This document shows positions 1 through 64,000 of a DNA stretch of 64,000 bases, piece by piece (within the stretch, counting starts at the first letter, position 1; each line of letters opens with the position of its first letter). Both the position numbers and the translations under genes were made by a program. The stretch is taken from contig CANHHA010000009.1 of the NCBI GenBank assembly GCA_947460825.1, positions 1 to 64,000 of the forward strand, read 5' to 3'. A model generated the notes under the pieces. The model saw only the letters and a program-made list of their open reading frames with translations, had not been told where the DNA came from and made no database searches. Source of the stretch: Flavobacteriales bacterium (GTDB lineage: Bacteria; Bacteroidota; Bacteroidia; Flavobacteriales_D; Crocinitomicaceae).

Positions 1-737
1 ATAGTTCCGGTTTGTTGGGTGGGAGCTGAATCTTTAAAATTGAATTTCGATTTTTTAGCATATCGCACCGATTGCTCTATCATGCACTGATTTGCTCCAC
101 TACTTTTCGCAGCATCATAGGTTGCTTCCACCACCTTACCCCCTTTATCAACCCTAATAGAAACTACTACCCTTCCTGAAGAACCATATCCACAGGTGTA
201 CCCTGGATTGCGCACATACCAATTGTTATTCTCAAATGCGGTTCGGCCTTCTAGTCGAAATTCCACCATAACGTCACCGGAGTATTGATTTGCAGCATTG
301 GACTCTGTTTTGCCGGGATTTTTATTCGCATTGGCATTATTCGCTTGATTTTGTTTGCGTTGGTCCATTTCCGAACGAAGTTTTGTTCGCTCTTTTTCTC
401 CCCCCGCCTCATTGAACAAGGATTGCTCAAAGTCTTTGACTCGCTGATAAGGGTCTCCTGAGGGTTGATTCTGTGAATATTCCTCGTATGAATTCGCACG
501 ATTATCGTTTTGATTTCGCACCAAACTCTTTGGGTCATCAGCTTGTTGATTGACAAAAATCTCCGCGGGATCAATCAAAATCTCACGTTCGGGCTCAGCC
601 AAGTCTATTTCTGGAGTAAAAAAGGGCTCCACATGCACATAGCGGTCGTTACTCACAATGACAACAGCCATTATTGGAAAAATAATGGACGCCATGGAGA
701 GTATAAAAGACAATAATATGCGTTCTCTATTCGACAT
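1..737 (-). CDS. TonB-like energy transducer, C-terminus cut by window edge
   Basis: The frame is open from an ATG at 737 to the left edge (about 245 residues, no stop seen). Residues 7-28 form one hydrophobic segment after a short basic start (MSNRER), as in inner-membrane-anchored TonB. A polar, Gln/Asn-rich linker follows (about 70-150). The visible C-terminal part has the Bacteroidota TonB-type pattern: NPGYTCGYG, then GRVVVSIRVDKGGKVVEA, then a Cys in NQCMIEQSVRYAKK. Such proteins are thought to pass proton-motive energy across the periplasm to outer-membrane receptors, or to act as structural relatives. It starts 3 nt after the stop of the WG-repeat gene, so both are probably one transcript. 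The product class is fairly clear; the exact partner is not. Confidence 0.75.
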   Translation of the reverse strand, partial: MSNRERILLSFILSMASIIFPIMAVVIVSNDRYVHVEPFFTPEIDLAEPEREILIDPAEIFVNQQADDPKSLVRNQNDNRANSYEEYSQNQPSGDPYQRVKDFEQSLFNEAGGEKERTKLRSEMDQRKQNQANNANANKNPGKTESNAANQYSGDVMVEFRLEGRTAFENNNWYVRNPGYTCGYGSSGRVVVSIRVDKGGKVVEATYDAAKSSGANQCMIEQSVRYAKKSKFNFKDSAPTQQTGT

Positions 738-740
738 TCG

Positions 741-2864
741 CTAACCTTTACGCTTAATCCATTGTTGAGTCTCCGGAAAATAGTAGCATAACTCTCCCCC
801 GTTATTCAACATCCAACATTGTTCGTTAAATTTCTTAATCCAATCATACGCTACGGGAAGCACTTCCCTCCCATCCAAGGTAAAAATACCTTTTTTCGTT
901 CCGATTTGCACCATGTAGTACGTATTTTCCTGCCACAGAACAATATCATCGAAACTACAAGGGATCAATGGCACTCCAACTGTTGAATAAATCCCACTCA
1001 CACCAGCCCGACTCACTAGAAAAAATCCGTTACTAAGGGGTTCAACGTAATCAAAATGAAAAGGTGACAATTCCACCCCATTTCGATCCCAAAAACCGAA
1101 CTGACCGGCTTTCGATTTCCTTCCAGATAGCACTTCTCCCACAGAATTCAGTTGATCAAAGGCAAAGAGCTTCGCAGTTCGCTTGAGGGTATCTGTCCAA
1201 TAATACGCTTTCTTTTTTTGGATTAGAAACTGTCCATTTACGAAGGTTGCTAACTTTAAATCGTTTTCATACCCGGTATACCACATTGAATTAATCCGCC
1301 AGGTTTGGCTATTCACATGCGTAAACATCCCTTCTTTCTTGAGTACTAGAAATCCTTGCTTGGACTCCCCGATGCCATCATATTGAACCGCTAACACCTC
1401 TTTACCCATCACATCATAGATGCCTTTCAGTCCATTTTTCTCGACAAGAAATCCCTGTGGAACTTTAATTATACGATCAAATTGAAACTTAATCACCTCC
1501 GTTATGGAGGAATTAATGACTCCCGATTTCCCTGCTTTGGAGGCGATTGCCAACATTTCATTTACTGGATTTAGTTCATCGAACATCGGAGGGCATAACG
1601 GTTCACCAGTAATCTGCATTAAGCCTTTCTGCCCCTCCACCTCATACACCAACAAATCCCCAAATACCCATTCTAGATCTGTATACTGATTCTGAATGAC
1701 GGTAATCCCTGCTCGATTCAAAACCCCAAAGGTACCGTCTAACTCAAAAATCGCATAGCCTTGACGAAAATCAGAAATGAAATCGAACGCAATGGGGATA
1801 TGAATATTCCCCTGCTTATTGATTACGCCATATTTCTCCCCCTTCATCACAACAGCCAGGCCCTCTAAAAATTCCCCTGCCCAATCAAAAGAAGCAGGAA
1901 TTAGTACTTCGCCTTGACCTCCCATGTAACCCAATACCCCATCTTCAATGGCATAGGGATAGAGCGCCCGTCCGAAACTCTCCAATTCATCCCTTACCAA
2001 CTCAACAAACGGATAGTCTGGATTCCGATCAATAAAACTGCGCATGCGGCCCGGATCATAATTTCCTGCGCTTAATTGATAATAAGCACGCCAAATCCGA
2101 TCAACATTACGGTTAAAGGGATATAAGGCAATGAATGATTTAAACTGAACTGTATCATTGGAGAGCAGGTATAATTGATACAACTCATCTTCTGCCAACG
2201 ACGTAAAGGGACTTCTTGGGTGATACGTTATGTAACTGGAAAGTTCTAATTCCGATCCGTGAATTACCCACTGCTGAAATTCCAATTCATCGATTCTTTG
2301 TCGAATTGATGGTATATACTGGGAATTCGGAGACGACCATTGAAGTGTCATTAAACACGCCCGAGAAGTAACTCCACAGGCATTGAACCACAAACTATCT
2401 CGGCACTGAAGCACAGAGTCTTTGAGCTCCGTGGCCGGCAATTTTGAGAGCAGATCCGTTAAGCTTCCCAGCTCTTTTTCCCCTTTAAGGGTTTGGAATT
2501 TTTCTCGCAGCAACACCATAAACAAGGCCTTCATGTGCTCCGCTTCCCAACCAATTTCCACCAAGTTATCACGTCTCCTTCTTGAACTTTTGGAAAGCGA
2601 TACCGCATGCGTTTCAATGGCTGATTCGAGGTAAAAAATTGCGGAGTCAAGATCCTTAAACTCGCGCGTGGAACCATAGATGAGTGCTAATCCGTAGGCA
2701 GCAACACTGGGATTTCGTTCTTGTAGTGATCGAAATTCAGACAGTGCAATTCCATAATTCTTTTGTTGCAACGCATAAAAACCATTCATGCAGTTAATCC
2801 GTTGACCGCGTGCACCAAAGACACAAGCAAGGCATAGCAACAAGGAAAATAAGGTGCACTTCAT
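741..2864 (-). CDS. Secreted WG-repeat protein
   Basis: A 707-residue exported protein. The start is placed at the ATG at 2864 because it begins a good signal peptide (MKCTLFSLLLCLACVFG, likely cut near ARGQ), and because a promoter element at 2870-2877 lies inside the 7-residue upstream extension. Residues about 20-290 are helical and TPR-like (GFYALQQKNYGIALSEF). From about 310 to the end there are many WG-type repeats of about 40-50 residues (for example KYGVINKQGN, TFGVLNRAG, KSGVINSS, FGFWDRNG, KKGIFTLDG). The function of WG-repeat proteins is poorly known; surface or periplasmic binding is the usual guess. It is followed 3 nt later by the TonB-like gene. Confidence 0.85.
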   Translation of the reverse strand: MKCTLFSLLLCLACVFGARGQRINCMNGFYALQQKNYGIALSEFRSLQERNPSVAAYGLALIYGSTREFKDLDSAIFYLESAIETHAVSLSKSSRRRRDNLVEIGWEAEHMKALFMVLLREKFQTLKGEKELGSLTDLLSKLPATELKDSVLQCRDSLWFNACGVTSRACLMTLQWSSPNSQYIPSIRQRIDELEFQQWVIHGSELELSSYITYHPRSPFTSLAEDELYQLYLLSNDTVQFKSFIALYPFNRNVDRIWRAYYQLSAGNYDPGRMRSFIDRNPDYPFVELVRDELESFGRALYPYAIEDGVLGYMGGQGEVLIPASFDWAGEFLEGLAVVMKGEKYGVINKQGNIHIPIAFDFISDFRQGYAIFELDGTFGVLNRAGITVIQNQYTDLEWVFGDLLVYEVEGQKGLMQITGEPLCPPMFDELNPVNEMLAIASKAGKSGVINSSITEVIKFQFDRIIKVPQGFLVEKNGLKGIYDVMGKEVLAVQYDGIGESKQGFLVLKKEGMFTHVNSQTWRINSMWYTGYENDLKLATFVNGQFLIQKKKAYYWTDTLKRTAKLFAFDQLNSVGEVLSGRKSKAGQFGFWDRNGVELSPFHFDYVEPLSNGFFLVSRAGVSGIYSTVGVPLIPCSFDDIVLWQENTYYMVQIGTKKGIFTLDGREVLPVAYDWIKKFNEQCWMLNNGGELCYYFPETQQWIKRKG

Positions 2865-2869
2865 GTGCT

Positions 2870-2877
2870 CAAATTTA
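2870..2877 (-). promoter_or_regulatory. -7 element TAAATTTG for the WG-repeat gene
   Basis: Read on the minus strand, this matches the Bacteroidota -7 consensus TAnnTTTG exactly. Only 5 nt separate it from the ATG at 2864, so the transcript would be leaderless or nearly so. I saw no clear -33 TTG at the usual spacing. Confidence 0.5.
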
Positions 2878-2917
2878 CAACGCAATGTTCACTGAAAAAA
2901 ATCTTAATTTTACATGA

Positions 2918-3577
2918 ATGAAGGGCTCAAAAAATCCACAGTATTTTTACGAAAGCACCACCTTTCCTTTTCTAAACCCATTAATTAAATCGATTGATTT
3001 AATCACGAAGGAATTAGAGTCCTTGCGAAGAATGCAGGCTCCCTTGGGATGGCTCGAGACGTTCCCCACCTATGTACAGGGTGAGCATCCCAACGCATGG
3101 GAGGTTTTTACCTTTAAGTTTTTTGGGTTGAACCATACAAAAAATCAAGCCTTGTGTCCGTTGACCAGCCAGCTTATACGGTCGATTCCCGAACTTATTT
3201 CGTGCGATTTTTCACGAATGAAACCGCACACGACCATTGAAGCCCATCACGGGTATTCTCGGATGATTTTGAGAGGTCATTTATCCTTGATTGTACCTGT
3301 AGGGAATCAATGTGGAATTCGGGTAGGGGACGAAATCAAGCACCATGTGCAGGGTGACATGATGGTATTCGATGACTCATATGAGCACAGTGCTTGGAAT
3401 GATAGCAACGAAGAGCGAATAGTCCTAATGTTTGACATTCCAAATCCGCTTTGGGGATACAGCGCTGAAGAGATAAGTCGGTATAAAATCATGCATCTCG
3501 AAGACCCTTTTCTCTTAAAATTAGCGAGTAAAACGGCATGGCTGAAAGCCCTAGAAACAGGTAATTTACCCCTTTAA
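2918..3577 (+). CDS. Aspartyl/asparaginyl beta-hydroxylase family protein
   Basis: 219 residues, no signal peptide. The C-terminal half has the cupin pattern of the Asp/Asn hydroxylase family (PF05118): TTIEAHHGYS with a first His, RGHLSLIVPVG, GDMMVFDDSYEHSAWN carrying the distal His, then ERIVLMFDIPNP. Such Fe(II)/2-oxoglutarate enzymes hydroxylate Asp/Asn in proteins; bacterial members are mostly uncharacterised. It stands alone on the plus strand and meets the GNAT gene tail to tail with a 12 nt overlap. It faces the glycan-acylation operon, but nothing shows that they act together. The upstream gap to the WG gene is short and AT-rich. Confidence 0.75.
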   Translation: MKGSKNPQYFYESTTFPFLNPLIKSIDLITKELESLRRMQAPLGWLETFPTYVQGEHPNAWEVFTFKFFGLNHTKNQALCPLTSQLIRSIPELISCDFSRMKPHTTIEAHHGYSRMILRGHLSLIVPVGNQCGIRVGDEIKHHVQGDMMVFDDSYEHSAWNDSNEERIVLMFDIPNPLWGYSAEEISRYKIMHLEDPFLLKLASKTAWLKALETGNLPL

Positions 3578-4168
3578 ATTCAAGTGTCGATTGATGAGAT
3601 CAAGGTTATTATCAGACGGAGTCCCGAGCAGTTGAATGGATTCTTTCGGAAGTACCTGTACAAGCCTTTGAATATACCGCGACGCTTCGAAGGCGTCCTT
3701 GGTTAGCACTAAAGTGATTTTATTACCCACCACAGATTGTATCTTGTACCCTAACAGTTGATTGTAACTTATGGCTACATCATTACCTTTCTTAATCTTT
3801 ATTAATGAGCTGTTTAACCCTAATATATTAAAGCAAAAATACAACATCAATAAGGACGCCCTTGCTGGAACATCGGTACTTAAAAATCGTGGATTTCCAA
3901 CAAAAATACCCCCCTCACCAAGCATAGTGGAAGGATCTACTTCTTTAGCATAAATAAGACCTATCGGCGCAACACCCACATGGATAATAAAAAAATAGTT
4001 CAAGGGGTTATTCACGCGTTCAAACCATGCTTCTTGCTGAATTTCCGAAATTAATTCCTCATGAAACATCTGTTGACGGACAACATCCGAATTCCTCCAT
4101 TCCCTTATTTGCTCTATATCAGCGCGCGCAATTCGTCGCAACTCAACGCCAAAGCCCGACAGGATCAT
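3566..4168 (-). CDS. GNAT-family N-acyltransferase
   Basis: 200 residues. The N-terminal part has the usual GNAT opening LRRIARADIEQIREWRNS, followed by a PLNYFFII strand, GLIYAKEVD, and a helix leading to an acyl-CoA or acyl-ACP-binding region. The arrangement resembles PseH/WecD-like enzymes acting on nucleotide-linked amino sugars. It is the last gene of the KAS III-ACP operon and overlaps the glycosyltransferase gene by 4 nt (ATGA), so the two are translationally coupled. I infer from this context that it transfers the chain built by the upstream enzymes to a sugar amine; the fold itself only says N-acyltransferase. Confidence 0.75.
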   Translation of the reverse strand: MILSGFGVELRRIARADIEQIREWRNSDVVRQQMFHEELISEIQQEAWFERVNNPLNYFFIIHVGVAPIGLIYAKEVDPSTMLGEGGIFVGNPRFLSTDVPARASLLMLYFCFNILGLNSSLIKIKKGNDVAISYNQLLGYKIQSVVGNKITLVLTKDAFEASRYIQRLVQVLPKESIQLLGTPSDNNLDLINRHLNLKG

Positions 4169-5064
4169 TCTGAAATTTCTTGAATGTGATAGGTGGGTGC
4201 CTGATTAATACGCAGCAATATCTGACGTAAATAGGTGGCGAGGATGCCCAAGCCAAAAAGTATTAACCCGGTAGAAAACAACACACTGACAATCAATGAA
4301 GTAAATCCAGGAACTTCAATCTTATCAATCCACTTTTTATACAGAAAAAAAGTCCCTATACCAAGGTTAATCAGTGCCATCAATCCACCTATTGAAGCCA
4401 TTAACCTCAACGGAAAATCTGTAGCATACATAGATTTTCCAACACTCAAACGGAATAAATCACGAAGCGTATACCTAGACTTAGAGGAAGAAATGCACAC
4501 ATTTAATGGGACAAAGCTGATCTCATTGGTAAACCATCGAATCCGTTCATCTAAAAACTGTACACCACCTGCTCCTTGGGTTAGCGGTTGAAATAAATCA
4601 CGTCGAATCAACCGAAATGCACTACCCCTTCCGTGATTCGCACCCATCAAACGCGAAAGCGTACGGTAGCAGCGCGTTAACACCGTCCTTAAAGCACTTC
4701 TCTCGGCGTCAAACAAGCCATAAATTACGGCACTTTTATCCCGAGATGCAGCCTCAAGCAACGAAGTAATATGCGGTACTAACTCCTGATGATCATCGTC
4801 CATGGTTAGCACGAACGAAGTATTTACCTGTGCTAGACCGGCATATAGGGCCGCATGTTGACCAAAGTTTTTTGCCAATCGAATTTTCTTGATATTTGGA
4901 GCATGCGGAAAATCCAAGATATGTTTCCAGTGATCCTCATCACTCCCATCATCCACGATGATGATATGAAAAGACGGAAAATGAAGCATCAGCAGGCGAG
5001 CCAATTCAAGCGCTCCATCCGAATTATTATACGTTGGAATTACTGCGGTAACTTGTTCGTTCAT
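4165..5064 (-). CDS. Family 2 glycosyltransferase with two C-terminal membrane segments
   Basis: 299 residues. The GT-A domain is at about 1-215, with AVIPTYNN at the start, IIIVDDGSDED near residue 40, and a metal-binding MDDDHQ near residue 90. Two strong transmembrane helices follow (about 222-245 and 258-285). This layout is that of polyprenyl-phosphate glycosyltransferases (DPM1/ArnC/GtrB type), which load a sugar from a nucleotide donor onto a lipid phosphate in the inner membrane. It lies between the SDR and GNAT genes of the acyl-chain operon (9 nt gap before, 4 nt overlap after). The sugar substrate cannot be read from the sequence. Confidence 0.85.
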   Translation of the reverse strand: MNEQVTAVIPTYNNSDGALELARLLMLHFPSFHIIIVDDGSDEDHWKHILDFPHAPNIKKIRLAKNFGQHAALYAGLAQVNTSFVLTMDDDHQELVPHITSLLEAASRDKSAVIYGLFDAERSALRTVLTRCYRTLSRLMGANHGRGSAFRLIRRDLFQPLTQGAGGVQFLDERIRWFTNEISFVPLNVCISSSKSRYTLRDLFRLSVGKSMYATDFPLRLMASIGGLMALINLGIGTFFLYKKWIDKIEVPGFTSLIVSVLFSTGLILFGLGILATYLRQILLRINQAPTYHIQEISE

Positions 5065-5073
5065 TCGTTAAAA

Positions 5074-5802
5074 TTACGCATTCAACATTAACCCGCCATC
5101 AAGAAGCAATTGGGCGCCCGTCATCCAACGGGAATTATCGCTTAACAAGAAGACACAGGGCATAGACACATCCGAAGGCTCTCCAATTCCCAGGGGATAT
5201 TTCTCCTTCATGCGCTGAACCTCAGCAGGCGAATGCACTGCGACTGAGGCCTGATAAATTGGGGTATTGACCAACCCACAAACTATGGTATTCACGCGTA
5301 TTTTCTTCGCGCTAAGTTCTAACGCAAGCGCTTTCGCAAAGGTTTCTAAAGCCGCTTTTGAGGCCGCATAACTAGCGCCACCCCGATATGGATAATGGCT
5401 AGATACGGAGGAAATAAATACTACCGAGGCCCCTGGCTTTAATAAATTCTTGGAAACCAAGGCTGTAGCCATGTGGGTTGCGGAGAAATAATTTACCCCA
5501 AACAGGCGTTCATTGCCCGCCTCATTCAAATACTTAATGGGCTGAGGATGTATTGTTCCAACGCAATGCACCCAGCCGTCAAAAGCGCTTGACACCCCGA
5601 GAAAATCAGGTTCATTCAGTGCATCCCAATAAATAGACTCAAAAGAGTCATCGGCGGAAAGCTGTTCAATTTGTATCGTATGTGCTGTTCTGAAGGTTCC
5701 AAGAACCTGTCCACCTTGACGTAAAATATCCCGTGCAATTTGAGCACCAATGGCAGAAGAAGCACCCGTTACTAAAATCCGTTTGTTCGCAAGGCTACGC
5801 AT
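5074..5802 (-). CDS. SDR-family 3-oxoacyl-ACP reductase-like oxidoreductase
   Basis: 242 residues, the usual length for classical short-chain dehydrogenases. The Rossmann glycine motif TGASSAIG is at 12-19, serines of the catalytic triad in ISSVSS near 130-135, and Y145-x3-K149 in SYAASKAA. The C-terminal WMTGAQLLLDGGLMLNA is typical of FabG-like proteins. The start overlaps the end of the upstream KAS III gene by 8 nt. In this operon the likely job is reducing a 3-oxoacyl-ACP to the 3-hydroxyacyl form with NADPH. No dehydratase or enoyl reductase is nearby, so chain processing would stop at the hydroxyl stage. A sugar-dehydrogenase role is the main alternative. Confidence 0.85.
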   Translation of the reverse strand: MRSLANKRILVTGASSAIGAQIARDILRQGGQVLGTFRTAHTIQIEQLSADDSFESIYWDALNEPDFLGVSSAFDGWVHCVGTIHPQPIKYLNEAGNERLFGVNYFSATHMATALVSKNLLKPGASVVFISSVSSHYPYRGGASYAASKAALETFAKALALELSAKKIRVNTIVCGLVNTPIYQASVAVHSPAEVQRMKEKYPLGIGEPSDVSMPCVFLLSDNSRWMTGAQLLLDGGLMLNA

Positions 5803-6841
5803 ACGTAAGGAGTTTTGTTGTTGGAAAATCGATCGTAAAAAATACAGAAGCCCACGAAAACCCTACCCCGAATCCAGACAACATCAGCGAGAGGTTTTGA
5901 CGCGATCCTAATTCTGAACCGTGAAAAGCCAAGGTAAGCGGGATTGATGCGGAACTGGTATTGCCAAACTGTTCAATGGAGCTTAGGCATTTTTCCATGG
6001 GAAGGGATAATTTTCGAGCTAGGGATTTAGTGATTAAGCCATTGGCTTGATGCAATACTAAAAAGTCTATCTCTGTTATCGATTTCTGGGCAAGAAAAAG
6101 CGCCTGTTCAATGGACAAAGGCACGTGACTCAGGGCGAAATTAAAGACGCTCAATCCATCCAAATGCAGGTGGCTTCTCGAATGTTGATTCCCATTGAAA
6201 TCTAGCAATTCTTCAGAATAGGTCCCGTAGGGGTTTCGAGAATGACCACCTTCTATAATGATGGATTCTTTCCCTGAACCATCAGATCCTGTGTTCACGA
6301 ACCAAGGAGTGGCATTTTCAGAAAATGACAACAAGGTAGCGGTGCCTGCATCTCCAAACAAGGGGTAGGTACTTTTATCCTGAAAAGCAGTAGAAATGGT
6401 TGATTTATCGCCAACCAAAAGCAGTGCCTTACGTACCGCCCCCGACTGAATGAACTGTCCAACAATTTGTAACCCGTAAACATACCCGGAGCATCCTAAA
6501 TTAACATCAAAAGCCATACAGTCTGTTTTCAAGCCAAGTCGTTCTTGGAGTAAAATAGCCGTAGCAGGCAAAAAATAATCAGGGGATTGCGAAACGAAAA
6601 CAAGTAAATCAATTTCTTCCCTGATTTCCATATCCAATAAAAGCTGTTCTGCAGCAAGAGCACACAAATCAGAACAGGTTACCCCATCAGGAGCTACGCG
6701 TCGCGCATGAATACCGGTATTTTTTGTGAATGAGCGCGCTTCTTCTGGAGAAAACAAGGGATAATCAGCAGTAAACACCTCTTGTTCGGGAACACTGGCG
6801 TATATCGCATCAATTCGGGTATGTTGAATCTTAGTGTTCAT
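5795..6841 (-). CDS. 3-oxoacyl-ACP synthase III-like enzyme (second of two)
   Basis: 348 residues with a thiolase-fold KAS III layout. The full catalytic triad is visible: Cys117 in VNLGCSGYVYGL, His264 in LVLHQANG, Asn294 in FGNTSSAS. Together these are the signature of decarboxylating condensation of malonyl-ACP with an acyl-CoA primer. It overlaps the ACP gene by 11 nt and the SDR gene by 8 nt, so the operon is tightly coupled. Because another KAS III lies two genes upstream, this is unlikely to be the housekeeping fabH; each may carry out one extension step, or they may form a pair. Substrate is not determinable. Confidence 0.85.
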   Translation of the reverse strand: MNTKIQHTRIDAIYASVPEQEVFTADYPLFSPEEARSFTKNTGIHARRVAPDGVTCSDLCALAAEQLLLDMEIREEIDLLVFVSQSPDYFLPATAILLQERLGLKTDCMAFDVNLGCSGYVYGLQIVGQFIQSGAVRKALLLVGDKSTISTAFQDKSTYPLFGDAGTATLLSFSENATPWFVNTGSDGSGKESIIIEGGHSRNPYGTYSEELLDFNGNQHSRSHLHLDGLSVFNFALSHVPLSIEQALFLAQKSITEIDFLVLHQANGLITKSLARKLSLPMEKCLSSIEQFGNTSSASIPLTLAFHGSELGSRQNLSLMLSGFGVGFSWASVFFTIDFPTTKLLTYA

Positions 6842-7070
6842 GTTGTTTTTGCTTCACCAAATCAAACAAATCGTTCACTGTCTCTACAGTTTTCAGGTGT
6901 TCGCCCGACAACAGCACTTGATAGCGAAAGTCAATCATGGCAACAAGCAATAAGATATGCATACTGTTCCAACCCGGCATATCGCGCAGAACGGTTGAAG
7001 GACTCAACGCGAACACGCCTAAATCCTCAAATTCTTCACTCAGATGTGCTATAAATGTATTAATTTCCAT
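6831..7070 (-). CDS. Specialised acyl carrier protein
   Basis: 79 residues starting at the ATG at 7070; a TTG two codons upstream is the only alternative. Ser36 in PGWNSMHIL is the expected 4'-phosphopantetheine site. The W-N-S-M setting differs from the DSL of housekeeping AcpP and is common in carriers of secondary pathways. The predicted helices (EINTFIAHLSEEF, SMHILLLVAMID, VETVNDLFDLV) fit the four-helix ACP fold. It sits between the two KAS III genes (17 nt after one, overlapping the other by 11 nt) and would carry the growing chain for them, the SDR and perhaps the GNAT. Confidence 0.85.
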   Translation of the reverse strand: MEINTFIAHLSEEFEDLGVFALSPSTVLRDMPGWNSMHILLLVAMIDFRYQVLLSGEHLKTVETVNDLFDLVKQKQHEH

Positions 7071-7087
7071 AGTCAAAGATAATTAAC

Positions 7088-8080
7088 CTAAGTTGACCGA
7101 TAGGTCAAAACGGTTCCACACCAAGAAAAACCTACACCAAATCCCATAATCAGGACAAGATCACCGTCCTTGAACCGTTTATTCTCCTCGGCTTTTGCCC
7201 ATGCAATTGGTATGCTACAAGAAATGGTATTCCCACCCTCTGCCAGGTAATTAATGATCTTATGACTAGGAATGTTTAATTTTCGCTGCAAGGCATCAAT
7301 TACAATGGTACTGGCCTGATGAAAAATTACATGATCGATTTGATCAAGCGTGAATCCGTATTTATCAAGGAGCGAAAAAACAGCCGATGGAATGTGAGAC
7401 AGGGTTAATTTTAAAATTCCATGGCCATCCATGGAAAGTTGCCCAAATTGATTCAGCCATGGGAATGCGGCATTTGATTCGAGGTACGCCACATCCATAG
7501 GGAATCGCGCACCACCGCGTAACACATTCAGGCTAGAAAATCCAGTACCATCATTACCGAATTCGAAGGATAGCGCTGCTGTTGAAGGTTTAAGCAAAAC
7601 CGCTACACCTGCATCACCAAACACAAAATTTACCGCTGGATCATTCGGATGAACCGAACGAGTCGGCACCTCCCCTAACAAAATCAAGATCCGATTTAGG
7701 TCCATGGTATTAAATAAGCCATTGGCTGACATTAAGGCCATTGGAAATCCAGCGCAACCGATGGGTAAATCCATTACTCCACATGACGCTTTGAGGCCGA
7801 GCTTGTGATGCAACATACTCGCCGTAGAAGGAGCGTGGTAATCCCGCGTTAGGGATGAGAACACTAAAAAATCTATGGTGCTTAAATCCACCTCACGCAA
7901 TAAAATCAAAGCGGCATTCATGGCTAAATCGCTTGCTGTTTGATCACATGCTGCCTGATAAAGAACCGTCGTCCCTACATAAGATTGGTGCAGGGCAAAC
8001 AGCTGCTCATTCTCGAAACACGCTTCCGTAACATGGATTGGACGTTCAGGAAAGTAATATGCCGTTTTTTCTACAAACAA
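7088..8080 (-). CDS. 3-oxoacyl-ACP synthase III-like enzyme (first of two), TTG start
   Basis: 330 residues. Catalytic residues are Cys109 in LPIGCAGFPMAL, His254 in IFHQAST and Asn284 in EGGNTISCS. The frame has no ATG before residue 54; an in-frame stop lies four codons upstream of the TTG at 8080, so TTG is the likely start, giving the usual KAS III opening FVEKTAYYFPE. It is the first gene of the six-gene operon, with the ACP 17 nt downstream. Sequence identity with the other KAS III of the operon is visibly low outside the motifs, so they are not a recent duplication and may differ in primer use. Confidence 0.83.
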   Translation of the reverse strand: MFVEKTAYYFPERPIHVTEACFENEQLFALHQSYVGTTVLYQAACDQTASDLAMNAALILLREVDLSTIDFLVFSSLTRDYHAPSTASMLHHKLGLKASCGVMDLPIGCAGFPMALMSANGLFNTMDLNRILILLGEVPTRSVHPNDPAVNFVFGDAGVAVLLKPSTAALSFEFGNDGTGFSSLNVLRGGARFPMDVAYLESNAAFPWLNQFGQLSMDGHGILKLTLSHIPSAVFSLLDKYGFTLDQIDHVIFHQASTIVIDALQRKLNIPSHKIINYLAEGGNTISCSIPIAWAKAEENKRFKDGDLVLIMGFGVGFSWCGTVLTYRST

Positions 8081-8186
8081 CCCGTTAAGATATTAAAAGA
8101 TTCATGTTAATTACTGAGCCCTGCTGCGCGTTTAATATTCGTCAAAGATGGCAACTTTTGTGTATATTTGACGTCAAGGAAGACAA
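8081..8186. promoter_or_regulatory. Divergent promoter region between KAS III operon and secreted-protein pair
   Basis: This 106 nt gap separates two divergent operons. On the plus strand TATATTTG at 8163-8170 is an exact -7 element, 16 nt before the ATG at 8187. On the minus strand I found no exact TAnnTTTG for the KAS III operon. Confidence 0.5.
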
Positions 8187-8561
8187 ATGAAATACAAAAT
8201 AGCCGCACTTTTCATGATCATGTTAACATTTACGAATGTCAGAGGTCAAGAAGTCTACCAACAAAAGGGATTCAACACCCCAATTCACCCAATAAATCCT
8301 ACCACCCAAGTTCAACCCGAAATTCCGGTGCTGTTTGGTACCCAGGGGCAACGAACACCTGCTGCGGATCAATACATTTTAGACTTCAAATCACTGAGAG
8401 ATTATTTTAAACGCGGAAAAATACCTCGAGCATTCCCGTCATACGACACCAACCTCAGCTTTGAAGCGAATAAACAACGTGCGCTGCGGTGGACAAAACG
8501 ACATAAGTGGATGCTGACTAAAGAGAAACGTGATTGGTTAACCAAAAAATCCAACGTTTGA
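8187..8561 (+). CDS. Small secreted protein of unknown function
   Basis: 124 residues with a clear signal peptide (MKYKIAALFMIMLTFTNVRG, cut before QE). The mature part is about 100 residues, Pro/Gln-rich at first (TPIHPINPTTQVQPEIP), then basic and aromatic (DYFKRGKIPRAFP, RWTKRHKWMLTKEKRDW). I do not recognise a family. It ends in a TGA that overlaps the probable TTG start of the T9SS type B protein, so it is likely coupled in translation to that large surface protein and could be an accessory of its export or assembly. It has its own -7 element at 8163-8170. Confidence 0.7.
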   Translation: MKYKIAALFMIMLTFTNVRGQEVYQQKGFNTPIHPINPTTQVQPEIPVLFGTQGQRTPAADQYILDFKSLRDYFKRGKIPRAFPSYDTNLSFEANKQRALRWTKRHKWMLTKEKRDWLTKKSNV

Positions 8562-11137
8562 AGAAGCTCCTACTCATAATATTTCTTTTAGGATTAGTCC
8601 TTAATTCAAATGCCCAGTGCAACCAGGCCAATCCCTTTTGCACGGGAACAAATTACTCCTTCCCGAACAGCACGAACGTCCAAGACTTAGGTTCTGTTGG
8701 ATGCTTGAGCACCTCACCCAACCCTGTTTGGTATTTCATGGAGATTGACCAAAATGGTCCTATGACCATTACCATTAGTCAGCAAACTGCAGGAGGTACT
8801 GGAATTGACGTGGACTTTGCTTTGTGGGGTCCGTATAATTCCTTGGCAGCAGGCTGTGGAGGAGGAACGTTTCCCGTTGGGTCACCCATCGATTGCAGTT
8901 ATTCACCGGCAGCTCAGGAAACAGCCGTTATTCCCAACGCCCAAATCGGACAATTTTATATATTATTGCTTACCAATTATGCGAATCAACCGGGTACCAT
9001 TAATTTCTCACAAACGGGTGGTACGGGCTCTGCGGATTGTTCTTTCATTTGCGGCGTTACAGGGTTTACTGCAATTCCAGGTCCCTGCAACAACAACCTA
9101 TATTCGGTGAGTGGGACGTTAAATATAAATAACCCGCCAAATTCGGGAACATTAACGATTACGAGCAACTGCGGCGGTGCTCCGCAGGTATTTAATGCGC
9201 CTTTCGGTACGGTGATTAACTACAACCTTACCGGATTAAACGCCAATGGTGGGAATTGTTTGGTCACGGCGGTCTTTTCTGCCAATGCCAATTGTAATAC
9301 TTCTCAAAACTATACCGCTCCCGCACCTTGTAATGCATCGCCTTGTTCGTTTGGAAACTTCACTGGAAACATTACCAACTGCGATCCTGTAACTAACCAG
9401 TACACCATCACCGGAACCATTAATTTCACGAATGCGCCAGCATCAGGGACACTTACACTGAGTAATTCATGCGGCGGCTCCCAAGTATTCAATGCTCCAT
9501 TCGGCGGTTCAGCTAACTTCAGCTTAACGGGAGCTGCTAACGGCAATACCTGTGTGGTTACTGCTACATTTTCCGCCGACCCAAGCTGTACAGCAACCTT
9601 GACCTACCCTACTCCTCCCCAATGTAATTGCAATGCAATAATGGGAACATTTACCACTACACTTCAAGGGATGCCTGCAATAAACAAAGTTTGTTTTGGA
9701 GACCAATTCAGCATTACCACGAATAATAATTTCAGTGTTCCTGCTGAAATCCCCGGTGCCACGAATCCGAATGACCCGAATTATGACCCTACTGCTCCGC
9801 CATATGACCCAGGTATTGTTTGGCTGGCCTATTCTTGTCCACCAACGGTTGCCTTAACGCCGGTGCTAGCTGGTCAACAAGGCTTAGATGTTCCCGATGA
9901 TCCTTGTTTTGTTGGTGTTGTAACTAGTGACGGAAATTTAACTGATCTGAATGACTTATCGTTCATTAACTCTTTCCCTGCAGGAACCTTTACCGACAAC
10001 ACCGTTTATTTTGTTCCTATTACGATGTATAGTATTCAAAATGGCGTATACAGTTACGTAACATTACCTGCCTTGCAATGTTATGACCTTGGTGACCCGA
10101 TCGCGGTTCAATACCTACCGGATGTCACGACCACCTACACGTCAAATTGCGCAAATACCACAGCAACGATTACTGTCAATGGAGGCTCACCTTCCTTAAA
10201 CGGCACACAATTTACAGCATCAAATCCAAACCCTGTTACCGCTGGTTTTGCGGTAAACACCACGACAAACGGAGGCAATATTATCATGAATAACCTTACT
10301 GCATCTGGACCGTTTGGATTTACCATTACCGACGATGCTGGGTGCACTTATCCGTTCACGGGTAATTATACAGGTCCTGAACCAGCATCTATTTCTTACC
10401 CAGATTCTGTGTATTGTTTATCAGATCCAAATCCCATTGCAACCATTGGAGGAACCTTAGGGGGTACCGTAAGTTCAGGCCCGGGAATCACAGTAGATCC
10501 CGTAACAGGAAATATAGATTTATCGAGTTCATCTGCGGGAAGTTACTTAATTACTTATACCTCACCCGCTGCGGTTTGTCCAGGAATCGATAACGTATTA
10601 ATTACCATCTCACAAAGTCCAGATGTGGATGCAGGATTAGACAAGGTGGTTTGTTTTGGAAACGCAGTACAATTAAATGCTACGGGCGCAAACACCTATG
10701 TTTGGAATGTTCCAGTAGGAAATGGTCTGGCATATATGCCGGGTCCAGGAACCAATGAACTTATCGTAACAGGATACAATAATGCGGGCTGTCAAGCAAC
10801 AGATACTTTGTTAATTGATGTGCTAGAAGACTGTACCGGAGAAGAATTAATTTATTGGGTACCAAATACCTTTACCCCAGATGGAGATCAATTCAATCAA
10901 TCGTTTAAACCCGTGTTTTTCTCTGGATATGATCCATATGAATATGCCATGTACATCTTCAACCGATGGGGAGAATTAGTATATGAAACGCGTAATGTGA
11001 AATTCGGTTGGGACGGGTCTACCGGTAAAACAGGTGGGCGAGCTCCTGACGGCATTTATACTTGGAAGATAATCTTCAAGACGATAAACAACGATGAAAA
11101 AATCATGGAAGTAGGTCACGTAACCTTGATCCGTTAA
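8558..11137 (+). CDS. T9SS type B (gliding-associated C-terminal) secreted protein
   Basis: About 859 residues from a TTG at 8558, which gives the signal peptide [20 protein letters not shown]; an in-frame TTG at 8534 would only add eight polar residues. The start overlaps the stop of the preceding gene (TTGA). Residues about 20-170 resemble a pre-peptidase C-terminal-like beta domain ([19 protein letters not shown]). Two tandem repeats of about 95 residues follow (around 9040-9620; each with SGTLT, SNCGG, FNAPFG, VTA.FSA), then Ig-like regions. The last 85 residues ([36 protein letters not shown]) are the type B sorting domain, which directs export through T9SS and surface attachment. Its role in adhesion or gliding is inferred. 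Confidence 0.88.
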
Positions 11138-12183
11138 TGATTTTTTAATTTTTCTTTGAAAATTTTTCGGAATTTTTCAACCTTCGGTTTTACCACAAAT
11201 TGACAATATTGATTTTCAGGGTGTAGTGCGAAGTAATCGTGATGGTATTGCTCTGCACGGTAAAAATTGTTCAATTCGGTAAGTTCTGTAACAATAGGTT
11301 TATCCCATACCTTTTCCTTTTCTAACTTCGTTAAATAGGTAGAAGCAATTTCTTTTTGAGCATCGTTGTGATAAAAAATAACGCTTCTGTATTGCGTTCC
11401 CACATCATTCCCTTGTCGATTTAATTGGGTAGGATCATGAATCCACCAAAACAACTCAAGCAATTCGTTTACAGAGATTATTTTAGGATCAAAAACAATG
11501 CGGGCAACTTCAGCATGTCCGGTGGTTCCACTGCACACTTGCTCATAAGTTGGATTAAGGGTTTTACCTCCTGCATATCCGGGATAAACATCAATGACTC
11601 CTTCTAACTCTTTAAAGCAGGTCTCAACACACCAAAAACATCCTGCACCCAAGGTTATTTCTTCGTTATTCTCCTCCTTATCGGCGGCCTTAAAATCCAA
11701 AGAGACAGAATTTACACAATATCTTAAACCGGTTGGTTTGGGACCATCTTCAAAAACATGCCCAAGATGAGCGTCACATTTCGCGCAACGAATTTCAATC
11801 CGTTCCATGCCATAGGACATATCCTTCACTTCTTTTATTGCACCACTTTCAATCACATCATAAAAACTTGGCCATCCGGATCCTGATTCAAATTTTGTGG
11901 TGCTAGAGAATAAGGGGGCATCACAGCCAATGCAGCAATAATCACCATTTTCTTTATGGTACACATATTTTCCGGTAAAAGGACGTTCCGTGCCTCCTTC
12001 CTTAATTACATGACAAACATTTTTCGGGAGCATTTTATCTCCAAATTTTTCTAGATCTTGGGTTGAATCCATCGGGTTATTAGATTGAGAATATGAGCAA
12101 GCAGTTAACAGCAAGACCAATGCAAATAAAGCACTTGACTTAGCCCTTTGAAAGATATTTACGAACTGAAAAATGACCTGCAT
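11134..12183 (-). CDS. msrBA: MsrB-MsrA fusion methionine sulfoxide reductase, lipoprotein
   Basis: 349 residues. The N-terminal signal ends in a lipobox (LLLTAC, Cys29), so the enzyme is probably a lipid-anchored envelope protein. MsrB comes first (about 45-165): zinc pairs C84-x2-C87 and C133-x2-C136, and catalytic Cys156 in RYCVNSVSL. MsrA follows (about 175-345) with catalytic Cys182 in GAGCFWC and a C-terminal QYCQFVV that can hold a resolving Cys. Together they reduce R- and S-methionine sulfoxide in exported proteins. The start overlaps yhhQ by 44 nt. The gene meets the type B protein gene tail to tail with a 4 nt overlap. No thioredoxin-like partner domain is fused. Confidence 0.92.
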
Positions 12184-12826
12184 AAATAAGTGGTGTGAGT
12201 GCTACACCTATTAACAACTTCAGGATATAATTTGTTGGGGCAATCATTAAATAATCCTGAAAACTCATGTTCCCAGTAATCACAAATCCAATAAAGAGTA
12301 CTACGTAAGAATCCACCAATTGAGAAAGCACTGTACTCCCCGTACTTCGCAACCAAATGTACTTATCTCCTGTTTTTGATTTAATCCACTTGAATATATA
12401 GGCATCCATGAGTTGAGAAAGTAAAAAAGCAATGATACTTCCGATAATAACCATTTGAGCCTGTCCAAACACTAGCGTATAGGACTTATTGTCGGCAAGT
12501 GAAGATCCCGGCAGTTCCAGCGCAGGAATTTTTAAAGAAATACCCACGATTAAAAAGCAGTATAAAATCAAACCTGCTGTAATCCAGGAGAGTTTTCTGA
12601 CCGTTTTATATCCATAAAATTCATTCAGTAAATCGGTAAGTAAGAACACGAAAGGCCACGGTAAAATACCAATAACGGTAACGAAAGGCCCAAATTTTAG
12701 CCCAAAAATGTCTCCTTCAATCGGAATGGAGATGAGCTTATTACTGATCAGTTCGGCAGTAACTGCGTTGGTGATAAACAACCCTGCCAGGATAATAAAT
12801 AGCCAAGTTTTCCGATCAAAATGCAT
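12140..12826 (-). CDS. yhhQ: Queuosine precursor transporter (YhhQ/VUT family)
   Basis: 228 residues, six or so membrane helices. The opening [15 protein letters not shown], then [23 protein letters not shown], is characteristic of the YhhQ family, which takes up preQ0/preQ1 for queuosine tRNA modification. It starts 1 nt after the NlpC/P60 gene and overlaps msrBA by 44 nt, so the three are one transcript. No queuosine biosynthesis gene lies in the window. Confidence 0.85.
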
Positions 12827-12827
12827 G

Positions 12828-13379
12828 TCAGTTCTTTTTTACTTGTTTAGAAACCCCATAATCCAAGCGTTTCGTTTTCACATAATGCGAAATATAGTAC
12901 TTACTGGTTTTAAAATTATTTATAGTCACTCCTTTATTGGTAGAAGAGTGTATAAAGTTAATAGCATCTGGCGTCACCTCAATGACCATCCCTACATGCC
13001 CTACTCCCCCGGAATTGCTACTCCCTCTAAAAAACATCAAGTCGCCAGGTTGGATGGTACTTAGAGAAACTGTTTCGCCTAATTCTGCCAGGCTGTAACT
13101 GGTTCTTACCAACGAAAATCCAAAGGATCCAAAAATATAATTAATGAACCCAGAGCAATCAAAACCAGATGGCGTGGTTCCTCCCCAATGATATGGAGTC
13201 CCTAAAAATGTTTTAGCAAATGAGATTATAGATGCCACCTGATCATTCACCACCGTGGTATCTTTCTTAGGTTGAACTAGGGTGTCTGAGGTAATGGCCG
13301 TGCTATCCTTAATCACCTGACTGAACCCAACCGAAAAGCAAGCAAATACAAAGAAGCAAAAAATAAGCGAAACTCGCAT
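12828..13379 (-). CDS. NlpC/P60 (C40) family endopeptidase, secreted
   Basis: 183 residues with a signal peptide (MRVSLIFCFFVFACFSVGFS). The catalytic residues of the NlpC/P60 fold are visible: Cys75 in GFDCSGF, His128 in GHVGMV and His144 in FIHSS, preceded by TPYHWGG. These enzymes cut D-Glu-diamino acid bonds in peptidoglycan stem peptides. It is the first gene of the leftward trio with yhhQ and msrBA. A -7-like TAATTTCG (13384-13391, minus) ends 4 nt before the start codon. A second, longer NlpC/P60 protein is at 51624-52520. Confidence 0.9.
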   Translation of the reverse strand: MRVSLIFCFFVFACFSVGFSQVIKDSTAITSDTLVQPKKDTTVVNDQVASIISFAKTFLGTPYHWGGTTPSGFDCSGFINYIFGSFGFSLVRTSYSLAELGETVSLSTIQPGDLMFFRGSSNSGGVGHVGMVIEVTPDAINFIHSSTNKGVTINNFKTSKYYISHYVKTKRLDYGVSKQVKKN

Positions 13380-13395
13380 CTTACGAAATTATAAC

Positions 13396-13403
13396 TATTT
13401 TTG
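13396..13403 (+). promoter_or_regulatory. -7 element TATTTTTG for the MerR-type gene
   Basis: It matches TAnnTTTG exactly, 20 nt before the ATG at 13424. It lies beside the divergent -7-like element of the NlpC gene (13384-13391), so the two promoters are back to back within about 20 nt. Confidence 0.45.
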
Positions 13404-13423
13404 AAAACACCTTACCAAAAGCC

Positions 13424-13765
13424 ATGGCAGAAATCGATATTTCAAAACTCACCAAACTTTATTACTCTATTGGAGAGCTTGCGACAATGCTTGAAGTAAA
13501 TACCTCCTTGTTGCGTTTTTGGGAGAAAGAATTTGAATTTCAAGTAGGTAAAAAAAATGCGAAAGGCAACAGGATGTACGGAATCAAGGAAATCGCATTC
13601 ATCAATCATGTCTATCAATTGGTAAAAATTCAGGGCTTTACCCTTGAAGGTGCAAAGCTTCAGCTCAAGGCCTACAAACCGAATGCTGAACTTCAGAAAC
13701 ACAAGAAACAACAGGAAATAATCGAACGCCTTGAATCAATTAAGCAGCGATTACTTTCACTTTAA
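13424..13765 (+). CDS. MerR-family transcriptional regulator
   Basis: 113 residues. The winged-helix MerR pattern is clear: YYSIGELATMLEVNTSLLRFWEKEF, then NRMYGIKEIAFINHVYQLVK, then GFTLEGAKLQLK. A short C-terminal helix (QKHKKQQEIIERLESIKQRL) probably makes the dimer coiled coil. There is no cysteine-rich effector loop, so a metal sensor of the classical kind is unlikely. It is a single-gene unit, divergent from the NlpC operon and tail to tail with the DUF1295 gene (4 nt overlap). Targets are unknown. Confidence 0.85.
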   Translation: MAEIDISKLTKLYYSIGELATMLEVNTSLLRFWEKEFEFQVGKKNAKGNRMYGIKEIAFINHVYQLVKIQGFTLEGAKLQLKAYKPNAELQKHKKQQEIIERLESIKQRLLSL

Positions 13766-14676
13766 AACTTCGTGAAGGGAATAAAACGAGGCACCTGTTT
13801 TTGGTATTCTTTATATTCAGGATATTTTTCCGCGGATATTTCCTCCGAGAAATCTGAACTCCCTTTGAATAGAATGGCCAAGAGTACACATCCTGCAATC
13901 GACCAATTGATCCATTCTCCGGTAGCGACCACTGAAAAGAAGTAGAAAACGATCCAAATGCTTTGCTCCATGGCATAATTTGGATGACGAACCATGCCCC
14001 AAAGTCCAGTTCTTACAAACCCATGTGCATACTCACCTAAAGGCTCACCCGCATTGATTCGTCGGTATTTTTCTTGCTGAAACACCCATTGCTGTTGATC
14101 TGCGATAAATTCTATCGCTACAAAAGAAACATAAATTATAGCGAGCAATACGTCCCAAATTCCAAGCGGTTTATCACCAATAGCAGTTACAATCGGAACT
14201 GTAAAAAGGAAAATAAGCACATTTTGATAGGAACTTATAAAAAATAGGTTGAATAAGGCCCAAATCACCTTGTTAGAAAACCCTGGACGTTTTCTTAGAA
14301 TTTCCCATCGATAATCTTCTTCACCTGCCCAGAACCTCCAGGTATAAGCTCCACGACGGGCAAAGTTGTACGTAAGACGTACCCCCCAAATGGTAACAAG
14401 TACCGCCATGAGCACCATTCGATCCGTAAAACCACCCACTGCAGCCATGTGCCAAACGTAGTAAATAGGAACAATACTCCATAATTTATCTACCTGTGAA
14501 TTGTTGCGGGTGATTTCACCGACAATAAAACAATATGCCACAACCGCCCCAACCACATAGGTCATGTGATCTACCAAAATACTGTACTGAAGCTCAGTTA
14601 ATGGCGTACCAAAATAAAAGGAAACAATGGGTAAGACAATTACCGTAAAAATTAATAAAAGGATCGTAATAAGCAT
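13762..14676 (-). CDS. DUF1295 / steroid 5-alpha reductase-like membrane protein
   Basis: 304 residues with about seven hydrophobic helices. Residues in the middle (WGVRLTYNFARRGAY, DYRWEILRKRPG) and the C-terminal RTGLWGMVRHPNYAMEQ are hallmarks of the DUF1295 family, which is related to isoprenylcysteine methyltransferases and sterol reductases. The HPN motif is the cofactor region in those relatives. The substrate in bacteria is not established. It is the last gene after mscS and the thioesterase, 11 nt downstream of the latter. Confidence 0.85.
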   Translation of the reverse strand: MLITILLLIFTVIVLPIVSFYFGTPLTELQYSILVDHMTYVVGAVVAYCFIVGEITRNNSQVDKLWSIVPIYYVWHMAAVGGFTDRMVLMAVLVTIWGVRLTYNFARRGAYTWRFWAGEEDYRWEILRKRPGFSNKVIWALFNLFFISSYQNVLIFLFTVPIVTAIGDKPLGIWDVLLAIIYVSFVAIEFIADQQQWVFQQEKYRRINAGEPLGEYAHGFVRTGLWGMVRHPNYAMEQSIWIVFYFFSVVATGEWINWSIAGCVLLAILFKGSSDFSEEISAEKYPEYKEYQKQVPRFIPFTKF

Positions 14677-14687
14677 AGTCTATTCAT

Positions 14688-15137
14688 TTAAATAGTTAAA
14701 ATATATCCGGCTTTTTGCGCAGCAAAGGGGTAAAAGGAACCATTTGCTATGGCAATTAAATAATCTTGATCATCTCGGATTTCCGCCTGCATAAAGATAA
14801 CTTTTTTCCCTTTACGTACTACCTTTGAAGTAGCGATTAATTGATTGTTAATTTTTGCAGAGGAAATGAAATTAGTTTGCATTTCAATGGTGGAAACCAC
14901 CTGTCCTTCATCTGCTACAAGCGTCAAGGCACCCGCTCCCATGGTTGCATCGAGTAAGGTAGTTAACACACCGCCGTGAACAAACCCGGGAGTAGCAAGA
15001 TGACTGGGATTTATGTTGAGTGCATAGGAAACCACGCCCTCATCGTGAATCGTAAGGGTCATTCCTAGGGCCTTCACAAAGGCATTTTGTGCTACATGAA
15101 GTTGAATTAATGCTAATCCGCTATCGGTTCGAGCCAT
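14688..15137 (-). CDS. PaaI-type hotdog thioesterase
   Basis: 149 residues. The hotdog signature is at about 50-72 (PGFVHGGVLTTLLDATMGAGAL), with the HGG and the acidic residue in LLDATMG as expected for the PaaI/YigI group that hydrolyses acyl-CoA thioesters. The start codon overlaps the end of the mscS-like gene by 25 nt, so translation may be coupled. Substrate chain type is unknown; it could be a general salvage or detoxification enzyme. Confidence 0.85.
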   Translation of the reverse strand: MARTDSGLALIQLHVAQNAFVKALGMTLTIHDEGVVSYALNINPSHLATPGFVHGGVLTTLLDATMGAGALTLVADEGQVVSTIEMQTNFISSAKINNQLIATSKVVRKGKKVIFMQAEIRDDQDYLIAIANGSFYPFAAQKAGYILTI

Positions 15138-15898
15138 TGGAAAAATTCATTAGTTAATGCTCGATGAACGGTGGCATAATCGGATGTTTCAACCCAACAA
15201 TTCACGTTTAATTTCCCTGAATTTGCTTCCAATTCAGAAAAATATACTGCCGGGCTTGGCTCTTGAAGAATCTTCGGGTGCGCAAGAATCACCTCTTGAA
15301 TTTTAGCCATCACGGCGGGAAGATCCGCACCGTATTTAACGGGAAGAATAACATCCACCCTTCTTCGACCTTCTTTCGTGAAATTTACTATCGTGCCGTT
15401 GATTAAAGGTCCATTCGGCAGAATGATGGTTTTGTTGTCCGGTGTTTTGATGTAGGTATTGAAAATTTGGATTTCGGTTACTTCACCCGTAACCAATAAT
15501 GCGCTTATGGTATCATGCAGTTTGAAAGGCTTAATGACTAAAATTAAAATCCCACCTGCGAAATTACTCAAGGTACCCGAAAATGCCATACCAATTGCAA
15601 ACCCTGCTGCCCCCAAGACCGTAACAAAAGAGGTCATGGCGATTCCCAGTTGACTTATTGCCAATAGGACTACCAATATTTTTGAAGAAATCACAGAAAA
15701 ACTTGACAAAAAAGTAGTTAATCCTTCATCTACTCTACGTCTTTTCAAGAGTTGTGACAGCATCCTGCCAATTCGGTTTGAAAGCCAAAACCCAACAACT
15801 AGGATAATTAACGCAAGTAGGAGATTGAGTCCCACATTCGCTACATAGTGCAGCAAATCCACGTATTTGTATCCAAGAATTGTATCGTCTTTACTCAT
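15113..15898 (-). CDS. mscS: Small-conductance mechanosensitive channel (MscS family)
   Basis: 261 residues from the ATG at 15898; the upstream TTG at 15919 lies in a probable -7 element and is rejected. Three membrane helices cover about 15-120. The pore helix has the Gly/Ala pattern (TVLGAAGFAIGMAFSGTLSNFAGGILIL), followed by the beta domain with NTYIKTPDNKTIILPNG, a standard MscS motif, and a C-terminal alpha/beta domain. It releases solutes under hypo-osmotic stress. It is the first gene of the mscS-thioesterase-DUF1295 group. Confidence 0.92.
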   Translation of the reverse strand: MSKDDTILGYKYVDLLHYVANVGLNLLLALIILVVGFWLSNRIGRMLSQLLKRRRVDEGLTTFLSSFSVISSKILVVLLAISQLGIAMTSFVTVLGAAGFAIGMAFSGTLSNFAGGILILVIKPFKLHDTISALLVTGEVTEIQIFNTYIKTPDNKTIILPNGPLINGTIVNFTKEGRRRVDVILPVKYGADLPAVMAKIQEVILAHPKILQEPSPAVYFSELEANSGKLNVNCWVETSDYATVHRALTNEFFQWLEPIAD

Positions 15899-15916
15899 TG
15901 CTTTCACTTGTTCGCT

Positions 15917-15924
15917 CAAAAGTA
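15917..15924 (-). promoter_or_regulatory. -7 element TACTTTTG for mscS
   Basis: An exact TAnnTTTG on the minus strand, 18 nt before the ATG at 15898. It covers the TTG at 15919, which argues against that codon as the start. Confidence 0.5.
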
Positions 15925-15960
15925 GTAATTTTCCCTTGTTAAGGGGCTTAAAACACGCTT

Positions 15961-16533
15961 ATGAAAATAATGAATGATGTTTCGTATTGGAATGGGGTAT
16001 TCACTGAAGAAGAGTCTCTCATACATTTCCATCACCTATCAACGCTTCCAACCCTTGCGCAAGGAAGTTTTCACCTCTTTGGGAAACCTGTAAAAACCCC
16101 TCGGCTTGAATCCTTTCATGGAATATCACCAATTCCCTATCGGTATTCGGGTCAAACACTTCAGTCGATGCCATTTACAGCCCCGATGCATGCTATTTTA
16201 GCGCGAATCACCGAGCTCACGGGGTACACGTTCAATGCGGTTCTGATCAATTTATACAGAAACGGGATGGATTCCAATGGGTGGCATGCAGACAATGAAA
16301 AGGAATTGGGTAGAAACCCAGTTATTGCCTCGGTGAGCTTTGGAGCTGAACGGAAATTTCAATTAAAATCTCGGGATGGCGCCGTTAAAAAAACAATCCT
16401 CCTCGAAAACGGGTCCCTATTACTCATGGGAAGCACCATACAACCCGAATTCATTCACTGTATTCCGAAGGAGCCGAAGGTAGGACTCCCGCGGATAAAC
16501 CTTACATTTCGGACTGTTTTTGAAATTCGATAA
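15961..16533 (+). CDS. alkB: AlkB-type Fe(II)/2-oxoglutarate dioxygenase
   Basis: 190 residues. The iron ligands His109 and Asp111 (WHADNE) and His166 (EFIHCIP) are present, as are the 2-oxoglutarate-binding arginines in PRINLTFR. NLYRNGMDSNGWHAD and ASVSFGAERKF are typical of AlkB homologues that remove alkyl groups from 1-meA and 3-meC in DNA or RNA by oxidation. It is a single gene, overlapping the end of the Ppx/GppA gene by 32 nt on the opposite strand. No Ada-type regulator is nearby. Confidence 0.92.
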   Translation: MKIMNDVSYWNGVFTEEESLIHFHHLSTLPTLAQGSFHLFGKPVKTPRLESFHGISPIPYRYSGQTLQSMPFTAPMHAILARITELTGYTFNAVLINLYRNGMDSNGWHADNEKELGRNPVIASVSFGAERKFQLKSRDGAVKKTILLENGSLLLMGSTIQPEFIHCIPKEPKVGLPRINLTFRTVFEIR

Positions 16534-17398
16534 TTCCCTCGTTAAGTCCCACACTTGAGGCATATACCTGTTTGATATTGAAGGTATTGATTACCCATTT
16601 TACCTGTAATGCGGCCAAGTGAAGGTATTTTTTACGAAATGGCGGCACAGATTCCAACATCATTCGATCGTCTAAGGAACTCGTTATCAACGCATCGAGC
16701 AAGGCCTGTAAAGACTCCATCGGCAAGGGAAGACAAGACCATTTGGGAAGTGTCCGATTACACATCAATTGATAAAAGGTTTCAAAGGGTCCTGAACTGC
16801 CGATCAAATTCATCGATTGGTCAAATTCTACGGAAAGGGCGTGATCAAATTGCGCATAAATCCATTGGATTTCATTGGCATCTAAGGCGTGGTTGGTATC
16901 TGTTTCTGCAAGAAGCCTACTGACCCCAATATTCAAACTAAGGGCTTGTGTGATGTGTTGCGCAGTAAAACGGATTAATTCGGTGCTTCCGCCCCCAATG
17001 TCCATAATCAACCCTTGGTTCGGACATGTAGATAAGGAAGTCGTCCCCTTAAAAACAATCGTGGCCTCTTCTGCCCCGGAAATCACCTCTACCTCCCATT
17101 GAAGCACATGTCGCACCCTAGCAATGAACTGGGCATTATTGGAAGCATCCCTCAAGGCGCTCGTGCCGATTAATTTAGGCTGTGTTACCCCGTAATTTAA
17201 ACACACCGTTTTGAAACGTTGAAGGCAATCGACGGCATCTTGTATGGCACGTTCAGTCAGTACCTTGTCCGGATAAAAATCTAGTCCGAGTCGAACCCAC
17301 TGTTTATCTTGGAAACATATCTCCCATGCATCATTGGTGTAATCAACGATCAACAAATCAAAGGTATTGGTACCTAGGTCGATGGCTGCATAACGCAT
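16502..17398 (-). CDS. Ppx/GppA family exopolyphosphatase/pppGpp phosphohydrolase
   Basis: 298 residues, the short form with only the two actin-like (ASKHA) domains. Phosphate-binding motifs are seen at the start (AIDLGTNTFDLLI), near residue 85 (GTSALRDASN) and near 140 (IMDIGGGSTELIRF). Such enzymes remove phosphate from polyphosphate or pppGpp; which one cannot be told here. It lies 8 nt after the ABC permease gene and ends the grpE-led chain. Confidence 0.88.
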   Translation of the reverse strand: MRYAAIDLGTNTFDLLIVDYTNDAWEICFQDKQWVRLGLDFYPDKVLTERAIQDAVDCLQRFKTVCLNYGVTQPKLIGTSALRDASNNAQFIARVRHVLQWEVEVISGAEEATIVFKGTTSLSTCPNQGLIMDIGGGSTELIRFTAQHITQALSLNIGVSRLLAETDTNHALDANEIQWIYAQFDHALSVEFDQSMNLIGSSGPFETFYQLMCNRTLPKWSCLPLPMESLQALLDALITSSLDDRMMLESVPPFRKKYLHLAALQVKWVINTFNIKQVYASSVGLNEGIIEFQKQSEM

Positions 17399-17406
17399 AG
17401 GACTAG

Positions 17407-18732
17407 TTATTTTCGGAGCCAGGAAAAGAACAATGAAAGGCTAAATCGATGGCTGTAGGATAAGATCCCATGTTGAAAAATACGTGCAGCAAGTAAGATA
17501 AATGCGGAACCCACGGATACTTGAATTAACCAAGCGAATAAAATTCCAAGGTATTGCGTCACCGTAACTCCTAGCGTTACTTTAATCATAGAGACCATTC
17601 CCGAGGTCCAAGGGAAGAAGCTAAAAAAGGTGGTTAATCCGGAGTCTGGATAAGACAGGGTATTATAGCCTGCAAAAATAGTAAGCGACAACAAGATCCA
17701 AATCGGTACCAGAAACTGTTGGCCGTCGGACTCATCACCACTCATGGCTCCCATGATTGTAAAAAATGAAGCGAATATCCAATACGTACCGAGAAAGAAT
17801 AGGATAAAATTGGGGATTAACCACCAATAATTCACTCGGTGAAACACCAAATCCATGGGCATATTTTCTTGTGTCATCGTTTGCATTCCCAAGTCTTTCA
17901 GTTGTTGGTCGGAAACTTGTACTCCAGTTAAATGTTCTGGAGTGAATAATTCGGGAATAATCAAGGATTGAAGGACCCACAAGCCCAAGGCTACGAGGAC
18001 AATCCAAGCAAAAAGTTGCAAGAAAGACGCCAAGAGATTCCCGAAGATCTTACCGAGCATTAACTGTCTCGATTTAACACTGGCTAAAATAACCTCAGAA
18101 ATTCGATTCATTTTCTCTCGATTGATGCTTTTGGTGATGTTAGTGCCGAATATCGCTATGAAGAAAATCATGATATATCCAAGAAAATAACCGATCCAAG
18201 CCACTCCGTTATCGGCTTGACTGTAGGGATCGTCTACATTTCTGAAATCAATGTTTAAGGGTTGCTTAATTTTCCGAAACTCATCAACCTCAAGCGAAGT
18301 GAACTGTTCGATTAATACCTCCTCCATTCGGCGTTCTATTTCGAATTTAAGCTTCATTTTTAGCTGTAAATTTGGTTCCTCCCGATGAAATAAGAATACC
18401 TTTTTATTGATTAAAACCTTTTCATTAAGCTCAATTAAAGCATCAAATTCTTGGAATTCCGGGCTATCTTTAAAGGCGTCAAACTCGATGTAGTCCTCAT
18501 AAAAATAATAAGTAACTCCCTCCGTAGTTCGAGCGGCAATTTTATTCTCGAATAAATTAGTAGGGTCTGAAATCAGGACCTTCATGCTGGCCACTCCTTG
18601 ATTCCCTGATTCTAAGAGCAAATAAATCATTGAAACGATGAGCAGGGGACCAATAAACAACATGAGTTTAAACGAACGATTACCGATGCGTTCCTTTAAT
18701 TCTCGAAAGGCAATCAATACGCTTTTATTCAT
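17407..18732 (-). CDS. ABC-2 type exporter permease (NatB-like)
   Basis: 441 residues. One membrane helix near residues 25-43 is followed by a large extracytoplasmic domain (about 45-170) and then five or more helices to the C-terminus, the layout of NatB/ABC-2 permeases. NITKSINREKMNRISEVILAS is the conserved cytoplasmic loop. Its start overlaps the ATPase gene by 8 nt. It would form a homodimeric exporter with that ATPase; the substrate is unknown, with sodium, a lipid or a peptide all possible. Confidence 0.87.
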   Translation of the reverse strand: MNKSVLIAFRELKERIGNRSFKLMLFIGPLLIVSMIYLLLESGNQGVASMKVLISDPTNLFENKIAARTTEGVTYYFYEDYIEFDAFKDSPEFQEFDALIELNEKVLINKKVFLFHREEPNLQLKMKLKFEIERRMEEVLIEQFTSLEVDEFRKIKQPLNIDFRNVDDPYSQADNGVAWIGYFLGYIMIFFIAIFGTNITKSINREKMNRISEVILASVKSRQLMLGKIFGNLLASFLQLFAWIVLVALGLWVLQSLIIPELFTPEHLTGVQVSDQQLKDLGMQTMTQENMPMDLVFHRVNYWWLIPNFILFFLGTYWIFASFFTIMGAMSGDESDGQQFLVPIWILLSLTIFAGYNTLSYPDSGLTTFFSFFPWTSGMVSMIKVTLGVTVTQYLGILFAWLIQVSVGSAFILLAARIFQHGILSYSHRFSLSLFFSWLRK

Positions 18733-19645
18733 GGGAATGAGGGGTTACTAATTCGAGGAAAATATCTTGCATACCCGGCAATTGCTCTTCAAGAAGCTGA
18801 AGTTCTACCGAGGATGACAGCGTATTATAGACATCATTAAAGGCCTCTCCATGCCTACTTTTGATTACGGACTGAAACCATTGGTCACCCAGTTCTTCCG
18901 TATGAATCAATTCAAAACCTGTCCACAACGCATTGGCAAATGCAATTTGATTGCCTTTATACCTGACTTTAAAAGCCCCTGTTTTATGTTTTTCACGCAG
19001 CGCGCTTACTTGATCGTGAGCTACGAGTTTTCCTTGATTAATTAATCCAACTTCATCGCAAATCTCGTCCACACTATTCATGTTATGGGTAGAAAAAATA
19101 ACCGTTTTTCCTGCTTTTTTCATCGCTTTGATTTCATGCAAGATTAATTGAATATTCAAGGGGTCAAACCCACTCAAGGGCTCATCGAGAATAACCACAT
19201 TAGGATCATGTAAAACCGTTCCAATAAACTGTACTTTCTGCGCCATTCCTTTGGACAACGAATCGATTCGTTTAGCTGCCCACGGTTTAATTTCAAACTT
19301 ATCTAGCCAAAAATCAGAGGCCTTTAGTGCCTCACCTTTCGATAAACCCCGAATGCGCGCTAAAAAAACGAGGTGATCTAACACCTTCATTTCGCGATAT
19401 AATCCACGTTCCTCTGGCAGGTATCCAAAGGTTTTAACATGCCCATTATTCAGGGGAACTCCACCGATACGAACATGACCTGTACTGGGCTCAATGATCT
19501 GATTTAGAATGCGAATTAAGGTGGTTTTGCCTGCGCCATTTGGTCCTATCAGCCCAAAAATCCTCCCTGATTGAATCGTTAAATCCACACCATCCAAGGC
19601 GCGTTTTTGGTTATAGAACTTACTGACACTAGCAATCTCAATCAT
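18725..19645 (-). CDS. ABC exporter ATP-binding subunit (NatA-like)
   Basis: 306 residues. Walker A GPNGAGKTT at 34-42, signature LSKGMAQKV near 140, Walker B VVILDEP near 160, and the switch histidine in STHNM. The C-terminal 80 residues match the DUF4162-type extension common in this exporter group. It is 9 nt after the CPBP gene and overlaps its permease by 8 nt. It energises the permease described next to it. Confidence 0.92.
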   Translation of the reverse strand: MIEIASVSKFYNQKRALDGVDLTIQSGRIFGLIGPNGAGKTTLIRILNQIIEPSTGHVRIGGVPLNNGHVKTFGYLPEERGLYREMKVLDHLVFLARIRGLSKGEALKASDFWLDKFEIKPWAAKRIDSLSKGMAQKVQFIGTVLHDPNVVILDEPLSGFDPLNIQLILHEIKAMKKAGKTVIFSTHNMNSVDEICDEVGLINQGKLVAHDQVSALREKHKTGAFKVRYKGNQIAFANALWTGFELIHTEELGDQWFQSVIKSRHGEAFNDVYNTLSSSVELQLLEEQLPGMQDIFLELVTPHSHE

Positions 19646-19654
19646 GCTACTAAA

Positions 19655-20545
19655 CTAAGAATTATTTCGATTTACACGGATTTTATGCCAGCCAAAACAC
19701 ACGGAGGCCAAGACCATAAATACAAGAAGCGATGCAATCAACCAAGCAAAAGATGATAAACTCACATCGAGGGATTTCATGGTAAATAAGGCGGGGGTTT
19801 GAAACGCTTGATCGGATGATGTGACTACGATTGCAGTAACGAAATTATTGGCCAGGTGAAATCCGAAGGGCACCTCAATTCCTTGGTCGAGGAATGCCAT
19901 TAAAGACATCACAATTCCAAGAGTGACATAGCTTATCAAGAGGATTGAACCGTGGGCTTTCACTTCTGGATTACCCATGTGCATTAAACCAAACATTACA
20001 CCGCTTAACATCACCGCGAGCGCCACTGAATTGGTGCGTTTCATTAACCCTTGAAAAATAAAGCTGCGGAATAATACCTCTTCTAACAGGACTTGAAATG
20101 GCAAGCAAACAATCAGCAAAACGCACATGAACACGAAGGAATTCAAATCGAAATTGAAGCTATATTTCGAGGGATTTAAGCCCCAATCCACCATAACAGG
20201 AATAATAATAAGGATTGCCCAAAGCGAAAACGAAATCAGAATGCGTTTAACATCAATATTAACTCTGCTGGTAAACCAAAGCAGCCATGGGGTTTTATGT
20301 ACAAAGGCAGCACTCACTACAAATCCGATTAATCCCGTGAAAAAGGGAATCATTTGCAACAAAAACAGCTTCGTGAAGCCAAAATAAGAAACTAATTCAG
20401 GCATGGAATTTCCGCGATCATTGGGGTAAAGCCAAGCCAAAGGGAAATTACCCAAAATAAAGCTACCAAAGACGAGCCCGCATGTAAGGAGGACTTTTAA
20501 CGGGCGATAATCCCCATAATCCCATGCATGTTGAAACCTACTCAT
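19655..20545 (-). CDS. CPBP-family intramembrane protease-like protein
   Basis: 296 residues with about eight membrane helices. The CPBP motifs are complete: EEVLFR (EExxxR) in [10 protein letters not shown], a His in FGLMHMGNP and FHLANN near the C-terminus. Family members include the CaaX protease Rce1 and bacteriocin-immunity proteins. Its start overlaps the dnaJ stop by 4 nt (ATGA). The role with the ABC exporter downstream is unknown; processing of an exported peptide is one possibility. Confidence 0.88.
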
Positions 20546-21654
20546 GAAAAAATGTCTCGCATACGCTTAAAGAACCCTCCTTCTTTTTCTCGATCGGTGG
20601 GTTTAAAGTTAGCGTTCTCTCTATTTTTTTCAAACCACTCTTTCTCTTCCTTAGTGACTTTGGTGGGTGTCCACACATGAATATGAACAAATTGGTCGCC
20701 TGTGCCATAGCCTTGAATGTTTGGCAGCCCCTTTCCTTTCAATCGAAGCACCTTCCCGCTTTGCGTTCCTGGGTCAATTTTTATCTTCACCTTCCCACTG
20801 ATGGTGGGAATTTCGATGGAAGCACCGAGGATGGCATCGGAGATAGTAACGACCGATTCAAAATGAATGTGCTCATTTTCACGCTTCAATTCAGGGTGTT
20901 CAGCCTCCTCAATAACCACGATTAAATCGCCATTTACGCCATTAAACGGCCCTGCATTTCCTTTACCGCGGACGGAAAGTTGCATGCCATCTTCCACGCC
21001 ACCAGGGATTTCTATTTCAATAACTTCCTCTTGTTTACGAAGGCCATATTGATCTGAATCGCTTGGTTTTTGGTCGATCATTTGACCGGCACCTTGACAA
21101 ACATTACAGGTAGTTTGCGTTTGCATGGCCCCTAAAAATGTCTGCGTCATTTGCGTCATTCTTCCGGCCCCCTTGCAGGTGGTGCACGTTTTGTAGGTTA
21201 CGCCGTCTGCCTGTACTAATTTATTAACCTTAATTTTCTTTTTAACCCCCGTAGCGATTTCCTCCAGGGTTAGTTTCATTTTTACGCGAAGGTTTGACCC
21301 TTTAACTACGCGTTTATTGCTGCGGCTACCACCAAAACTACCGCCACCAAACGCACTACCGAAAATATCTCCAAACTGTGAAAAGATATCATCCATATTC
21401 ATACCACCGCCACTAAATCCTCCCTGCCCCATTCCCGCATGACCAAAACGATCATACGCTCCACGTTTTTCCGAATTACTTAGTATTTCGTATGCTTCAG
21501 CCGCTTCTTTAAATTTATCTTCTGCCGACGGGTCATCCTGATTTTTATCGGGGTGATACTTTAACGCAAGTTTCCGGTAAGCACTTTTGATTTCGGCCTC
21601 CGTTGCATTTTTAGCAATACCAAGCACGTCGTAATAATCTCTTTTTTGACTCAT
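20542..21654 (-). CDS. dnaJ: Chaperone DnaJ with a half-size zinc domain
   Basis: 370 residues. J domain at 1-70 with HPD in LKYHPDKNQ; a Gly/Phe-rich linker ([15 protein letters not shown]). The zinc region has only two CxxCxGxG repeats (CTTCKGAG and CNVCQGAG) instead of four. The C-terminal substrate-binding domains are complete ([27 protein letters not shown]). It stimulates DnaK ATPase. It follows grpE by 4 nt. I recall similar two-repeat DnaJ proteins in other Flavobacteriia, so this is probably a lineage trait. Confidence 0.93.
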
Positions 21655-21658
21655 AACT

Positions 21659-22228
21659 TTATTGTCCGACCGCTACTTTTGCGAAGCGAATCACTTTCTC
21701 ATTTAAATAAAATCCTTTTTCTACTTGATCAATCACCTTACCCTTTAATGCCTCATCCTCCACAGGAACATTCGCTATTGCTTCGTGTAGATTAAAATCA
21801 AAGGGTTGATTCATTGCATCAATCGGCTTCAAGCCTTTGGTCTCAAGAATTTGACCTAATTTGGTATAAATCAATTGAAAACCCTCTTTAACAAGCACAA
21901 TATCTGTGACATTTTCATTGTTTTTGGAAGCACGTTCAAAATCATCCAAGATGGGAAGCATAGCCACAATCATTTCTTGACTTGCACTCGATAAATACTC
22001 CGATTTCTCTCGAGCAGAACGTCGTCTGTAATTCTCAAACTCCGCATAAAGCCTAAGGAATTTATCTTCTTGCTCCTTTAATTTCGCCTCAAAATCAAGG
22101 GCAGGATTCGTTGGAGTATTGTTGTCATTACTCAAATTATTCGCTGCTTCGTGGCCTTGTTGTTCTTCGTTTGAATTCATCTGATCCGCTGCGTTATCTT
22201 CCATAGCATTATTTTTTCTTTTACTCAT
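21659..22228 (-). CDS. grpE: Nucleotide exchange factor GrpE
   Basis: 189 residues from the ATG at 22228 ([11 protein letters not shown]); an upstream in-frame extension of 18 residues lacks family features. The acidic/polar start is followed by a long coiled coil ([31 protein letters not shown]) and the beta domain with [39 protein letters not shown]. It releases ADP from DnaK. It is the first gene of a chain with dnaJ, CPBP, the ABC exporter and ppx. A pair of imperfect palindromes lies upstream. Confidence 0.95.
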
Positions 22229-22291
22229 CTCAGTTTCTTTGGGTTTTATTAGACAAATTAGATTCCATACCCGGTAATACACTTAACAAAG

Positions 22292-22336
22292 GACATAATG
22301 GCAGTTTTAGATGAATTACAGGCATCTACTGTCAGT
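22292..22336 (-). promoter_or_regulatory. Candidate heat-shock control region upstream of grpE
   Basis: The 110 nt between grpE and cutC holds, on the minus strand, ACTGACAGT (22328-22336), a near-perfect palindrome, and ACTGCCATTATGTC (22292-22305), which contains GCCAT-T-ATGTC, a one-mismatch palindrome. I saw no CIRCE element. That these bind a heat-shock regulator is only an inference from position. Confidence 0.3.
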
Positions 22337-22338
22337 AT

Positions 22339-23040
22339 TTAACTGAAATTTCGACACATTTCTATCAACCGTTTAGCCTTGTGCTCATCAAAAATAAGTA
22401 CTTCCTCGGAGAACATAGAATCGGGGTCCAAGGATTGCTTTCCAGTGGCTGAAAAATGAATAGCATCAGGTACAACTTTCTCCATAATCAAAGGTAAATT
22501 CGCGAGGTTAATCCCACCCCCTGGCATAATTTCGATTCGACCTTTAGCCTCTTGTTTCATGGATGCCAACACAGGAATTCCGTGTGTAATCGCAGTCGAC
22601 AACCCAGAGGACAATACCCGATTATATCCCGCAGTAGCCAACCATTGGAGTTCTTGTTTCCATTCCACTAAATCGTCGAAGGCCCTGTGAAAGGTTAGGG
22701 ATTTATTGAAGATGGTTCGAATCTGTTCAAGCACCGGACGATTTAAACGCATGGTATCTGTCAACATTCCCAATACCAAGCCATCCACGTTTATGCGTTG
22801 AAACTCAAGAACATCTGCAAGGATGATTTCTATTTCATGTTCATTGTAAACAAATCCGCCACTTCTGGGCCGAATTAGCACGTGTGTTTCGATGCCTAAG
22901 TCCTGTGCTTTCTTAACAAAACCTATGGATGGGGTTAATCCTCCCTGCTCTAAGTTTGCACAAAGCTCAATGCGATCTACACCCAAGGATTTAGCGGCTA
23001 ACAAGGCTTCGACAGAAGCCACACACAACTCAATTTTCAT
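22339..23040 (-). CDS. cutC: CutC family protein
   Basis: 233 residues with a TIM-barrel pattern: IELCVASVEALLAAKSLGVDRIELC at the start, then EQGGLTPSIGF, VLIRPRSGGFVYN, LTFHRAFDD, and IMPGGGINLANL. These are the conserved blocks of CutC, named for copper homeostasis although its reaction is not established. It is a single gene, divergent from the E1 gene. A near-match to a -7 element (CATTTTTG) lies just before its start codon. Confidence 0.9.
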   Translation of the reverse strand: MKIELCVASVEALLAAKSLGVDRIELCANLEQGGLTPSIGFVKKAQDLGIETHVLIRPRSGGFVYNEHEIEIILADVLEFQRINVDGLVLGMLTDTMRLNRPVLEQIRTIFNKSLTFHRAFDDLVEWKQELQWLATAGYNRVLSSGLSTAITHGIPVLASMKQEAKGRIEIMPGGGINLANLPLIMEKVVPDAIHFSATGKQSLDPDSMFSEEVLIFDEHKAKRLIEMCRNFS

Positions 23041-23097
23041 GCTACAAAAATGCGAAATTCTTAGCCATAACTAGCTAAAAAAAGTGCACAAAATCGC

Positions 23098-23105
23098 TAT
23101 ATTTG
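23098..23105 (+). promoter_or_regulatory. -7 element TATATTTG for the E1 gene
   Basis: An exact TAnnTTTG, 16 nt before the ATG at 23122. No clear -33 TTG was found. Confidence 0.55.
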
Positions 23106-23121
23106 CACTCAAATTTGAACT

Positions 23122-25548
23122 ATGTCGTCCATCAACGAAGCAACCCTCGGATTCGATGCCTTCAAAGAAGAAGTGCTTTCGGATTATAAATTAGCGTGTA
23201 TTTCCAGAGAAGCGTCCCTTCTTGGAAGAAAGGAAGTACTCACCGGCAAGGCGAAATTTGGGATTTTCGGTGACGGTAAAGAATTGGCTCAATTAGCGCT
23301 TGCAAAGTACTTCAAACCTGGGGATTTCAGGTCTGGATATTACAGAGATCAAACATGGATGATGGCCATTGGCGCACTGAGTGTCCAAACATACTTTTCA
23401 GGACTTTACGCCCATACCGATGTGGTTGTAGAGCCTCAATCTGCGGGTCGTCAAATGGGCGGACATTTTGCCACCAGAAATCTTGACGAACAAGGACAAT
23501 GGAAAAACTTAACGCAACAAAAAAATAGTTCAGCCGATATTTCTCCAACTGCAGGACAAATGCCGAGGTTATTAGGCTTGGCCTTGGCTTCTAAAATCTA
23601 CAGAAATAATCCGGCTTTACATACTAATGAGTTTCAACAATTTTCTATAGAAGGAAACGAAGTTGCATTCGGGTCGATTGGTGATGCCTCTACGTCTGAA
23701 GGGCCTTTTTGGGAGACCTTAAACGCTGCAGGAGTTTTACAAGTTCCCATGGTGATGTCTGTTTGGGACGACGGGTACGGGATTTCTGTTCCTAGAGAAC
23801 TTCAAACGACAAAAAACAGCATCTCGGAAGCCTTAGCAGGATTTCAACGCACAGCCGAAAATCCCGGATTTGAAATACTAACTACCAAAGGATGGGATTA
23901 CGCGCATTTATGTCAAACCTATGAAAAGGCAGTGAATTTAGCACGTACGGAGCATGTTCCTGTGTTGGTGCACGTGCAAGAAGTTAACCAACCACAAGGT
24001 CACTCGACGTCCGGATCCCATGAGCGATATAAAAGCCCCGAACGCATGGAATGGGAAAAAACCCATGACTGTATTGCTAAGTTCAAGGAATGGATTCTTT
24101 CGTTTGATGGCGGCCCAGAACCTTTGGCAAGTTTAGAAGAACTTGATCAATTGGCAGAACAAGCAAAAGAAGAAGTTAAAGCATCGAAAAACAAGGCGTG
24201 GGCTTTGTTCACAGAAGATATTAAAAAAGATAGCCTGTCTTTGGAAGGCATTCTTAGTGGGTTGATACAAGATGGAACCTTAAGCAATGTATTTCAAGCA
24301 GAATTAGATGCCTTAATTAAAAACCGCGAACCCCAACGAAAAGATGTGTATTCATTGGCACGACGGGCGCTCAGAAGCCTACGCGGGACAGAATCCACAA
24401 ACAAAACGGTGCTAAACCAATGGTTGAGCAAGAAAAAAGAAGAAAGTCACGACCGTTATTCTTCCTACTTGTACAGTGAATCAAACAAACAAATTGGAAA
24501 CATCCCGTCGATTGAACCTACGTATGATACCGACGCTCCCATGGAGGATGGTCGAATCATTTTGCGGGAAAATTACAGAATGTTACTGGAGAAATATCCG
24601 AACCTGCTTGTGTTTGGTGAGGATGCAGGTAAAATTGGCGGAGTAAACCAATCCTTGGAAGGCCTGCAAGAAACGTTTGGTGAGTTGCGGGTATTCGATA
24701 CTGGAATTCGCGAGTGCACCATCATCGGTCAAGGCATCGGAATGGCCATGCGTGGACTTCGTCCGATTGCAGAGATTCAATACTTAGATTACTTATTGTA
24801 TGCCATTCAAATCTTGTCTGACGACCTTGCGACGGTGCAGTATCGTACTAAAGGAGGGCAAAAAGCGCCACTAATTATAAGCACGCGCGGTCACCGCTTG
24901 GAAGGGGTTTGGCACAGCGGCTCACCCATGGGAATGATCATCAATTCATTGCGCGGAATGCATGTGTGTGTACCTAGAAACATGACCAAAGCAGCAGGAT
25001 TCTACAACACCTTGATGGAGGCAGATGAACCGGCCTTGGTTATTGAACCACTCAACGGATATCGAACGAAAGAAAAAATGCCTACCAATTTGGGTGAGTT
25101 TAAGCTTCCCCTTGGTCAGGTAGAACGCCTAAGTGAAGGGTCAGATTTAACCTTGGTTTCTTATGGTTCTACGTTGAATCTTTGCATTCAAGCCTTACCA
25201 ATTTTGGAAGAATTAGGGATTTCGGTAGAACTTCTTGATGTGCAGACCCTGCTTCCGTTTGATTTATCACATGATATAGTGAAGTCGCTTGAAAAGACAA
25301 ATCGCTTGTTAATTATTGATGAGGATGTTTCTGCTGGTGCAACGGCGTATATTCTTGAAAAAATATTGGTAGAACAAGGGGGGTATTACCATTTGGATGA
25401 AGCACCACAGACCCTAAGTGCTAAAGACCATCGTCCGGCCTATGGAAGCGACGGGGATTATTTCTCGAAACCAAGCATTGATGACATTGTAGAAAAAGTG
25501 TACGAACTAATGTCAAACGCAAACCCGACACAATTCCCTCGCATATAA
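23122..25548 (+). CDS. Fused alpha/beta E1 of a 2-oxoacid dehydrogenase
   Basis: 808 residues. The N-terminal half is an E1-alpha: GYYRDQTWMMAIGAL, the thiamine diphosphate motif around GDASTSEGPFWETLNAA, and VWDDGYGISVP. The C-terminal half (about 475-808) is an E1-beta: FGEDAGKIGGVNQSLEGL, GIRECTIIGQGIGMAMRGLRPIAEIQ, and DEDVSAGATAYI. It decarboxylates a 2-oxoacid and passes the acyl group to E2 lipoate. Single-chain forms of this length in Bacteroidota are usually called branched-chain 2-oxoacid dehydrogenase E1. E2 and E3 are not in the window. It is followed 2 nt later by a thioredoxin-like gene. Confidence 0.88.
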   Translation: MSSINEATLGFDAFKEEVLSDYKLACISREASLLGRKEVLTGKAKFGIFGDGKELAQLALAKYFKPGDFRSGYYRDQTWMMAIGALSVQTYFSGLYAHTDVVVEPQSAGRQMGGHFATRNLDEQGQWKNLTQQKNSSADISPTAGQMPRLLGLALASKIYRNNPALHTNEFQQFSIEGNEVAFGSIGDASTSEGPFWETLNAAGVLQVPMVMSVWDDGYGISVPRELQTTKNSISEALAGFQRTAENPGFEILTTKGWDYAHLCQTYEKAVNLARTEHVPVLVHVQEVNQPQGHSTSGSHERYKSPERMEWEKTHDCIAKFKEWILSFDGGPEPLASLEELDQLAEQAKEEVKASKNKAWALFTEDIKKDSLSLEGILSGLIQDGTLSNVFQAELDALIKNREPQRKDVYSLARRALRSLRGTESTNKTVLNQWLSKKKEESHDRYSSYLYSESNKQIGNIPSIEPTYDTDAPMEDGRIILRENYRMLLEKYPNLLVFGEDAGKIGGVNQSLEGLQETFGELRVFDTGIRECTIIGQGIGMAMRGLRPIAEIQYLDYLLYAIQILSDDLATVQYRTKGGQKAPLIISTRGHRLEGVWHSGSPMGMIINSLRGMHVCVPRNMTKAAGFYNTLMEADEPALVIEPLNGYRTKEKMPTNLGEFKLPLGQVERLSEGSDLTLVSYGSTLNLCIQALPILEELGISVELLDVQTLLPFDLSHDIVKSLEKTNRLLIIDEDVSAGATAYILEKILVEQGGYYHLDEAPQTLSAKDHRPAYGSDGDYFSKPSIDDIVEKVYELMSNANPTQFPRI

Positions 25549-25550
25549 TT

Positions 25551-26093
25551 ATGGATCTTACAGCATACCAACAACACTGGGAGACGGCCTTGAACGGAGG
25601 AATCTACCCAGAGGAATATCAACCTTATTTGGAATTAAACGAGGCCCGATTCAAACGAATTACAAAGACCTTTACCCCAAGTTCGGAATTTACCGCTGCA
25701 GTACAAGGAATTACGAAACCCTCCCATTGGATCATCATCACCGAACCGTGGTGTGGGGATGCGGCACAAAGTGTACCCTTGCTGTTGAAGCTAATACATC
25801 AAATACCGAACGCAGGTTTTACCTTAGAATTAAGAGACCAAAGCACCTTGATTGATCAATACCTCACCAACGGTGGGAAGGGGATTCCCAAGGTAATTGT
25901 TCGAAATGAGCAAGGAATTGATTTGTTTGTGTGGGGCCCTAGAACGCGCGAAGCACAAGAACTATTTAACGAATTAAAAGCGGAAGGAGTTGAACTTAAG
26001 GTGTTGCACGAATCGTTGCATGGATGGTATGCAAAGGACCAAGGTAAAACCTTAGAGTTAGAGCTCTTGACTTTGATTCAAGCCTTGTTTTAA
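25551..26093 (+). CDS. Thioredoxin-like family protein with a single-Cys active site
   Basis: 180 residues, no signal peptide. The active-site region is TEPWCGDAAQSVPLL, where the classical CxxC is replaced by C-G-D-A, so it cannot form the usual disulphide. A later GKGIPKVIVRN carries the conserved cis-Pro. This WCGD type is common in Bacteroidota and Firmicutes and its reaction is not known. It lies 2 nt after the E1 gene, so it is probably on the same transcript. It overlaps the AraC gene by 36 nt tail to tail. Confidence 0.8.
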   Translation: MDLTAYQQHWETALNGGIYPEEYQPYLELNEARFKRITKTFTPSSEFTAAVQGITKPSHWIIITEPWCGDAAQSVPLLLKLIHQIPNAGFTLELRDQSTLIDQYLTNGGKGIPKVIVRNEQGIDLFVWGPRTREAQELFNELKAEGVELKVLHESLHGWYAKDQGKTLELELLTLIQALF

Positions 26094-27251
26094 TTGAGCC
26101 AGCACCTCACTCGGCCCTACCCCCATTTCTGCTTTAAACGCAGCGTAAAAGGGATTGTAGGAAGAAAACCCGCATTCGCGAGCAAGTGCATCCATGGTAT
26201 TTTTACTTAAAAAATCTTCTTTCATCTTCGAAATGGCGTAAAAAACTCGGATTTTTGATCGATAGGCTACAAAGGTGAAATCTGCATGGTATTTAAATAA
26301 AAAATGTATGTAGGTTCTTGGTATATCGAGTTTTTCAGAAAGAAGAATCGAATTGATGCCGGGATCTTTAACAATCGCTTGGATCGCCATTTTTGATTCC
26401 AGCTTTCTTGTAATTTCATCCATGCGCTCATTGAATTTTATGGCCAAGGATAAATCTAATTTGTTATGAATTGGCTTAGGCTCCATGCGCCAATTAAAGG
26501 TTGGCAATAATCCATTGCTTGAAGAACTTGAATTGTTTAAAGGTAAAACAATATTCTCACGACGGAGTCCATATAAAATTTCCGGATACATAAACAGAAT
26601 GATTAACATGCCTAGATAAAGTAGCGAGCTAACATATGGATAGCTTACAGGAACTTGATCTTGTTTGTTAACTAGTTCAAGCACGAAGATTCCCATCACA
26701 CGAAGAGAACCTAAGGCATACATCGTTAATAGGATTAACACCCAAACTCGAATCAACTTATAATTAGCAAAACGCAATACTTTTCGAGATGATCCCCACA
26801 ACGCTCGATAAACAATAAACACTGATTTAAAGAAGAAATATACGATAAACCCTGTGGCGATTGGAAAATTAAACCCTTTGAGAATCAACTCATATCCCTG
26901 CTTGGAAGAAAACAACAAATTAACAAGAAACAAAAACAATGGAATAAGTAATGAAAGCCAAAAGTATTTCAATGAACGCTTCTCTTTTAGCACCAAGGAT
27001 CGAATGTAATAATGGAAAAACACCACATTAGAAAGAAGTAAAATACTAAAGGGTTTTGGTATTTCGCTAAACGCTGTTTGCCACCCCAATTCATACGTTA
27101 GCGAGAATGGAATACGAATCAAATTCACGGTAAATATCAATAAAATAAAAATGTTCAAATATGGATTTCGCTTAATATTCCGCAAAACAATTAAGGCTAT
27201 AAGCAAGGAGAAAAAGGCAGATAGCACCTGAATAACCAGCGAAAAACTCAT
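26058..27251 (-). CDS. Membrane-anchored AraC-type transcription regulator
   Basis: 397 residues. About 220 N-terminal residues form seven hydrophobic helices, then a linker, then a C-terminal AraC/XylS DNA-binding domain (about 290-397) with INSILLSEKLDIPRTYIHFLFK, RIFYAISKMK-like and LARECGFSSYNPFYAAFKAEMGVGPSE motifs. Such 7-TM AraC proteins are frequent in Flavobacteriia; they are presumed to sense an envelope signal. It is divergent from the giant surface protein gene (106 nt apart) and could control it. Confidence 0.85.
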   Translation of the reverse strand: MSFSLVIQVLSAFFSLLIALIVLRNIKRNPYLNIFILLIFTVNLIRIPFSLTYELGWQTAFSEIPKPFSILLLSNVVFFHYYIRSLVLKEKRSLKYFWLSLLIPLFLFLVNLLFSSKQGYELILKGFNFPIATGFIVYFFFKSVFIVYRALWGSSRKVLRFANYKLIRVWVLILLTMYALGSLRVMGIFVLELVNKQDQVPVSYPYVSSLLYLGMLIILFMYPEILYGLRRENIVLPLNNSSSSSNGLLPTFNWRMEPKPIHNKLDLSLAIKFNERMDEITRKLESKMAIQAIVKDPGINSILLSEKLDIPRTYIHFLFKYHADFTFVAYRSKIRVFYAISKMKEDFLSKNTMDALARECGFSSYNPFYAAFKAEMGVGPSEVLAQLKQGLNQSQEL

Positions 27252-27357
27252 ATAAATATTAATTTTTAAGTTACTAAATTACGCATATTATTACTATAAT
27301 CAAAACGCGTAAAAACTAACACCTGACTGATATTGTATTTTCGACAAAAACTTTATC

Positions 27358-30300
27358 ATGCGATTATTCGGTCTTTTATTCTTTATCTTCTTTTTTGGCT
27401 TTCTTACCATTTCACATGCACAAAATGGTAGTGCAGGACAGCCCTTCACCTCGCTCGGACAAGCGCAAAATGTGGCAGCCGATGGTGTCTATTATTTCTC
27501 CTTACCTGGCGCCAGTTTTAGCACCTATGTTCGCGTAGGAGGCTGGGTACAAGTAGCCATTGACTTTCGACCAGGTATAGGAAATCTTCCACAATCTACC
27601 GCGTTAAACAATACGGTACGTGGTATTCTTACCCCCACTGCGCTGAGCACGCTGGGAAGTGCAACCGTAACCCGTTTACTCACCAGTAATGGTCAACTGG
27701 ATGTTCAAAACACGAGACCCGGAATTATTACCCGAATTGTAAACAACCAAACCCTTTTGGCTGTACCTGCCGACAATACGGACAATGGGGCGAACTGGAC
27801 CGGAACCAATACGCTTGCAACCCAATTCACCAATTTTGGAAACACGACCGCTTATGGTCTTCACTCAAATTTCTTTCACGCAGGAAACAATGGAGACGGG
27901 ATCCATTGGATTCCATTCTTTAACATGCAACAAATTAAGAACAGCGCCGGCGATCTCCCAACTGGAGCATACTTTCAACTGTTGGTTCGTGCACCCATGG
28001 TGGCTGTTGTTATGGGGCCTACGATTAATACACAGCCGTCAACAACGGCTCAAACCCTTTGTTTAAATGCTACTACAACTGCATTGAGTGTTTCCGCTAG
28101 CAGTCCCAATGGCAGTGCAATTACCTATCAATGGTACAGCAATGCAAGTAATTCAACTGTTGGTGGAACAGCCATTGGTGGCGCAAGCAGTGCAAGCTAC
28201 ACCCCGCCAAATAATGTGGCTGGCACAAAATACTATTACGTAATATGCACAAACAACCAAGGATCAACGACCACGAATGTTAGCGCAGCCATAACCATAC
28301 AAAGCCCGTCTGTTGGCGGAACAGCAAGCAGTAATCAAACCATTTGCGGCGGCACCTCACCTGCCAACTTGACCTTGGCCTCCAACACAGGCTCCATCCA
28401 ATGGCAATCATCCACCGACAATATAACGTTTACAAACATAGCTGGCGCAACTTCATCCACCTTAACATCAGCTCAAATGGGCGTATTGAATACTACAAGC
28501 TATTACCGTGCAATTGTCACGAATGGAGTTTGTGCTTCCACGAGCAGCAATACCGTAACTATTACTGTGAATCCAGCACCTACATTCACCTCTACCACAG
28601 GTGCATCGATTTGCGGAACAGGTACAGCAACCCTACAAGCAACTACAGCAGCAGGAACCATCAATTGGTATGCCGCTTCAACAGGTGGAGCTTCTTTAGG
28701 TACCGGAACGGGCTATACTACACCAAGTATCAACACTACGACAACATATTATACGGATGTAACAAACAATGGCTGTACCTCTAATCCAAGAACCGCGGTG
28801 CTTGCTACTGTAAGCGCAGCACCTAATCCAACGATTACGCAAACAGGGTGCGGCACGCTTAGCATAGGAAATCTGACGGGAAATGCACTTGATTTAGGTG
28901 CTAATAATAACAGTTCAAATTATGTAACTATTCCCTCAACCATAAATTCATCGTTCAGTACGAATAACATAACCCTCGAAGGCTGGTTCTATTTTTCAGC
29001 AACAAACGCTGGATTACCAATGCTCATTGGGGAAGCATATAATGTTGATGCTAACATAACCTATTGTATTCATCGATCAGGCAATCAAATTATTGCAGGA
29101 TTCTACAATGGGGCTTGGCAAGCCGCTTCTAGCACCACCTTAATTCCAATTAATACCTGGATTCACATCGCATCAACCTACGATCAGAATCAGGTTAAAC
29201 TCTATTTTAATGGAGTACTAAATTCAACCTTCAACTCGAACCTAGCCTTGCCAGTTAGTGCTTCTCAACCCTGGTATTTAGGAAAGCGCTGGGATTTCTT
29301 AGAAACCCTAAGTGGTGCGATGGATGAAATTAGAATTTGGAATGTCGCACGAACACAAGCACAAATCCAAGCATCCATGAATTCATCTGTACCAACAAAT
29401 TCAGCGGGTTTAAGAGCGTATTACAAACTCGATGAAAGCACTGGAAATATTGCAGCAGATGCAACAGGCAATGGATACAACGGCACCCTATCGAACAGCC
29501 CAACATGGCAAGTACCTTCAACCTCGCCACTAAACACCAACGGCAACGGTAACACCTTCACTTATTTGTGGTCTCCGGGTGGACAAACTACGAGTAGCAT
29601 AACTCCGGTAACAAGCGGTACCTACTCAGCCGTTGTTACCAATGCAGCCGGTTGTCAATCCGCTTCCATTTCAAGCAGTATTGTTGTTGGTGTTACAGCC
29701 AGTAGTAATCAAACCATTTGTGCCGGCACATCACCCGCAAACCTCACCCTCAGCGGAAGTACCACTACTGTACAATGGCAATCATCTACCGACAACATCA
29801 CGTTTACGAACATTGCTGGTGCTACTTCAACTACCCTAAGCGCTGCGCAAATGGGGACCTTAAATTCAACTCGATATTACCGTGCATCCTACACCAATGG
29901 AGCTTGTCCATCATCTGTAAGTACCACTGTTACCATTACCGTAACTTCATCTCCTACGCTAACGTCTACCACCGGAACGTCTATTTGCGGAACAAGTACG
30001 TTAACATTACAAGCAACTACGGCTGCGGGAACCATCAATTGGTATGCCGCTTCTACGGGAGGTGCCTCTTTAGGAACCGGGACGAGTTATACGACACCGA
30101 GCATCGCCACAACGACTACGTATTATGTAGATGTAACTAACAATGGGTGTACCTCCAATCCAAGAACGGCTGTGGTTGCTTCAGTAAATACCATCCCTAC
30201 GCCAACAATTACGCAATCAGGATGCGGTGTGCTCACCCTAGGCAATTATGGCGCGGGGAATGCCTTAAATTTAGGTACAAACAATACGTCAAAATACGTT

Positions 30301-33300
30301 TCTATCCCTTCTTCCCTCAACGCTTCGTTCAACACAAACAACATAACAGTGGAGGGATGGTTCAATCTATCGGTGGCTGATCCAACCTTGCCTGAACCGA
30401 TGCTTGTTGGTGAAGCGTACATAAGTGATAACAAGGTAACCTTTATGTTGTCCCGATATTCAAACCAAATTAGGGCTGGATTCTTTTCCGGTACATGGAC
30501 TTTAGCTACAAGCGCTTCGAGCATTCCAGCAAACACTTGGACCCATATCGCCGCAACATACGATCAAGCAAGCATTAAAATTTATATAAATGGGGTATTG
30601 GATGCCACGTTAAATACATCAACCCCAATACCTACTGGTAACGAAGTATGGTATCTCGGAAAGCGATTTGCGGGGGCTGATATGATTAGTGGTCTTATGG
30701 ACGAAGTACGAATTTGGAATGTAGCAAGAACTCAGGTTCAAATTCAATCCTCAATGAATACTAATGTACCTATAAACTCAACAGGCCTTCGTGCTTATTA
30801 TCAACTGGACGAATCAACTGGTACTACCGCATCAGATGCTACCGGAAATGGTTATACCGGAACATTAATGAATAGCCCAACATGGCAAGTACCTTCAACC
30901 TCCATACTTGGGGGGCCTCCAGCAACCTTCTTATGGTCTCCGGGTGGACAAACTACGAGTAGCATAACTCCGGCCACAAGTGGTACCTACTCAGCCGTTG
31001 TTACCAATGCAGCCGGATGTCAATCCGCTTCCATTTCAAGCAGTATTATTATCGGTGTTACAGCAAGTAATAACCAAACCATTTGTGCTGGAACATCACC
31101 CGCTAATCTAACATTAACAGGTAATACTGCAACGATTCAATGGCAATCGTCTACTAATAATGTTAATTTTACGAATATAGCAGGTGCCACTTCTGCCACC
31201 TTAACTACCGGTCAAATGGGTGTATTGAATACTACCACCTATTACCGTGCAAATGTAACCAGCACATTCTGTGCGCCTTCGACAAGTAATACCGTTACCA
31301 TAAGTGTAAATCCAACTACCTTCAGCTCAACTACTGGTGCTTCCATTTGTGGGGGACCAAGTACCTTAACCCTTCAAGCAGCGACTGCAGCGGGAACCAT
31401 CAATTGGTACGCTGCCTTAACCGGTGGCGCTTCATTGGGAACCGGAACTAGTTATACCACACCAAGCATTGCAACAACCACTACGTATTATGCAGAAGTA
31501 ACAAATAATGGCTGTACATCAAGCCCAAGAACGGCAGTGGTTGCAACAGTGAACGCAATCCCTACCCTCAGCTCTACGACAGGGGCTTCTCGTTGTGGAA
31601 CGGGAACCGTAACCCTTCAAGCAGCTACTGCAGCAGGAACCATCAATTGGTACGCAGCATTAACCGGTGGCGCTTCATTGGGTACAGGTACAAGTTTTAC
31701 CACACCAAGCATCGCTGCTACAACTACCTATTATGCCGAGGTAACCAATAATGGTTGTACTACCAACCCAAGAATAGCGGTAGTTGCTACCGTGAATACA
31801 ATCCCTACCCTCAACTCAACGACAGGAGCTTCCATTTGCGGTACAGGTACTGCAACGCTACAAGCAACTACAGCAGCGGGAACCATCAATTGGTATGCAG
31901 CCTTAACCGGTGGTGCTTCATTGGGAACAGGAACGAGTTATACGACACCAAGCATTGCAACAACGACTACGTATTATGTTGATGTAACCGATAATGGTTG
32001 TACCTCCTCGCCAAGAACGGCAGTGGTTGCTACCGTTAATTCATTGCCACCCCTTGCCACAAACTCGCCTTCAGGCTTAACGATTGATATCCTAACGGTT
32101 GCAGGTGGCGGAGGTGCTGGTTTTGCACGTGGTGGTGGTGGTGGCGCCGGCGGCTACATTTACAGCACAAATGTTTCCTATGCTGCAGGGACTTCGACAG
32201 CAATAACTGTTGGAACAGGTGGTTCCCCGGGATCCGACAATGCAGGCATAGGGGTACACGCAACTAGTGGAACCAATTCTTCTTTTGGCAGCACCTACAT
32301 AGCCATAGGTGGCGGAGGTGGTGGAAGCTACGGAGGAGGACCTCAAAATGGATATACCGGAGGCTCAGGTGGTGGCGGTGCGAACCAATCGAGTGCTGCC
32401 AACACAGGGTATGGAGGCAGTGGCACAGCAGGTCAAGGTAATGCAGGAGGAAATTCTCGCTGTGGCGGCGGTGGTGAAGTATCCGGTGGCGGAGGCGGAG
32501 GCGCCGGAGGGAATGGAACGCATGGTACATCTAGCGGGTGTGGAAGTTCGGCATATCGACCATACAATCCTGGTAACGGTGGTAACGGACTTCAAAATTC
32601 AATTTCTGGTTCTGCTGTGTGGTACGCTGGAGGCGGTGGAGGCGGTGGTCTTGGTACCAGCACGAATCTTCAAGGTACAAATGGCCTTGGTGGTGGACAA
32701 GCATCCTACGGTGGTGGTGGACAGTGTAAATTAATTTCAAATAATTGGGCCACTGAAAGTGGTGGTCCTGGTATCGTTATCGTAAGATATGCGGGTACCC
32801 CTGCGGGAACTGGTGGCACAATTACGCAAGTAGGTGGCTATACCATTCACACCTTTACCGCGAATGGCACATTTGCTTTTTCGGGGGTAGCTTCTTCGGC
32901 TATTGTTCCAAACATGACCTCTTGTGGCGTAGGAGCAGTAACATTTACAGGAACAGTTAATGCAGGTTATACCTTGGATTGGTACGACGCAGCAAATGGT
33001 GGAAACTTACTTTCCCAAGGAACATCAACTTATACGACCCCAGCGTTGGCATCAACGACAACCTATTACGTTGCGGTTAGGAATGTATCGACAGGCTGTG
33101 TTTCTGCAACGCGAACAGCAGTTGTTGCAACGATTATCACCGGAGGTACGGCAAGTTCGAATCAAACGGTTTGTCCAGGATTATTGCCAAGTGCAATTTC
33201 TTTGACCAATTATAGCGGCACCATCCAATGGCAGACAAGTAACAACAACGTGACATTTACTAACATAGCAAGTCAAACCGCAGCAACCTTAGCGGCTAAT

Positions 33301-35034
33301 TCTATTGGAATCATGTCAGGCACTAAATACATTCGTGCTATGGTTACAAATGGAGCTTGTGTCACCCCTTCGAATGTGGTTACCCTCTCCCCTGCCAATG
33401 TCAATGTCTTAACTCCATTAACAGCAAGTTCTTATGTGTGGAATGGCCAAAGTTCAAGCGATTGGGGAACACTTAGCAATTGGTATTCCTACAATGGAAC
33501 AAGCTTAGTGCCTGCAGCCGCGTTGCCTGGCAGTACAGCCAACACGATCATACCTGCGAACACTGGGTGTATTTTGACTCAGCCTACGTTATCTTCTGGC
33601 GCTATAATTATCAATAGCTTGATTTTGGAGACCGGATCCCAACTTACGCAATCAGGAGGAACCCTTTTGTTGTATACCAATTTTGTGAAAAATGGTAGCT
33701 TAATTTCAACCGGTGGACTTATGAACTTTTATGGACCAACGTCAGCAACGATTAGCGGAAGTGGTGCGGTTCAATTTGCCAAAATGCGCGTAAATAAATT
33801 GGCTGGTGCCACCTTAACCTTACAGATTCCCGTGAGCGTAGCCGATTCATTGACTATGGTTTTAGGAAACATTTACACCACAACCAACAACCTTTTGACC
33901 TTAGGGCTCAACAGCGCCTCACCGGGAAAATTGGTTTATACCAACGGTACGATTGTCGGTCCGTTCAAGCGTTTCTTTGCGAATACGGCGATCTCTGGGT
34001 TAGCTGGCAGGTTCCCTGTGGGTACAGCAACGTACAACCGCTATGCACAATTTAATTTTGGAACAACACCCGGCGTAGACCAATCATTAACGGTACAATA
34101 TGTAACCGGGACTCCAAACCAAGCTGGTTCTCCGCTCTACAACGGCTTACCCTTGATTGCTTCTGGATCCTTAATGCAAAATTATTCAGCTGATGGGTAT
34201 TGGAGTGTCCTGCCAACCAATGACAACTACGCTTCGCCCATTGCCTCTGTGAATTATGATGTTACCTTGTTTGCAAATAACCTCACAGGCATGCAGACTC
34301 CTCAGATTTGTAGGATCATTAAAAGTGCAGGGTCAAATACGGCGGCTCAGCATCACGTAGCATGGCAAGCTTGTGGAACGCATACAGCAATCGCAGGTGG
34401 CGCGAATCCCTTAGCCTTCTTGATTTCAAGTACGGCTTCTCAAGGATTTAGTTGGTTTAATATCGGAACGCCTAACTCGCAAGCCTTACCGGTTGAATTT
34501 GCAGGCATGACAACAACCTGTGAGGAGGAAGCCGTTTCTATCCGATGGACTACTGAATCAGAGCACAACAACGACTATTTTAGAATTGAAAAATCAACCA
34601 ATGGTAGTGCGTGGGATATCCTTGGGTATGTGGATGCTGTTGGAAACAGTAGCGTACTCAACGGGTACGAATACCTTGATCTTGAGTTCCGATCAAACAC
34701 CTATTATCGATTATATCAGGTGGATCAAGACGGTAGCGAAGAAATGTTAAGCACCTTGTATAGCGACTGTGATGTGGCGACCGATGAAATCGCATCGTTC
34801 CCTAACCCAAGCCATGAAACGTTCTCCATCTACTGGAAGCAATTCAATACCAGTGGAGATGGAACCATAACGATTCGAGACATCAATGGAAAAACATTGC
34901 ATCGCGAAACTGTGGAATTGAGTTTAGGCGCAAACCTCTTTATGATCAAAGCGTATCTGGCACCCGGAGTTTATATGATCGAATTGATGGATGATGATTT
35001 CGAACGAAGGTTAATAAAACATGTGGTGAAGTAA
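27358..35034 (+). CDS. Giant modular T9SS-secreted surface protein
   Basis: 2558 residues with a signal peptide (MRLFGLLFFIFFFGFLTISHAQ). Residues 25-220 form a domain faintly like fibrinogen-related domains (GVYYFSLPG, VRVGGWVQVAIDF). Ig-like repeats of 75-85 residues then alternate (ICGTGTATLQATTAAGTINW, TSPANLTL..WQSSTDN). Two LamG/concanavalin-like domains are at about 507-717 and 966-1174 (ITLEGWFYFS, WTHIAATYD, MDEVRIWNVARTQ). A glycine-rich domain covers about 1576-1841. Late beta domains precede LPVEFAGM and a type A sorting domain (about 2480-2558: FPNPSHETFSIYW, APGVYMIELMDD, IKHVVK). It is probably a surface adhesin or glycan-binding filament. A possible -7 element (TATTTTCG, 27336-27343) lies 14 nt before the start. 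Confidence 0.92.
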   Translation: MRLFGLLFFIFFFGFLTISHAQNGSAGQPFTSLGQAQNVAADGVYYFSLPGASFSTYVRVGGWVQVAIDFRPGIGNLPQSTALNNTVRGILTPTALSTLGSATVTRLLTSNGQLDVQNTRPGIITRIVNNQTLLAVPADNTDNGANWTGTNTLATQFTNFGNTTAYGLHSNFFHAGNNGDGIHWIPFFNMQQIKNSAGDLPTGAYFQLLVRAPMVAVVMGPTINTQPSTTAQTLCLNATTTALSVSASSPNGSAITYQWYSNASNSTVGGTAIGGASSASYTPPNNVAGTKYYYVICTNNQGSTTTNVSAAITIQSPSVGGTASSNQTICGGTSPANLTLASNTGSIQWQSSTDNITFTNIAGATSSTLTSAQMGVLNTTSYYRAIVTNGVCASTSSNTVTITVNPAPTFTSTTGASICGTGTATLQATTAAGTINWYAASTGGASLGTGTGYTTPSINTTTTYYTDVTNNGCTSNPRTAVLATVSAAPNPTITQTGCGTLSIGNLTGNALDLGANNNSSNYVTIPSTINSSFSTNNITLEGWFYFSATNAGLPMLIGEAYNVDANITYCIHRSGNQIIAGFYNGAWQAASSTTLIPINTWIHIASTYDQNQVKLYFNGVLNSTFNSNLALPVSASQPWYLGKRWDFLETLSGAMDEIRIWNVARTQAQIQASMNSSVPTNSAGLRAYYKLDESTGNIAADATGNGYNGTLSNSPTWQVPSTSPLNTNGNGNTFTYLWSPGGQTTSSITPVTSGTYSAVVTNAAGCQSASISSSIVVGVTASSNQTICAGTSPANLTLSGSTTTVQWQSSTDNITFTNIAGATSTTLSAAQMGTLNSTRYYRASYTNGACPSSVSTTVTITVTSSPTLTSTTGTSICGTSTLTLQATTAAGTINWYAASTGGASLGTGTSYTTPSIATTTTYYVDVTNNGCTSNPRTAVVASVNTIPTPTITQSGCGVLTLGNYGAGNALNLGTNNTSKYVSIPSSLNASFNTNNITVEGWFNLSVADPTLPEPMLVGEAYISDNKVTFMLSRYSNQIRAGFFSGTWTLATSASSIPANTWTHIAATYDQASIKIYINGVLDATLNTSTPIPTGNEVWYLGKRFAGADMISGLMDEVRIWNVARTQVQIQSSMNTNVPINSTGLRAYYQLDESTGTTASDATGNGYTGTLMNSPTWQVPSTSILGGPPATFLWSPGGQTTSSITPATSGTYSAVVTNAAGCQSASISSSIIIGVTASNNQTICAGTSPANLTLTGNTATIQWQSSTNNVNFTNIAGATSATLTTGQMGVLNTTTYYRANVTSTFCAPSTSNTVTISVNPTTFSSTTGASICGGPSTLTLQAATAAGTINWYAALTGGASLGTGTSYTTPSIATTTTYYAEVTNNGCTSSPRTAVVATVNAIPTLSSTTGASRCGTGTVTLQAATAAGTINWYAALTGGASLGTGTSFTTPSIAATTTYYAEVTNNGCTTNPRIAVVATVNTIPTLNSTTGASICGTGTATLQATTAAGTINWYAALTGGASLGTGTSYTTPSIATTTTYYVDVTDNGCTSSPRTAVVATVNSLPPLATNSPSGLTIDILTVAGGGGAGFARGGGGGAGGYIYSTNVSYAAGTSTAITVGTGGSPGSDNAGIGVHATSGTNSSFGSTYIAIGGGGGGSYGGGPQNGYTGGSGGGGANQSSAANTGYGGSGTAGQGNAGGNSRCGGGGEVSGGGGGGAGGNGTHGTSSGCGSSAYRPYNPGNGGNGLQNSISGSAVWYAGGGGGGGLGTSTNLQGTNGLGGGQASYGGGGQCKLISNNWATESGGPGIVIVRYAGTPAGTGGTITQVGGYTIHTFTANGTFAFSGVASSAIVPNMTSCGVGAVTFTGTVNAGYTLDWYDAANGGNLLSQGTSTYTTPALASTTTYYVAVRNVSTGCVSATRTAVVATIITGGTASSNQTVCPGLLPSAISLTNYSGTIQWQTSNNNVTFTNIASQTAATLAANSIGIMSGTKYIRAMVTNGACVTPSNVVTLSPANVNVLTPLTASSYVWNGQSSSDWGTLSNWYSYNGTSLVPAAALPGSTANTIIPANTGCILTQPTLSSGAIIINSLILETGSQLTQSGGTLLLYTNFVKNGSLISTGGLMNFYGPTSATISGSGAVQFAKMRVNKLAGATLTLQIPVSVADSLTMVLGNIYTTTNNLLTLGLNSASPGKLVYTNGTIVGPFKRFFANTAISGLAGRFPVGTATYNRYAQFNFGTTPGVDQSLTVQYVTGTPNQAGSPLYNGLPLIASGSLMQNYSADGYWSVLPTNDNYASPIASVNYDVTLFANNLTGMQTPQICRIIKSAGSNTAAQHHVAWQACGTHTAIAGGANPLAFLISSTASQGFSWFNIGTPNSQALPVEFAGMTTTCEEEAVSIRWTTESEHNNDYFRIEKSTNGSAWDILGYVDAVGNSSVLNGYEYLDLEFRSNTYYRLYQVDQDGSEEMLSTLYSDCDVATDEIASFPNPSHETFSIYWKQFNTSGDGTITIRDINGKTLHRETVELSLGANLFMIKAYLAPGVYMIELMDDDFERRLIKHVVK
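28580..33390 (+). repeat. Tandem and interspersed Ig-like module repeats
   Basis: Two repeat types recur inside the giant gene. The ICGTGT..INWYAA module is at about 28580-28815, 29950-30195, 31310-31555, 31556-31795, 31796-32040 and a divergent copy at 32895-33135. The TASSNQTIC..WQSS module is at about 28320-28575, 29690-29950, 31055-31310 and 33145-33390. A 114 nt block at 29569-29682 recurs at 30934-31047 with about four differences, pointing to a segmental duplication. Confidence 0.85.
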
Positions 35035-35039
35035 ATCAG

Positions 35040-35062
35040 AAAAGGGGCCGTAGCCCCTTTTT
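35040..35062. terminator. Bidirectional intrinsic terminator
   Basis: AAAAGGGGC (35040-35048), loop CGTA, GCCCCTTTT (35053-35061) and a further T. The A and T flanks make it work for both the rightward giant gene ending at 35034 and the leftward sppA gene ending at 35082. Confidence 0.85.
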
Positions 35063-35081
35063 CATTCATACATTTAACTCC

Positions 35082-36896
35082 TTAAAAACGGAACACGAGG
35101 TCATAAGGCATACGCATTTGAATACCCATTTTTGATTCAATCGCTTTAATGCGCTCATACTGTTCTAGTAATTCATTCGGCAAGGAAGAATTCTTGAGAT
35201 GCAAACGGCTCTCCTCGTCATCATTCTCTTGTTCAATCATTTTAATAATCGCACCAAACTTATCCTCTTTAACTTTTGGATAATAAATAACCTTCGCTTC
35301 TTTATCCTTAATCTCACGCTTCGCAAAATCAATCACATCAGTTAAGGAACCTAATTCATCTACCAAACCAATGTCTAAGGCATCTTTACCTGTCCATACC
35401 CTTCCACGTGCGATTTCATTCACTCTAGCCACAGATAGCGACCTGCCTTTGGCCACACGTTCCATAAATTGACTATAAATTCCATTCACCTCATTTTGCA
35501 CCATTGCTAGTTCTTCTGGGGTTAATTTACGGTTCGTAGACATCACGGAATGACTATGTGTTTGCACCCGATCGAAGGTGATGCCTAATTTATTTTCAAG
35601 CATCTTCCCAGTATATGGAATCATCCCAAACACACCAATGGAACCAGTAATGGTTGTTGCTTCGGCAAAAATTCGATCGGCTGGCGTTGCGATATAGTAG
35701 CCACCTGATGCGGCCACATCCCCCATGGAAACATATACTTTCTTCTTTTTTTGTGTCAACATTACTTCACGCCAAATTTCTTCACTGGCAAGCGCACTTC
35801 CTCCGGGACTATTAATCCGAAAAACAACGGCTTTGATGTCATCGTCGTTACGCACTTTTTCAAAGAGGCGACACAACTTTTTGCTGCTTACACCATCTCC
35901 ATCCACAGCAACCTCACCTTCAGCAAGAATAACAGCAACACTCGCAGATTCAGCTTGAATTAACACTTGACTTTCATAAAATGTGTTTTGTGCATAGTCG
36001 TTTAATTCAGCCCACTTAATTTTAGCACCCTCAGAAAGCCCTGCTTTTTTAGCGAGTTTATCCATGAATTCATCCTTGTAAAGCAGGCCATCAACCAGCT
36101 TATGAGCCAGCGCTTGGTTTGGATTCACCACTTCCATGGCATTGATCCACGCATTCAAGTCTGCAGTTTCGATCTTGCGGCTTGTCGCAATATCAGCAGC
36201 CAATTCGTTCCAAATACCAGTCATAAGGACTTGATTCTGCATGCGCGCTGAGTCACTTAATCCCGTTAAAAAGAAGGGTTCTACGGCACTTTTAAAATCA
36301 TTATTTTGTCCGCGAATTACTTGAACTTCCACCTCAAGCTTATCCAATAACTTCTTGAAAAAAACGGCCTCAGAACCTAAACCAGCAAGCATGAAGGAAG
36401 ACGTAGGAAAGGCATAGCATTCATCCGCTACAGAACCGATATAATATTCCTTTTGAGATATGCCTTCGCCTTGGAAATAAGCGACTACAAATTTACCCGA
36501 TGACTTCTTAAAATCAGCCAAAGCCTGACGAATGGTTCTGGCTGTAGAAATCCCACAATTCAACTCATCGATGTCGATGTAAATTCCTTTAATCTGATCA
36601 TCGGATTTTGCTTGATCCAATGCAAATAAAATATCGGACAACCCAAGGGATTTATTCAACTGAAAGGAACTTGTATTAAATTCATTGTTACTTTTCTCTT
36701 GAATGTTTCCTTCGAGTGTTACATGCAAAATTGATTTATTTTCAATGGCATAAGGTGCTGGTCCAAAATCGGAAAACGAACCAATAATTCCACCAAGAAT
36801 TAAGAAAAAGAACACCAATCCAAAAGATAAAGCGATTCCAATCGCTACTAGGGTTGGCCAAAAAATACGAGAAAAAGGAATTTTTGTATCAGTCAT
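35082..36896 (-). CDS. sppA: Signal peptide peptidase SppA, long (67K) form
   Basis: 604 residues, the double-domain length of E. coli SppA. An N-terminal anchor helix covers about 12-38. The N-domain holds the general base Lys202 (NNDFKSAVEPFF) and the C-domain the nucleophile Ser397 (MGDVAASGGYYIATPAD); INSPGGSALASEEI is also conserved. The enzyme clears leftover signal peptides in the inner membrane. It follows the M1 peptidase gene by 13 nt and ends at the bidirectional terminator. Confidence 0.95.
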   Translation of the reverse strand: MTDTKIPFSRIFWPTLVAIGIALSFGLVFFFLILGGIIGSFSDFGPAPYAIENKSILHVTLEGNIQEKSNNEFNTSSFQLNKSLGLSDILFALDQAKSDDQIKGIYIDIDELNCGISTARTIRQALADFKKSSGKFVVAYFQGEGISQKEYYIGSVADECYAFPTSSFMLAGLGSEAVFFKKLLDKLEVEVQVIRGQNNDFKSAVEPFFLTGLSDSARMQNQVLMTGIWNELAADIATSRKIETADLNAWINAMEVVNPNQALAHKLVDGLLYKDEFMDKLAKKAGLSEGAKIKWAELNDYAQNTFYESQVLIQAESASVAVILAEGEVAVDGDGVSSKKLCRLFEKVRNDDDIKAVVFRINSPGGSALASEEIWREVMLTQKKKKVYVSMGDVAASGGYYIATPADRIFAEATTITGSIGVFGMIPYTGKMLENKLGITFDRVQTHSHSVMSTNRKLTPEELAMVQNEVNGIYSQFMERVAKGRSLSVARVNEIARGRVWTGKDALDIGLVDELGSLTDVIDFAKREIKDKEAKVIYYPKVKEDKFGAIIKMIEQENDDEESRLHLKNSSLPNELLEQYERIKAIESKMGIQMRMPYDLVFRF

Positions 36897-36909
36897 TGCA
36901 ATTATTTAT

Positions 36910-39900
36910 TTAGTTATTAATCAAGGAACTTAACTGGACAGGTAGATTAAATGGGTTTATCCGTAAGGTGAGGCGGAATGACGAGAGGTAATTGCTATAT
37001 AAATCTCCCATGTTACTGGATTGAATCAGGGGAAAATAGAGCCCAACAATATCACTTATATTGATTCCTAATCCAGCATTGTATAAGGTGGATACCCCCA
37101 CTCCATTGTCATACACCCCGAAATCCGCAAAGGCAACAAACATATTGGGTTGAATCGGAAGTTGAACGGTTGCATTTAGGGTACTTGCCCAATAATTGGA
37201 CATCCGTAAATTGTTACTCCCTGTTCTAAATCCCCCCATATCATCCGCATACTGCGCCCCGGATACGGTTTCTCTATTAAAGTAATAATGCTCTGCAAAC
37301 AGGTCTTGGTATCCAGCAGCACCAAACATGGAAATTGAATACCTACCCATCGAGTTATAATAAGAAGAGCCCGGATTGTAGGTGAAATTATACCCTCCAT
37401 ACAGCCTAACTTTGATTTTTCGGGTTATTTTACGGTCTAAATACGTAAGCGTAAGCTGCTGTGTTGTTGAAGCTCGAGTGAAATTCGCAGGATCAAATAC
37501 TTGCTCCTGATACCCCATTACTCCCTCTAATTGGACCTGACTCTCGTACGAAACGCGTCGTTTACTCCATTGAATGGTGTGATTGATTTTTGCTCCATAT
37601 TCCGTACTCATATCAACACTAAATACATCACGTCGCACCAAGCCTTTTATCGTCAACTCATGCCTAAACCCCTTGGGTGTTCTATCTGGCACTAAATTCA
37701 TTTTTACATAAGGCGTTGCAGCGATATAAAAAGATTGACGTTGTCCGTTTGGATCATCACCAATTCCAAAGGATTTTACGCTAATTCCTGTTTTGATCGA
37801 ACGCATTCCGGATGACGGGAAACACGTTTTGCTCAATTCGGCAAAACCCCCAACTGTTTTCCTACCAAAGGAGAACATCGGCGCAATGAAATATTGAACC
37901 GGTTTAAATGGAAGCCCGAAATTATGCACCACCACTCCAAGCATAGCTCGATCGGAATGATTAAAGGCCATCATCGGGGTCCAAAACACATTTGTTTTAT
38001 TGGCTTCATGATCACCGAACATAAATTCAAGCGCGAGCGGCTCATACCTTTTAAGGATGGACTTATTGACTAATACCCGATTATTTGCTCGGTTGATTTC
38101 CGGGATATTTCGATTCGGGTCGATGGCAAATTCAGTGATGGATGGATTACCTTTAAAGATCAAGGTTGAATGTTTATCTGAGGGATTCGTCCATTGTGTT
38201 TCCAAAACAGCTCCTGTCTTATCCAGCGATGAAACACCGATCGGACCGGCCACACTGCCTTTATTCTTAACCTTTACCGTAAAGGTATTCAAGGGTTCGA
38301 CGAACTTAGCTTTTTTGATTTTATAATCCATTACGTTTGTAGTTTGGATTAAATCCCCAAATAACCAATCGAGTTTACGACCAGACACTCCTTCAACCAC
38401 ACGCTGCATATCCTCAGGGTACGGATGTTTAAATTGATATAGCTCATAATAGCGATGCATGCATTGATCATAGAGTTCATCTCCTAGATAACTCCTCAAA
38501 TACTGAAAAATCAATCCCGTTTTCTGATACATAATGGCGCCATAATTTGCAGAACTAAAATCTGCTGAATGTGTTTCGATGGGTTGGTCTAGTGTCAGAA
38601 CCGCTAAAAGACGGTAAAAAATGTCCCCCATGTCGTGATGGTCGAGGTCGTTTAAGTGGAGTTTGCCGCCTAAGACCATGTCTGACAGGTCTTGATTATC
38701 TGGATATTTAGTAGCGACATACCGCATTTCATTGGCCGTGTTCATGCCTTCATCCATCCACCCGTGTTGTCGTTCGTTGGAACCTAAGATGCCATAAAAC
38801 CAGTTGTGTCCAACCTCATGGACAATGACCACTTCTAATTCTCTTGCAGAGCTTGCGTTCCCAATTACTGTAATCATTGGATATTCCATGCCACCTCCGG
38901 CGCTTATGGTACCATCTACGGCAGTAACCGCAGCATACGGATAATCTCCATTCCATTTAGAATAGTAATAGGTACCATCATTAATATATTCAATCGCGTT
39001 TTGCCAATTCAAGGCATTGGCTGGAGTAAACAAAGCCCATGTGGTAACGCTTCTGCCCGATTCAGGCAATTTTACTGACCCTTTTAACACCTTATATCGC
39101 TTATCTGTAAACCAGGCAAAATCATGGACCTTATCTTGGACATAGCGAAGCGTTTTCCACTCGGAAGCAGAGGTTGGAAATGAATCCCTCAAATTACCTC
39201 CTGGCAGGGCTATAATTTCGGATATTCGTGTTTTTGTATCTTGCGCCAAAGAATCTAAAAAAGAAGCTTCCGAAGCATTCTGAAGCACTCCTGTAGCACC
39301 AACGACATAGTTCTTAGGAACGGTAATCGACACATCGAATGAACCGAATTCAGAATAGAACTCTCCTTGATTTAAGTATGGGATTGGATGCCATCCTTTG
39401 TGATCGAATACTGCAGGTTTCGGATACCATTGGGTAATTTGATAGGATTGACCTATGTGACCCAAACGAGAAATAGAACCCGACGGGATTTTAACGATAA
39501 ATGGTGTGGTCAGGGTGAGTTGTTTTCCCGGTGCTAAGGGTTGGGCCAATTTAATGAGTACGATGTCTTCATGATCCGGATGAAAAGACCAGGACACGGC
39601 ACTGCCATTGATTTTAAAATCCAAGGCAGACATTCCTCCTAATTTAGCGGTATCCATCATGGATAATTTCTTACCTTCTCCTTCCAACTGTTCGGCCAAG
39701 GCACTGTTCCCATTGGTATAGGCATTCGGCCATACGTGGATATACAAGGAATCCAAGGTGCTCGGAGCGTTATTCAGATAATCAAAGGCTATTTCACCGA
39801 AAAGCCGATGGGTTTTATCGTCTAATTTAACCGAAATCCGATAATCTACTTGCTGTTGCCAGTATTGGGCATGTGCTGAACAAAAGGCGAAAAGGAAAAG

Positions 39901-39921
39901 AAAAAGAATGTTTTTACGCAT
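36910..39921 (-). CDS. M1 metallopeptidase with beta-barrel-like C-terminal region
   Basis: 1003 residues from the ATG at 39921, which starts a signal peptide (MRKNILFLFLFAFCSAHAQ); an 18-residue upstream extension is rejected. The M1 catalytic domain (about 30-560) has HEVGHNW near 366-372 and the third zinc ligand Glu in WMDEGMN, 18 residues later (HExxH-x18-E); GGGMEYPM is the GAMEN-like motif. From about 640 on there are alternating polar/hydrophobic strands rich in aromatic residues and glycine (TYLDRKITRKIKVRLYGGYNFTYN), ending in RLTLRINPF, which looks like an outer-membrane barrel. It is the first gene of an operon with sppA. The barrel reading is an inference. Confidence 0.85.
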   Translation of the reverse strand: MRKNILFLFLFAFCSAHAQYWQQQVDYRISVKLDDKTHRLFGEIAFDYLNNAPSTLDSLYIHVWPNAYTNGNSALAEQLEGEGKKLSMMDTAKLGGMSALDFKINGSAVSWSFHPDHEDIVLIKLAQPLAPGKQLTLTTPFIVKIPSGSISRLGHIGQSYQITQWYPKPAVFDHKGWHPIPYLNQGEFYSEFGSFDVSITVPKNYVVGATGVLQNASEASFLDSLAQDTKTRISEIIALPGGNLRDSFPTSASEWKTLRYVQDKVHDFAWFTDKRYKVLKGSVKLPESGRSVTTWALFTPANALNWQNAIEYINDGTYYYSKWNGDYPYAAVTAVDGTISAGGGMEYPMITVIGNASSARELEVVIVHEVGHNWFYGILGSNERQHGWMDEGMNTANEMRYVATKYPDNQDLSDMVLGGKLHLNDLDHHDMGDIFYRLLAVLTLDQPIETHSADFSSANYGAIMYQKTGLIFQYLRSYLGDELYDQCMHRYYELYQFKHPYPEDMQRVVEGVSGRKLDWLFGDLIQTTNVMDYKIKKAKFVEPLNTFTVKVKNKGSVAGPIGVSSLDKTGAVLETQWTNPSDKHSTLIFKGNPSITEFAIDPNRNIPEINRANNRVLVNKSILKRYEPLALEFMFGDHEANKTNVFWTPMMAFNHSDRAMLGVVVHNFGLPFKPVQYFIAPMFSFGRKTVGGFAELSKTCFPSSGMRSIKTGISVKSFGIGDDPNGQRQSFYIAATPYVKMNLVPDRTPKGFRHELTIKGLVRRDVFSVDMSTEYGAKINHTIQWSKRRVSYESQVQLEGVMGYQEQVFDPANFTRASTTQQLTLTYLDRKITRKIKVRLYGGYNFTYNPGSSYYNSMGRYSISMFGAAGYQDLFAEHYYFNRETVSGAQYADDMGGFRTGSNNLRMSNYWASTLNATVQLPIQPNMFVAFADFGVYDNGVGVSTLYNAGLGINISDIVGLYFPLIQSSNMGDLYSNYLSSFRLTLRINPFNLPVQLSSLINN

Positions 39922-40010
39922 AATACGGATATAATTTAATGACGAACTAGTGAATACAGAGTTACAATCCGACATAAAATTAGTGAATTCCTAACGGGTT
40001 TCATAAAACA

Positions 40011-40036
40011 AAAAAAAGCCGTCCTAAGACGGCTTT
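40011..40036 (-). terminator. Terminator of the MopE-type gene
   Basis: Stem AAAGCCGTC (40015-40023) and GACGGCTTT (40028-40036) with a 4 nt loop. On the minus strand the stem is followed by seven or more T (complement of the A run at 40011-40017), so it ends the gene that stops at 40059. Confidence 0.85.
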
Positions 40037-40058
40037 AAAAAAGTAACGATTAAGCTTC

Positions 40059-43000
40059 CTATTTCACCATTAATTTTGAAATAACTTGGTTGTTATCTTG
40101 TGACAAGGTAACGAAATATGTACCAGGAGCCCATGCATTTGTTGCGATCGTTGTTCCGTTTGACACATTGTTTAATGTTACTACTAACTTACCCGTAACA
40201 TCACGAATTTCAAGATCAACGTTCTCTGTTGTTGAAACAGAAAGTGTTACATCACCTGCGGTAGGATTTGGAATTAATGACATGGAAAGCGTTGATGCAT
40301 CTGTTAACCCAGCATAGTTATCAAAACCATCACAGTTTTCATCGATGCCGTTATCAATCACTTCTGTTGCCCCAGGGTAAACTTGGTTGTTGGCATCATT
40401 GCAATCTCCTGTTACTAAAGAATATCCTAATCCAAGGCTATCGCAAGAAACCAAAGAAACATTTGAACCAAAACCATCTTCATCAAGGTCTTCGTAATAG
40501 GTAATTGAAGGCAAGCCCTCATCTGTATTCCCATCACAGTTATTATCTTCATTATCGCAAATTTCAACCGCACCTGGATAAATTTGATCATTTAAATCAT
40601 CGCAATCTCCACCAACAGTCACCGTATTTGCCGGTTGCGCACAAGTTTCAACCCCTGTTGCCTCATCACCAAAGCCGTCACCGTCAGCATCCACGTAATA
40701 CATATCCACCAAATTTAACTGGTTATTCGTGTCATCGCAATCATCTCCGTTTAGTACTGCTCCCGGAGGGGTTAAGCATGAAATAATGGTATTGTTTGGA
40801 TTTCCAAAGCCGTCCTGATCCCCATCTAAAAACCAAATCGTATTCGGATTGATTTGTGCATTTGAATCATCACAATCTGTATTATTTGTGGAATACCCGG
40901 CCGGTAAGGTACAAGAAAGCAAGGTATTGGCAGCATCACCAAACCCATCACCGTCCGTATCCGCATAAAACGTTTGCGGTTGAACCGAATTAATGAATCC
41001 CGAAAGGCTCACATTGTCATTTCTCCAGGTAGCTCCCGAGGTTGAAATACCTGTGATGTAGAACCTAAAAGTAACTTGGTTCAAGTTCGAAAAGGCTGCT
41101 GCTAACATCACAGTATCATTTAAGATGATATTGGTCGTAATAGAATCCGAAGCAATATCCGCAGCAAAATTATCCAGACTCGAACGTAAATGCCATGTAG
41201 GAATGGTATTCACATTACTCACTTTATGAGTAAACGTCAATTTAGTTAATGTTAAGCCAAAGCAACTGTCAGCTTGTATGGAAAATTCGTTATAATTTGC
41301 CGGATCTACTACAGCCCCTGTATTCCACGTATTGTTATTAAACACATTGGCGGCTGCGGTACAAGTTCCTCCAGTGTTGGTGTAAATTGAGAAAGAGGCA
41401 TTTGCCGGTTGAACGGTTACTGTATTAGCCAATACTGGACATCCAGAAGCTTGAGTAAACTCGTACATTCCTAATTGTGCAGCAACAATCGGGGCGTCTA
41501 AGCCACTGCAATCCTCATCAATTCCATTTCCAGGAATATCAAGTGCACCTGGATTGATTGCGCTGTTTTGGTCGTTACAATCGGTGTTATTTAGGACATA
41601 GCCTTGCGGTGTGTTGCACGCGGAAAGGGTTACTGCAAGATTGCCATACGTATCTCCATCTGCATCTTGGAAATAAGTCACAAAAATTAACCCTTCATCA
41701 ATTGATGCATCGCAATCGTTATCTAGATTATCACAGGTTTCCGTGTTACCCGGATACATGGCTGCGCTGTTATCGTTACAATCGCCAGTAGTTAATACAT
41801 AATTAGGTCCTGGGGAGGTAATTCCAACCACAAACGTATTTCCTCCTACGCCGTCTCCGTCATTATCTAAGTAATAGTTTATCGGTGTAAATCCTTCATC
41901 TACCGAATTATTACAGTTATCATCTATTCCGTTGTATACTTCTGTTGCGCCTGGATTAACCGCTGCTGATGCATCATTGCAATCGGTACTGTTGGCAACG
42001 TATCCTGCGGGCTGACCACAATTTTGCATTGAAGTTGCTGCGTTTCCATACCCATCACCGTCTGTGTCTGCATACCATGTAGTTGCAACATTTGCTAGCG
42101 CATTGTTATCATTACAATCCGTATTGTTGGTAACATACCCATTCGGTTGTACACACGCTGTTTGTGTTACTGACGCATTTCCAAACCCATCAGCATCTGC
42201 ATCTGCATACCAAACAGTGTTTGGATTAATTGCGGCATTGTTATCATTGCAGTCTTGGTTGTTCAACACCAATCCTGCCATGGGCATACAAGCTTGTATC
42301 GCTGCGTTTGGATTACCAAAAGAATCACCGTCTAAGTCTTGATAATAGGTCGTTGGTGCAGCGCATGGAGTTACTGAAGTCCAAGTAGTTCCAACTCGAA
42401 TTTCATCGAATTGAACAAATGGTGCGTTTACACTTGCTGCAGGCTGACGAAGCATTAATCTTCCAATTCCTGCTGCTGATAAATCGGTACCTCCAAGGGC
42501 AGTTGCTGAAGAAACTGGTTCTGTGCCCCCGAATTGCGCGGTATTTAACCAAATTGAAGAGACATCATTGGCACTTCCTGCAATTATTTCATAAGATAAA
42601 ACAATAAAATGTGAGGTTAGTGTATCGAGCTCTGTGGGCAAATAACTAACCGCAGAATTACTTCGATTGGAAATTCCTAGGTTAAATTTTCCGGCAGTAG
42701 CACTTTTCTTTAACCATAAACAGGCGCCAAAAGCAGAGGTTGAATTGTTTTCCAATAACGTGATTACGTAGGTTCCGGTAGTATTCATTAGTCCGAGCGA
42801 CGCAACGTTCATAATAAAGGAAGCATAAACCTCACCGCTTCCTTGTTGTGTAAATGCACGGAAATTATCGACTCCAGCTCCATCAAAAGCTACTTTCTCA
42901 CCTTGTGAGGCCGCTAAGCCAGGATAAGACAAACTGTTGGCAACAACAAAAATTGAGTCTCCAGTATTGGCATTTTTCCAAACCGCGTTTGACTGCACGA

Positions 43001-43109
43001 ACAAGCCATTTACATTACTTGGCGTATAGGTAAACGGTTCATAAAATAAAGGTTGTGCGTTTAAATTAAGAACAACAAGGGTTAAATAAACAAGTAAAAA
43101 TTTCTTCAT
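40059..43109 (-). CDS. MopE-type metal-binding repeat protein, T9SS-secreted
   Basis: 1016 residues with a signal peptide (MKKFLLVYLTLVVLNLNAQ). Residues 20-235 resemble a jellyroll/LamG-type domain (GEVYASFIMNVAS). About eleven repeats follow of the form YY.DxDGDGFG...C..P.GYV.N..DCND....INPGA, the putative metal-binding motif of MopE; DxDGDGFG also looks like a calcium-binding loop. A beta domain of about 150 residues (around 545-690) interrupts the repeats. The last 75 residues (SLIPNPTAGDVTLSV, APGTYFVTL, KLMVK) are a type A T9SS sorting domain. It is probably a surface protein stabilised by metal. A single-gene unit with its own promoter and terminator. Confidence 0.9.
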   Translation of the reverse strand: MKKFLLVYLTLVVLNLNAQPLFYEPFTYTPSNVNGLFVQSNAVWKNANTGDSIFVVANSLSYPGLAASQGEKVAFDGAGVDNFRAFTQQGSGEVYASFIMNVASLGLMNTTGTYVITLLENNSTSAFGACLWLKKSATAGKFNLGISNRSNSAVSYLPTELDTLTSHFIVLSYEIIAGSANDVSSIWLNTAQFGGTEPVSSATALGGTDLSAAGIGRLMLRQPAASVNAPFVQFDEIRVGTTWTSVTPCAAPTTYYQDLDGDSFGNPNAAIQACMPMAGLVLNNQDCNDNNAAINPNTVWYADADADGFGNASVTQTACVQPNGYVTNNTDCNDNNALANVATTWYADTDGDGYGNAATSMQNCGQPAGYVANSTDCNDASAAVNPGATEVYNGIDDNCNNSVDEGFTPINYYLDNDGDGVGGNTFVVGITSPGPNYVLTTGDCNDNSAAMYPGNTETCDNLDNDCDASIDEGLIFVTYFQDADGDTYGNLAVTLSACNTPQGYVLNNTDCNDQNSAINPGALDIPGNGIDEDCSGLDAPIVAAQLGMYEFTQASGCPVLANTVTVQPANASFSIYTNTGGTCTAAANVFNNNTWNTGAVVDPANYNEFSIQADSCFGLTLTKLTFTHKVSNVNTIPTWHLRSSLDNFAADIASDSITTNIILNDTVMLAAAFSNLNQVTFRFYITGISTSGATWRNDNVSLSGFINSVQPQTFYADTDGDGFGDAANTLLSCTLPAGYSTNNTDCDDSNAQINPNTIWFLDGDQDGFGNPNNTIISCLTPPGAVLNGDDCDDTNNQLNLVDMYYVDADGDGFGDEATGVETCAQPANTVTVGGDCDDLNDQIYPGAVEICDNEDNNCDGNTDEGLPSITYYEDLDEDGFGSNVSLVSCDSLGLGYSLVTGDCNDANNQVYPGATEVIDNGIDENCDGFDNYAGLTDASTLSMSLIPNPTAGDVTLSVSTTENVDLEIRDVTGKLVVTLNNVSNGTTIATNAWAPGTYFVTLSQDNNQVISKLMVK

Positions 43110-43124
43110 GATATTTTTTTTTTA

Positions 43125-43132
43125 CAAATGTA
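43125..43132 (-). promoter_or_regulatory. -7 element TACATTTG for the MopE-type gene
   Basis: An exact TAnnTTTG on the minus strand, 15 nt before the ATG at 43109, and just downstream (on that strand) of the pnp terminator. Confidence 0.6.
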
Positions 43133-43160
43133 CACTAGGATTATGAATTGCATTTAAACA

Positions 43161-43194
43161 AAAAGAAAAAAGGGGAGAAAAAATCTCCCCTTTT
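43161..43194 (-). terminator. Terminator of pnp
   Basis: Stem AAAAGGGGAGA (43168-43178) and TCTCCCCTTTT (43184-43194) with a 5 nt loop. On the minus strand a T-rich tract (complement of 43161-43170) follows. It closes the pnp transcript that stops at 43201. Confidence 0.88.
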
Positions 43195-43200
43195 AAATAA

Positions 43201-45327
43201 TTAATTATTCTCTGGTTTTGAAAGTAATACTTTGCGTGATAATTTCCACTTTTTAGTTTTTGGGTCTTTACCCATCACTTTAAAGCTTAGGATTTCTCCT
43301 TCTTTACACACATCTTCCATTTTACCTACTTTTTCCCAAGAGAATTCAGAGATATGGATAAGTCCATCTGTACCAGGAATGATCTCGACAAAACATCCAA
43401 ATTCTTTTACTGATTTCACTTTTCCTTCATAAGTAGCGCCATCTTCAACAAGTGGTGGGAAAGCAATCATGCGAATTCTTCTCAATGCTTCTTCCATGTT
43501 TGGACCATTGTTGGAAAGAATTTGAACCGATCCCTCTCCATTGGCAAGTTCTTCAATGGTGATGGTTGTTTGTGTTTCTTTTTGTAACCCTTGGATGATT
43601 TTTCCTCCAGGTCCGATGATGGCACCAATCATTTCGTTAGGAACGATGACAGCTTCAATTCTTGGGGCAGAGGCTTTCAATGATTCTCTTGGCTCAGCAA
43701 TGGTTTCAATGATTTTGTCAAGAATGTGTAAACGTCCTTGTTTCGCTTGGTTCAATGCTTGGATAAGTACTTCATATTCCAATCCGTCTACTTTGATGTC
43801 CATCTGACATGCGGTGATTCCTTTTGCGGTTCCTGTAATTTTGAAATCCATGTCTCCCAAATGGTCTTCGTCACCTAGGATGTCTGAAAGCACGGCGAAT
43901 TTACCTTCATCAGCTACCAATCCCATGGCGATTCCAGAAACAGGCGCAGTGATTTTAATGCCTCCATCCATTAGTGCCAAGGTACCTGCACAAACGGTTG
44001 CCATTGAGGAAGAACCGTTGGATTCAAGGACATCAGAAACCAAACGAATGGTATAGGCATTCTCTGCAGGAAGTACAGGTTTTAGGGCACGAAGCGCTAA
44101 ATTACCGTGACCAATCTCACGGCGAGAAGTTCCTCTAAGTGGTTTTGCTTCACCCGTTGAGAACGGAGGGAAATTATAATGAAGCATGAATTTCTCGGTA
44201 CCACGGAAGGTAGCGCCATCAATTAACTGCTCATCCATTTTACCACCTAAGGTAAGTGTAGTTAAGGATTGTGTTTCTCCTCGAGTAAATACAGCAGAAC
44301 CGTGAACATTTGGCAAATAATTTACTTCACTCCAAATCGGACGAATTTCGTCGAAATTTCTACCATCCAATCTTTTACGTTCGTTAAGCATTACCCATCG
44401 AACTGCTTTTTTCTTTACTTGAGAGAAGTATACACCGATGAATTTATCGGCAACCAACATTTCTTCCTCGGTAAAAGCCGCTTTTACTTCTGATTTAATG
44501 GCATCGAACAATTCTGTTCTTTTCGCTTTATTGGACAATCCCATGCGTGCAACGTCTTTACATTTTTCCATTGCCAAGGCATATACTTTGTCTTTCACTT
44601 CATCGTTGTGAACTTCGTGACAATATTCTCTTTTTGGGGATGCCGTAGTAATTTCCGCTGCCAATTCTAATTGAAACTGACATTGTTCTTTAATGGCTTC
44701 ATGTGCAATTTTGATAACGGCAACCAAATCATCTTCAGAAACTTCTTTCATTTCACCTTCTACCATGTTAACATCTTTTGCTGTACCAGCGACAATGCAA
44801 TCCATGTCTGAATGCTTCATTTCTTCCATGGTAGGATTCACTATGAATTCACCATTGATACGTGCAACCCTAACTTCTGACATTGGACCATTGAAAGGAA
44901 TGTCAGAAACAGCAATGGCTGCAGACGCAGCAAAACCGCAAAGTGCATCAGGATTATTGATTCCATCATAAGCCAACAATTGGATCATCAATTGAACCTC
45001 TGCATGGTAATCATCTGGAAAAAGCGGTCTAAGCGCACGGTCTACCAAACGCATTACCAGAATTTCAGATTCTGATGGTCTTGCTTCTCTTCTGAAAAAT
45101 CCACCGGGAAAACGTCCAGCGGCAGCATATTTCTCGCGGTAATCGACCGTTAATGGAAGGAAATCCACCCCTTCTTTTGCCACTTGCGCAGCAACTACGG
45201 TTGCCAACAGAACGGTTTCACCCATTCTAACTTCAACTGAGCCATCGGCTTGTTTTGCCAATTTACCTGTTTCAACACTGATGGTTTTCCCACCGGTAAC
45301 TAATGTTTTTTTAATTCCTAAGTTCAT
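43201..45327 (-). CDS. pnp: Polyribonucleotide nucleotidyltransferase (PNPase)
   Basis: 708 residues. Two RNase PH domains (about 10-230 and 310-550: FLPLTVDYREKYAAAGRFPGGFFRREARPSESEIL; RGETQSLTTLTLG), then a KH domain (MIGAIIGPGGKIIQGLQ) and an S1 domain (GATYEGKVKSVKEFGCFVEIIPGTDGLIHISE). The enzyme degrades RNA phosphorolytically from the 3' end. It lies downstream of rpsO in the classical order, with a hairpin terminator between them, so it is expressed by read-through or from its own promoter in the 45328-45417 gap, where I found no exact -7 element. Confidence 0.97.
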   Translation of the reverse strand: MNLGIKKTLVTGGKTISVETGKLAKQADGSVEVRMGETVLLATVVAAQVAKEGVDFLPLTVDYREKYAAAGRFPGGFFRREARPSESEILVMRLVDRALRPLFPDDYHAEVQLMIQLLAYDGINNPDALCGFAASAAIAVSDIPFNGPMSEVRVARINGEFIVNPTMEEMKHSDMDCIVAGTAKDVNMVEGEMKEVSEDDLVAVIKIAHEAIKEQCQFQLELAAEITTASPKREYCHEVHNDEVKDKVYALAMEKCKDVARMGLSNKAKRTELFDAIKSEVKAAFTEEEMLVADKFIGVYFSQVKKKAVRWVMLNERKRLDGRNFDEIRPIWSEVNYLPNVHGSAVFTRGETQSLTTLTLGGKMDEQLIDGATFRGTEKFMLHYNFPPFSTGEAKPLRGTSRREIGHGNLALRALKPVLPAENAYTIRLVSDVLESNGSSSMATVCAGTLALMDGGIKITAPVSGIAMGLVADEGKFAVLSDILGDEDHLGDMDFKITGTAKGITACQMDIKVDGLEYEVLIQALNQAKQGRLHILDKIIETIAEPRESLKASAPRIEAVIVPNEMIGAIIGPGGKIIQGLQKETQTTITIEELANGEGSVQILSNNGPNMEEALRRIRMIAFPPLVEDGATYEGKVKSVKEFGCFVEIIPGTDGLIHISEFSWEKVGKMEDVCKEGEILSFKVMGKDPKTKKWKLSRKVLLSKPENN

Positions 45328-45417
45328 AATTCAATCGTTTTACTGTTTTTTTCGTGTCCCTGTGACATGAAGGTTTATTATTTATTTATCGGTTTCCATT
45401 CAATCTTTGCAGTTTAT

Positions 45418-45457
45418 AAAAAAAGGGAAGCCGACTCAAGTCGAATGCCCCCCTTTC
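45418..45457 (-). terminator. Imperfect hairpin terminator after rpsO
   Basis: On the plus strand: AAAAGGG (to 45427), inner stem CGACT/AGTCG (45432-45443), then CCCTTT (45451-45456). On the minus strand it reads as a long stem with an internal loop followed by seven T (complement of 45418-45424). It lies between rpsO and pnp and may limit read-through to pnp. Confidence 0.65.
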
Positions 45458-45479
45458 AATAAAATATGGTGCGTTACAA

Positions 45480-45749
45480 TTAACGTCGAAGACCTAACTC
45501 CTTAATTAATGCACGGTATTTTTCAATGTCATTACTTTTAAGGTAATCCAACAGACTTCTTCTTTTACCTACGAGCAATTGCAGCGAGCGCTGTGTTCCG
45601 AAATCCTTTCGGTTTTTCTTTAAGTGCTCCGTTAAATGACTAATTCTGTAAGTGAATAAAGCAACTTGACCTTCTGTAGATCCTGTGTTTGTTTCTGAAC
45701 CTCCGTGTTTAGCGAAGATTGATTTTTTAACTTCTGGGTTTAAATACAT
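45480..45749 (-). CDS. rpsO: Small ribosomal subunit protein uS15
   Basis: 89 residues from the ATG at 45749, the standard S15 length; a 33-residue upstream extension is in the leader and is rejected. Conserved S15 features: GSTEGQVALFTYRISHLTEHLKKNRKDFGTQRSLQLLVGKRRSLLDYLK. It binds 16S rRNA and starts platform assembly. It has its own promoter (45805-45834) and a leader of about 55 nt with secondary structure that could serve autoregulation. Confidence 0.97.
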   Translation of the reverse strand: MYLNPEVKKSIFAKHGGSETNTGSTEGQVALFTYRISHLTEHLKKNRKDFGTQRSLQLLVGKRRSLLDYLKSNDIEKYRALIKELGLRR

Positions 45750-45750
45750 G

Positions 45751-45796
45751 CCAATATTGGTTAAATAATTTTTATGTAGCCTACAAACTTTTTGTA
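45751..45796 (-). promoter_or_regulatory. Structured rpsO leader
   Basis: Within the leader are TACAAA-CTT-TTTGTA (45782-45796), a 6 bp stem, and the palindrome CCAATATTGG (45751-45760) one base before the start codon. These could pair in the RNA and hide the start, as in S15 autoregulation elsewhere. This is an inference from structure and position. Confidence 0.35.
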
Positions 45797-45804
45797 AGAC
45801 GTTG

Positions 45805-45834
45805 CAAAGGTAGGGATAAATTCTTGAATCACAA
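45805..45834 (-). promoter_or_regulatory. rpsO promoter: TTG-N19-TACCTTTG
   Basis: Minus strand: -7 element TACCTTTG (45812 to 45805) and TTG (45834 to 45832) exactly 19 nt upstream, the spacing expected of Bacteroidota vegetative promoters. It is the best-formed promoter in the window. Confidence 0.72.
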
Positions 45835-45849
45835 GGTTGATTCAACAAA

Positions 45850-46251
45850 TTAACCCAAGGGCTTCAAAAACTCGAGACATTCGGAATTCACATTTCTGAG
45901 AATCATAAATAAAAACAGGATTATGGCTATGGTTAACAGCGCAGCATGGCTATTCACGATGGGTGGCACTGGTCTGTACCGTTCCCATTTAAGCAACAGG
46001 AATAAAAAATCAACACACAAAATAATCAGCGCCAAAAACACTAAAGGATTCATGCTAAACGCCAACACAAAATCACCCGTAAAAAATGCGTGTAACGCAC
46101 GTTGTAACCCACAACCTGGACAAAAAATACCCGTGTTTTGATAGATAAAACAGCCGGGTATGTGCGAGGAATTATTAAAAGGGTTTACAAAGGCATAAAA
46201 TAACGCAAAGAGAAAAAAAACACCGTAAAAAAGTACGTACCTATTTTTCAT
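45850..46251 (-). CDS. DUF2752 small membrane protein
   Basis: 133 residues from the ATG at 46251 (MKNRYVLFYG); an in-frame ATG at 46278 lies in the upstream gene's terminator and is rejected. It has three membrane helices. The family motif is in the first loop: GCFIYQNTGIFCPGCGLQRALHAF (C-P-G-C-G-x-x-R). DUF2752 has no known function. It is the last of four small membrane-protein genes and lies 100 nt upstream of rpsO's start. Confidence 0.8.
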   Translation of the reverse strand: MKNRYVLFYGVFFLFALFYAFVNPFNNSSHIPGCFIYQNTGIFCPGCGLQRALHAFFTGDFVLAFSMNPLVFLALIILCVDFLFLLLKWERYRPVPPIVNSHAALLTIAIILFLFMILRNVNSECLEFLKPLG

Positions 46252-46257
46252 GCTTAC

Positions 46258-46280
46258 AAAAAATGCCCCGAAGGGCATTT
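46258..46280 (-). terminator. Terminator of the DUF5684 gene
   Basis: AAATGCCC (46261-46268), loop CGAA, GGGCATTT (46273-46280). On the minus strand it reads as a UUCG tetraloop hairpin followed by TTTTTT. It ends the gene that stops at 46299, and the DUF2752 start codon follows directly. Confidence 0.8.
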
Positions 46281-46298
46281 ACTTTTTCGACGCTTTAG

Positions 46299-46763
46299 TT
46301 AATCTAGTAATTCTCCTGAAGAGGTATTACTTTTTTCATATTCTGCCGAACCAAACGCTAGGATTGGAATAAATATGAAACCAAGAAAAATTAGTCCAAC
46401 AGCAAAACCACCATCTTGACCAAAAACTTTAGCCAATTTAACCATATCAATTATGCCCAAAACTATAATCGCAATGTATAAAATAATTGAAACTGTTAGG
46501 AGCAAAAAAATCATATCAGGCATACTGTTGAATACTGTACTTAAAACCAAAGAAATCAGGTTTGGAACGAAGTAAAGCAATAGCCACCAACTTGGTCTTT
46601 TCAAAATCTTTGTATAGATATAAAGATTATAAATAGGAACAAAAATTGCCCAACCTGGCATACCAGCTTTAGTAAAGATTTTCCAATAACATATGATGTA
46701 AAATATCCCTAATATACTGAAGAACAGTAGAAAAATTAACATAGAAAAAGCCAATATTTCCAT
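46299..46763 (-). CDS. DUF5684-like membrane protein
   Basis: 154 residues, about four membrane helices. The pattern KAGMPGWAIFVPIYNLYIYTKI, then a helix pair, then LAKVFGQDGGFAVGLIFLGFIF(I)PILAFG, is that of DUF5684 proteins, which are found near signal peptidases or TM2-like genes in other bacteria. Function unknown. It has its own -7 element at 46789-46796 and its own terminator, so it is a single transcription unit. Confidence 0.72.
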   Translation of the reverse strand: MEILAFSMLIFLLFFSILGIFYIICYWKIFTKAGMPGWAIFVPIYNLYIYTKILKRPSWWLLLYFVPNLISLVLSTVFNSMPDMIFLLLTVSIILYIAIIVLGIIDMVKLAKVFGQDGGFAVGLIFLGFIFIPILAFGSAEYEKSNTSSGELLD

Positions 46764-46788
46764 AAAATTAAATTAAATTGTTAGGATC

Positions 46789-46796
46789 CAAATATA
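46789..46796 (-). promoter_or_regulatory. -7 element TATATTTG for the DUF5684 gene
   Basis: An exact TAnnTTTG on the minus strand, 25 nt before the ATG at 46763. Confidence 0.5.
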
Positions 46797-46843
46797 ATAT
46801 ATTTATCATTTCAAAGTTTGATTCATAAAGATTATGTTGGTTA

Positions 46844-47266
46844 TCAACTTAAATAAATCTCTAAATTCATTAAAATAAAAGCTAGCACTAAGACAAGTAT
46901 ATCCATTATTATTACCTTGCTTGAAGGATTTTTGGAAAACAAAATAAGAACATAAATGACCCAGAAGAATCGTGAAATAGCAAAATAAGCAGCAAAAACA
47001 AAGTAGTAAATTGAACTTTCATTTCGACTATAACCTGAAGTAAAATCAAATTTCATATAGTCGATGAAACTTCGAGTAAAACCGCATGTCTGACATTCAT
47101 AGCCTAAATTGACCTTATAAACACACTGAATACCTTCCCCGTCTCCACCATAAAACACTAGATAAATCAAATAACATATAACGATTAATGATATTATAGA
47201 AAAAACAAAATTGAAAATAAAAAAAGACCCATCTTGGTGGATCTTTTTAGAAAATAAATTTTGCAT
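46844..47266 (-). CDS. DUF2752-like membrane protein
   Basis: 140 residues, about three membrane helices. The motif GYECQTCGFTRSFIDYMKFDF (C-x-x-C-G-x-x-R) matches the DUF2752 core, though it is a divergent copy. It starts 9 nt after the stop of the DUF4190-like gene. Near its 5' end (about 47220-47250) the DNA forms an imperfect hairpin followed by a T-rich run on the minus strand, which could terminate the upstream transcript inside the coding region. Function unknown. Confidence 0.65.
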   Translation of the reverse strand: MQNLFSKKIHQDGSFFIFNFVFSIISLIVICYLIYLVFYGGDGEGIQCVYKVNLGYECQTCGFTRSFIDYMKFDFTSGYSRNESSIYYFVFAAYFAISRFFWVIYVLILFSKNPSSKVIIMDILVLVLAFILMNLEIYLS

Positions 47267-47275
47267 ATTTCCTAT

Positions 47276-47581
47276 TTATTCAACGGGTGGAGCTGGAAAT
47301 TCATTATTCAAATCTTCCATATCTTTATTAAATTCCTCAACACCCTGCTTGATAGTGTAGTATTGCCATGTAGCGATTCCTGTTCCTAAAACAGAACACA
47401 CAAGCCCTGCAATCGCCATGCCCTTCTTGACCTTTTTAAGCCCCAAAGCACTAAAAATTATCCCAACAATTCCCGGATACATTGCATACATGCCCAAACA
47501 TGGGACAAATGAAATTACCACTGCTATAATACCCAAAATCATACCCACTAATCCCATTAAATTCATTTTTTCATTTTCCAT
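47276..47581 (-). CDS. DUF4190-like small membrane protein
   Basis: 101 residues. Two hydrophobic stretches enclose a loop (LMGLVGMILGIIAVVISFVPCLGMY; GIVGIIFSALGLKKVKKGMAIAGLVCSVLGTGIA) in the manner of DUF4190 proteins, with an acidic tail (EEFNKDMEDLNNEF). No function known. It is the first gene of the two-gene unit with the DUF2752-like protein. Confidence 0.7.
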   Translation of the reverse strand: MENEKMNLMGLVGMILGIIAVVISFVPCLGMYAMYPGIVGIIFSALGLKKVKKGMAIAGLVCSVLGTGIATWQYYTIKQGVEEFNKDMEDLNNEFPAPPVE

Positions 47582-47669
47582 CTTAAATAATTTAAAAATT
47601 TTATGCTAAAATAACATTTTTTCTTTAATGATTTTTTTTAAGGCAGAATTAAGACTTCTTTTCGGCGTT

Positions 47670-48689
47670 CTATAACCAAACCTTGGACCCCTCAGAACAA
47701 TTCCGACAAATATCAATCCCTTGCCGCTTGGTTAACACCGCATTTCTAAAATTCTGATATTTCGAATTATTCCAAACCTGCCGAAAGGTTTCCTTCGTCA
47801 ATGCCCCCATCGCGTGGGATGCGTCCTTATCAAAACAACATGGTACTACTTGACCGTCCCATGTGATTACACTGCCTGACCACATTCGCCAACAGTGATT
47901 GCCCCCAGGCTGTTTCAATTCAAATGTCCCCTTTCTATTTAATTTGTACCTACTGTATTGCTCATTTTCAGGCATTAATGGATTTCCAAACTGATAATCA
48001 TACAGTTGCGCTGATTTTATTCGTACCTCATCGACCCCTAGATCTTTTGCTTTTTCAAATACCGAAGAAATCTCATGTTCGTTTGGCTTTACAGCAAGGC
48101 ATTGAAATATCAACTGTGGTGTTTTTGACTTAAGTTTTCTCTTTGCTTCTACCAAAGCTGCTGTTGCTATCCAAACCTTATTAATATCTCCATGCACCCG
48201 ATATTGTTCGTATACTTCTTGAGAAACACCATCCACCGAAATAATCAACTGATCCAAGCCGCTTTCTACGATAAGCGCTGCATTATTTTGATCTATAAAA
48301 TGTGCATTGGTAGAGGTTGCAGTATACATGCGATGCCGTTTAGCCGCCTGAATTAATGCTAAAAGCTTGGGATTCAGAAAGGGTTCACCTTGAAAATAAT
48401 AGGTGATATAAAAGACGGTTTTTGACAACTCCTTCAACCACTGTTCATGCTGAGCCAAATCCATTTTCCCGGTTGGTCTTGAAAATTTCTTTAAGCCACT
48501 CGGACATTCCGGACACCCTAAATTACATGCAGTTGTGGGCTCCATGCTTACATGAAACGGCAGGCCTAGATGCATACTTTTACGAAATATCCTGGACAGA
48601 TAGTAACTCGGCACCAATCCAATGAAATTTATGACCCGTCTAAAAGACAAGTATTTCAACCAAGCAAGGACCCCTGTAATCATTTTCAC
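47670..48689 (-). CDS. Radical SAM protein with SPASM domain
   Basis: 339 residues from the GTG at 48689 (an ATG two codons later is the alternative). The radical SAM cluster site is C55-x3-C59-x2-C62 (TACNLGCPECP). The C-terminal SPASM region has NHCWRMW, VPCCFDKD and ICRNCSEG for auxiliary clusters. YFQGEPFLNPKLL is typical of the family. These enzymes modify peptides, proteins or cofactors; no precursor peptide gene is visible nearby, so the substrate is unknown. The -7-like TACCTTCG (48694-48701, minus) ends 4 nt before the GTG, which favours that start and suggests a leaderless transcript. Confidence 0.82.
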   Translation of the reverse strand: MKMITGVLAWLKYLSFRRVINFIGLVPSYYLSRIFRKSMHLGLPFHVSMEPTTACNLGCPECPSGLKKFSRPTGKMDLAQHEQWLKELSKTVFYITYYFQGEPFLNPKLLALIQAAKRHRMYTATSTNAHFIDQNNAALIVESGLDQLIISVDGVSQEVYEQYRVHGDINKVWIATAALVEAKRKLKSKTPQLIFQCLAVKPNEHEISSVFEKAKDLGVDEVRIKSAQLYDYQFGNPLMPENEQYSRYKLNRKGTFELKQPGGNHCWRMWSGSVITWDGQVVPCCFDKDASHAMGALTKETFRQVWNNSKYQNFRNAVLTKRQGIDICRNCSEGSKVWL

Positions 48690-48741
48690 AAAGCGAAGGT
48701 AATGATTTCCACACCGAGTTAAACAGCATACGAATTAAGCG

Positions 48742-48749
48742 TATATTTG
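48742..48749 (+). promoter_or_regulatory. -7 element TATATTTG for the phosphoribosyltransferase operon
   Basis: An exact TAnnTTTG, 16 nt before the ATG at 48766. The same spacing is seen for the E1 gene and the gene at 8187. Confidence 0.55.
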
Positions 48750-48765
48750 CATAGAAAATTTGATT

Positions 48766-49260
48766 ATGCAGGTAATTCTAAAACACCAGGAAATACATCA
48801 AAAGATTACCCGTCTCGCTTACCAGATTTTGGAACAATGTACCGACCAAGAAAAAATCTTTATCGGGGGAATTCAAGGAAACGGCGTGTTACTCGCAACG
48901 TACCTGAAACAAGTCATTGACGCGCACGGCACCTTAAATACCCAATTATTTGAAATTGAAATCAATAAAGATGAGCCTTGGGCCAATCCGATTGGGCTTT
49001 CCATCCCAGAATCAGACCTAAAGCACGGGTACATTGTATTGGTAGACGATGTCATAAATTCTGGGAAAACCATGCAATATGCGCTCATTAAATTTTTACA
49101 ACAAGCCACACACGCCATAAAAACCTTGGTTTTAGTTGACCGTCAACACCGAAGATATCCCATCAAAGCTGACTTTGTTGGGTTGAGTTTATCGACTACC
49201 CTTAAAAATCGTGTAGAGGTGGATCTTAAATCCGATTCACATTTTGCCTATTTAATATGA
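48766..49260 (+). CDS. PyrR-like phosphoribosyltransferase
   Basis: 164 residues from the ATG at 48766; a TTG two codons upstream is less likely. The PRPP-binding motif is VLVDDVINSGKTM, and IFIGGIQGNGVLLATYLK is the type I PRTase opening. ALIKFLQ and VLVDRQHRRYPI are like PyrR/Pur family members. It may act as uracil phosphoribosyltransferase or as a PyrR-type regulator. It overlaps murQ by 4 nt (ATGA). Confidence 0.82.
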   Translation: MQVILKHQEIHQKITRLAYQILEQCTDQEKIFIGGIQGNGVLLATYLKQVIDAHGTLNTQLFEIEINKDEPWANPIGLSIPESDLKHGYIVLVDDVINSGKTMQYALIKFLQQATHAIKTLVLVDRQHRRYPIKADFVGLSLSTTLKNRVEVDLKSDSHFAYLI

Positions 49261-50078
49261 TACGCATCACAGAAAGTAGCTCAAATCACGATCATCTAGA
49301 AACGATGTCCACCGCGGGGTTGCTGCACGGCATTAATTCCGAAGATGCCAAGGTAGCTTCAGCCGTTGCGCTGGTTATTCCCCACATTGAGGCCTTTGTT
49401 GATGCCTGTTATACGCGCATGTCCAAAGGCGGACGCCTCTTTTATCTCGGTGCCGGTACCAGCGGTCGTTTAGGCATTGTTGATGCGAGTGAATGTCCAC
49501 CCACCTTTGGGGTAAGTCACGGCGTTGTTATTGGGATTATTGCGGGCGGTGATACCGCTATTCGCAAGGCCGTTGAATTTGCAGAAGATGATGAAAAACA
49601 AGGATGGATTGATCTCATGAATCACAAAATTAATGAATTGGACACCCTCGTTGGAATTGCTGCTTCGGGCACAACGCCATACGTAATGGGCGCAATTCGA
49701 ACCGCAAACGATGCAGGAATTTTAACCGGTGGCATTACCTGCAATCCGGGTTCACCCCTCGCTCAAGAATCTTCCTTTCCGATGGTTCCTGTCGTAGGCC
49801 CTGAATTTGTTACGGGAAGTACACGCATGAAATCCGGTACTGCTCAAAAATTAGTCCTTAACATGATCTCTACTGCGCTGATGATTAAACTCGGACATGT
49901 TAAAGGGAATAAAATGGTGGATATGCAGCTAAGTAATGAAAAATTAGTACAACGTGCCATTCGTATGGTGCGGGAAGAAATCCCTGTCACTGAAGCGGAA
50001 GCGAACGCCTTATTGAACGAACATAAATCCGTTCGTTCAAGTGTTAATGCCTATCATTTAAAAAATTTACACAAATGA
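49257..50078 (+). CDS. murQ: N-acetylmuramic acid 6-phosphate etherase
   Basis: 273 residues, with the SIS-domain signature GAGTSGRLGIVDASECPPTFG near residue 65 and the conserved PVVGPEFVTGSTRMKSGTAQKLVLNMIST. The enzyme cleaves the lactyl ether of MurNAc-6-P to GlcNAc-6-P in peptidoglycan recycling. It is slightly shorter than the E. coli protein at the C-terminus. It overlaps both neighbours by 4 nt (ATGA on each side). No MurNAc kinase or transporter is seen in the window. Confidence 0.95.
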   Translation: MIRITESSSNHDHLETMSTAGLLHGINSEDAKVASAVALVIPHIEAFVDACYTRMSKGGRLFYLGAGTSGRLGIVDASECPPTFGVSHGVVIGIIAGGDTAIRKAVEFAEDDEKQGWIDLMNHKINELDTLVGIAASGTTPYVMGAIRTANDAGILTGGITCNPGSPLAQESSFPMVPVVGPEFVTGSTRMKSGTAQKLVLNMISTALMIKLGHVKGNKMVDMQLSNEKLVQRAIRMVREEIPVTEAEANALLNEHKSVRSSVNAYHLKNLHK

Positions 50079-51115
50079 GTTTTGATCCCAACGGTGTGGG
50101 GGTTGCAAATGGCAATCTTTTTGGATTTCCTGCCACGGAAGAAGATGCCGACCTCGTTATCATTCCCATTCCTTGGGATGCAACAGCCTCCTATGGTAAA
50201 GGAACGAGCAATGGTCCTCAAGCTATTTTAGATGCATCAACCCAACTCGACTTCTTTCATCCGCGACTTAACAAGGCCTATGAAACCCAGGTTTTTTTAA
50301 CCCCAATCTCCGAGGAATGGAAAGCGATTAATGATGATTTCAACCAAAGAGCTGCCGTATATTTTTCAGACCTTGAACAGCTCGGGGAAGCGCCTGCGCA
50401 GTTGAAACATAGCGCCATTATCGATGAAATCAATGCGGCGCATAGCGCCCTTACCGGTAATTTGAAATCACGGGTTGAAAAACTCTTAACGTCTGGTAAA
50501 ATCTGTGCAGTATTGGGGGGCGAGCATTCCACCCCATTGGGCTTAATTCAAGCCCTTGATGAACATTACGATGCATTTAGCATCCTTCAGATTGATGCGC
50601 ACGCAGATTTAAGAAAGGCCTATGAAGGATTCGAACAATCGCATGCAAGCATTATGTATAACGTGGTAGACTCCTGCAATTCATTGGTGCAACTCGTGCA
50701 AGTGGGTATTCGTGATTTATCGCAAGACGAATATGAACGCTCTTTAAATCATCCTAAAATCACTACATATTTTGATTGGAATTTGAAGGAGGCCTCGTTT
50801 CACGGAAAATCATGGAAGGCTCAGTGTGAAGAAATTATTGAAGCCCTTTCGTCCGAGGTTTATATTTCATTTGACATCGACGGCTTGATTCCAAATTTAT
50901 GTCCGAATACCGGCACACCAGTACCCGGAGGGTTCACCTTAGAACAGGTAAGTTATTTACTCTTCGCCATTGTGGACTCTGGCAGAAGCATCATCGGATT
51001 TGATTTAAACGAAGTGTCTCCCGGAAATCATGGAGATTGGGATGCCAACGTTGGCGCTCGTGCGCTGTGGCAATTGATATGTGCAACGGAGTTAAGCCGC
51101 AGAAAAACATGCTAG
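50075..51115 (+). CDS. Arginase/agmatinase-family ureohydrolase
   Basis: 346 residues. Manganese ligands of the ureohydrolase fold are visible: GGEHS (His), DAHADLR (Asp, His, Asp) and SFDIDGL (two Asp); TGTPVPGGF and the C-terminal DLNEVSPG are also conserved. The motif usually read as DIDGLDP is DIDGLIP here, so a third acidic residue is missing; the four metal-binding Asp and two His remain. Agmatinase, formimidoylglutamase or another guanidine hydrolase are all possible. It overlaps murQ by 4 nt and the membrane-protein gene by 7 nt. Confidence 0.85.
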   Translation: MSFDPNGVGVANGNLFGFPATEEDADLVIIPIPWDATASYGKGTSNGPQAILDASTQLDFFHPRLNKAYETQVFLTPISEEWKAINDDFNQRAAVYFSDLEQLGEAPAQLKHSAIIDEINAAHSALTGNLKSRVEKLLTSGKICAVLGGEHSTPLGLIQALDEHYDAFSILQIDAHADLRKAYEGFEQSHASIMYNVVDSCNSLVQLVQVGIRDLSQDEYERSLNHPKITTYFDWNLKEASFHGKSWKAQCEEIIEALSSEVYISFDIDGLIPNLCPNTGTPVPGGFTLEQVSYLLFAIVDSGRSIIGFDLNEVSPGNHGDWDANVGARALWQLICATELSRRKTC

Positions 51116-51627
51116 AACGCATCAAATATAATTTTTGGTTATTGGTGTTTATCTTGAACACCTTGTTCTTTTTATTCTTTTTATATCAAGCGATTTCGTT
51201 TACCAGCGTGTATGCCTACCGATGGGTGTTCTTCCTGTCTACTCCATTTTTTACCAGCGGTATACATTTATTGATTAAATCTAGGTCTACGAAAGCGGAA
51301 TGGCTCTCTGTATTGAATTTCATACTCACTGCGTTTTTAATCATATACTTTAATGCAGTTCCGGATGCCTTAGAATCCACGTGGATTTGGTTTAGCATTC
51401 CAATTTTCAATCAATTGTATATTAATACGTTCGATGTGATTTGGACGAATCAATATCGATTTAGAGTGGTTGGTGTAAGTGCAATTTCCGTACTTTGGGT
51501 ATACACGCTAGGAGCAATTTTTTCGGATTACTCCCCCCTATTTTCATGGCTTATACCCTTGAGTGTAGTCATTGGATTGATTATCATTGCCGTATTGTTC
51601 CTTGGAAATACCCAAAGAACTCGCTAA
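51109..51627 (+). CDS. Integral membrane protein of unknown function
   Basis: 172 residues from the ATG at 51109, which starts inside the last codons of the ureohydrolase gene; an earlier in-frame start at 51037 would overlap that gene by 79 nt. It has about five hydrophobic helices (YNFWLLVFILNTLFFLFFLY; WVFFLSTPFFTSGIHLLI; WLSVLNFILTAFLIIYF; and two more) and a final SWLIPLSVVIGLIIIAVLF. I do not recognise the family. Likely the last gene of the four-gene operon; it meets the NlpC gene tail to tail with a 4 nt overlap. Confidence 0.7.
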   Translation: MLERIKYNFWLLVFILNTLFFLFFLYQAISFTSVYAYRWVFFLSTPFFTSGIHLLIKSRSTKAEWLSVLNFILTAFLIIYFNAVPDALESTWIWFSIPIFNQLYINTFDVIWTNQYRFRVVGVSAISVLWVYTLGAIFSDYSPLFSWLIPLSVVIGLIIIAVLFLGNTQRTR

Positions 51628-52520
51628 TACCTCCCGTAGCCAATCACACGAGACGAATAATACTTCGAATTATCGATGTCCTGAAACATTACGCCTTTGC
51701 TGCTGCTGGAATGGATCATGCGTTTTGGCTTACCCTGCTCGTTCACTAAAATACCCACATGACTCACCACCCCTTGCTGACCGAAAAATACAAGGTCCCC
51801 AATACACGCTTCAGCAGGATCTAACTTTAATGAAGACGCATATTGATCTCTAGAAACTCTTGGTATTTTTTTACCTTGGTTTAGGAATACATAGGAAGTA
51901 AATCCACTGCAATCAAATCCCTGAGTGGACTGACCTCCCCACACGTAGGGAGTCCCTACAAAGGTTTGTGCATATTGGATCATGCTTATGGCCATTTCTT
52001 TCCCTTGAATGTCACTTGGACTCCACACCTCCGTTGGAGAATCTACCGAAATAAGCTGGAGAGATTTGCTTAGGCTAGCGAGTTTTGGACTGTAAATCCG
52101 AATTCGCTTATTTTCCTTCTCTTGAGACAACTCTGCTAACCAATCATTTAAATCAGCCTGTAGCGCAAGTAATTCTTGGCTGTGGTTTACTCTTAATTTG
52201 CTACCCTTTTCCGTCTTTCCCAATCCTTCAATAAAAGAAAAAGCGAAATCAATGCGATCCTCATGCTTGGACAGCCATCCCTCATTTCTCATCAATTGCA
52301 AGGAGGAAAGGGATTGATAATACTCGGGAAGCAGGGAATAATCGTATTCTGGTTTATTGAGTAGGCGGAGAGATTTTCTATATACAAGCTGATACCTGCC
52401 TTGATCATACAACTGCTCTAACTTGTCAAACGCAGGCACTTGAGCCTGTGCAGACATAGAGATACCAAGAAAAAGAACCAGAAATTGTAACGGGATATTA
52501 ATTCGAAAAAACCTTTCCAT
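51624..52520 (-). CDS. NlpC/P60 (C40) family endopeptidase with N-terminal helical domain
   Basis: 298 residues with a signal peptide (QFLVLFLGISMSAQAQ). Residues 28-165 are helical and possibly TPR- or coiled-coil-like. The catalytic domain (about 175-298) has TPYVWGGQ, Cys204 in GFDCSGF, His254 in SHVGILV and His270 in MIHSS. It cuts peptidoglycan stem peptides. Its start overlaps the preceding beta-rich gene by 23 nt, so it forms a two-gene unit with it. Its catalytic region is similar in order to the 183-residue NlpC protein at 12828. Confidence 0.9.
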   Translation of the reverse strand: MERFFRINIPLQFLVLFLGISMSAQAQVPAFDKLEQLYDQGRYQLVYRKSLRLLNKPEYDYSLLPEYYQSLSSLQLMRNEGWLSKHEDRIDFAFSFIEGLGKTEKGSKLRVNHSQELLALQADLNDWLAELSQEKENKRIRIYSPKLASLSKSLQLISVDSPTEVWSPSDIQGKEMAISMIQYAQTFVGTPYVWGGQSTQGFDCSGFTSYVFLNQGKKIPRVSRDQYASSLKLDPAEACIGDLVFFGQQGVVSHVGILVNEQGKPKRMIHSSSSKGVMFQDIDNSKYYSSRVIGYGRY

Positions 52521-53574
52521 CAGATAACACTAAGTGCGAATTATTGAACAATTTAACCAATACTGAATTCCCAAAGATTTTAAATTCAGAATCAGCTAAC
52601 AATGTTATTTCATGATTTACCCCATTGACCATCGCAGACACACCTCCCATAATGTTACGATACGCAACGGTGTTATTTTTAATTTCCCAGGTATTGGGAA
52701 TAAAATTAGCCACTTGGATTTTTTGGTCGTTCACATAGGTGAAGAGATAATTATTTTCACCCCAAATGACCACATCGTCCTTCACATCCCAAAACGAAGA
52801 AATAAAATTAGTCAGCAAGGTCTTTTCTCCATTCTTATACAGCCATAAATTCGAATTCAAGTCTTCATATACAATAAAACCCCTACCTGCTTTATACGTT
52901 CTCATGAACTGATTCTCCACATCCATAAACTCACCGTGCTCAAATGCAACAAAGGTTCTGGTGGTTGGGTCATTAAAACAAACGATATCCGTACCTAATT
53001 GAAAATCAATCGTTCCGTTCCACGCACAGATTTCATATATCTTCCCCTCTTGAAATACTTTAAACAAATTTCCATTATCCTTAAACACCAGGATATTCTC
53101 TCCTACCGTGGTTGGAATCGACAATTCTCCTATAATGGTGGCGAGGCTCATGGTATTCTTTTTCCAATACACATTTAAGGTATTGAATCGAGTATCCTCA
53201 TATACAATTAGAGAATCTTTAACTAAGAACTTGCGACCGAAATACGTTAAGGTTTGTAGTCGACCCTTGTCCCACATGTTGAGTGTTGGTCCAATCATGT
53301 AACCCAATAAATGATCTGAAACTTGATATTCTACATTAAGGTTCGTGATGTCCTTGCGTTGTCTTCCATCATAAAGCCTCAGATTTCCACGTGTATCAAT
53401 ATAAGCTACCAATTCGTCCCCTGCTTGGTAATCTTTTACCGGTTGAATTTCAATGGTTTTAAATCCACCGTTCTCGTAACTCAAGAAAAAATTATTGAAA
53501 TCCCTGAACGGAACGACTGTTTGTCCATAGGCAATGGAGCACAACAAGAACACCAAGGGTAACATTCGCTGCAT
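52498..53574 (-). CDS. Secreted beta-rich protein, unknown family
   Basis: 358 residues with a signal peptide (MQRMLPLVFLLCSIAYGQ); a start at the second Met (53565) is possible, but a promoter element 4 nt before 53574 favours the first. The mature part has about a dozen short repeats of the type DELVAYIDTRGNLRLYDGR, DLNSNLWLYKNGEK, GENNYLFTYVNDQK: beta hairpins of about 35-40 residues with aromatic and hydrophobic strands, suggesting a beta-propeller. It is coupled by a 23 nt overlap to the NlpC/P60 gene and may present or regulate it at the cell wall. No known family was recognised. Confidence 0.72.
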   Translation of the reverse strand: MQRMLPLVFLLCSIAYGQTVVPFRDFNNFFLSYENGGFKTIEIQPVKDYQAGDELVAYIDTRGNLRLYDGRQRKDITNLNVEYQVSDHLLGYMIGPTLNMWDKGRLQTLTYFGRKFLVKDSLIVYEDTRFNTLNVYWKKNTMSLATIIGELSIPTTVGENILVFKDNGNLFKVFQEGKIYEICAWNGTIDFQLGTDIVCFNDPTTRTFVAFEHGEFMDVENQFMRTYKAGRGFIVYEDLNSNLWLYKNGEKTLLTNFISSFWDVKDDVVIWGENNYLFTYVNDQKIQVANFIPNTWEIKNNTVAYRNIMGGVSAMVNGVNHEITLLADSEFKIFGNSVLVKLFNNSHLVLSDGKVFSN

Positions 53575-53578
53575 GGTT

Positions 53579-53586
53579 CAAAGGTA
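53579..53586 (-). promoter_or_regulatory. -7 element TACCTTTG for the beta-rich/NlpC pair
   Basis: An exact TAnnTTTG on the minus strand with only 4 nt before the start codon at 53574, implying a leaderless transcript. Confidence 0.5.
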
Positions 53587-53684
53587 GGCAATTTTTAGGC
53601 CAATTTCTTGGTGGTGATTAAATTTCAAGCGACATCATTCGGATTGCCTACTTTGTTGTAAATTAGCGCTTCAAAAATTATTAT

Positions 53685-55151
53685 ATGAAGTATTTTTCTT
53701 TCTCAATGCTGTTTCTTCTCTTCTGGAACATGAGTGTTGCCCAAACCAAGATAAACTACCTTGAATATGATCTGCCAAATGGAATACATGTTATTCTCCA
53801 CGAAGAACATAGCACACCCATTGTAGCTGTTTCTGTACTGTATCATGTTGGGTCGAAAAATGAGAACACGGAACGCACCGGTTTCGCGCACTTTTTTGAA
53901 CACTTACTATTCGAAGGGTCTGAAAATATAGGCAGAGGAGAATACTCCAAGTTGGTTGAAAAAAATGGAGGAACCTTGAACGCGAATACTTCGCAAGACC
54001 GAACCTATTATTACGAAATCTTGCCTTCCAACCAATTGGAATTAGGTCTTTGGTTAGAGAGTGAGCGCATGTTGCATGCTAAAGTGGAAAACGTAGGAAT
54101 TGAAACGCAACGCAGTGTTGTAAAAGAAGAAAAACGTCAGCGGGTAGACAACCAACCGTATGCGAGTTTTATTTCTGAAATGTTCAAACGTGCCTTCCCG
54201 AGTCACCCGTATCGCTGGGTTCCCATCGGTTCAATGGAACATTTAGATGCGGCCGTTGAGGCAGATTACGTGCAGTTTTACCAAGATTTTTATGTGCCAA
54301 ACAACGCTACGATCTCCATTGCAGGTGATATTCCCATTGAAAAAACTAAACTATGGATTGAGCAGTATTTCGGATCCATCCCTAGCGGTCAAGCCATTAA
54401 CTTATACCGTGATGTACTTAGCCTGAGTTCAGAAAAATTTGTTGCGAAATATGGTATCGACAAAAGTAAGTTTGATGCAAAAGACATTAATAAAACAAAA
54501 GATAAGGCAGCGATTGCTGTGTTAAACAAACTTAAAGCTACGCCAATCGTGGTGCGAAGAACCCAAAAAGACAAGGATCCAATTCGTGGAATTATAACGG
54601 ATACGATTTACGACAACATCCAATTGCCTGCGATATTTATGGGATACAAAATCCCGGACCAAAAGAATGCGGACAGTTACGCCTTAGAATTCATGAATGA
54701 AATCTTATCGGGATCTAACAGTTCACGCATTAATAAAAACCTCATCGAAAAGAAACAAATTGCCACTTATGCAAGTTCGTTTAATTATGGATTAGAGGAT
54801 GGTGGTATGAATATCTTTTTAGCCTTGGCAAAAGAAGGAATTTCTTTGACGGATATTCAAACTGCTTTTGATATTGAAATCAGAGCCATGAAAGATCAGT
54901 TGATTTCCGATGAAGAATATCAATCCGTGTTGAATAAATTCGAAAAACAAGTAGTTGAATCAACCTCATCGGTGGCAGGAATTGCAGAAAGCTTGGCCGA
55001 TAACTATGTATACTACGGAACGGCCGCACGCACGAATCAGATGCTTGAAATGTATCGCAAGGTCACCAAAGAAGACATTCAACGCGTGGCGAACACCTAT
55101 CTAACAGATAATGCACGCGTCATTTTATATTACTTACCCACAGAAAAATAA
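53685..55151 (+). CDS. M16 family zinc protease, catalytic subunit
   Basis: 488 residues with a signal peptide (MKYFSFSMLFLLFWNMSVAQ). The inverted zinc motif HFFEH (HxxEH) is at residues 69-73 and the third ligand lies in the VVKEEKRQR stretch near 150. FAHFFEHLLFEGSEN and SFYQDFYVPNNATISIAGD-like motifs are typical. It forms an operon with the next gene (2 nt gap). Together they make the usual active/inactive pair, probably degrading peptides in the periplasm or at the surface. A weak -7-like TAAATTAG is at 53659-53666. Confidence 0.92.
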   Translation: MKYFSFSMLFLLFWNMSVAQTKINYLEYDLPNGIHVILHEEHSTPIVAVSVLYHVGSKNENTERTGFAHFFEHLLFEGSENIGRGEYSKLVEKNGGTLNANTSQDRTYYYEILPSNQLELGLWLESERMLHAKVENVGIETQRSVVKEEKRQRVDNQPYASFISEMFKRAFPSHPYRWVPIGSMEHLDAAVEADYVQFYQDFYVPNNATISIAGDIPIEKTKLWIEQYFGSIPSGQAINLYRDVLSLSSEKFVAKYGIDKSKFDAKDINKTKDKAAIAVLNKLKATPIVVRRTQKDKDPIRGIITDTIYDNIQLPAIFMGYKIPDQKNADSYALEFMNEILSGSNSSRINKNLIEKKQIATYASSFNYGLEDGGMNIFLALAKEGISLTDIQTAFDIEIRAMKDQLISDEEYQSVLNKFEKQVVESTSSVAGIAESLADNYVYYGTAARTNQMLEMYRKVTKEDIQRVANTYLTDNARVILYYLPTEK

Positions 55152-55153
55152 TC

Positions 55154-57244
55154 ATGAAATATACCTTATCCCTCCTCGTAGCGTTAGCGCTTAGCAGCAT
55201 AAATGCTCAACTTGATCGTTCCATCATGCCTAAAGCGGCGAGCCCAACGCCTATTCAGTTGAAGGAATCAGAAGTATGGACCACCAAAAACGGCATGGTT
55301 GTCATTCTTTCGGAAGACCACAAATTACCAAAGGTTTCTTTTGATTTGACCCTAGGATACAATCCAGGATTGGAAGGAAGCAAAGCGGGGTTGAATGAAT
55401 TGACCGGATCATTAATCATGTCGGGCACTCAAAACAGATCGAAAGATCAATTGGACAAAGAGATTGACTTTATTGGAGCCGCGTTAAATGCCAGTGCAAG
55501 CAACATATACTTGTCAACCCTCACAAAACACCTTGAAAAAGGAATGGGATTAATGGCAGACATTACCTTGAATGCTTCTTTTCCTGAATCCGAATACACA
55601 CGTGTCGTGGATCAAGTTAAATCCGGATTGGTTTCGTTAAAATCAGAAGGACAAGGGATGGCAAATAATGCCACTTACAAAGTCAACTTCCCGAAACACC
55701 CATACGGTGAGGTCATGACCTTCAAAACGCTTGAAGCAATTACCCTAGACGATATCAAAGGATATTACAAACAACATTTTACACCACAAGGCGCATATTT
55801 AGTCATTGTTGGAGACATTACTCGAGCAGAGGCGGATGCATACATTGAAAAGTTCTTTGGTTCATGGAACGGAAATACGCCATCTCAATCTCAATTTGGA
55901 GACCCAAACAAAACTGATGGAAATCAAGTGTATTTTGTAAACAAGCCCGGCGCTGTGCAATCCGTTATACAAGTTACTTTTCCTATTCCCTTGCGCATGG
56001 GAAATCCAGATAATTTAAAAATGACCGTATTAAATGACGTATTTGGTGGCAGTGGATTTGGAACACGACTCATGCAGAATTTACGTGAAGATAAAGCCTT
56101 TACTTACGGATGCTATTCAGGCTTAAATATTGAAAACAAAGGCGCTTGGGTATCCGTTAGCGGTAACTTCCGAAATGATGTAACAGACTCTGCCATTACT
56201 GAAATCGTTAATGAATTAAATCGCTTATTGGCAGACGACATCAAAGTCGATGAACTTGAACTTACCAAAGCTACAAAGAATGGAAGCTTTGCACGTTCGT
56301 TGGAGCGCCCACAAACGATTGCACGTTTTGCTTACAACATTCAACGCTATGGGCTACCAGCCGATTATTACAAAACGTATTTGCAGCAGTTAGACGCGAT
56401 CACTCCGGCTGATCTTAAAGCGATTGCTTCCAAATACATCAAAGCCAACAACTACAACATCATTGTGGTGGGCAATGAAGCGGTATTGGAAAAAATTAAA
56501 CGCTTTGATTCCGATGGTCAGGTTACTAAACTTGATGAATTTGGCGATGTAAAATCAGATAAAATCGCATCTGACTTAACAATCAATGACTTACTTACCA
56601 AGGTAAGCTTAAGTTTAACACAAGCTTCTTCCTTAAAAGCAGCTACGAAAACGGTAAGTAAAATTAAATCTATGGTGCAGAAATCCACCTTGAAATCAGA
56701 TAAAATTCCGGTTGCATTGAGCAGTACTTCATACTACACAAATAAAGGAATTCAGGCCGATAAAATGGAATTCAATGGTATGATTGCACAGAAGCAGTAT
56801 TTTGATGGGAAAACTGGATATACCTTCAACATGCAAACAGGGAAAAATGAGATGTCCTCCGAAGAACTTGCGATTGCGTCCATGGAGCAAGGGGTTATTC
56901 CAGAAATGAATTGGATGAATTCCACCTCAGCCTTTAAACCGGAGGTCGTGGGTATAGAATCTGAAAATGGCAAGCCATTCTACGTAGTTAAAATCGCATT
57001 TGGAGCCAGTGGTGAGGTGTATCACTACTACGATAAGTCAACCTACCTCAAAGCTAAAACGGTTAAGGTAATGAACCAAGGGGGTGAGTCTTCTACTACG
57101 GTCATTGAATATGCAGATTACAAATCCGTAAACGGGGTATTAATGCCACAAAAAACGATTTTAAATGCTGGACCCATCACCTTTAATATCACGGTTGAAA
57201 CTACAGAAATCAATGGTGCTGTTGATTTGAAAGATTTCGAATAA
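55154..57244 (+). CDS. M16 family protease, inactive partner subunit
   Basis: 696 residues with a signal peptide (MKYTLSLLVALALSSINAQ). The fold matches M16 in two domains (WTTKNGMVVILSEDHKLPK..; HFTPQGAYLVIVGDIT), but the HxxEH motif is absent: the region reads LNELTGSLIMSGTQ. Such a subunit lacks zinc and helps to hold substrate. The last 220 residues (about 480-696) form an extra domain with beta strands (YHYYDKSTYLKAK, YADYKSVNGVLMPQ) like outer-membrane lipoprotein sorting domains. It follows the catalytic gene directly. Confidence 0.9.
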   Translation: MKYTLSLLVALALSSINAQLDRSIMPKAASPTPIQLKESEVWTTKNGMVVILSEDHKLPKVSFDLTLGYNPGLEGSKAGLNELTGSLIMSGTQNRSKDQLDKEIDFIGAALNASASNIYLSTLTKHLEKGMGLMADITLNASFPESEYTRVVDQVKSGLVSLKSEGQGMANNATYKVNFPKHPYGEVMTFKTLEAITLDDIKGYYKQHFTPQGAYLVIVGDITRAEADAYIEKFFGSWNGNTPSQSQFGDPNKTDGNQVYFVNKPGAVQSVIQVTFPIPLRMGNPDNLKMTVLNDVFGGSGFGTRLMQNLREDKAFTYGCYSGLNIENKGAWVSVSGNFRNDVTDSAITEIVNELNRLLADDIKVDELELTKATKNGSFARSLERPQTIARFAYNIQRYGLPADYYKTYLQQLDAITPADLKAIASKYIKANNYNIIVVGNEAVLEKIKRFDSDGQVTKLDEFGDVKSDKIASDLTINDLLTKVSLSLTQASSLKAATKTVSKIKSMVQKSTLKSDKIPVALSSTSYYTNKGIQADKMEFNGMIAQKQYFDGKTGYTFNMQTGKNEMSSEELAIASMEQGVIPEMNWMNSTSAFKPEVVGIESENGKPFYVVKIAFGASGEVYHYYDKSTYLKAKTVKVMNQGGESSTTVIEYADYKSVNGVLMPQKTILNAGPITFNITVETTEINGAVDLKDFE

Positions 57245-57251
57245 GAAGGAA

Positions 57252-58094
57252 ATGAAAACAAGCTTATTACTCGTTGCTTTACTTGGCTCATACCTGGCGA
57301 ATAGTCAACTGTTATATGAAATAAAGAGTAAAGACGGTCAACATACCTCCTATGTTTTTGGTACCATTCATTTGATGCCCAAAGAGAAATTTAACATCGA
57401 CTCTACCTTAACTGCTGCGTTTAATTCGTCTAGCATGATTGCCATGGAAGTCGATTTAAACATGGACCTTGCTCAAAAAATCGAAATAGCGAAAGAGACC
57501 ATACTCCCTGAAGGTAAAACCCTACGCGACATCTGTACCGCTGCGCAATACCAGTTGATTTACACCTACGCCGTGGATTCCAACGGCATGAGCAAGAAGA
57601 AGTTTAAGCGCTATAGTCGCTTAAAGCCATTTTTTTTCTCCAGTGTTATGTTGCAGGAATCGATAGAAAACACAAAATCCTATGAACTGGAATTCGGTGA
57701 GATGGCAAAGAAGGGAAGTAAAAAAACGATGGGACTAGAATCCATTCAAGTGCAAATGCAAACCATCAATACGGTTTCATTGGAAGACCAGGTACAGATG
57801 CTCATCGATGGGATGAACCAAACGCAAGGCTATGATGCGATGTTAGCAAACTACCTAAGCGAATCCATAGATGCACTTTACGTGGATATTGTTACTGAAT
57901 CTGAAGGGTTTCCGGATTTCATTGAGAACTTCCTAAACAAACGAAATACCCAATGGATTCCTGTCATTATGGATCAAATTGAGCGCGAAAACACCTTCAT
58001 TGCCGTTGGAGCAGGGCATCTTCCTGGACCCAACGGGGTCTTGGAACTATTACGCGCCAAAGGGTATAGTCTTACTCCGATTCGCAGAAACTAA
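57252..58094 (+). CDS. TraB/GumN family protein
   Basis: 280 residues with a signal peptide (MKTSLLLVALLGSYLANSQ). The family motifs are present: FGTIHLMPKEKF near the start, AMEVDLNM, GLESIQVQM, and a C-terminal FIAVGAGHLPGPNGVLELLRAKGYSLTPI. TraB/GumN proteins are thought to be peptidase-like (TIKI family) with Glu/His residues in GTIH and GAGH motifs. The AAGAAGGAAATG before its start contains an AGGA that could act as a Shine-Dalgarno site. It lies 7 nt after the M16 partner gene and overlaps the next gene by 3 nt. Confidence 0.87.
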   Translation: MKTSLLLVALLGSYLANSQLLYEIKSKDGQHTSYVFGTIHLMPKEKFNIDSTLTAAFNSSSMIAMEVDLNMDLAQKIEIAKETILPEGKTLRDICTAAQYQLIYTYAVDSNGMSKKKFKRYSRLKPFFFSSVMLQESIENTKSYELEFGEMAKKGSKKTMGLESIQVQMQTINTVSLEDQVQMLIDGMNQTQGYDAMLANYLSESIDALYVDIVTESEGFPDFIENFLNKRNTQWIPVIMDQIERENTFIAVGAGHLPGPNGVLELLRAKGYSLTPIRRN

Positions 58095-59662
58095 TGAAGA
58101 CCATCGTCTTTTGTTGCTTTTGTTTTCTTTCTTCAATAGCCATTGGTCAAAACGTGCTGGTATCCTCTGGAACTTACTTTGAAGGCGAGCCGTCTATTGC
58201 CATCAACCCAAGCAATCCGCAACACCTTGTGGCGGCATGGATGGGCTTTCAGTTTGGACAAAAAATAGTCATTAAATCCGCCTACTCCACCAACGGGGGT
58301 ACAGCGTGGAGTGCACCGATATTTCAAGCACATCTTGCACCTGGAAATTCATCCGCAGATGTAAGCCTAGGCTTTGATCATTTAGGAAATGTCTTTATGT
58401 GCTATATTGATTACGACAATGCAGGATTTACCCAAGGCCAAGTGGTGCTTAGAAAATCAACGGATGGCGGCATCACGTGGGGCAATGCGGTGGAAGTAAT
58501 CAACATATCGGATTGTCCGAATAAACTGTGTATTGATCGGCCTTGGATGGTCGTAGACCAATCCGGGAATGCCCCGCTTGCACCGATTTATGTAACCACA
58601 ATGAATGCAGACCAACCGGCACTCATTACTCCTCCATATAATCCCTATGTAAGTGTAAGCATCGACGGAGGTCAAAGTTTTATGAATCCGCGCGTAATGG
58701 ATACCGTGAATTATTTGGCGGGAACAAGCATTAAGCAACCCATGCCCACCCCAAGCATTGATGGCACGGGAACATTCTATGCCGTTTATCCATCGTATGT
58801 CGTTTCGCAATCCGTTTATCCGCGACAAGTGGTAGCAAGTTCCACCAATCTTGGAACAACAATAAATCACGACATCGTTTATCAAGGACTAAATGTGGGG
58901 GTAAGTAACGGCCTATTTAAACGTGCAGAAAAACTTATTGCGGACCAAGCGCACCCGGGGCATCTGGCATACTGTTTTTTAAGTGAGCAGAACGATCAAT
59001 CCGATGTGTACATGATGGAATCTAGCGATGGAGGAAATACCTGGGGAACCATGCAAAAAGTTAACCAAGACCCCATCGGAAATAACCGCGTACAAGACTT
59101 GATCTGGGGTGATTTTAACGAATCCGGGGATTTAGTGATCACGTGGCGGGACCGCCGAAATGCACCCAGCGACGGGTATGAACAAGCGAGTGAAATTTAT
59201 GCAGCAACGAAACCCTTTGGTTCCTTAACCATGGGCGCAGATTATCCGATTTCAAGTCAAGCCGCAGCACACGACACCATCCTAGAAGGAAGCGGAAACG
59301 ACTTCATGAGTGTCGTATATGCAGGAGATACTTGCTATGCCGTTTGGGGCGATGTCCGGTCAGGAACACTTAAAATTTATTTAAATAAATGGAATGCTAC
59401 AACTCAACAGAATAGCATATCGGTCATTTCAGAAGAATATGGATTGCTCACCTATCCAAATCCCACCGCTAACCTCTTATTTTTTAAGGATTATTTTTCC
59501 GTTCCAATTGAACTGCGAATTATCAACACACAGGGGGCTGAAGTATTTCATGACGGAAATTTTACAGGAAATTTTATCGATGTTTCTGCCTATGCTGGCA
59601 CCTTCTTTATCGAAGTGTATGACCAAGGGAAAACCATCCGCGGAAGCTTTACTCGCAATTAG
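58094..59662 (+). CDS. T9SS-secreted BNR-repeat (sialidase-like) protein
   Basis: 522 residues with a signal peptide (MKTIVFCCFCFLSSIAIGQ). Asp-box repeats of the sialidase-type propeller are visible: STNGGTAWSA, STDGGITWGN and SSDGGNTWGT. EGEPSIAINPSNPQHLVAAW is common in secreted exo-glycosidase-like proteins of Bacteroidota; catalytic residues of a true sialidase are not evident. The last 75 residues (LLTYPNPTANLLFF, AGTFFIEVYDQGK) are a type A T9SS sorting domain. The start overlaps the TraB stop (TAATG), so it ends the M16-TraB operon. Confidence 0.85.
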   Translation: MKTIVFCCFCFLSSIAIGQNVLVSSGTYFEGEPSIAINPSNPQHLVAAWMGFQFGQKIVIKSAYSTNGGTAWSAPIFQAHLAPGNSSADVSLGFDHLGNVFMCYIDYDNAGFTQGQVVLRKSTDGGITWGNAVEVINISDCPNKLCIDRPWMVVDQSGNAPLAPIYVTTMNADQPALITPPYNPYVSVSIDGGQSFMNPRVMDTVNYLAGTSIKQPMPTPSIDGTGTFYAVYPSYVVSQSVYPRQVVASSTNLGTTINHDIVYQGLNVGVSNGLFKRAEKLIADQAHPGHLAYCFLSEQNDQSDVYMMESSDGGNTWGTMQKVNQDPIGNNRVQDLIWGDFNESGDLVITWRDRRNAPSDGYEQASEIYAATKPFGSLTMGADYPISSQAAAHDTILEGSGNDFMSVVYAGDTCYAVWGDVRSGTLKIYLNKWNATTQQNSISVISEEYGLLTYPNPTANLLFFKDYFSVPIELRIINTQGAEVFHDGNFTGNFIDVSAYAGTFFIEVYDQGKTIRGSFTRN

Positions 59663-59716
59663 AGATAAAATTATCAACATCGCGAATTATCCACTGCGAT
59701 TTAACATAGAATCCGT

Positions 59717-59724
59717 TACATTTG
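59717..59724 (+). promoter_or_regulatory. -7 element TACATTTG for dnaX
   Basis: An exact TAnnTTTG with 4 nt before the ATG at 59729. With transcription starting about 4 nt after the element, the mRNA would begin at or next to the start codon. Confidence 0.5.
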
Positions 59725-59728
59725 TGGT

Positions 59729-61440
59729 ATGAGCGAATTTGTTGTTTCAGCAAGGAAGTATCGTCCGCAAACCTTTGAAACGGTTGTAGGCCAGGGGTCT
59801 ATTACAGGAACCTTGCGCAACGCCATTTTAACCGGTCATTTAGCTCAAGCTTTTTTGTTTTGTGGATCACGAGGTGTTGGTAAAACTACCACGGCGAGAA
59901 TCTTAGCCAAAACCATTAATTGTTTCAACCGAACCCCACAACTTGAAGCCTGTGATGTCTGTGACTCCTGTGTATCCTTTAATTCAGGGAATTCGCTAAA
60001 CATTTACGAACTGGATGCGGCCTCGAATAATTCCGTGGATGACATCCGTGGATTAATTGATCAAGTACGCATTGCACCACAACTTGGAAACTATAAGGTT
60101 TACATCATCGATGAGGTCCACATGCTTACGGCAAATGCCTTTAATGCCTTTCTTAAAACATTAGAAGAACCTCCTGCACACGCCATTTTCATCTTAGCAA
60201 CCACAGAGAAACATAAAATTATCCCAACGATACTATCAAGGTGTCAAATTTTTGATTTTAGTCGGATTGGCGTTAAAGACATTGCGATGCATCTTACCCA
60301 TATTGCGGAAAAAGAAGCAGTAAGTGCCGAGCCTGAAGCCCTGCATCTGATTGCAACCAAAGCCGACGGAGCGCTTCGAGATGCCTTATCAATCTTTGAT
60401 CAATTAGTTACGTTCAGCGGTGGAAACATTACCTACCAAACGGTATTAACCAACCTGCATGTATTGGATTACGACTATTATTTTAAGATCGTAGATTATT
60501 TAAAGAAAGAAGACATTGCGGGCTCGATATTAACCTTAAATGACATTATTGAGAAAGGCTTCGACGGACACCAATTTATCATTGGTTTGGCTGAACATTT
60601 CCGAAACCTACTCATGGCGCAAGATGTACGAACTATTCCCTTGCTCGAGTTAACAGAACAAATTAAAGATCGATTTAAAGAGCAATCCGGCGCTTGGGAA
60701 AAAAATCAACTCACAAGAGCTATGTATTGCTTAAGTAAGGCAGATGTCGCCTACAAAAGTTCGAAAAATCAACGACTTCTAGTCGAAGTTACCCTGATGG
60801 AGTTAGGTTCTTTACAACAAGAGGCTGAAAAAAAAAATCCCTAACGGATCCCATTAGTATTCTCCCTTTTGCAGCGCAGAGCGTACGTCCTCAACAACCC
60901 CAAGAGAAGTCAGTAAAACCCTCACTGGCCTTACCGAAAATTGAGCTAGAGAACAAACCTAATACCCTCGACAAACCGACCGGTAGCCTCTCTGAAAGCA
61001 CCTTGAGTATAAAGGCGCAATTAGCCGCCCACCGTATGAAAAAAGTAGTGGCTGAAGAAGACCTTCCCCGAAATCAATTCAGTACAGATGCCTTAATTTC
61101 CTGTACTCGAAAATATGCGCACATCCTGAAAGACCTTGGAAAGGAAACATTTTATCATGCTTTAATCAAAAGAGATCCAAAACTCACCGATGAAACCATT
61201 ACCCTGATTGTTGATAATGAGGTTCAAGTTGCCTACATCACCCCCCTTCTTACGGAATTTGTAGAATTTTTAAAAACCGAATTGAAGAATGGATTTCTTG
61301 ATGTGAAGCTTTTGGTGACAGAGCAAATAGAATCGGAACAAAAACCCGTTACCGGTAAAGACAAGTATCAAGCACTTGCGCGCAAAAATCCAAACATACA
61401 TACCTTAAAAAATCGCTTTAACTTAGACATAGAATTTTGA
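59729..61440 (+). CDS. dnaX: DNA polymerase III gamma/tau, split by a 10-A slippery run
   Basis: In frame from the ATG at 59729 the product is 371 residues (gamma-like) and stops at 60842-60844, just after the A run. After a -1 shift in the run, the frame stays open to 61440, giving 570 residues (tau-like). Residues 1-371 hold the AAA+ clamp-loader domain: Walker A GSRGVGKTT, a four-Cys zinc site (C, CDVCDSC), Walker B IIDEVHML, and sensor TILSRC. The C-terminal frame ends in YQALARKNPNIHTLKNRFNLDIEF, matching Bacteroidota DnaX tails. The first product ends where E. coli domain III ends. A homopolymer error in the assembly is the main alternative to programmed slippage. Confidence 0.9.
60828..60837 (+). 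promoter_or_regulatory. A10 slippery run in dnaX
   Basis: Ten consecutive A (60828-60837) follow GCTG. The zero frame reads GAA-AAA-AAA-AAT-CCC-TAA; the -1 frame continues into the tau-specific region. AGAGG at about 60820-60824 could be a weak stimulating Shine-Dalgarno-like site. Only a weak 4 bp CTAA/TTAG stem was seen downstream. Confidence 0.65.
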
Positions 61441-61441
61441 T

Positions 61442-62452
61442 ATGGAATTGGTTTATCATGATATTTCACGCATCGACGAAATAAAATCGTTCATTCAGGA
61501 ATGGGAAAATGGGTCAGACTACATAAGCTGTAACACTTCTGGATCCACCGGGGCACCTAAACTCATTCAATTATCGAAAAAACAACTCACTCATTCCGCC
61601 ATGCGGACCATTGACTACTTTGGATTAAGGGCAGGAATGAAAGCCGGGTTAGCCTTATCGACGGATGGAATTGCAGGCAAACTCATGCTGATTCGATCCA
61701 TGCTTGCTCGGCTAGAACTCCATGTGCTGCCCGTTAAAAAAAATCCATTAGCGGCGGTAGAAACCTCCTTAGACTTTATCGCTCTTGTGCCTACTCAGGC
61801 TATTGCGTTCCTGGTTGATTCAAAGGATCGTCAGAAAGAAACAACCGTATTAGTTGGAGGAGCACCCCTCACCAGTATACAGCATCAAGCCATATTTAGC
61901 TATTGGAAACATGCCTATCAAAGTTATGGAATGACCGAAACCGCATCGCATGTAGCCCTTCGACAAATCACTGCTGAAGAAGATGCCCCCTATCATGCCA
62001 TGAACGGAATCAGCTTTGACGAAGAAAACTCACACTTGGTGATTTATTGCCGAGATTTTGACAAGGGAGGCGTGCATACTACAGATTGTGTAGAACTGTT
62101 GTCCCCTGATTCGTTTCGATATATCGGTAGAAAAGATTTTGTGATCAATGTAGCGGGTAACAAGGTACATCCGGAGGAAGTAGAACGCAAATTAAACGGA
62201 CATATCGCCGGAGAGTTTATGATCATTCCGTTTGAAGATGAGGACTATGGTCAGGGTATTGGTTTAGTACTCACCAAGGAAGGGAATACAATGTCCATTG
62301 ATGGATTCAAAGCAATCGAGGGGATGAAAGCCTATGAAATCCCAAGAAAGCAAACGATCCAAGACCACTTGGAGCGAAATATCAACGATAAACTAGACCG
62401 CAAATCTATGATCGAAGCGGGGAAATCCTATGTCTGGCAGCCAATACTATAA
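61442..62452 (+). CDS. menE: Short AMP-binding acyl-CoA ligase, MenE-like
   Basis: 336 residues, about the length of Bacteroidota MenE. The adenylate-forming motifs are SCNTSGSTGAPKLIQLS (P-loop), YQSYGMTETASHVALR and IGRKDFVINVAGNKVHPEEVE, with LDRKSMIEAG as the catalytic-Lys region. The likely reaction is o-succinylbenzoate to OSB-CoA in menaquinone synthesis; other ligase substrates cannot be excluded since no other men gene is nearby. It follows dnaX by 1 nt and overlaps the J-domain gene by 23 nt. Confidence 0.82.
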   Translation: MELVYHDISRIDEIKSFIQEWENGSDYISCNTSGSTGAPKLIQLSKKQLTHSAMRTIDYFGLRAGMKAGLALSTDGIAGKLMLIRSMLARLELHVLPVKKNPLAAVETSLDFIALVPTQAIAFLVDSKDRQKETTVLVGGAPLTSIQHQAIFSYWKHAYQSYGMTETASHVALRQITAEEDAPYHAMNGISFDEENSHLVIYCRDFDKGGVHTTDCVELLSPDSFRYIGRKDFVINVAGNKVHPEEVERKLNGHIAGEFMIIPFEDEDYGQGIGLVLTKEGNTMSIDGFKAIEGMKAYEIPRKQTIQDHLERNINDKLDRKSMIEAGKSYVWQPIL

Positions 62453-63269
62453 AATACTAGGACTAGAACCCACATCCACCGATGCGGAGGTAAAACGTCG
62501 GTTTCGAGTATTGGCAAAACAGTACCACCCGGATTTAAATCCTAACCACGATGCTACAGAGATCTTTCAACGGCTCTTAGATGCCTATGAGCGCATCTTA
62601 AAAAAGGAGTTCAACGATGCTAAACCGTTACAAAGCACCCACCGAGGAAAAAGCCCACAAGAACAGCACCGCGAATTCCATAGAAAAGCTTGGGAACGAT
62701 ATGAACAGATGCGGCGTGAACAAGAAGTATATTCCAATGAAGTATTTAAATCATTTATCAGTGGATATCGAATGCAATTCAAGCGCATCATTGCTTTGTT
62801 TTGCTTGGGATTACTTTGCGTATTGATTGCTGATCAAATATTTCCGTTGAAATCCGTAACTGATCAAGTAGTAAACTACAATTCAACGAGTTATCAAAGT
62901 TTTACGCATGGTTATGTACATGAAATAACCACGAAATATGGTCATCATTTTTTTATAGCGAATTACGATCCAAAAGGCTTTAATGAACATCCAAGCATTA
63001 GATATTACCAAACAGCCATATCCCGTTCAGATGTTAGTGTAATGCATCAAGGAACGCATATAGAAGTGCATTTCACCTATTATTGGGCTCGTGGGTTTTT
63101 ATATGTCATTTTTAGTCTTGGAATACTTATTCCATTCTATAAAAAAGATAGGATATTCTTATATCTTTCGACCTATGTGAGTTTATTCATAATTTCTACC
63201 GTTATACTAAGCTACCTGCTACTGAACTATCGCATACTTTCAATACTCACCATAGGGAATTGGCCATGA
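62430..63269 (+). CDS. Membrane-anchored J-domain protein
   Basis: 279 residues. J domain at 1-65 with HPD in KQYHPDLNPNHD. No Gly/Phe linker or zinc region follows. A first membrane helix is near 112-132 (IIALFCLGLLCVLIADQIF), then a periplasmic or loop segment, then two more near 210-265. It would recruit DnaK to the membrane; the client is unknown. It begins inside the end of menE (23 nt overlap) and its stop overlaps the nth start (ATGA). Confidence 0.85.
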   Translation: MSGSQYYKILGLEPTSTDAEVKRRFRVLAKQYHPDLNPNHDATEIFQRLLDAYERILKKEFNDAKPLQSTHRGKSPQEQHREFHRKAWERYEQMRREQEVYSNEVFKSFISGYRMQFKRIIALFCLGLLCVLIADQIFPLKSVTDQVVNYNSTSYQSFTHGYVHEITTKYGHHFFIANYDPKGFNEHPSIRYYQTAISRSDVSVMHQGTHIEVHFTYYWARGFLYVIFSLGILIPFYKKDRIFLYLSTYVSLFIISTVILSYLLLNYRILSILTIGNWP

Positions 63270-63910
63270 CAAAAAAAGAAAAAGCACAGTACATTCAGAC
63301 GGAATTAGAAAAACTATACCCTGAAACCCCGGTCCCACTCACCCATACCGATGCATATACCCTACTGATTGCGGTACTTCTTTCTGCGCAATGCACGGAC
63401 GAACGGGTAAATAGCATAACGCCACTTTTATTCTCAAAAGCGGACACCCCTCAGAAAATGGTCTTACTCACTGTGGCAGAAATCAAGGAAATTATTCGGC
63501 CTTGCGGCCTATCTCCCGCTAAATCAAAAGCCATTCATCGGCTCTCAGAGTTATTGCTCGAACACCATGAGGGCCAAGTACCCGCATCCTTCGAATCACT
63601 GGAATTCCTGCCAGGTGTTGGCCATAAAACAGCCTCTGTAGTGATGGCACAAGCCTTTGGGGTTCCCGCCTTTCCGGTAGACACCCACATTCACCGGTTA
63701 CTCACGCGGTGGGGCATTAGCAATGGCAAAAGCGTGGTACAAACGGAGCGTGATGCAAAAAAATACTTTCCAAAGGAACTATGGAATAAACTACATCTAC
63801 AAATTATTTTCTACGGAAGGGCATATAGTCCCGCCAGAAGTCCAAAGAAATCAATCGACTATATCACGGAAACGATTGGAACTGCGGCTGCAAAAAAAGC
63901 ACTAAAATAA
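63266..63910 (+). CDS. nth: Endonuclease III without the Fe-S cluster
   Basis: 214 residues from the ATG at 63266, which overlaps the preceding stop; a TTG two codons upstream is less likely. The HhH-GPD glycosylase features are present: LLSAQCTDERVN, LPGVGHKTASVV with catalytic Lys121, and PVDTHIHRLLTR with Asp139. The C-terminal four-Cys [4Fe-4S] loop of E. coli Nth is missing; after HLQIIFYGRAYSPAR there are no cysteines. I recall the same in other Flavobacteriia. The enzyme removes oxidised pyrimidines from DNA. Confidence 0.93.
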   Translation: MTKKEKAQYIQTELEKLYPETPVPLTHTDAYTLLIAVLLSAQCTDERVNSITPLLFSKADTPQKMVLLTVAEIKEIIRPCGLSPAKSKAIHRLSELLLEHHEGQVPASFESLEFLPGVGHKTASVVMAQAFGVPAFPVDTHIHRLLTRWGISNGKSVVQTERDAKKYFPKELWNKLHLQIIFYGRAYSPARSPKKSIDYITETIGTAAAKKALK

Positions 63911-63925
63911 TTATAAACAACCCTA

Positions 63926-63953
63926 GAAAAGTATGTCACTTTTCGTACATTTG
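63926..63953 (+). promoter_or_regulatory. Promoter with inverted repeat before the next gene
   Basis: TACATTTG at 63946-63953 is an exact -7 element. Directly upstream, GAAAAGT (63926-63932) and ACTTTTC (63938-63944) form a 7 bp inverted repeat that would overlap the spacer and -33 region, as an operator would. The start codon of the next rightward gene may be the ATG at 63997-63999, where the window ends. Confidence 0.4.
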
Positions 63954-64000
63954 AACGTTGGTTAACCTCAACACCTTTCACTCAATACATCATATCATGG

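Follow-up and report, generated by a model that had tools for sequence, protein, structure and literature searches.

Introduction

The gamma and tau proteins encoded by dnaX determine how the clamp loader holds the polymerases at the replication fork, and the purpose of gamma is debated (PMC5009743, section 21). The E. coli dnaX gene is described as using a -1 ribosomal frameshift with the slippery heptamer A AAA AAG, a Shine-Dalgarno-like element and a hairpin (Atkins et al., 2016, PMC5009743; PMC3711429). For Thermus thermophilus dnaX, transcriptional slippage at a run of nine A residues has been reported (PMC5009743, section 21; Baranov et al., 2005, PMC1088944). The survey of Antonov et al. 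(2013, PMC3711429) describes two-frame dnaX genes in 17 genomes from 12 genera, all with a frame change in the -1 direction; a poly-A stretch is present in 12 of the 17, nine of which have ten A's, and transcriptional realignment was proposed. The same paper gives the rule that transcriptional realignment is indicated where the frame changes occur in both directions (PMC3711429).

Here, we describe a dnaX gene from a Flavobacteriales bacterium of the family Crocinitomicaceae, which is located near the end of the analysed stretch of 64,000 nucleotides (hereafter, the window), and compare it with its counterparts in the same genus, family, order and phylum. An initial annotation had proposed that ten consecutive A's link the two frames in which this gene is encoded, an arrangement expected for producing gamma and tau by slippage or -1 frameshifting.

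Results

The window dnaX gene is divided between two frames at a run of ten A's

The two-frame arrangement is borne out, and the gene contains the following features:

59729 to 60844, forward strand: first frame of dnaX, encoding gamma (371 aa, domains I-III), from ATG 59729 to the TAA stop, which is included; Pfam and NF011531 matches
60826 to 60828, forward strand: TGA closing the -1 frame just 5' of the run; from the sequence
60828 to 60837, forward strand: ten A's, the proposed slip site; from the sequence
60838 to 61440, forward strand: tau C-terminal region in the -1 frame, ending with TGA 61438-61440; NF011531 match and excess of third-codon-position differences
60842 to 60844, forward strand: gamma stop TAA in the zero frame; from the sequence
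60855 to 60857, forward strand: TAG ending the third (+1) frame, four codons beyond the gamma stop; from the sequence
61072 to 61323, forward strand: predicted folded domain of the tau region (region residues 79-162), KH-like by its matches; AlphaFold and VIA-align

The run consists of exactly ten A's at codons 367-370. The junction reads GAA AAA AAA AAT CCC TAA, with the gamma stop five codons after the first codon of the run, and the -1 frame is open from the run to its TGA, both as had been annotated; it extends 198 codons beyond the gamma stop. Gamma and the -1 frame overlap by only 13 nt (60829-60841), nine of which are A's of the run, and the frame switch must therefore occur within this interval. 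Pfam domains for the ATPase (DNA_pol3_delta2, residues 23-179), the lid (DNAX_ATPase_lid, 185-232) and domain III (DNA_pol3_gamma3, 245-364) all fall in the first frame, which agrees with the earlier claims that this frame holds every clamp-loader domain and that the boundary lies at the end of domain III. The NCBIfam DnaX model NF011531, which has 614 positions, matches both pieces, the first frame at model positions 1-369 (668.5 bits) and the -1 region at positions 426-613 of 614 (E 1.6e-17, 63.6 bits), each piece on its own scoring below the whole-protein cut-off of 685 bits.

The window junction has two in-frame heptamers, A AAA AAA and A AAA AAT, but not A AAA AAG, the one known from E. 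coli. The 2.66 Mb genome contains runs of ten A's at 13 places in all (14 matches, two of them overlapping). One of the 12 places outside dnaX is at window position 43114, and among the 11 others, which were looked at, five runs sit in stop-free frames of 98 to 210 codons.

The tau C-terminal region bears the mark of selection

Compared with a close relative (L004), the -1 region shows 29, 13 and 105 differences at the first, second and third codon positions, respectively, evidence of translation and of selection. These differences are distributed as in a translated frame. Gene decay was considered as an explanation and rejected. The region has no Pfam match at E values up to 1. Its AlphaFold model has a mean pLDDT of 84.7, with values above 95 in most blocks of residues 81-160. 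When this model was compared with known folds using VIA-align, it matched 4tps_B (an entry of SirA with DnaA domain I) with a Z score of 9.0 over 77 aligned residues and an rmsd of 2.4, and DciA (8a3v_C) with a Z score of 7.9, the tool cautioning that a Z score below 8 may reflect a common arrangement only. Domain V of tau may have a KH-like fold of this kind. No tau structure was among the matches listed in these fold comparisons, and a search of solved structures with a profile of the tau C-terminal region gave four weak matches (best E 0.026), none visibly related to DnaX.

The run and the -1 tau region are conserved within the genus

The search of the genus covered 86 genomes, eight of which gave no dnaX match at E 1e-60; the 78 matching loci were all read. 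In 73 of them a complete -1 tau region follows the run, which has ten A's in 68 cases and eleven in five. The five complete A11 cases look like substitutions, since the frame is kept. Three further A10 loci are ended by contig ends, and two deviate: in L190 (genome G088) the -1 frame stops 14 codons after an A10 run, and L181 (G091) has 14 A's and a single frame, making it the sole locus of the 78 with a run length that changes the frame.

These counts bear on two explanations that place the change in the DNA itself. If the homopolymer had been misread or misassembled, the true run would contain 11 A's and dnaX would be one frame. Homopolymers are prone to such errors, and longer runs with a single frame are found in L181 and in L034 (genome G248, genus g27 of the family, A11). 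However, the frame relation is complete in 73 of 78 genomes of the genus and is also seen in class members assembled as a single contig (G402, G515 and G551, for example), and judging from the sequences, the loci with tau in the +1 or zero frame that share the A10 run and its codon phase (see below) must differ from the window gene outside the run. Eleven A's in truth, the alternative raised by the initial annotation, is thus highly improbable. The deviations in L181, L034 and L190 could be either real switches or assembly faults. The other explanation is phase variation, in which DNA polymerase slippage would alter the run between cells and lineages would switch between a gamma-only and a tau-producing state. 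Long A runs mutate easily, which would favour such a switch, but an essential replication gene is an unlikely place for one. Moreover, only L181 among the 78 loci has a frame-changing run length and the five complete A11 loci keep the frame, and we give phase variation a very slim chance.

Conservation of the run can be followed codon by codon. Codons 367-369 read GAA AAA AAA in all 78 loci, and codon 370 starts with AA in all 78 even though its amino acid varies (Lys in 50, Asn in 28). Each of 15 other conserved Lys columns contains some AAG, in 2 to 31 genomes, and the unbroken run is therefore not mere codon bias; likewise, both codons are present in each of ten conserved Glu columns. Taken by itself, this conservation speaks for selection on the run, and would fit a slippery heptamer and an RNA polymerase slip site alike. 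That GAA AAA AAA is invariant is no argument on its own for slippage during transcription, because the same bases form the heptamer A AAA AAA. What exceeds this heptamer is only the kept AA at the start of codon 370, two bases that the heptamer does not require; with them, the run stays at ten.

The Glu codon 365 (60821-60823), which precedes the run by two codons, is GAG in 75 of the 78 loci, although GAA is the commoner Glu codon in the gene. This GAG might be a weak Shine-Dalgarno-like site for pairing with ribosomal RNA.

The run accompanies three different tau frames across the phylum

Searches at the level of the order, family and phylum matched dnaX in 142 of 150, 193 of 200 and 292 of 296 genomes, respectively, and the best 80 of 593 confirmed stretches were kept from a scan of genome contigs. 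We read 30 listed loci per search together with further stretches, and dropped loci with no stop in the stretch, with a first frame shorter than 345 codons, or with a gene identical to another. The resulting set has 320 distinct loci, which fall into 124 clusters when grouped at 80% identity; nearly all are from the class of the window genome. The tau region lies in the -1 frame in 189 loci, in the zero frame in 94 and in the +1 frame in 26, with eight unclear and three with an in-frame stop; as the sampling preferred short open frames, these counts are not frequencies.

The run of at least nine A's, which the initial annotation had suggested looking for in related genomes, is present at the junction in 173 of 189 loci with the -1 layout, 25 of 26 with the +1 layout and 82 of 94 with the zero layout, corresponding to 107 of the 124 clusters. 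It has exactly ten A's in 236 of the 280 run-bearing loci. In most loci the run has codon phase 2, in some 1 or 3, and identical A10 runs with differing tau frames are seen among relatives. Cultured relatives with the layout of the window gene include Chryseobacterium lathyri KCTC 22544 (L099, A10) and Flavicella marina 2A-7 (L091, A11). Relatives with an uninterrupted dnaX and no run, which had been named as evidence against the two-frame reading, do exist (12 of the 94 uninterrupted loci), but the other 82 keep nine A's or more. Conversely, 16 of the 189 loci with the -1 layout have no run of nine A's, and a two-frame layout can thus outlive the run. On a tree of 116 rows, built by a quick method, the tau frame must have changed 27 times or more among run-bearing rows, versus seven changes in the presence of the run. 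The starred branches alone force nine changes for -1, nine for zero and five for +1 when all rows are considered; this tree is weak, with 42 of 113 inner branches open, and was built before the last loci joined the set.

Early stop codons in the non-tau frames

Whichever frame tau occupies, the two remaining frames reach a stop codon within 13-19 nt (medians) of the run. For loci with the -1 layout, the median distance from the run to the stop of the third frame is 14 nt (49 clusters, with one outlier at 184), and this frame closes earlier than elsewhere in the same genes (one-sided Wilcoxon, about 1e-7 versus the tau region and 2e-8 versus the gamma region; all closure p-values take clusters as independent). 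The early closure of the third frame in the +1 layout (nine clusters) has a p-value of 0.01 versus the tau region and is not significant versus the gamma region (p 0.13). In zero-frame genes with the run, the median distance within which the two other frames have both closed is 13 nt (47 clusters, with a single one at 260), whereas ten zero-frame genes without the run have per-gene median closures of 34-197 nt over codons 365-389 (p 3e-6), a comparison that is not like for like, as a regional median is used for the run-less genes and base composition is unmatched. Four of these ten genes have a site at codons 365-389 that closes both frames within 10 nt.

No hairpin was found in the 70 nt after the run (z 0.25 for the window; mean z 0.05 over 16 representatives, taken from the genus list with a few loci of other genera), a result that covers simple hairpins within this stretch. 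Only the anticodon UUU was found for tRNA-Lys, in a single tRNA-Lys (anticodons were given to 31 of 35 matches, the four others being 82-88 nt long, and the first pass scored 150 of 221 candidates). With this single tRNA, ribosomal slippage on A AAA AAA is possible.

These results can be weighed against a programmed -1 ribosomal frameshift at A AAA AAA or A AAA AAT, in which tau would be made from messages that keep ten A's. This alternative draws on the in-frame A AAA AAA of all 78 loci of the genus, the AAG at codon 370 that creates an in-frame A AAA AAG in 44 of them, the -1 direction of the tau region in the 73 complete loci, the single tRNA-Lys UUU and possibly the GAG kept upstream of the run in 75. 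However, the same run also accompanies the zero layout and the +1 layout, and the latter cannot yield tau by a -1 shift. In addition, the third frame closes early although ribosomes shifting by -1 never enter it, AA is kept at codon 370 despite the varying amino acid there and without being needed by A AAA AAA, and no hairpin was found. That all three layouts carry the run, that the non-tau frames stop early and that no hairpin was found favours transcriptional slippage instead. Given one tRNA-Lys and the slippery heptamers, -1 ribosomal frameshifting is an improbable alternative that nevertheless deserves to be taken seriously. The initial annotation had left slippage and -1 frameshifting as equals; both are possible mechanisms, but the comparison tilts, short of proof, towards slippage by RNA polymerase.

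A side branch of the family has lost the run

In L255-L269 and L304, loci of the same family (genera g23, g29, g30, g62 and g66), the A10 run has been lost while gamma and a -1 tau frame are kept; L270 (genus g67) retains A10. A start codon overlaps the gamma stop in L304 (TAATG), L263 (ATGA) and L268 (GTGA), and in the 13 other run-less loci of the branch the -1 frame reads ATC from four bases 5' of the gamma stop. The frames overlap by as few as 10 nt, with no slippery site, but A AAA AAG is retained in the overlap in L258, L261 and L262. This branch appears to make a free tau C-terminal protein by re-initiation.

For the window gene, the corresponding explanation would be that the tau region is a separate protein, started anew after the gamma stop. 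The three side-branch genes with an ATG or GTG overlapping the stop lend it some plausibility, but the window -1 frame has no ATG, GTG or TTG in 60829-61002, its first start codon being a TTG at 61003, beyond conserved residues, and re-initiation would leave the invariant run without a role. We consider it very unlikely here.

Several loci outside this branch also depart from the common layouts. Three Bacteroidales-like genes without the A run have an in-frame TAG as gamma stop (L083:2788, L098:5099 and L109:5102), followed by ATT GCA/T AGG, and the zero frame continues for 190-255 codons to a tau-like end, which may point either to stop readthrough or to re-initiation. In L074, from Bacteroidales, dnaX lacks the A run and has its tau region in the +1 frame, over 249 codons. 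Lastly, genome G165 has two dnaX matches, on contigs C49 and C27 (L233), with open-frame lengths of 589 and 376, which is possibly contamination.

Discussion

We propose that one dnaX gene makes both gamma and tau, the reading of the initial annotation that is now backed by related genomes and is by far the best, and that RNA polymerase slips at the run of ten A's, a mechanism that we consider probable on the comparison of sequences. We infer that RNA polymerase is the slipping agent and that both proteins are made and used. A faithful transcript would give gamma, ending at 60842. Slippage of RNA polymerase on the ten A's would add A's to some messages and omit them from others; messages that gain one A, or whose length equals this modulo three, would bring the tau region into frame and give tau, and messages in the third phase would soon stop at 60855 and give a protein close to gamma. 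As slippage would fill all three frames, the frame of the tau region relative to gamma would matter little, which would explain why the run is kept while the tau frame drifts among relatives.

The retention of the run while the following frame changes suggests that slippage allows a shorter and a longer protein to be made from one gene. A bolder reading, to which we give a little less than even credence, is that A10 is a frame-blind splitter kept across much of Bacteroidota, behind which the frame of an essential protein drifts almost freely (-1, +1, zero), and that the run-less branch of the family has turned to two overlapping cistrons, which would give gamma and, by re-initiation, a free tau C-terminal protein. 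A group that retains the two-product arrangement through changes of frame, and perhaps of mechanism, would argue that both products are needed. The zero, -1, +1 and run-less genes offer natural comparisons for measuring transcriptional slippage in cultured Bacteroidota. In addition, a gene caller that is blind to the frame change would presumably record such genes as a short DnaX and miss tau.

How does the locus compare with the known systems? With E. coli dnaX as described by Atkins et al. (2016, PMC5009743), the window gene shares the proposed production of gamma and tau from one gene, the -1 direction and the single tRNA-Lys. In E. coli, however, the shift makes gamma, whereas here it would make tau, and the window has a run of ten A's and no AAG in its heptamers, and no hairpin was found there. 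In Thermus, as in the window, a long run of at least nine A's follows the gamma part and stops lie near the run in the non-tau frames (60842 and 60855 in the window; this is general in relatives). The Thermus tau is in the unslipped frame and the organism is described as having two tRNA-Lys (PMC5009743, section 21; PMC1088944); in contrast, the window tau lies in the -1 frame and needs a slip, and one tRNA-Lys was found. The relatives with tau in the zero frame are nearer to the Thermus layout than the window gene itself.

The closest match is with the two-frame genes in the survey of Antonov et al. (2013, PMC3711429). As in that set, the gamma frame of the window gene ends just past the poly-A stretch, tau is in the -1 frame at the DNA level, and the frame transition is conserved in relatives, being complete here in 73 of 78 loci of the genus. 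The same run with all three tau frames was not found in the titles or abstracts listed by a literature search, which, the search being limited, is weak evidence. The genes of that survey are described as -1 only, whereas here the run extends throughout a genus and is combined with all three tau frames (-1, +1 and zero). We conclude that the window gene belongs to the two-frame dnaX genes with ten A's, a kind described in 2013, and that a specialist would find two things new: the run is conserved in all three layouts, and a side branch has lost it.
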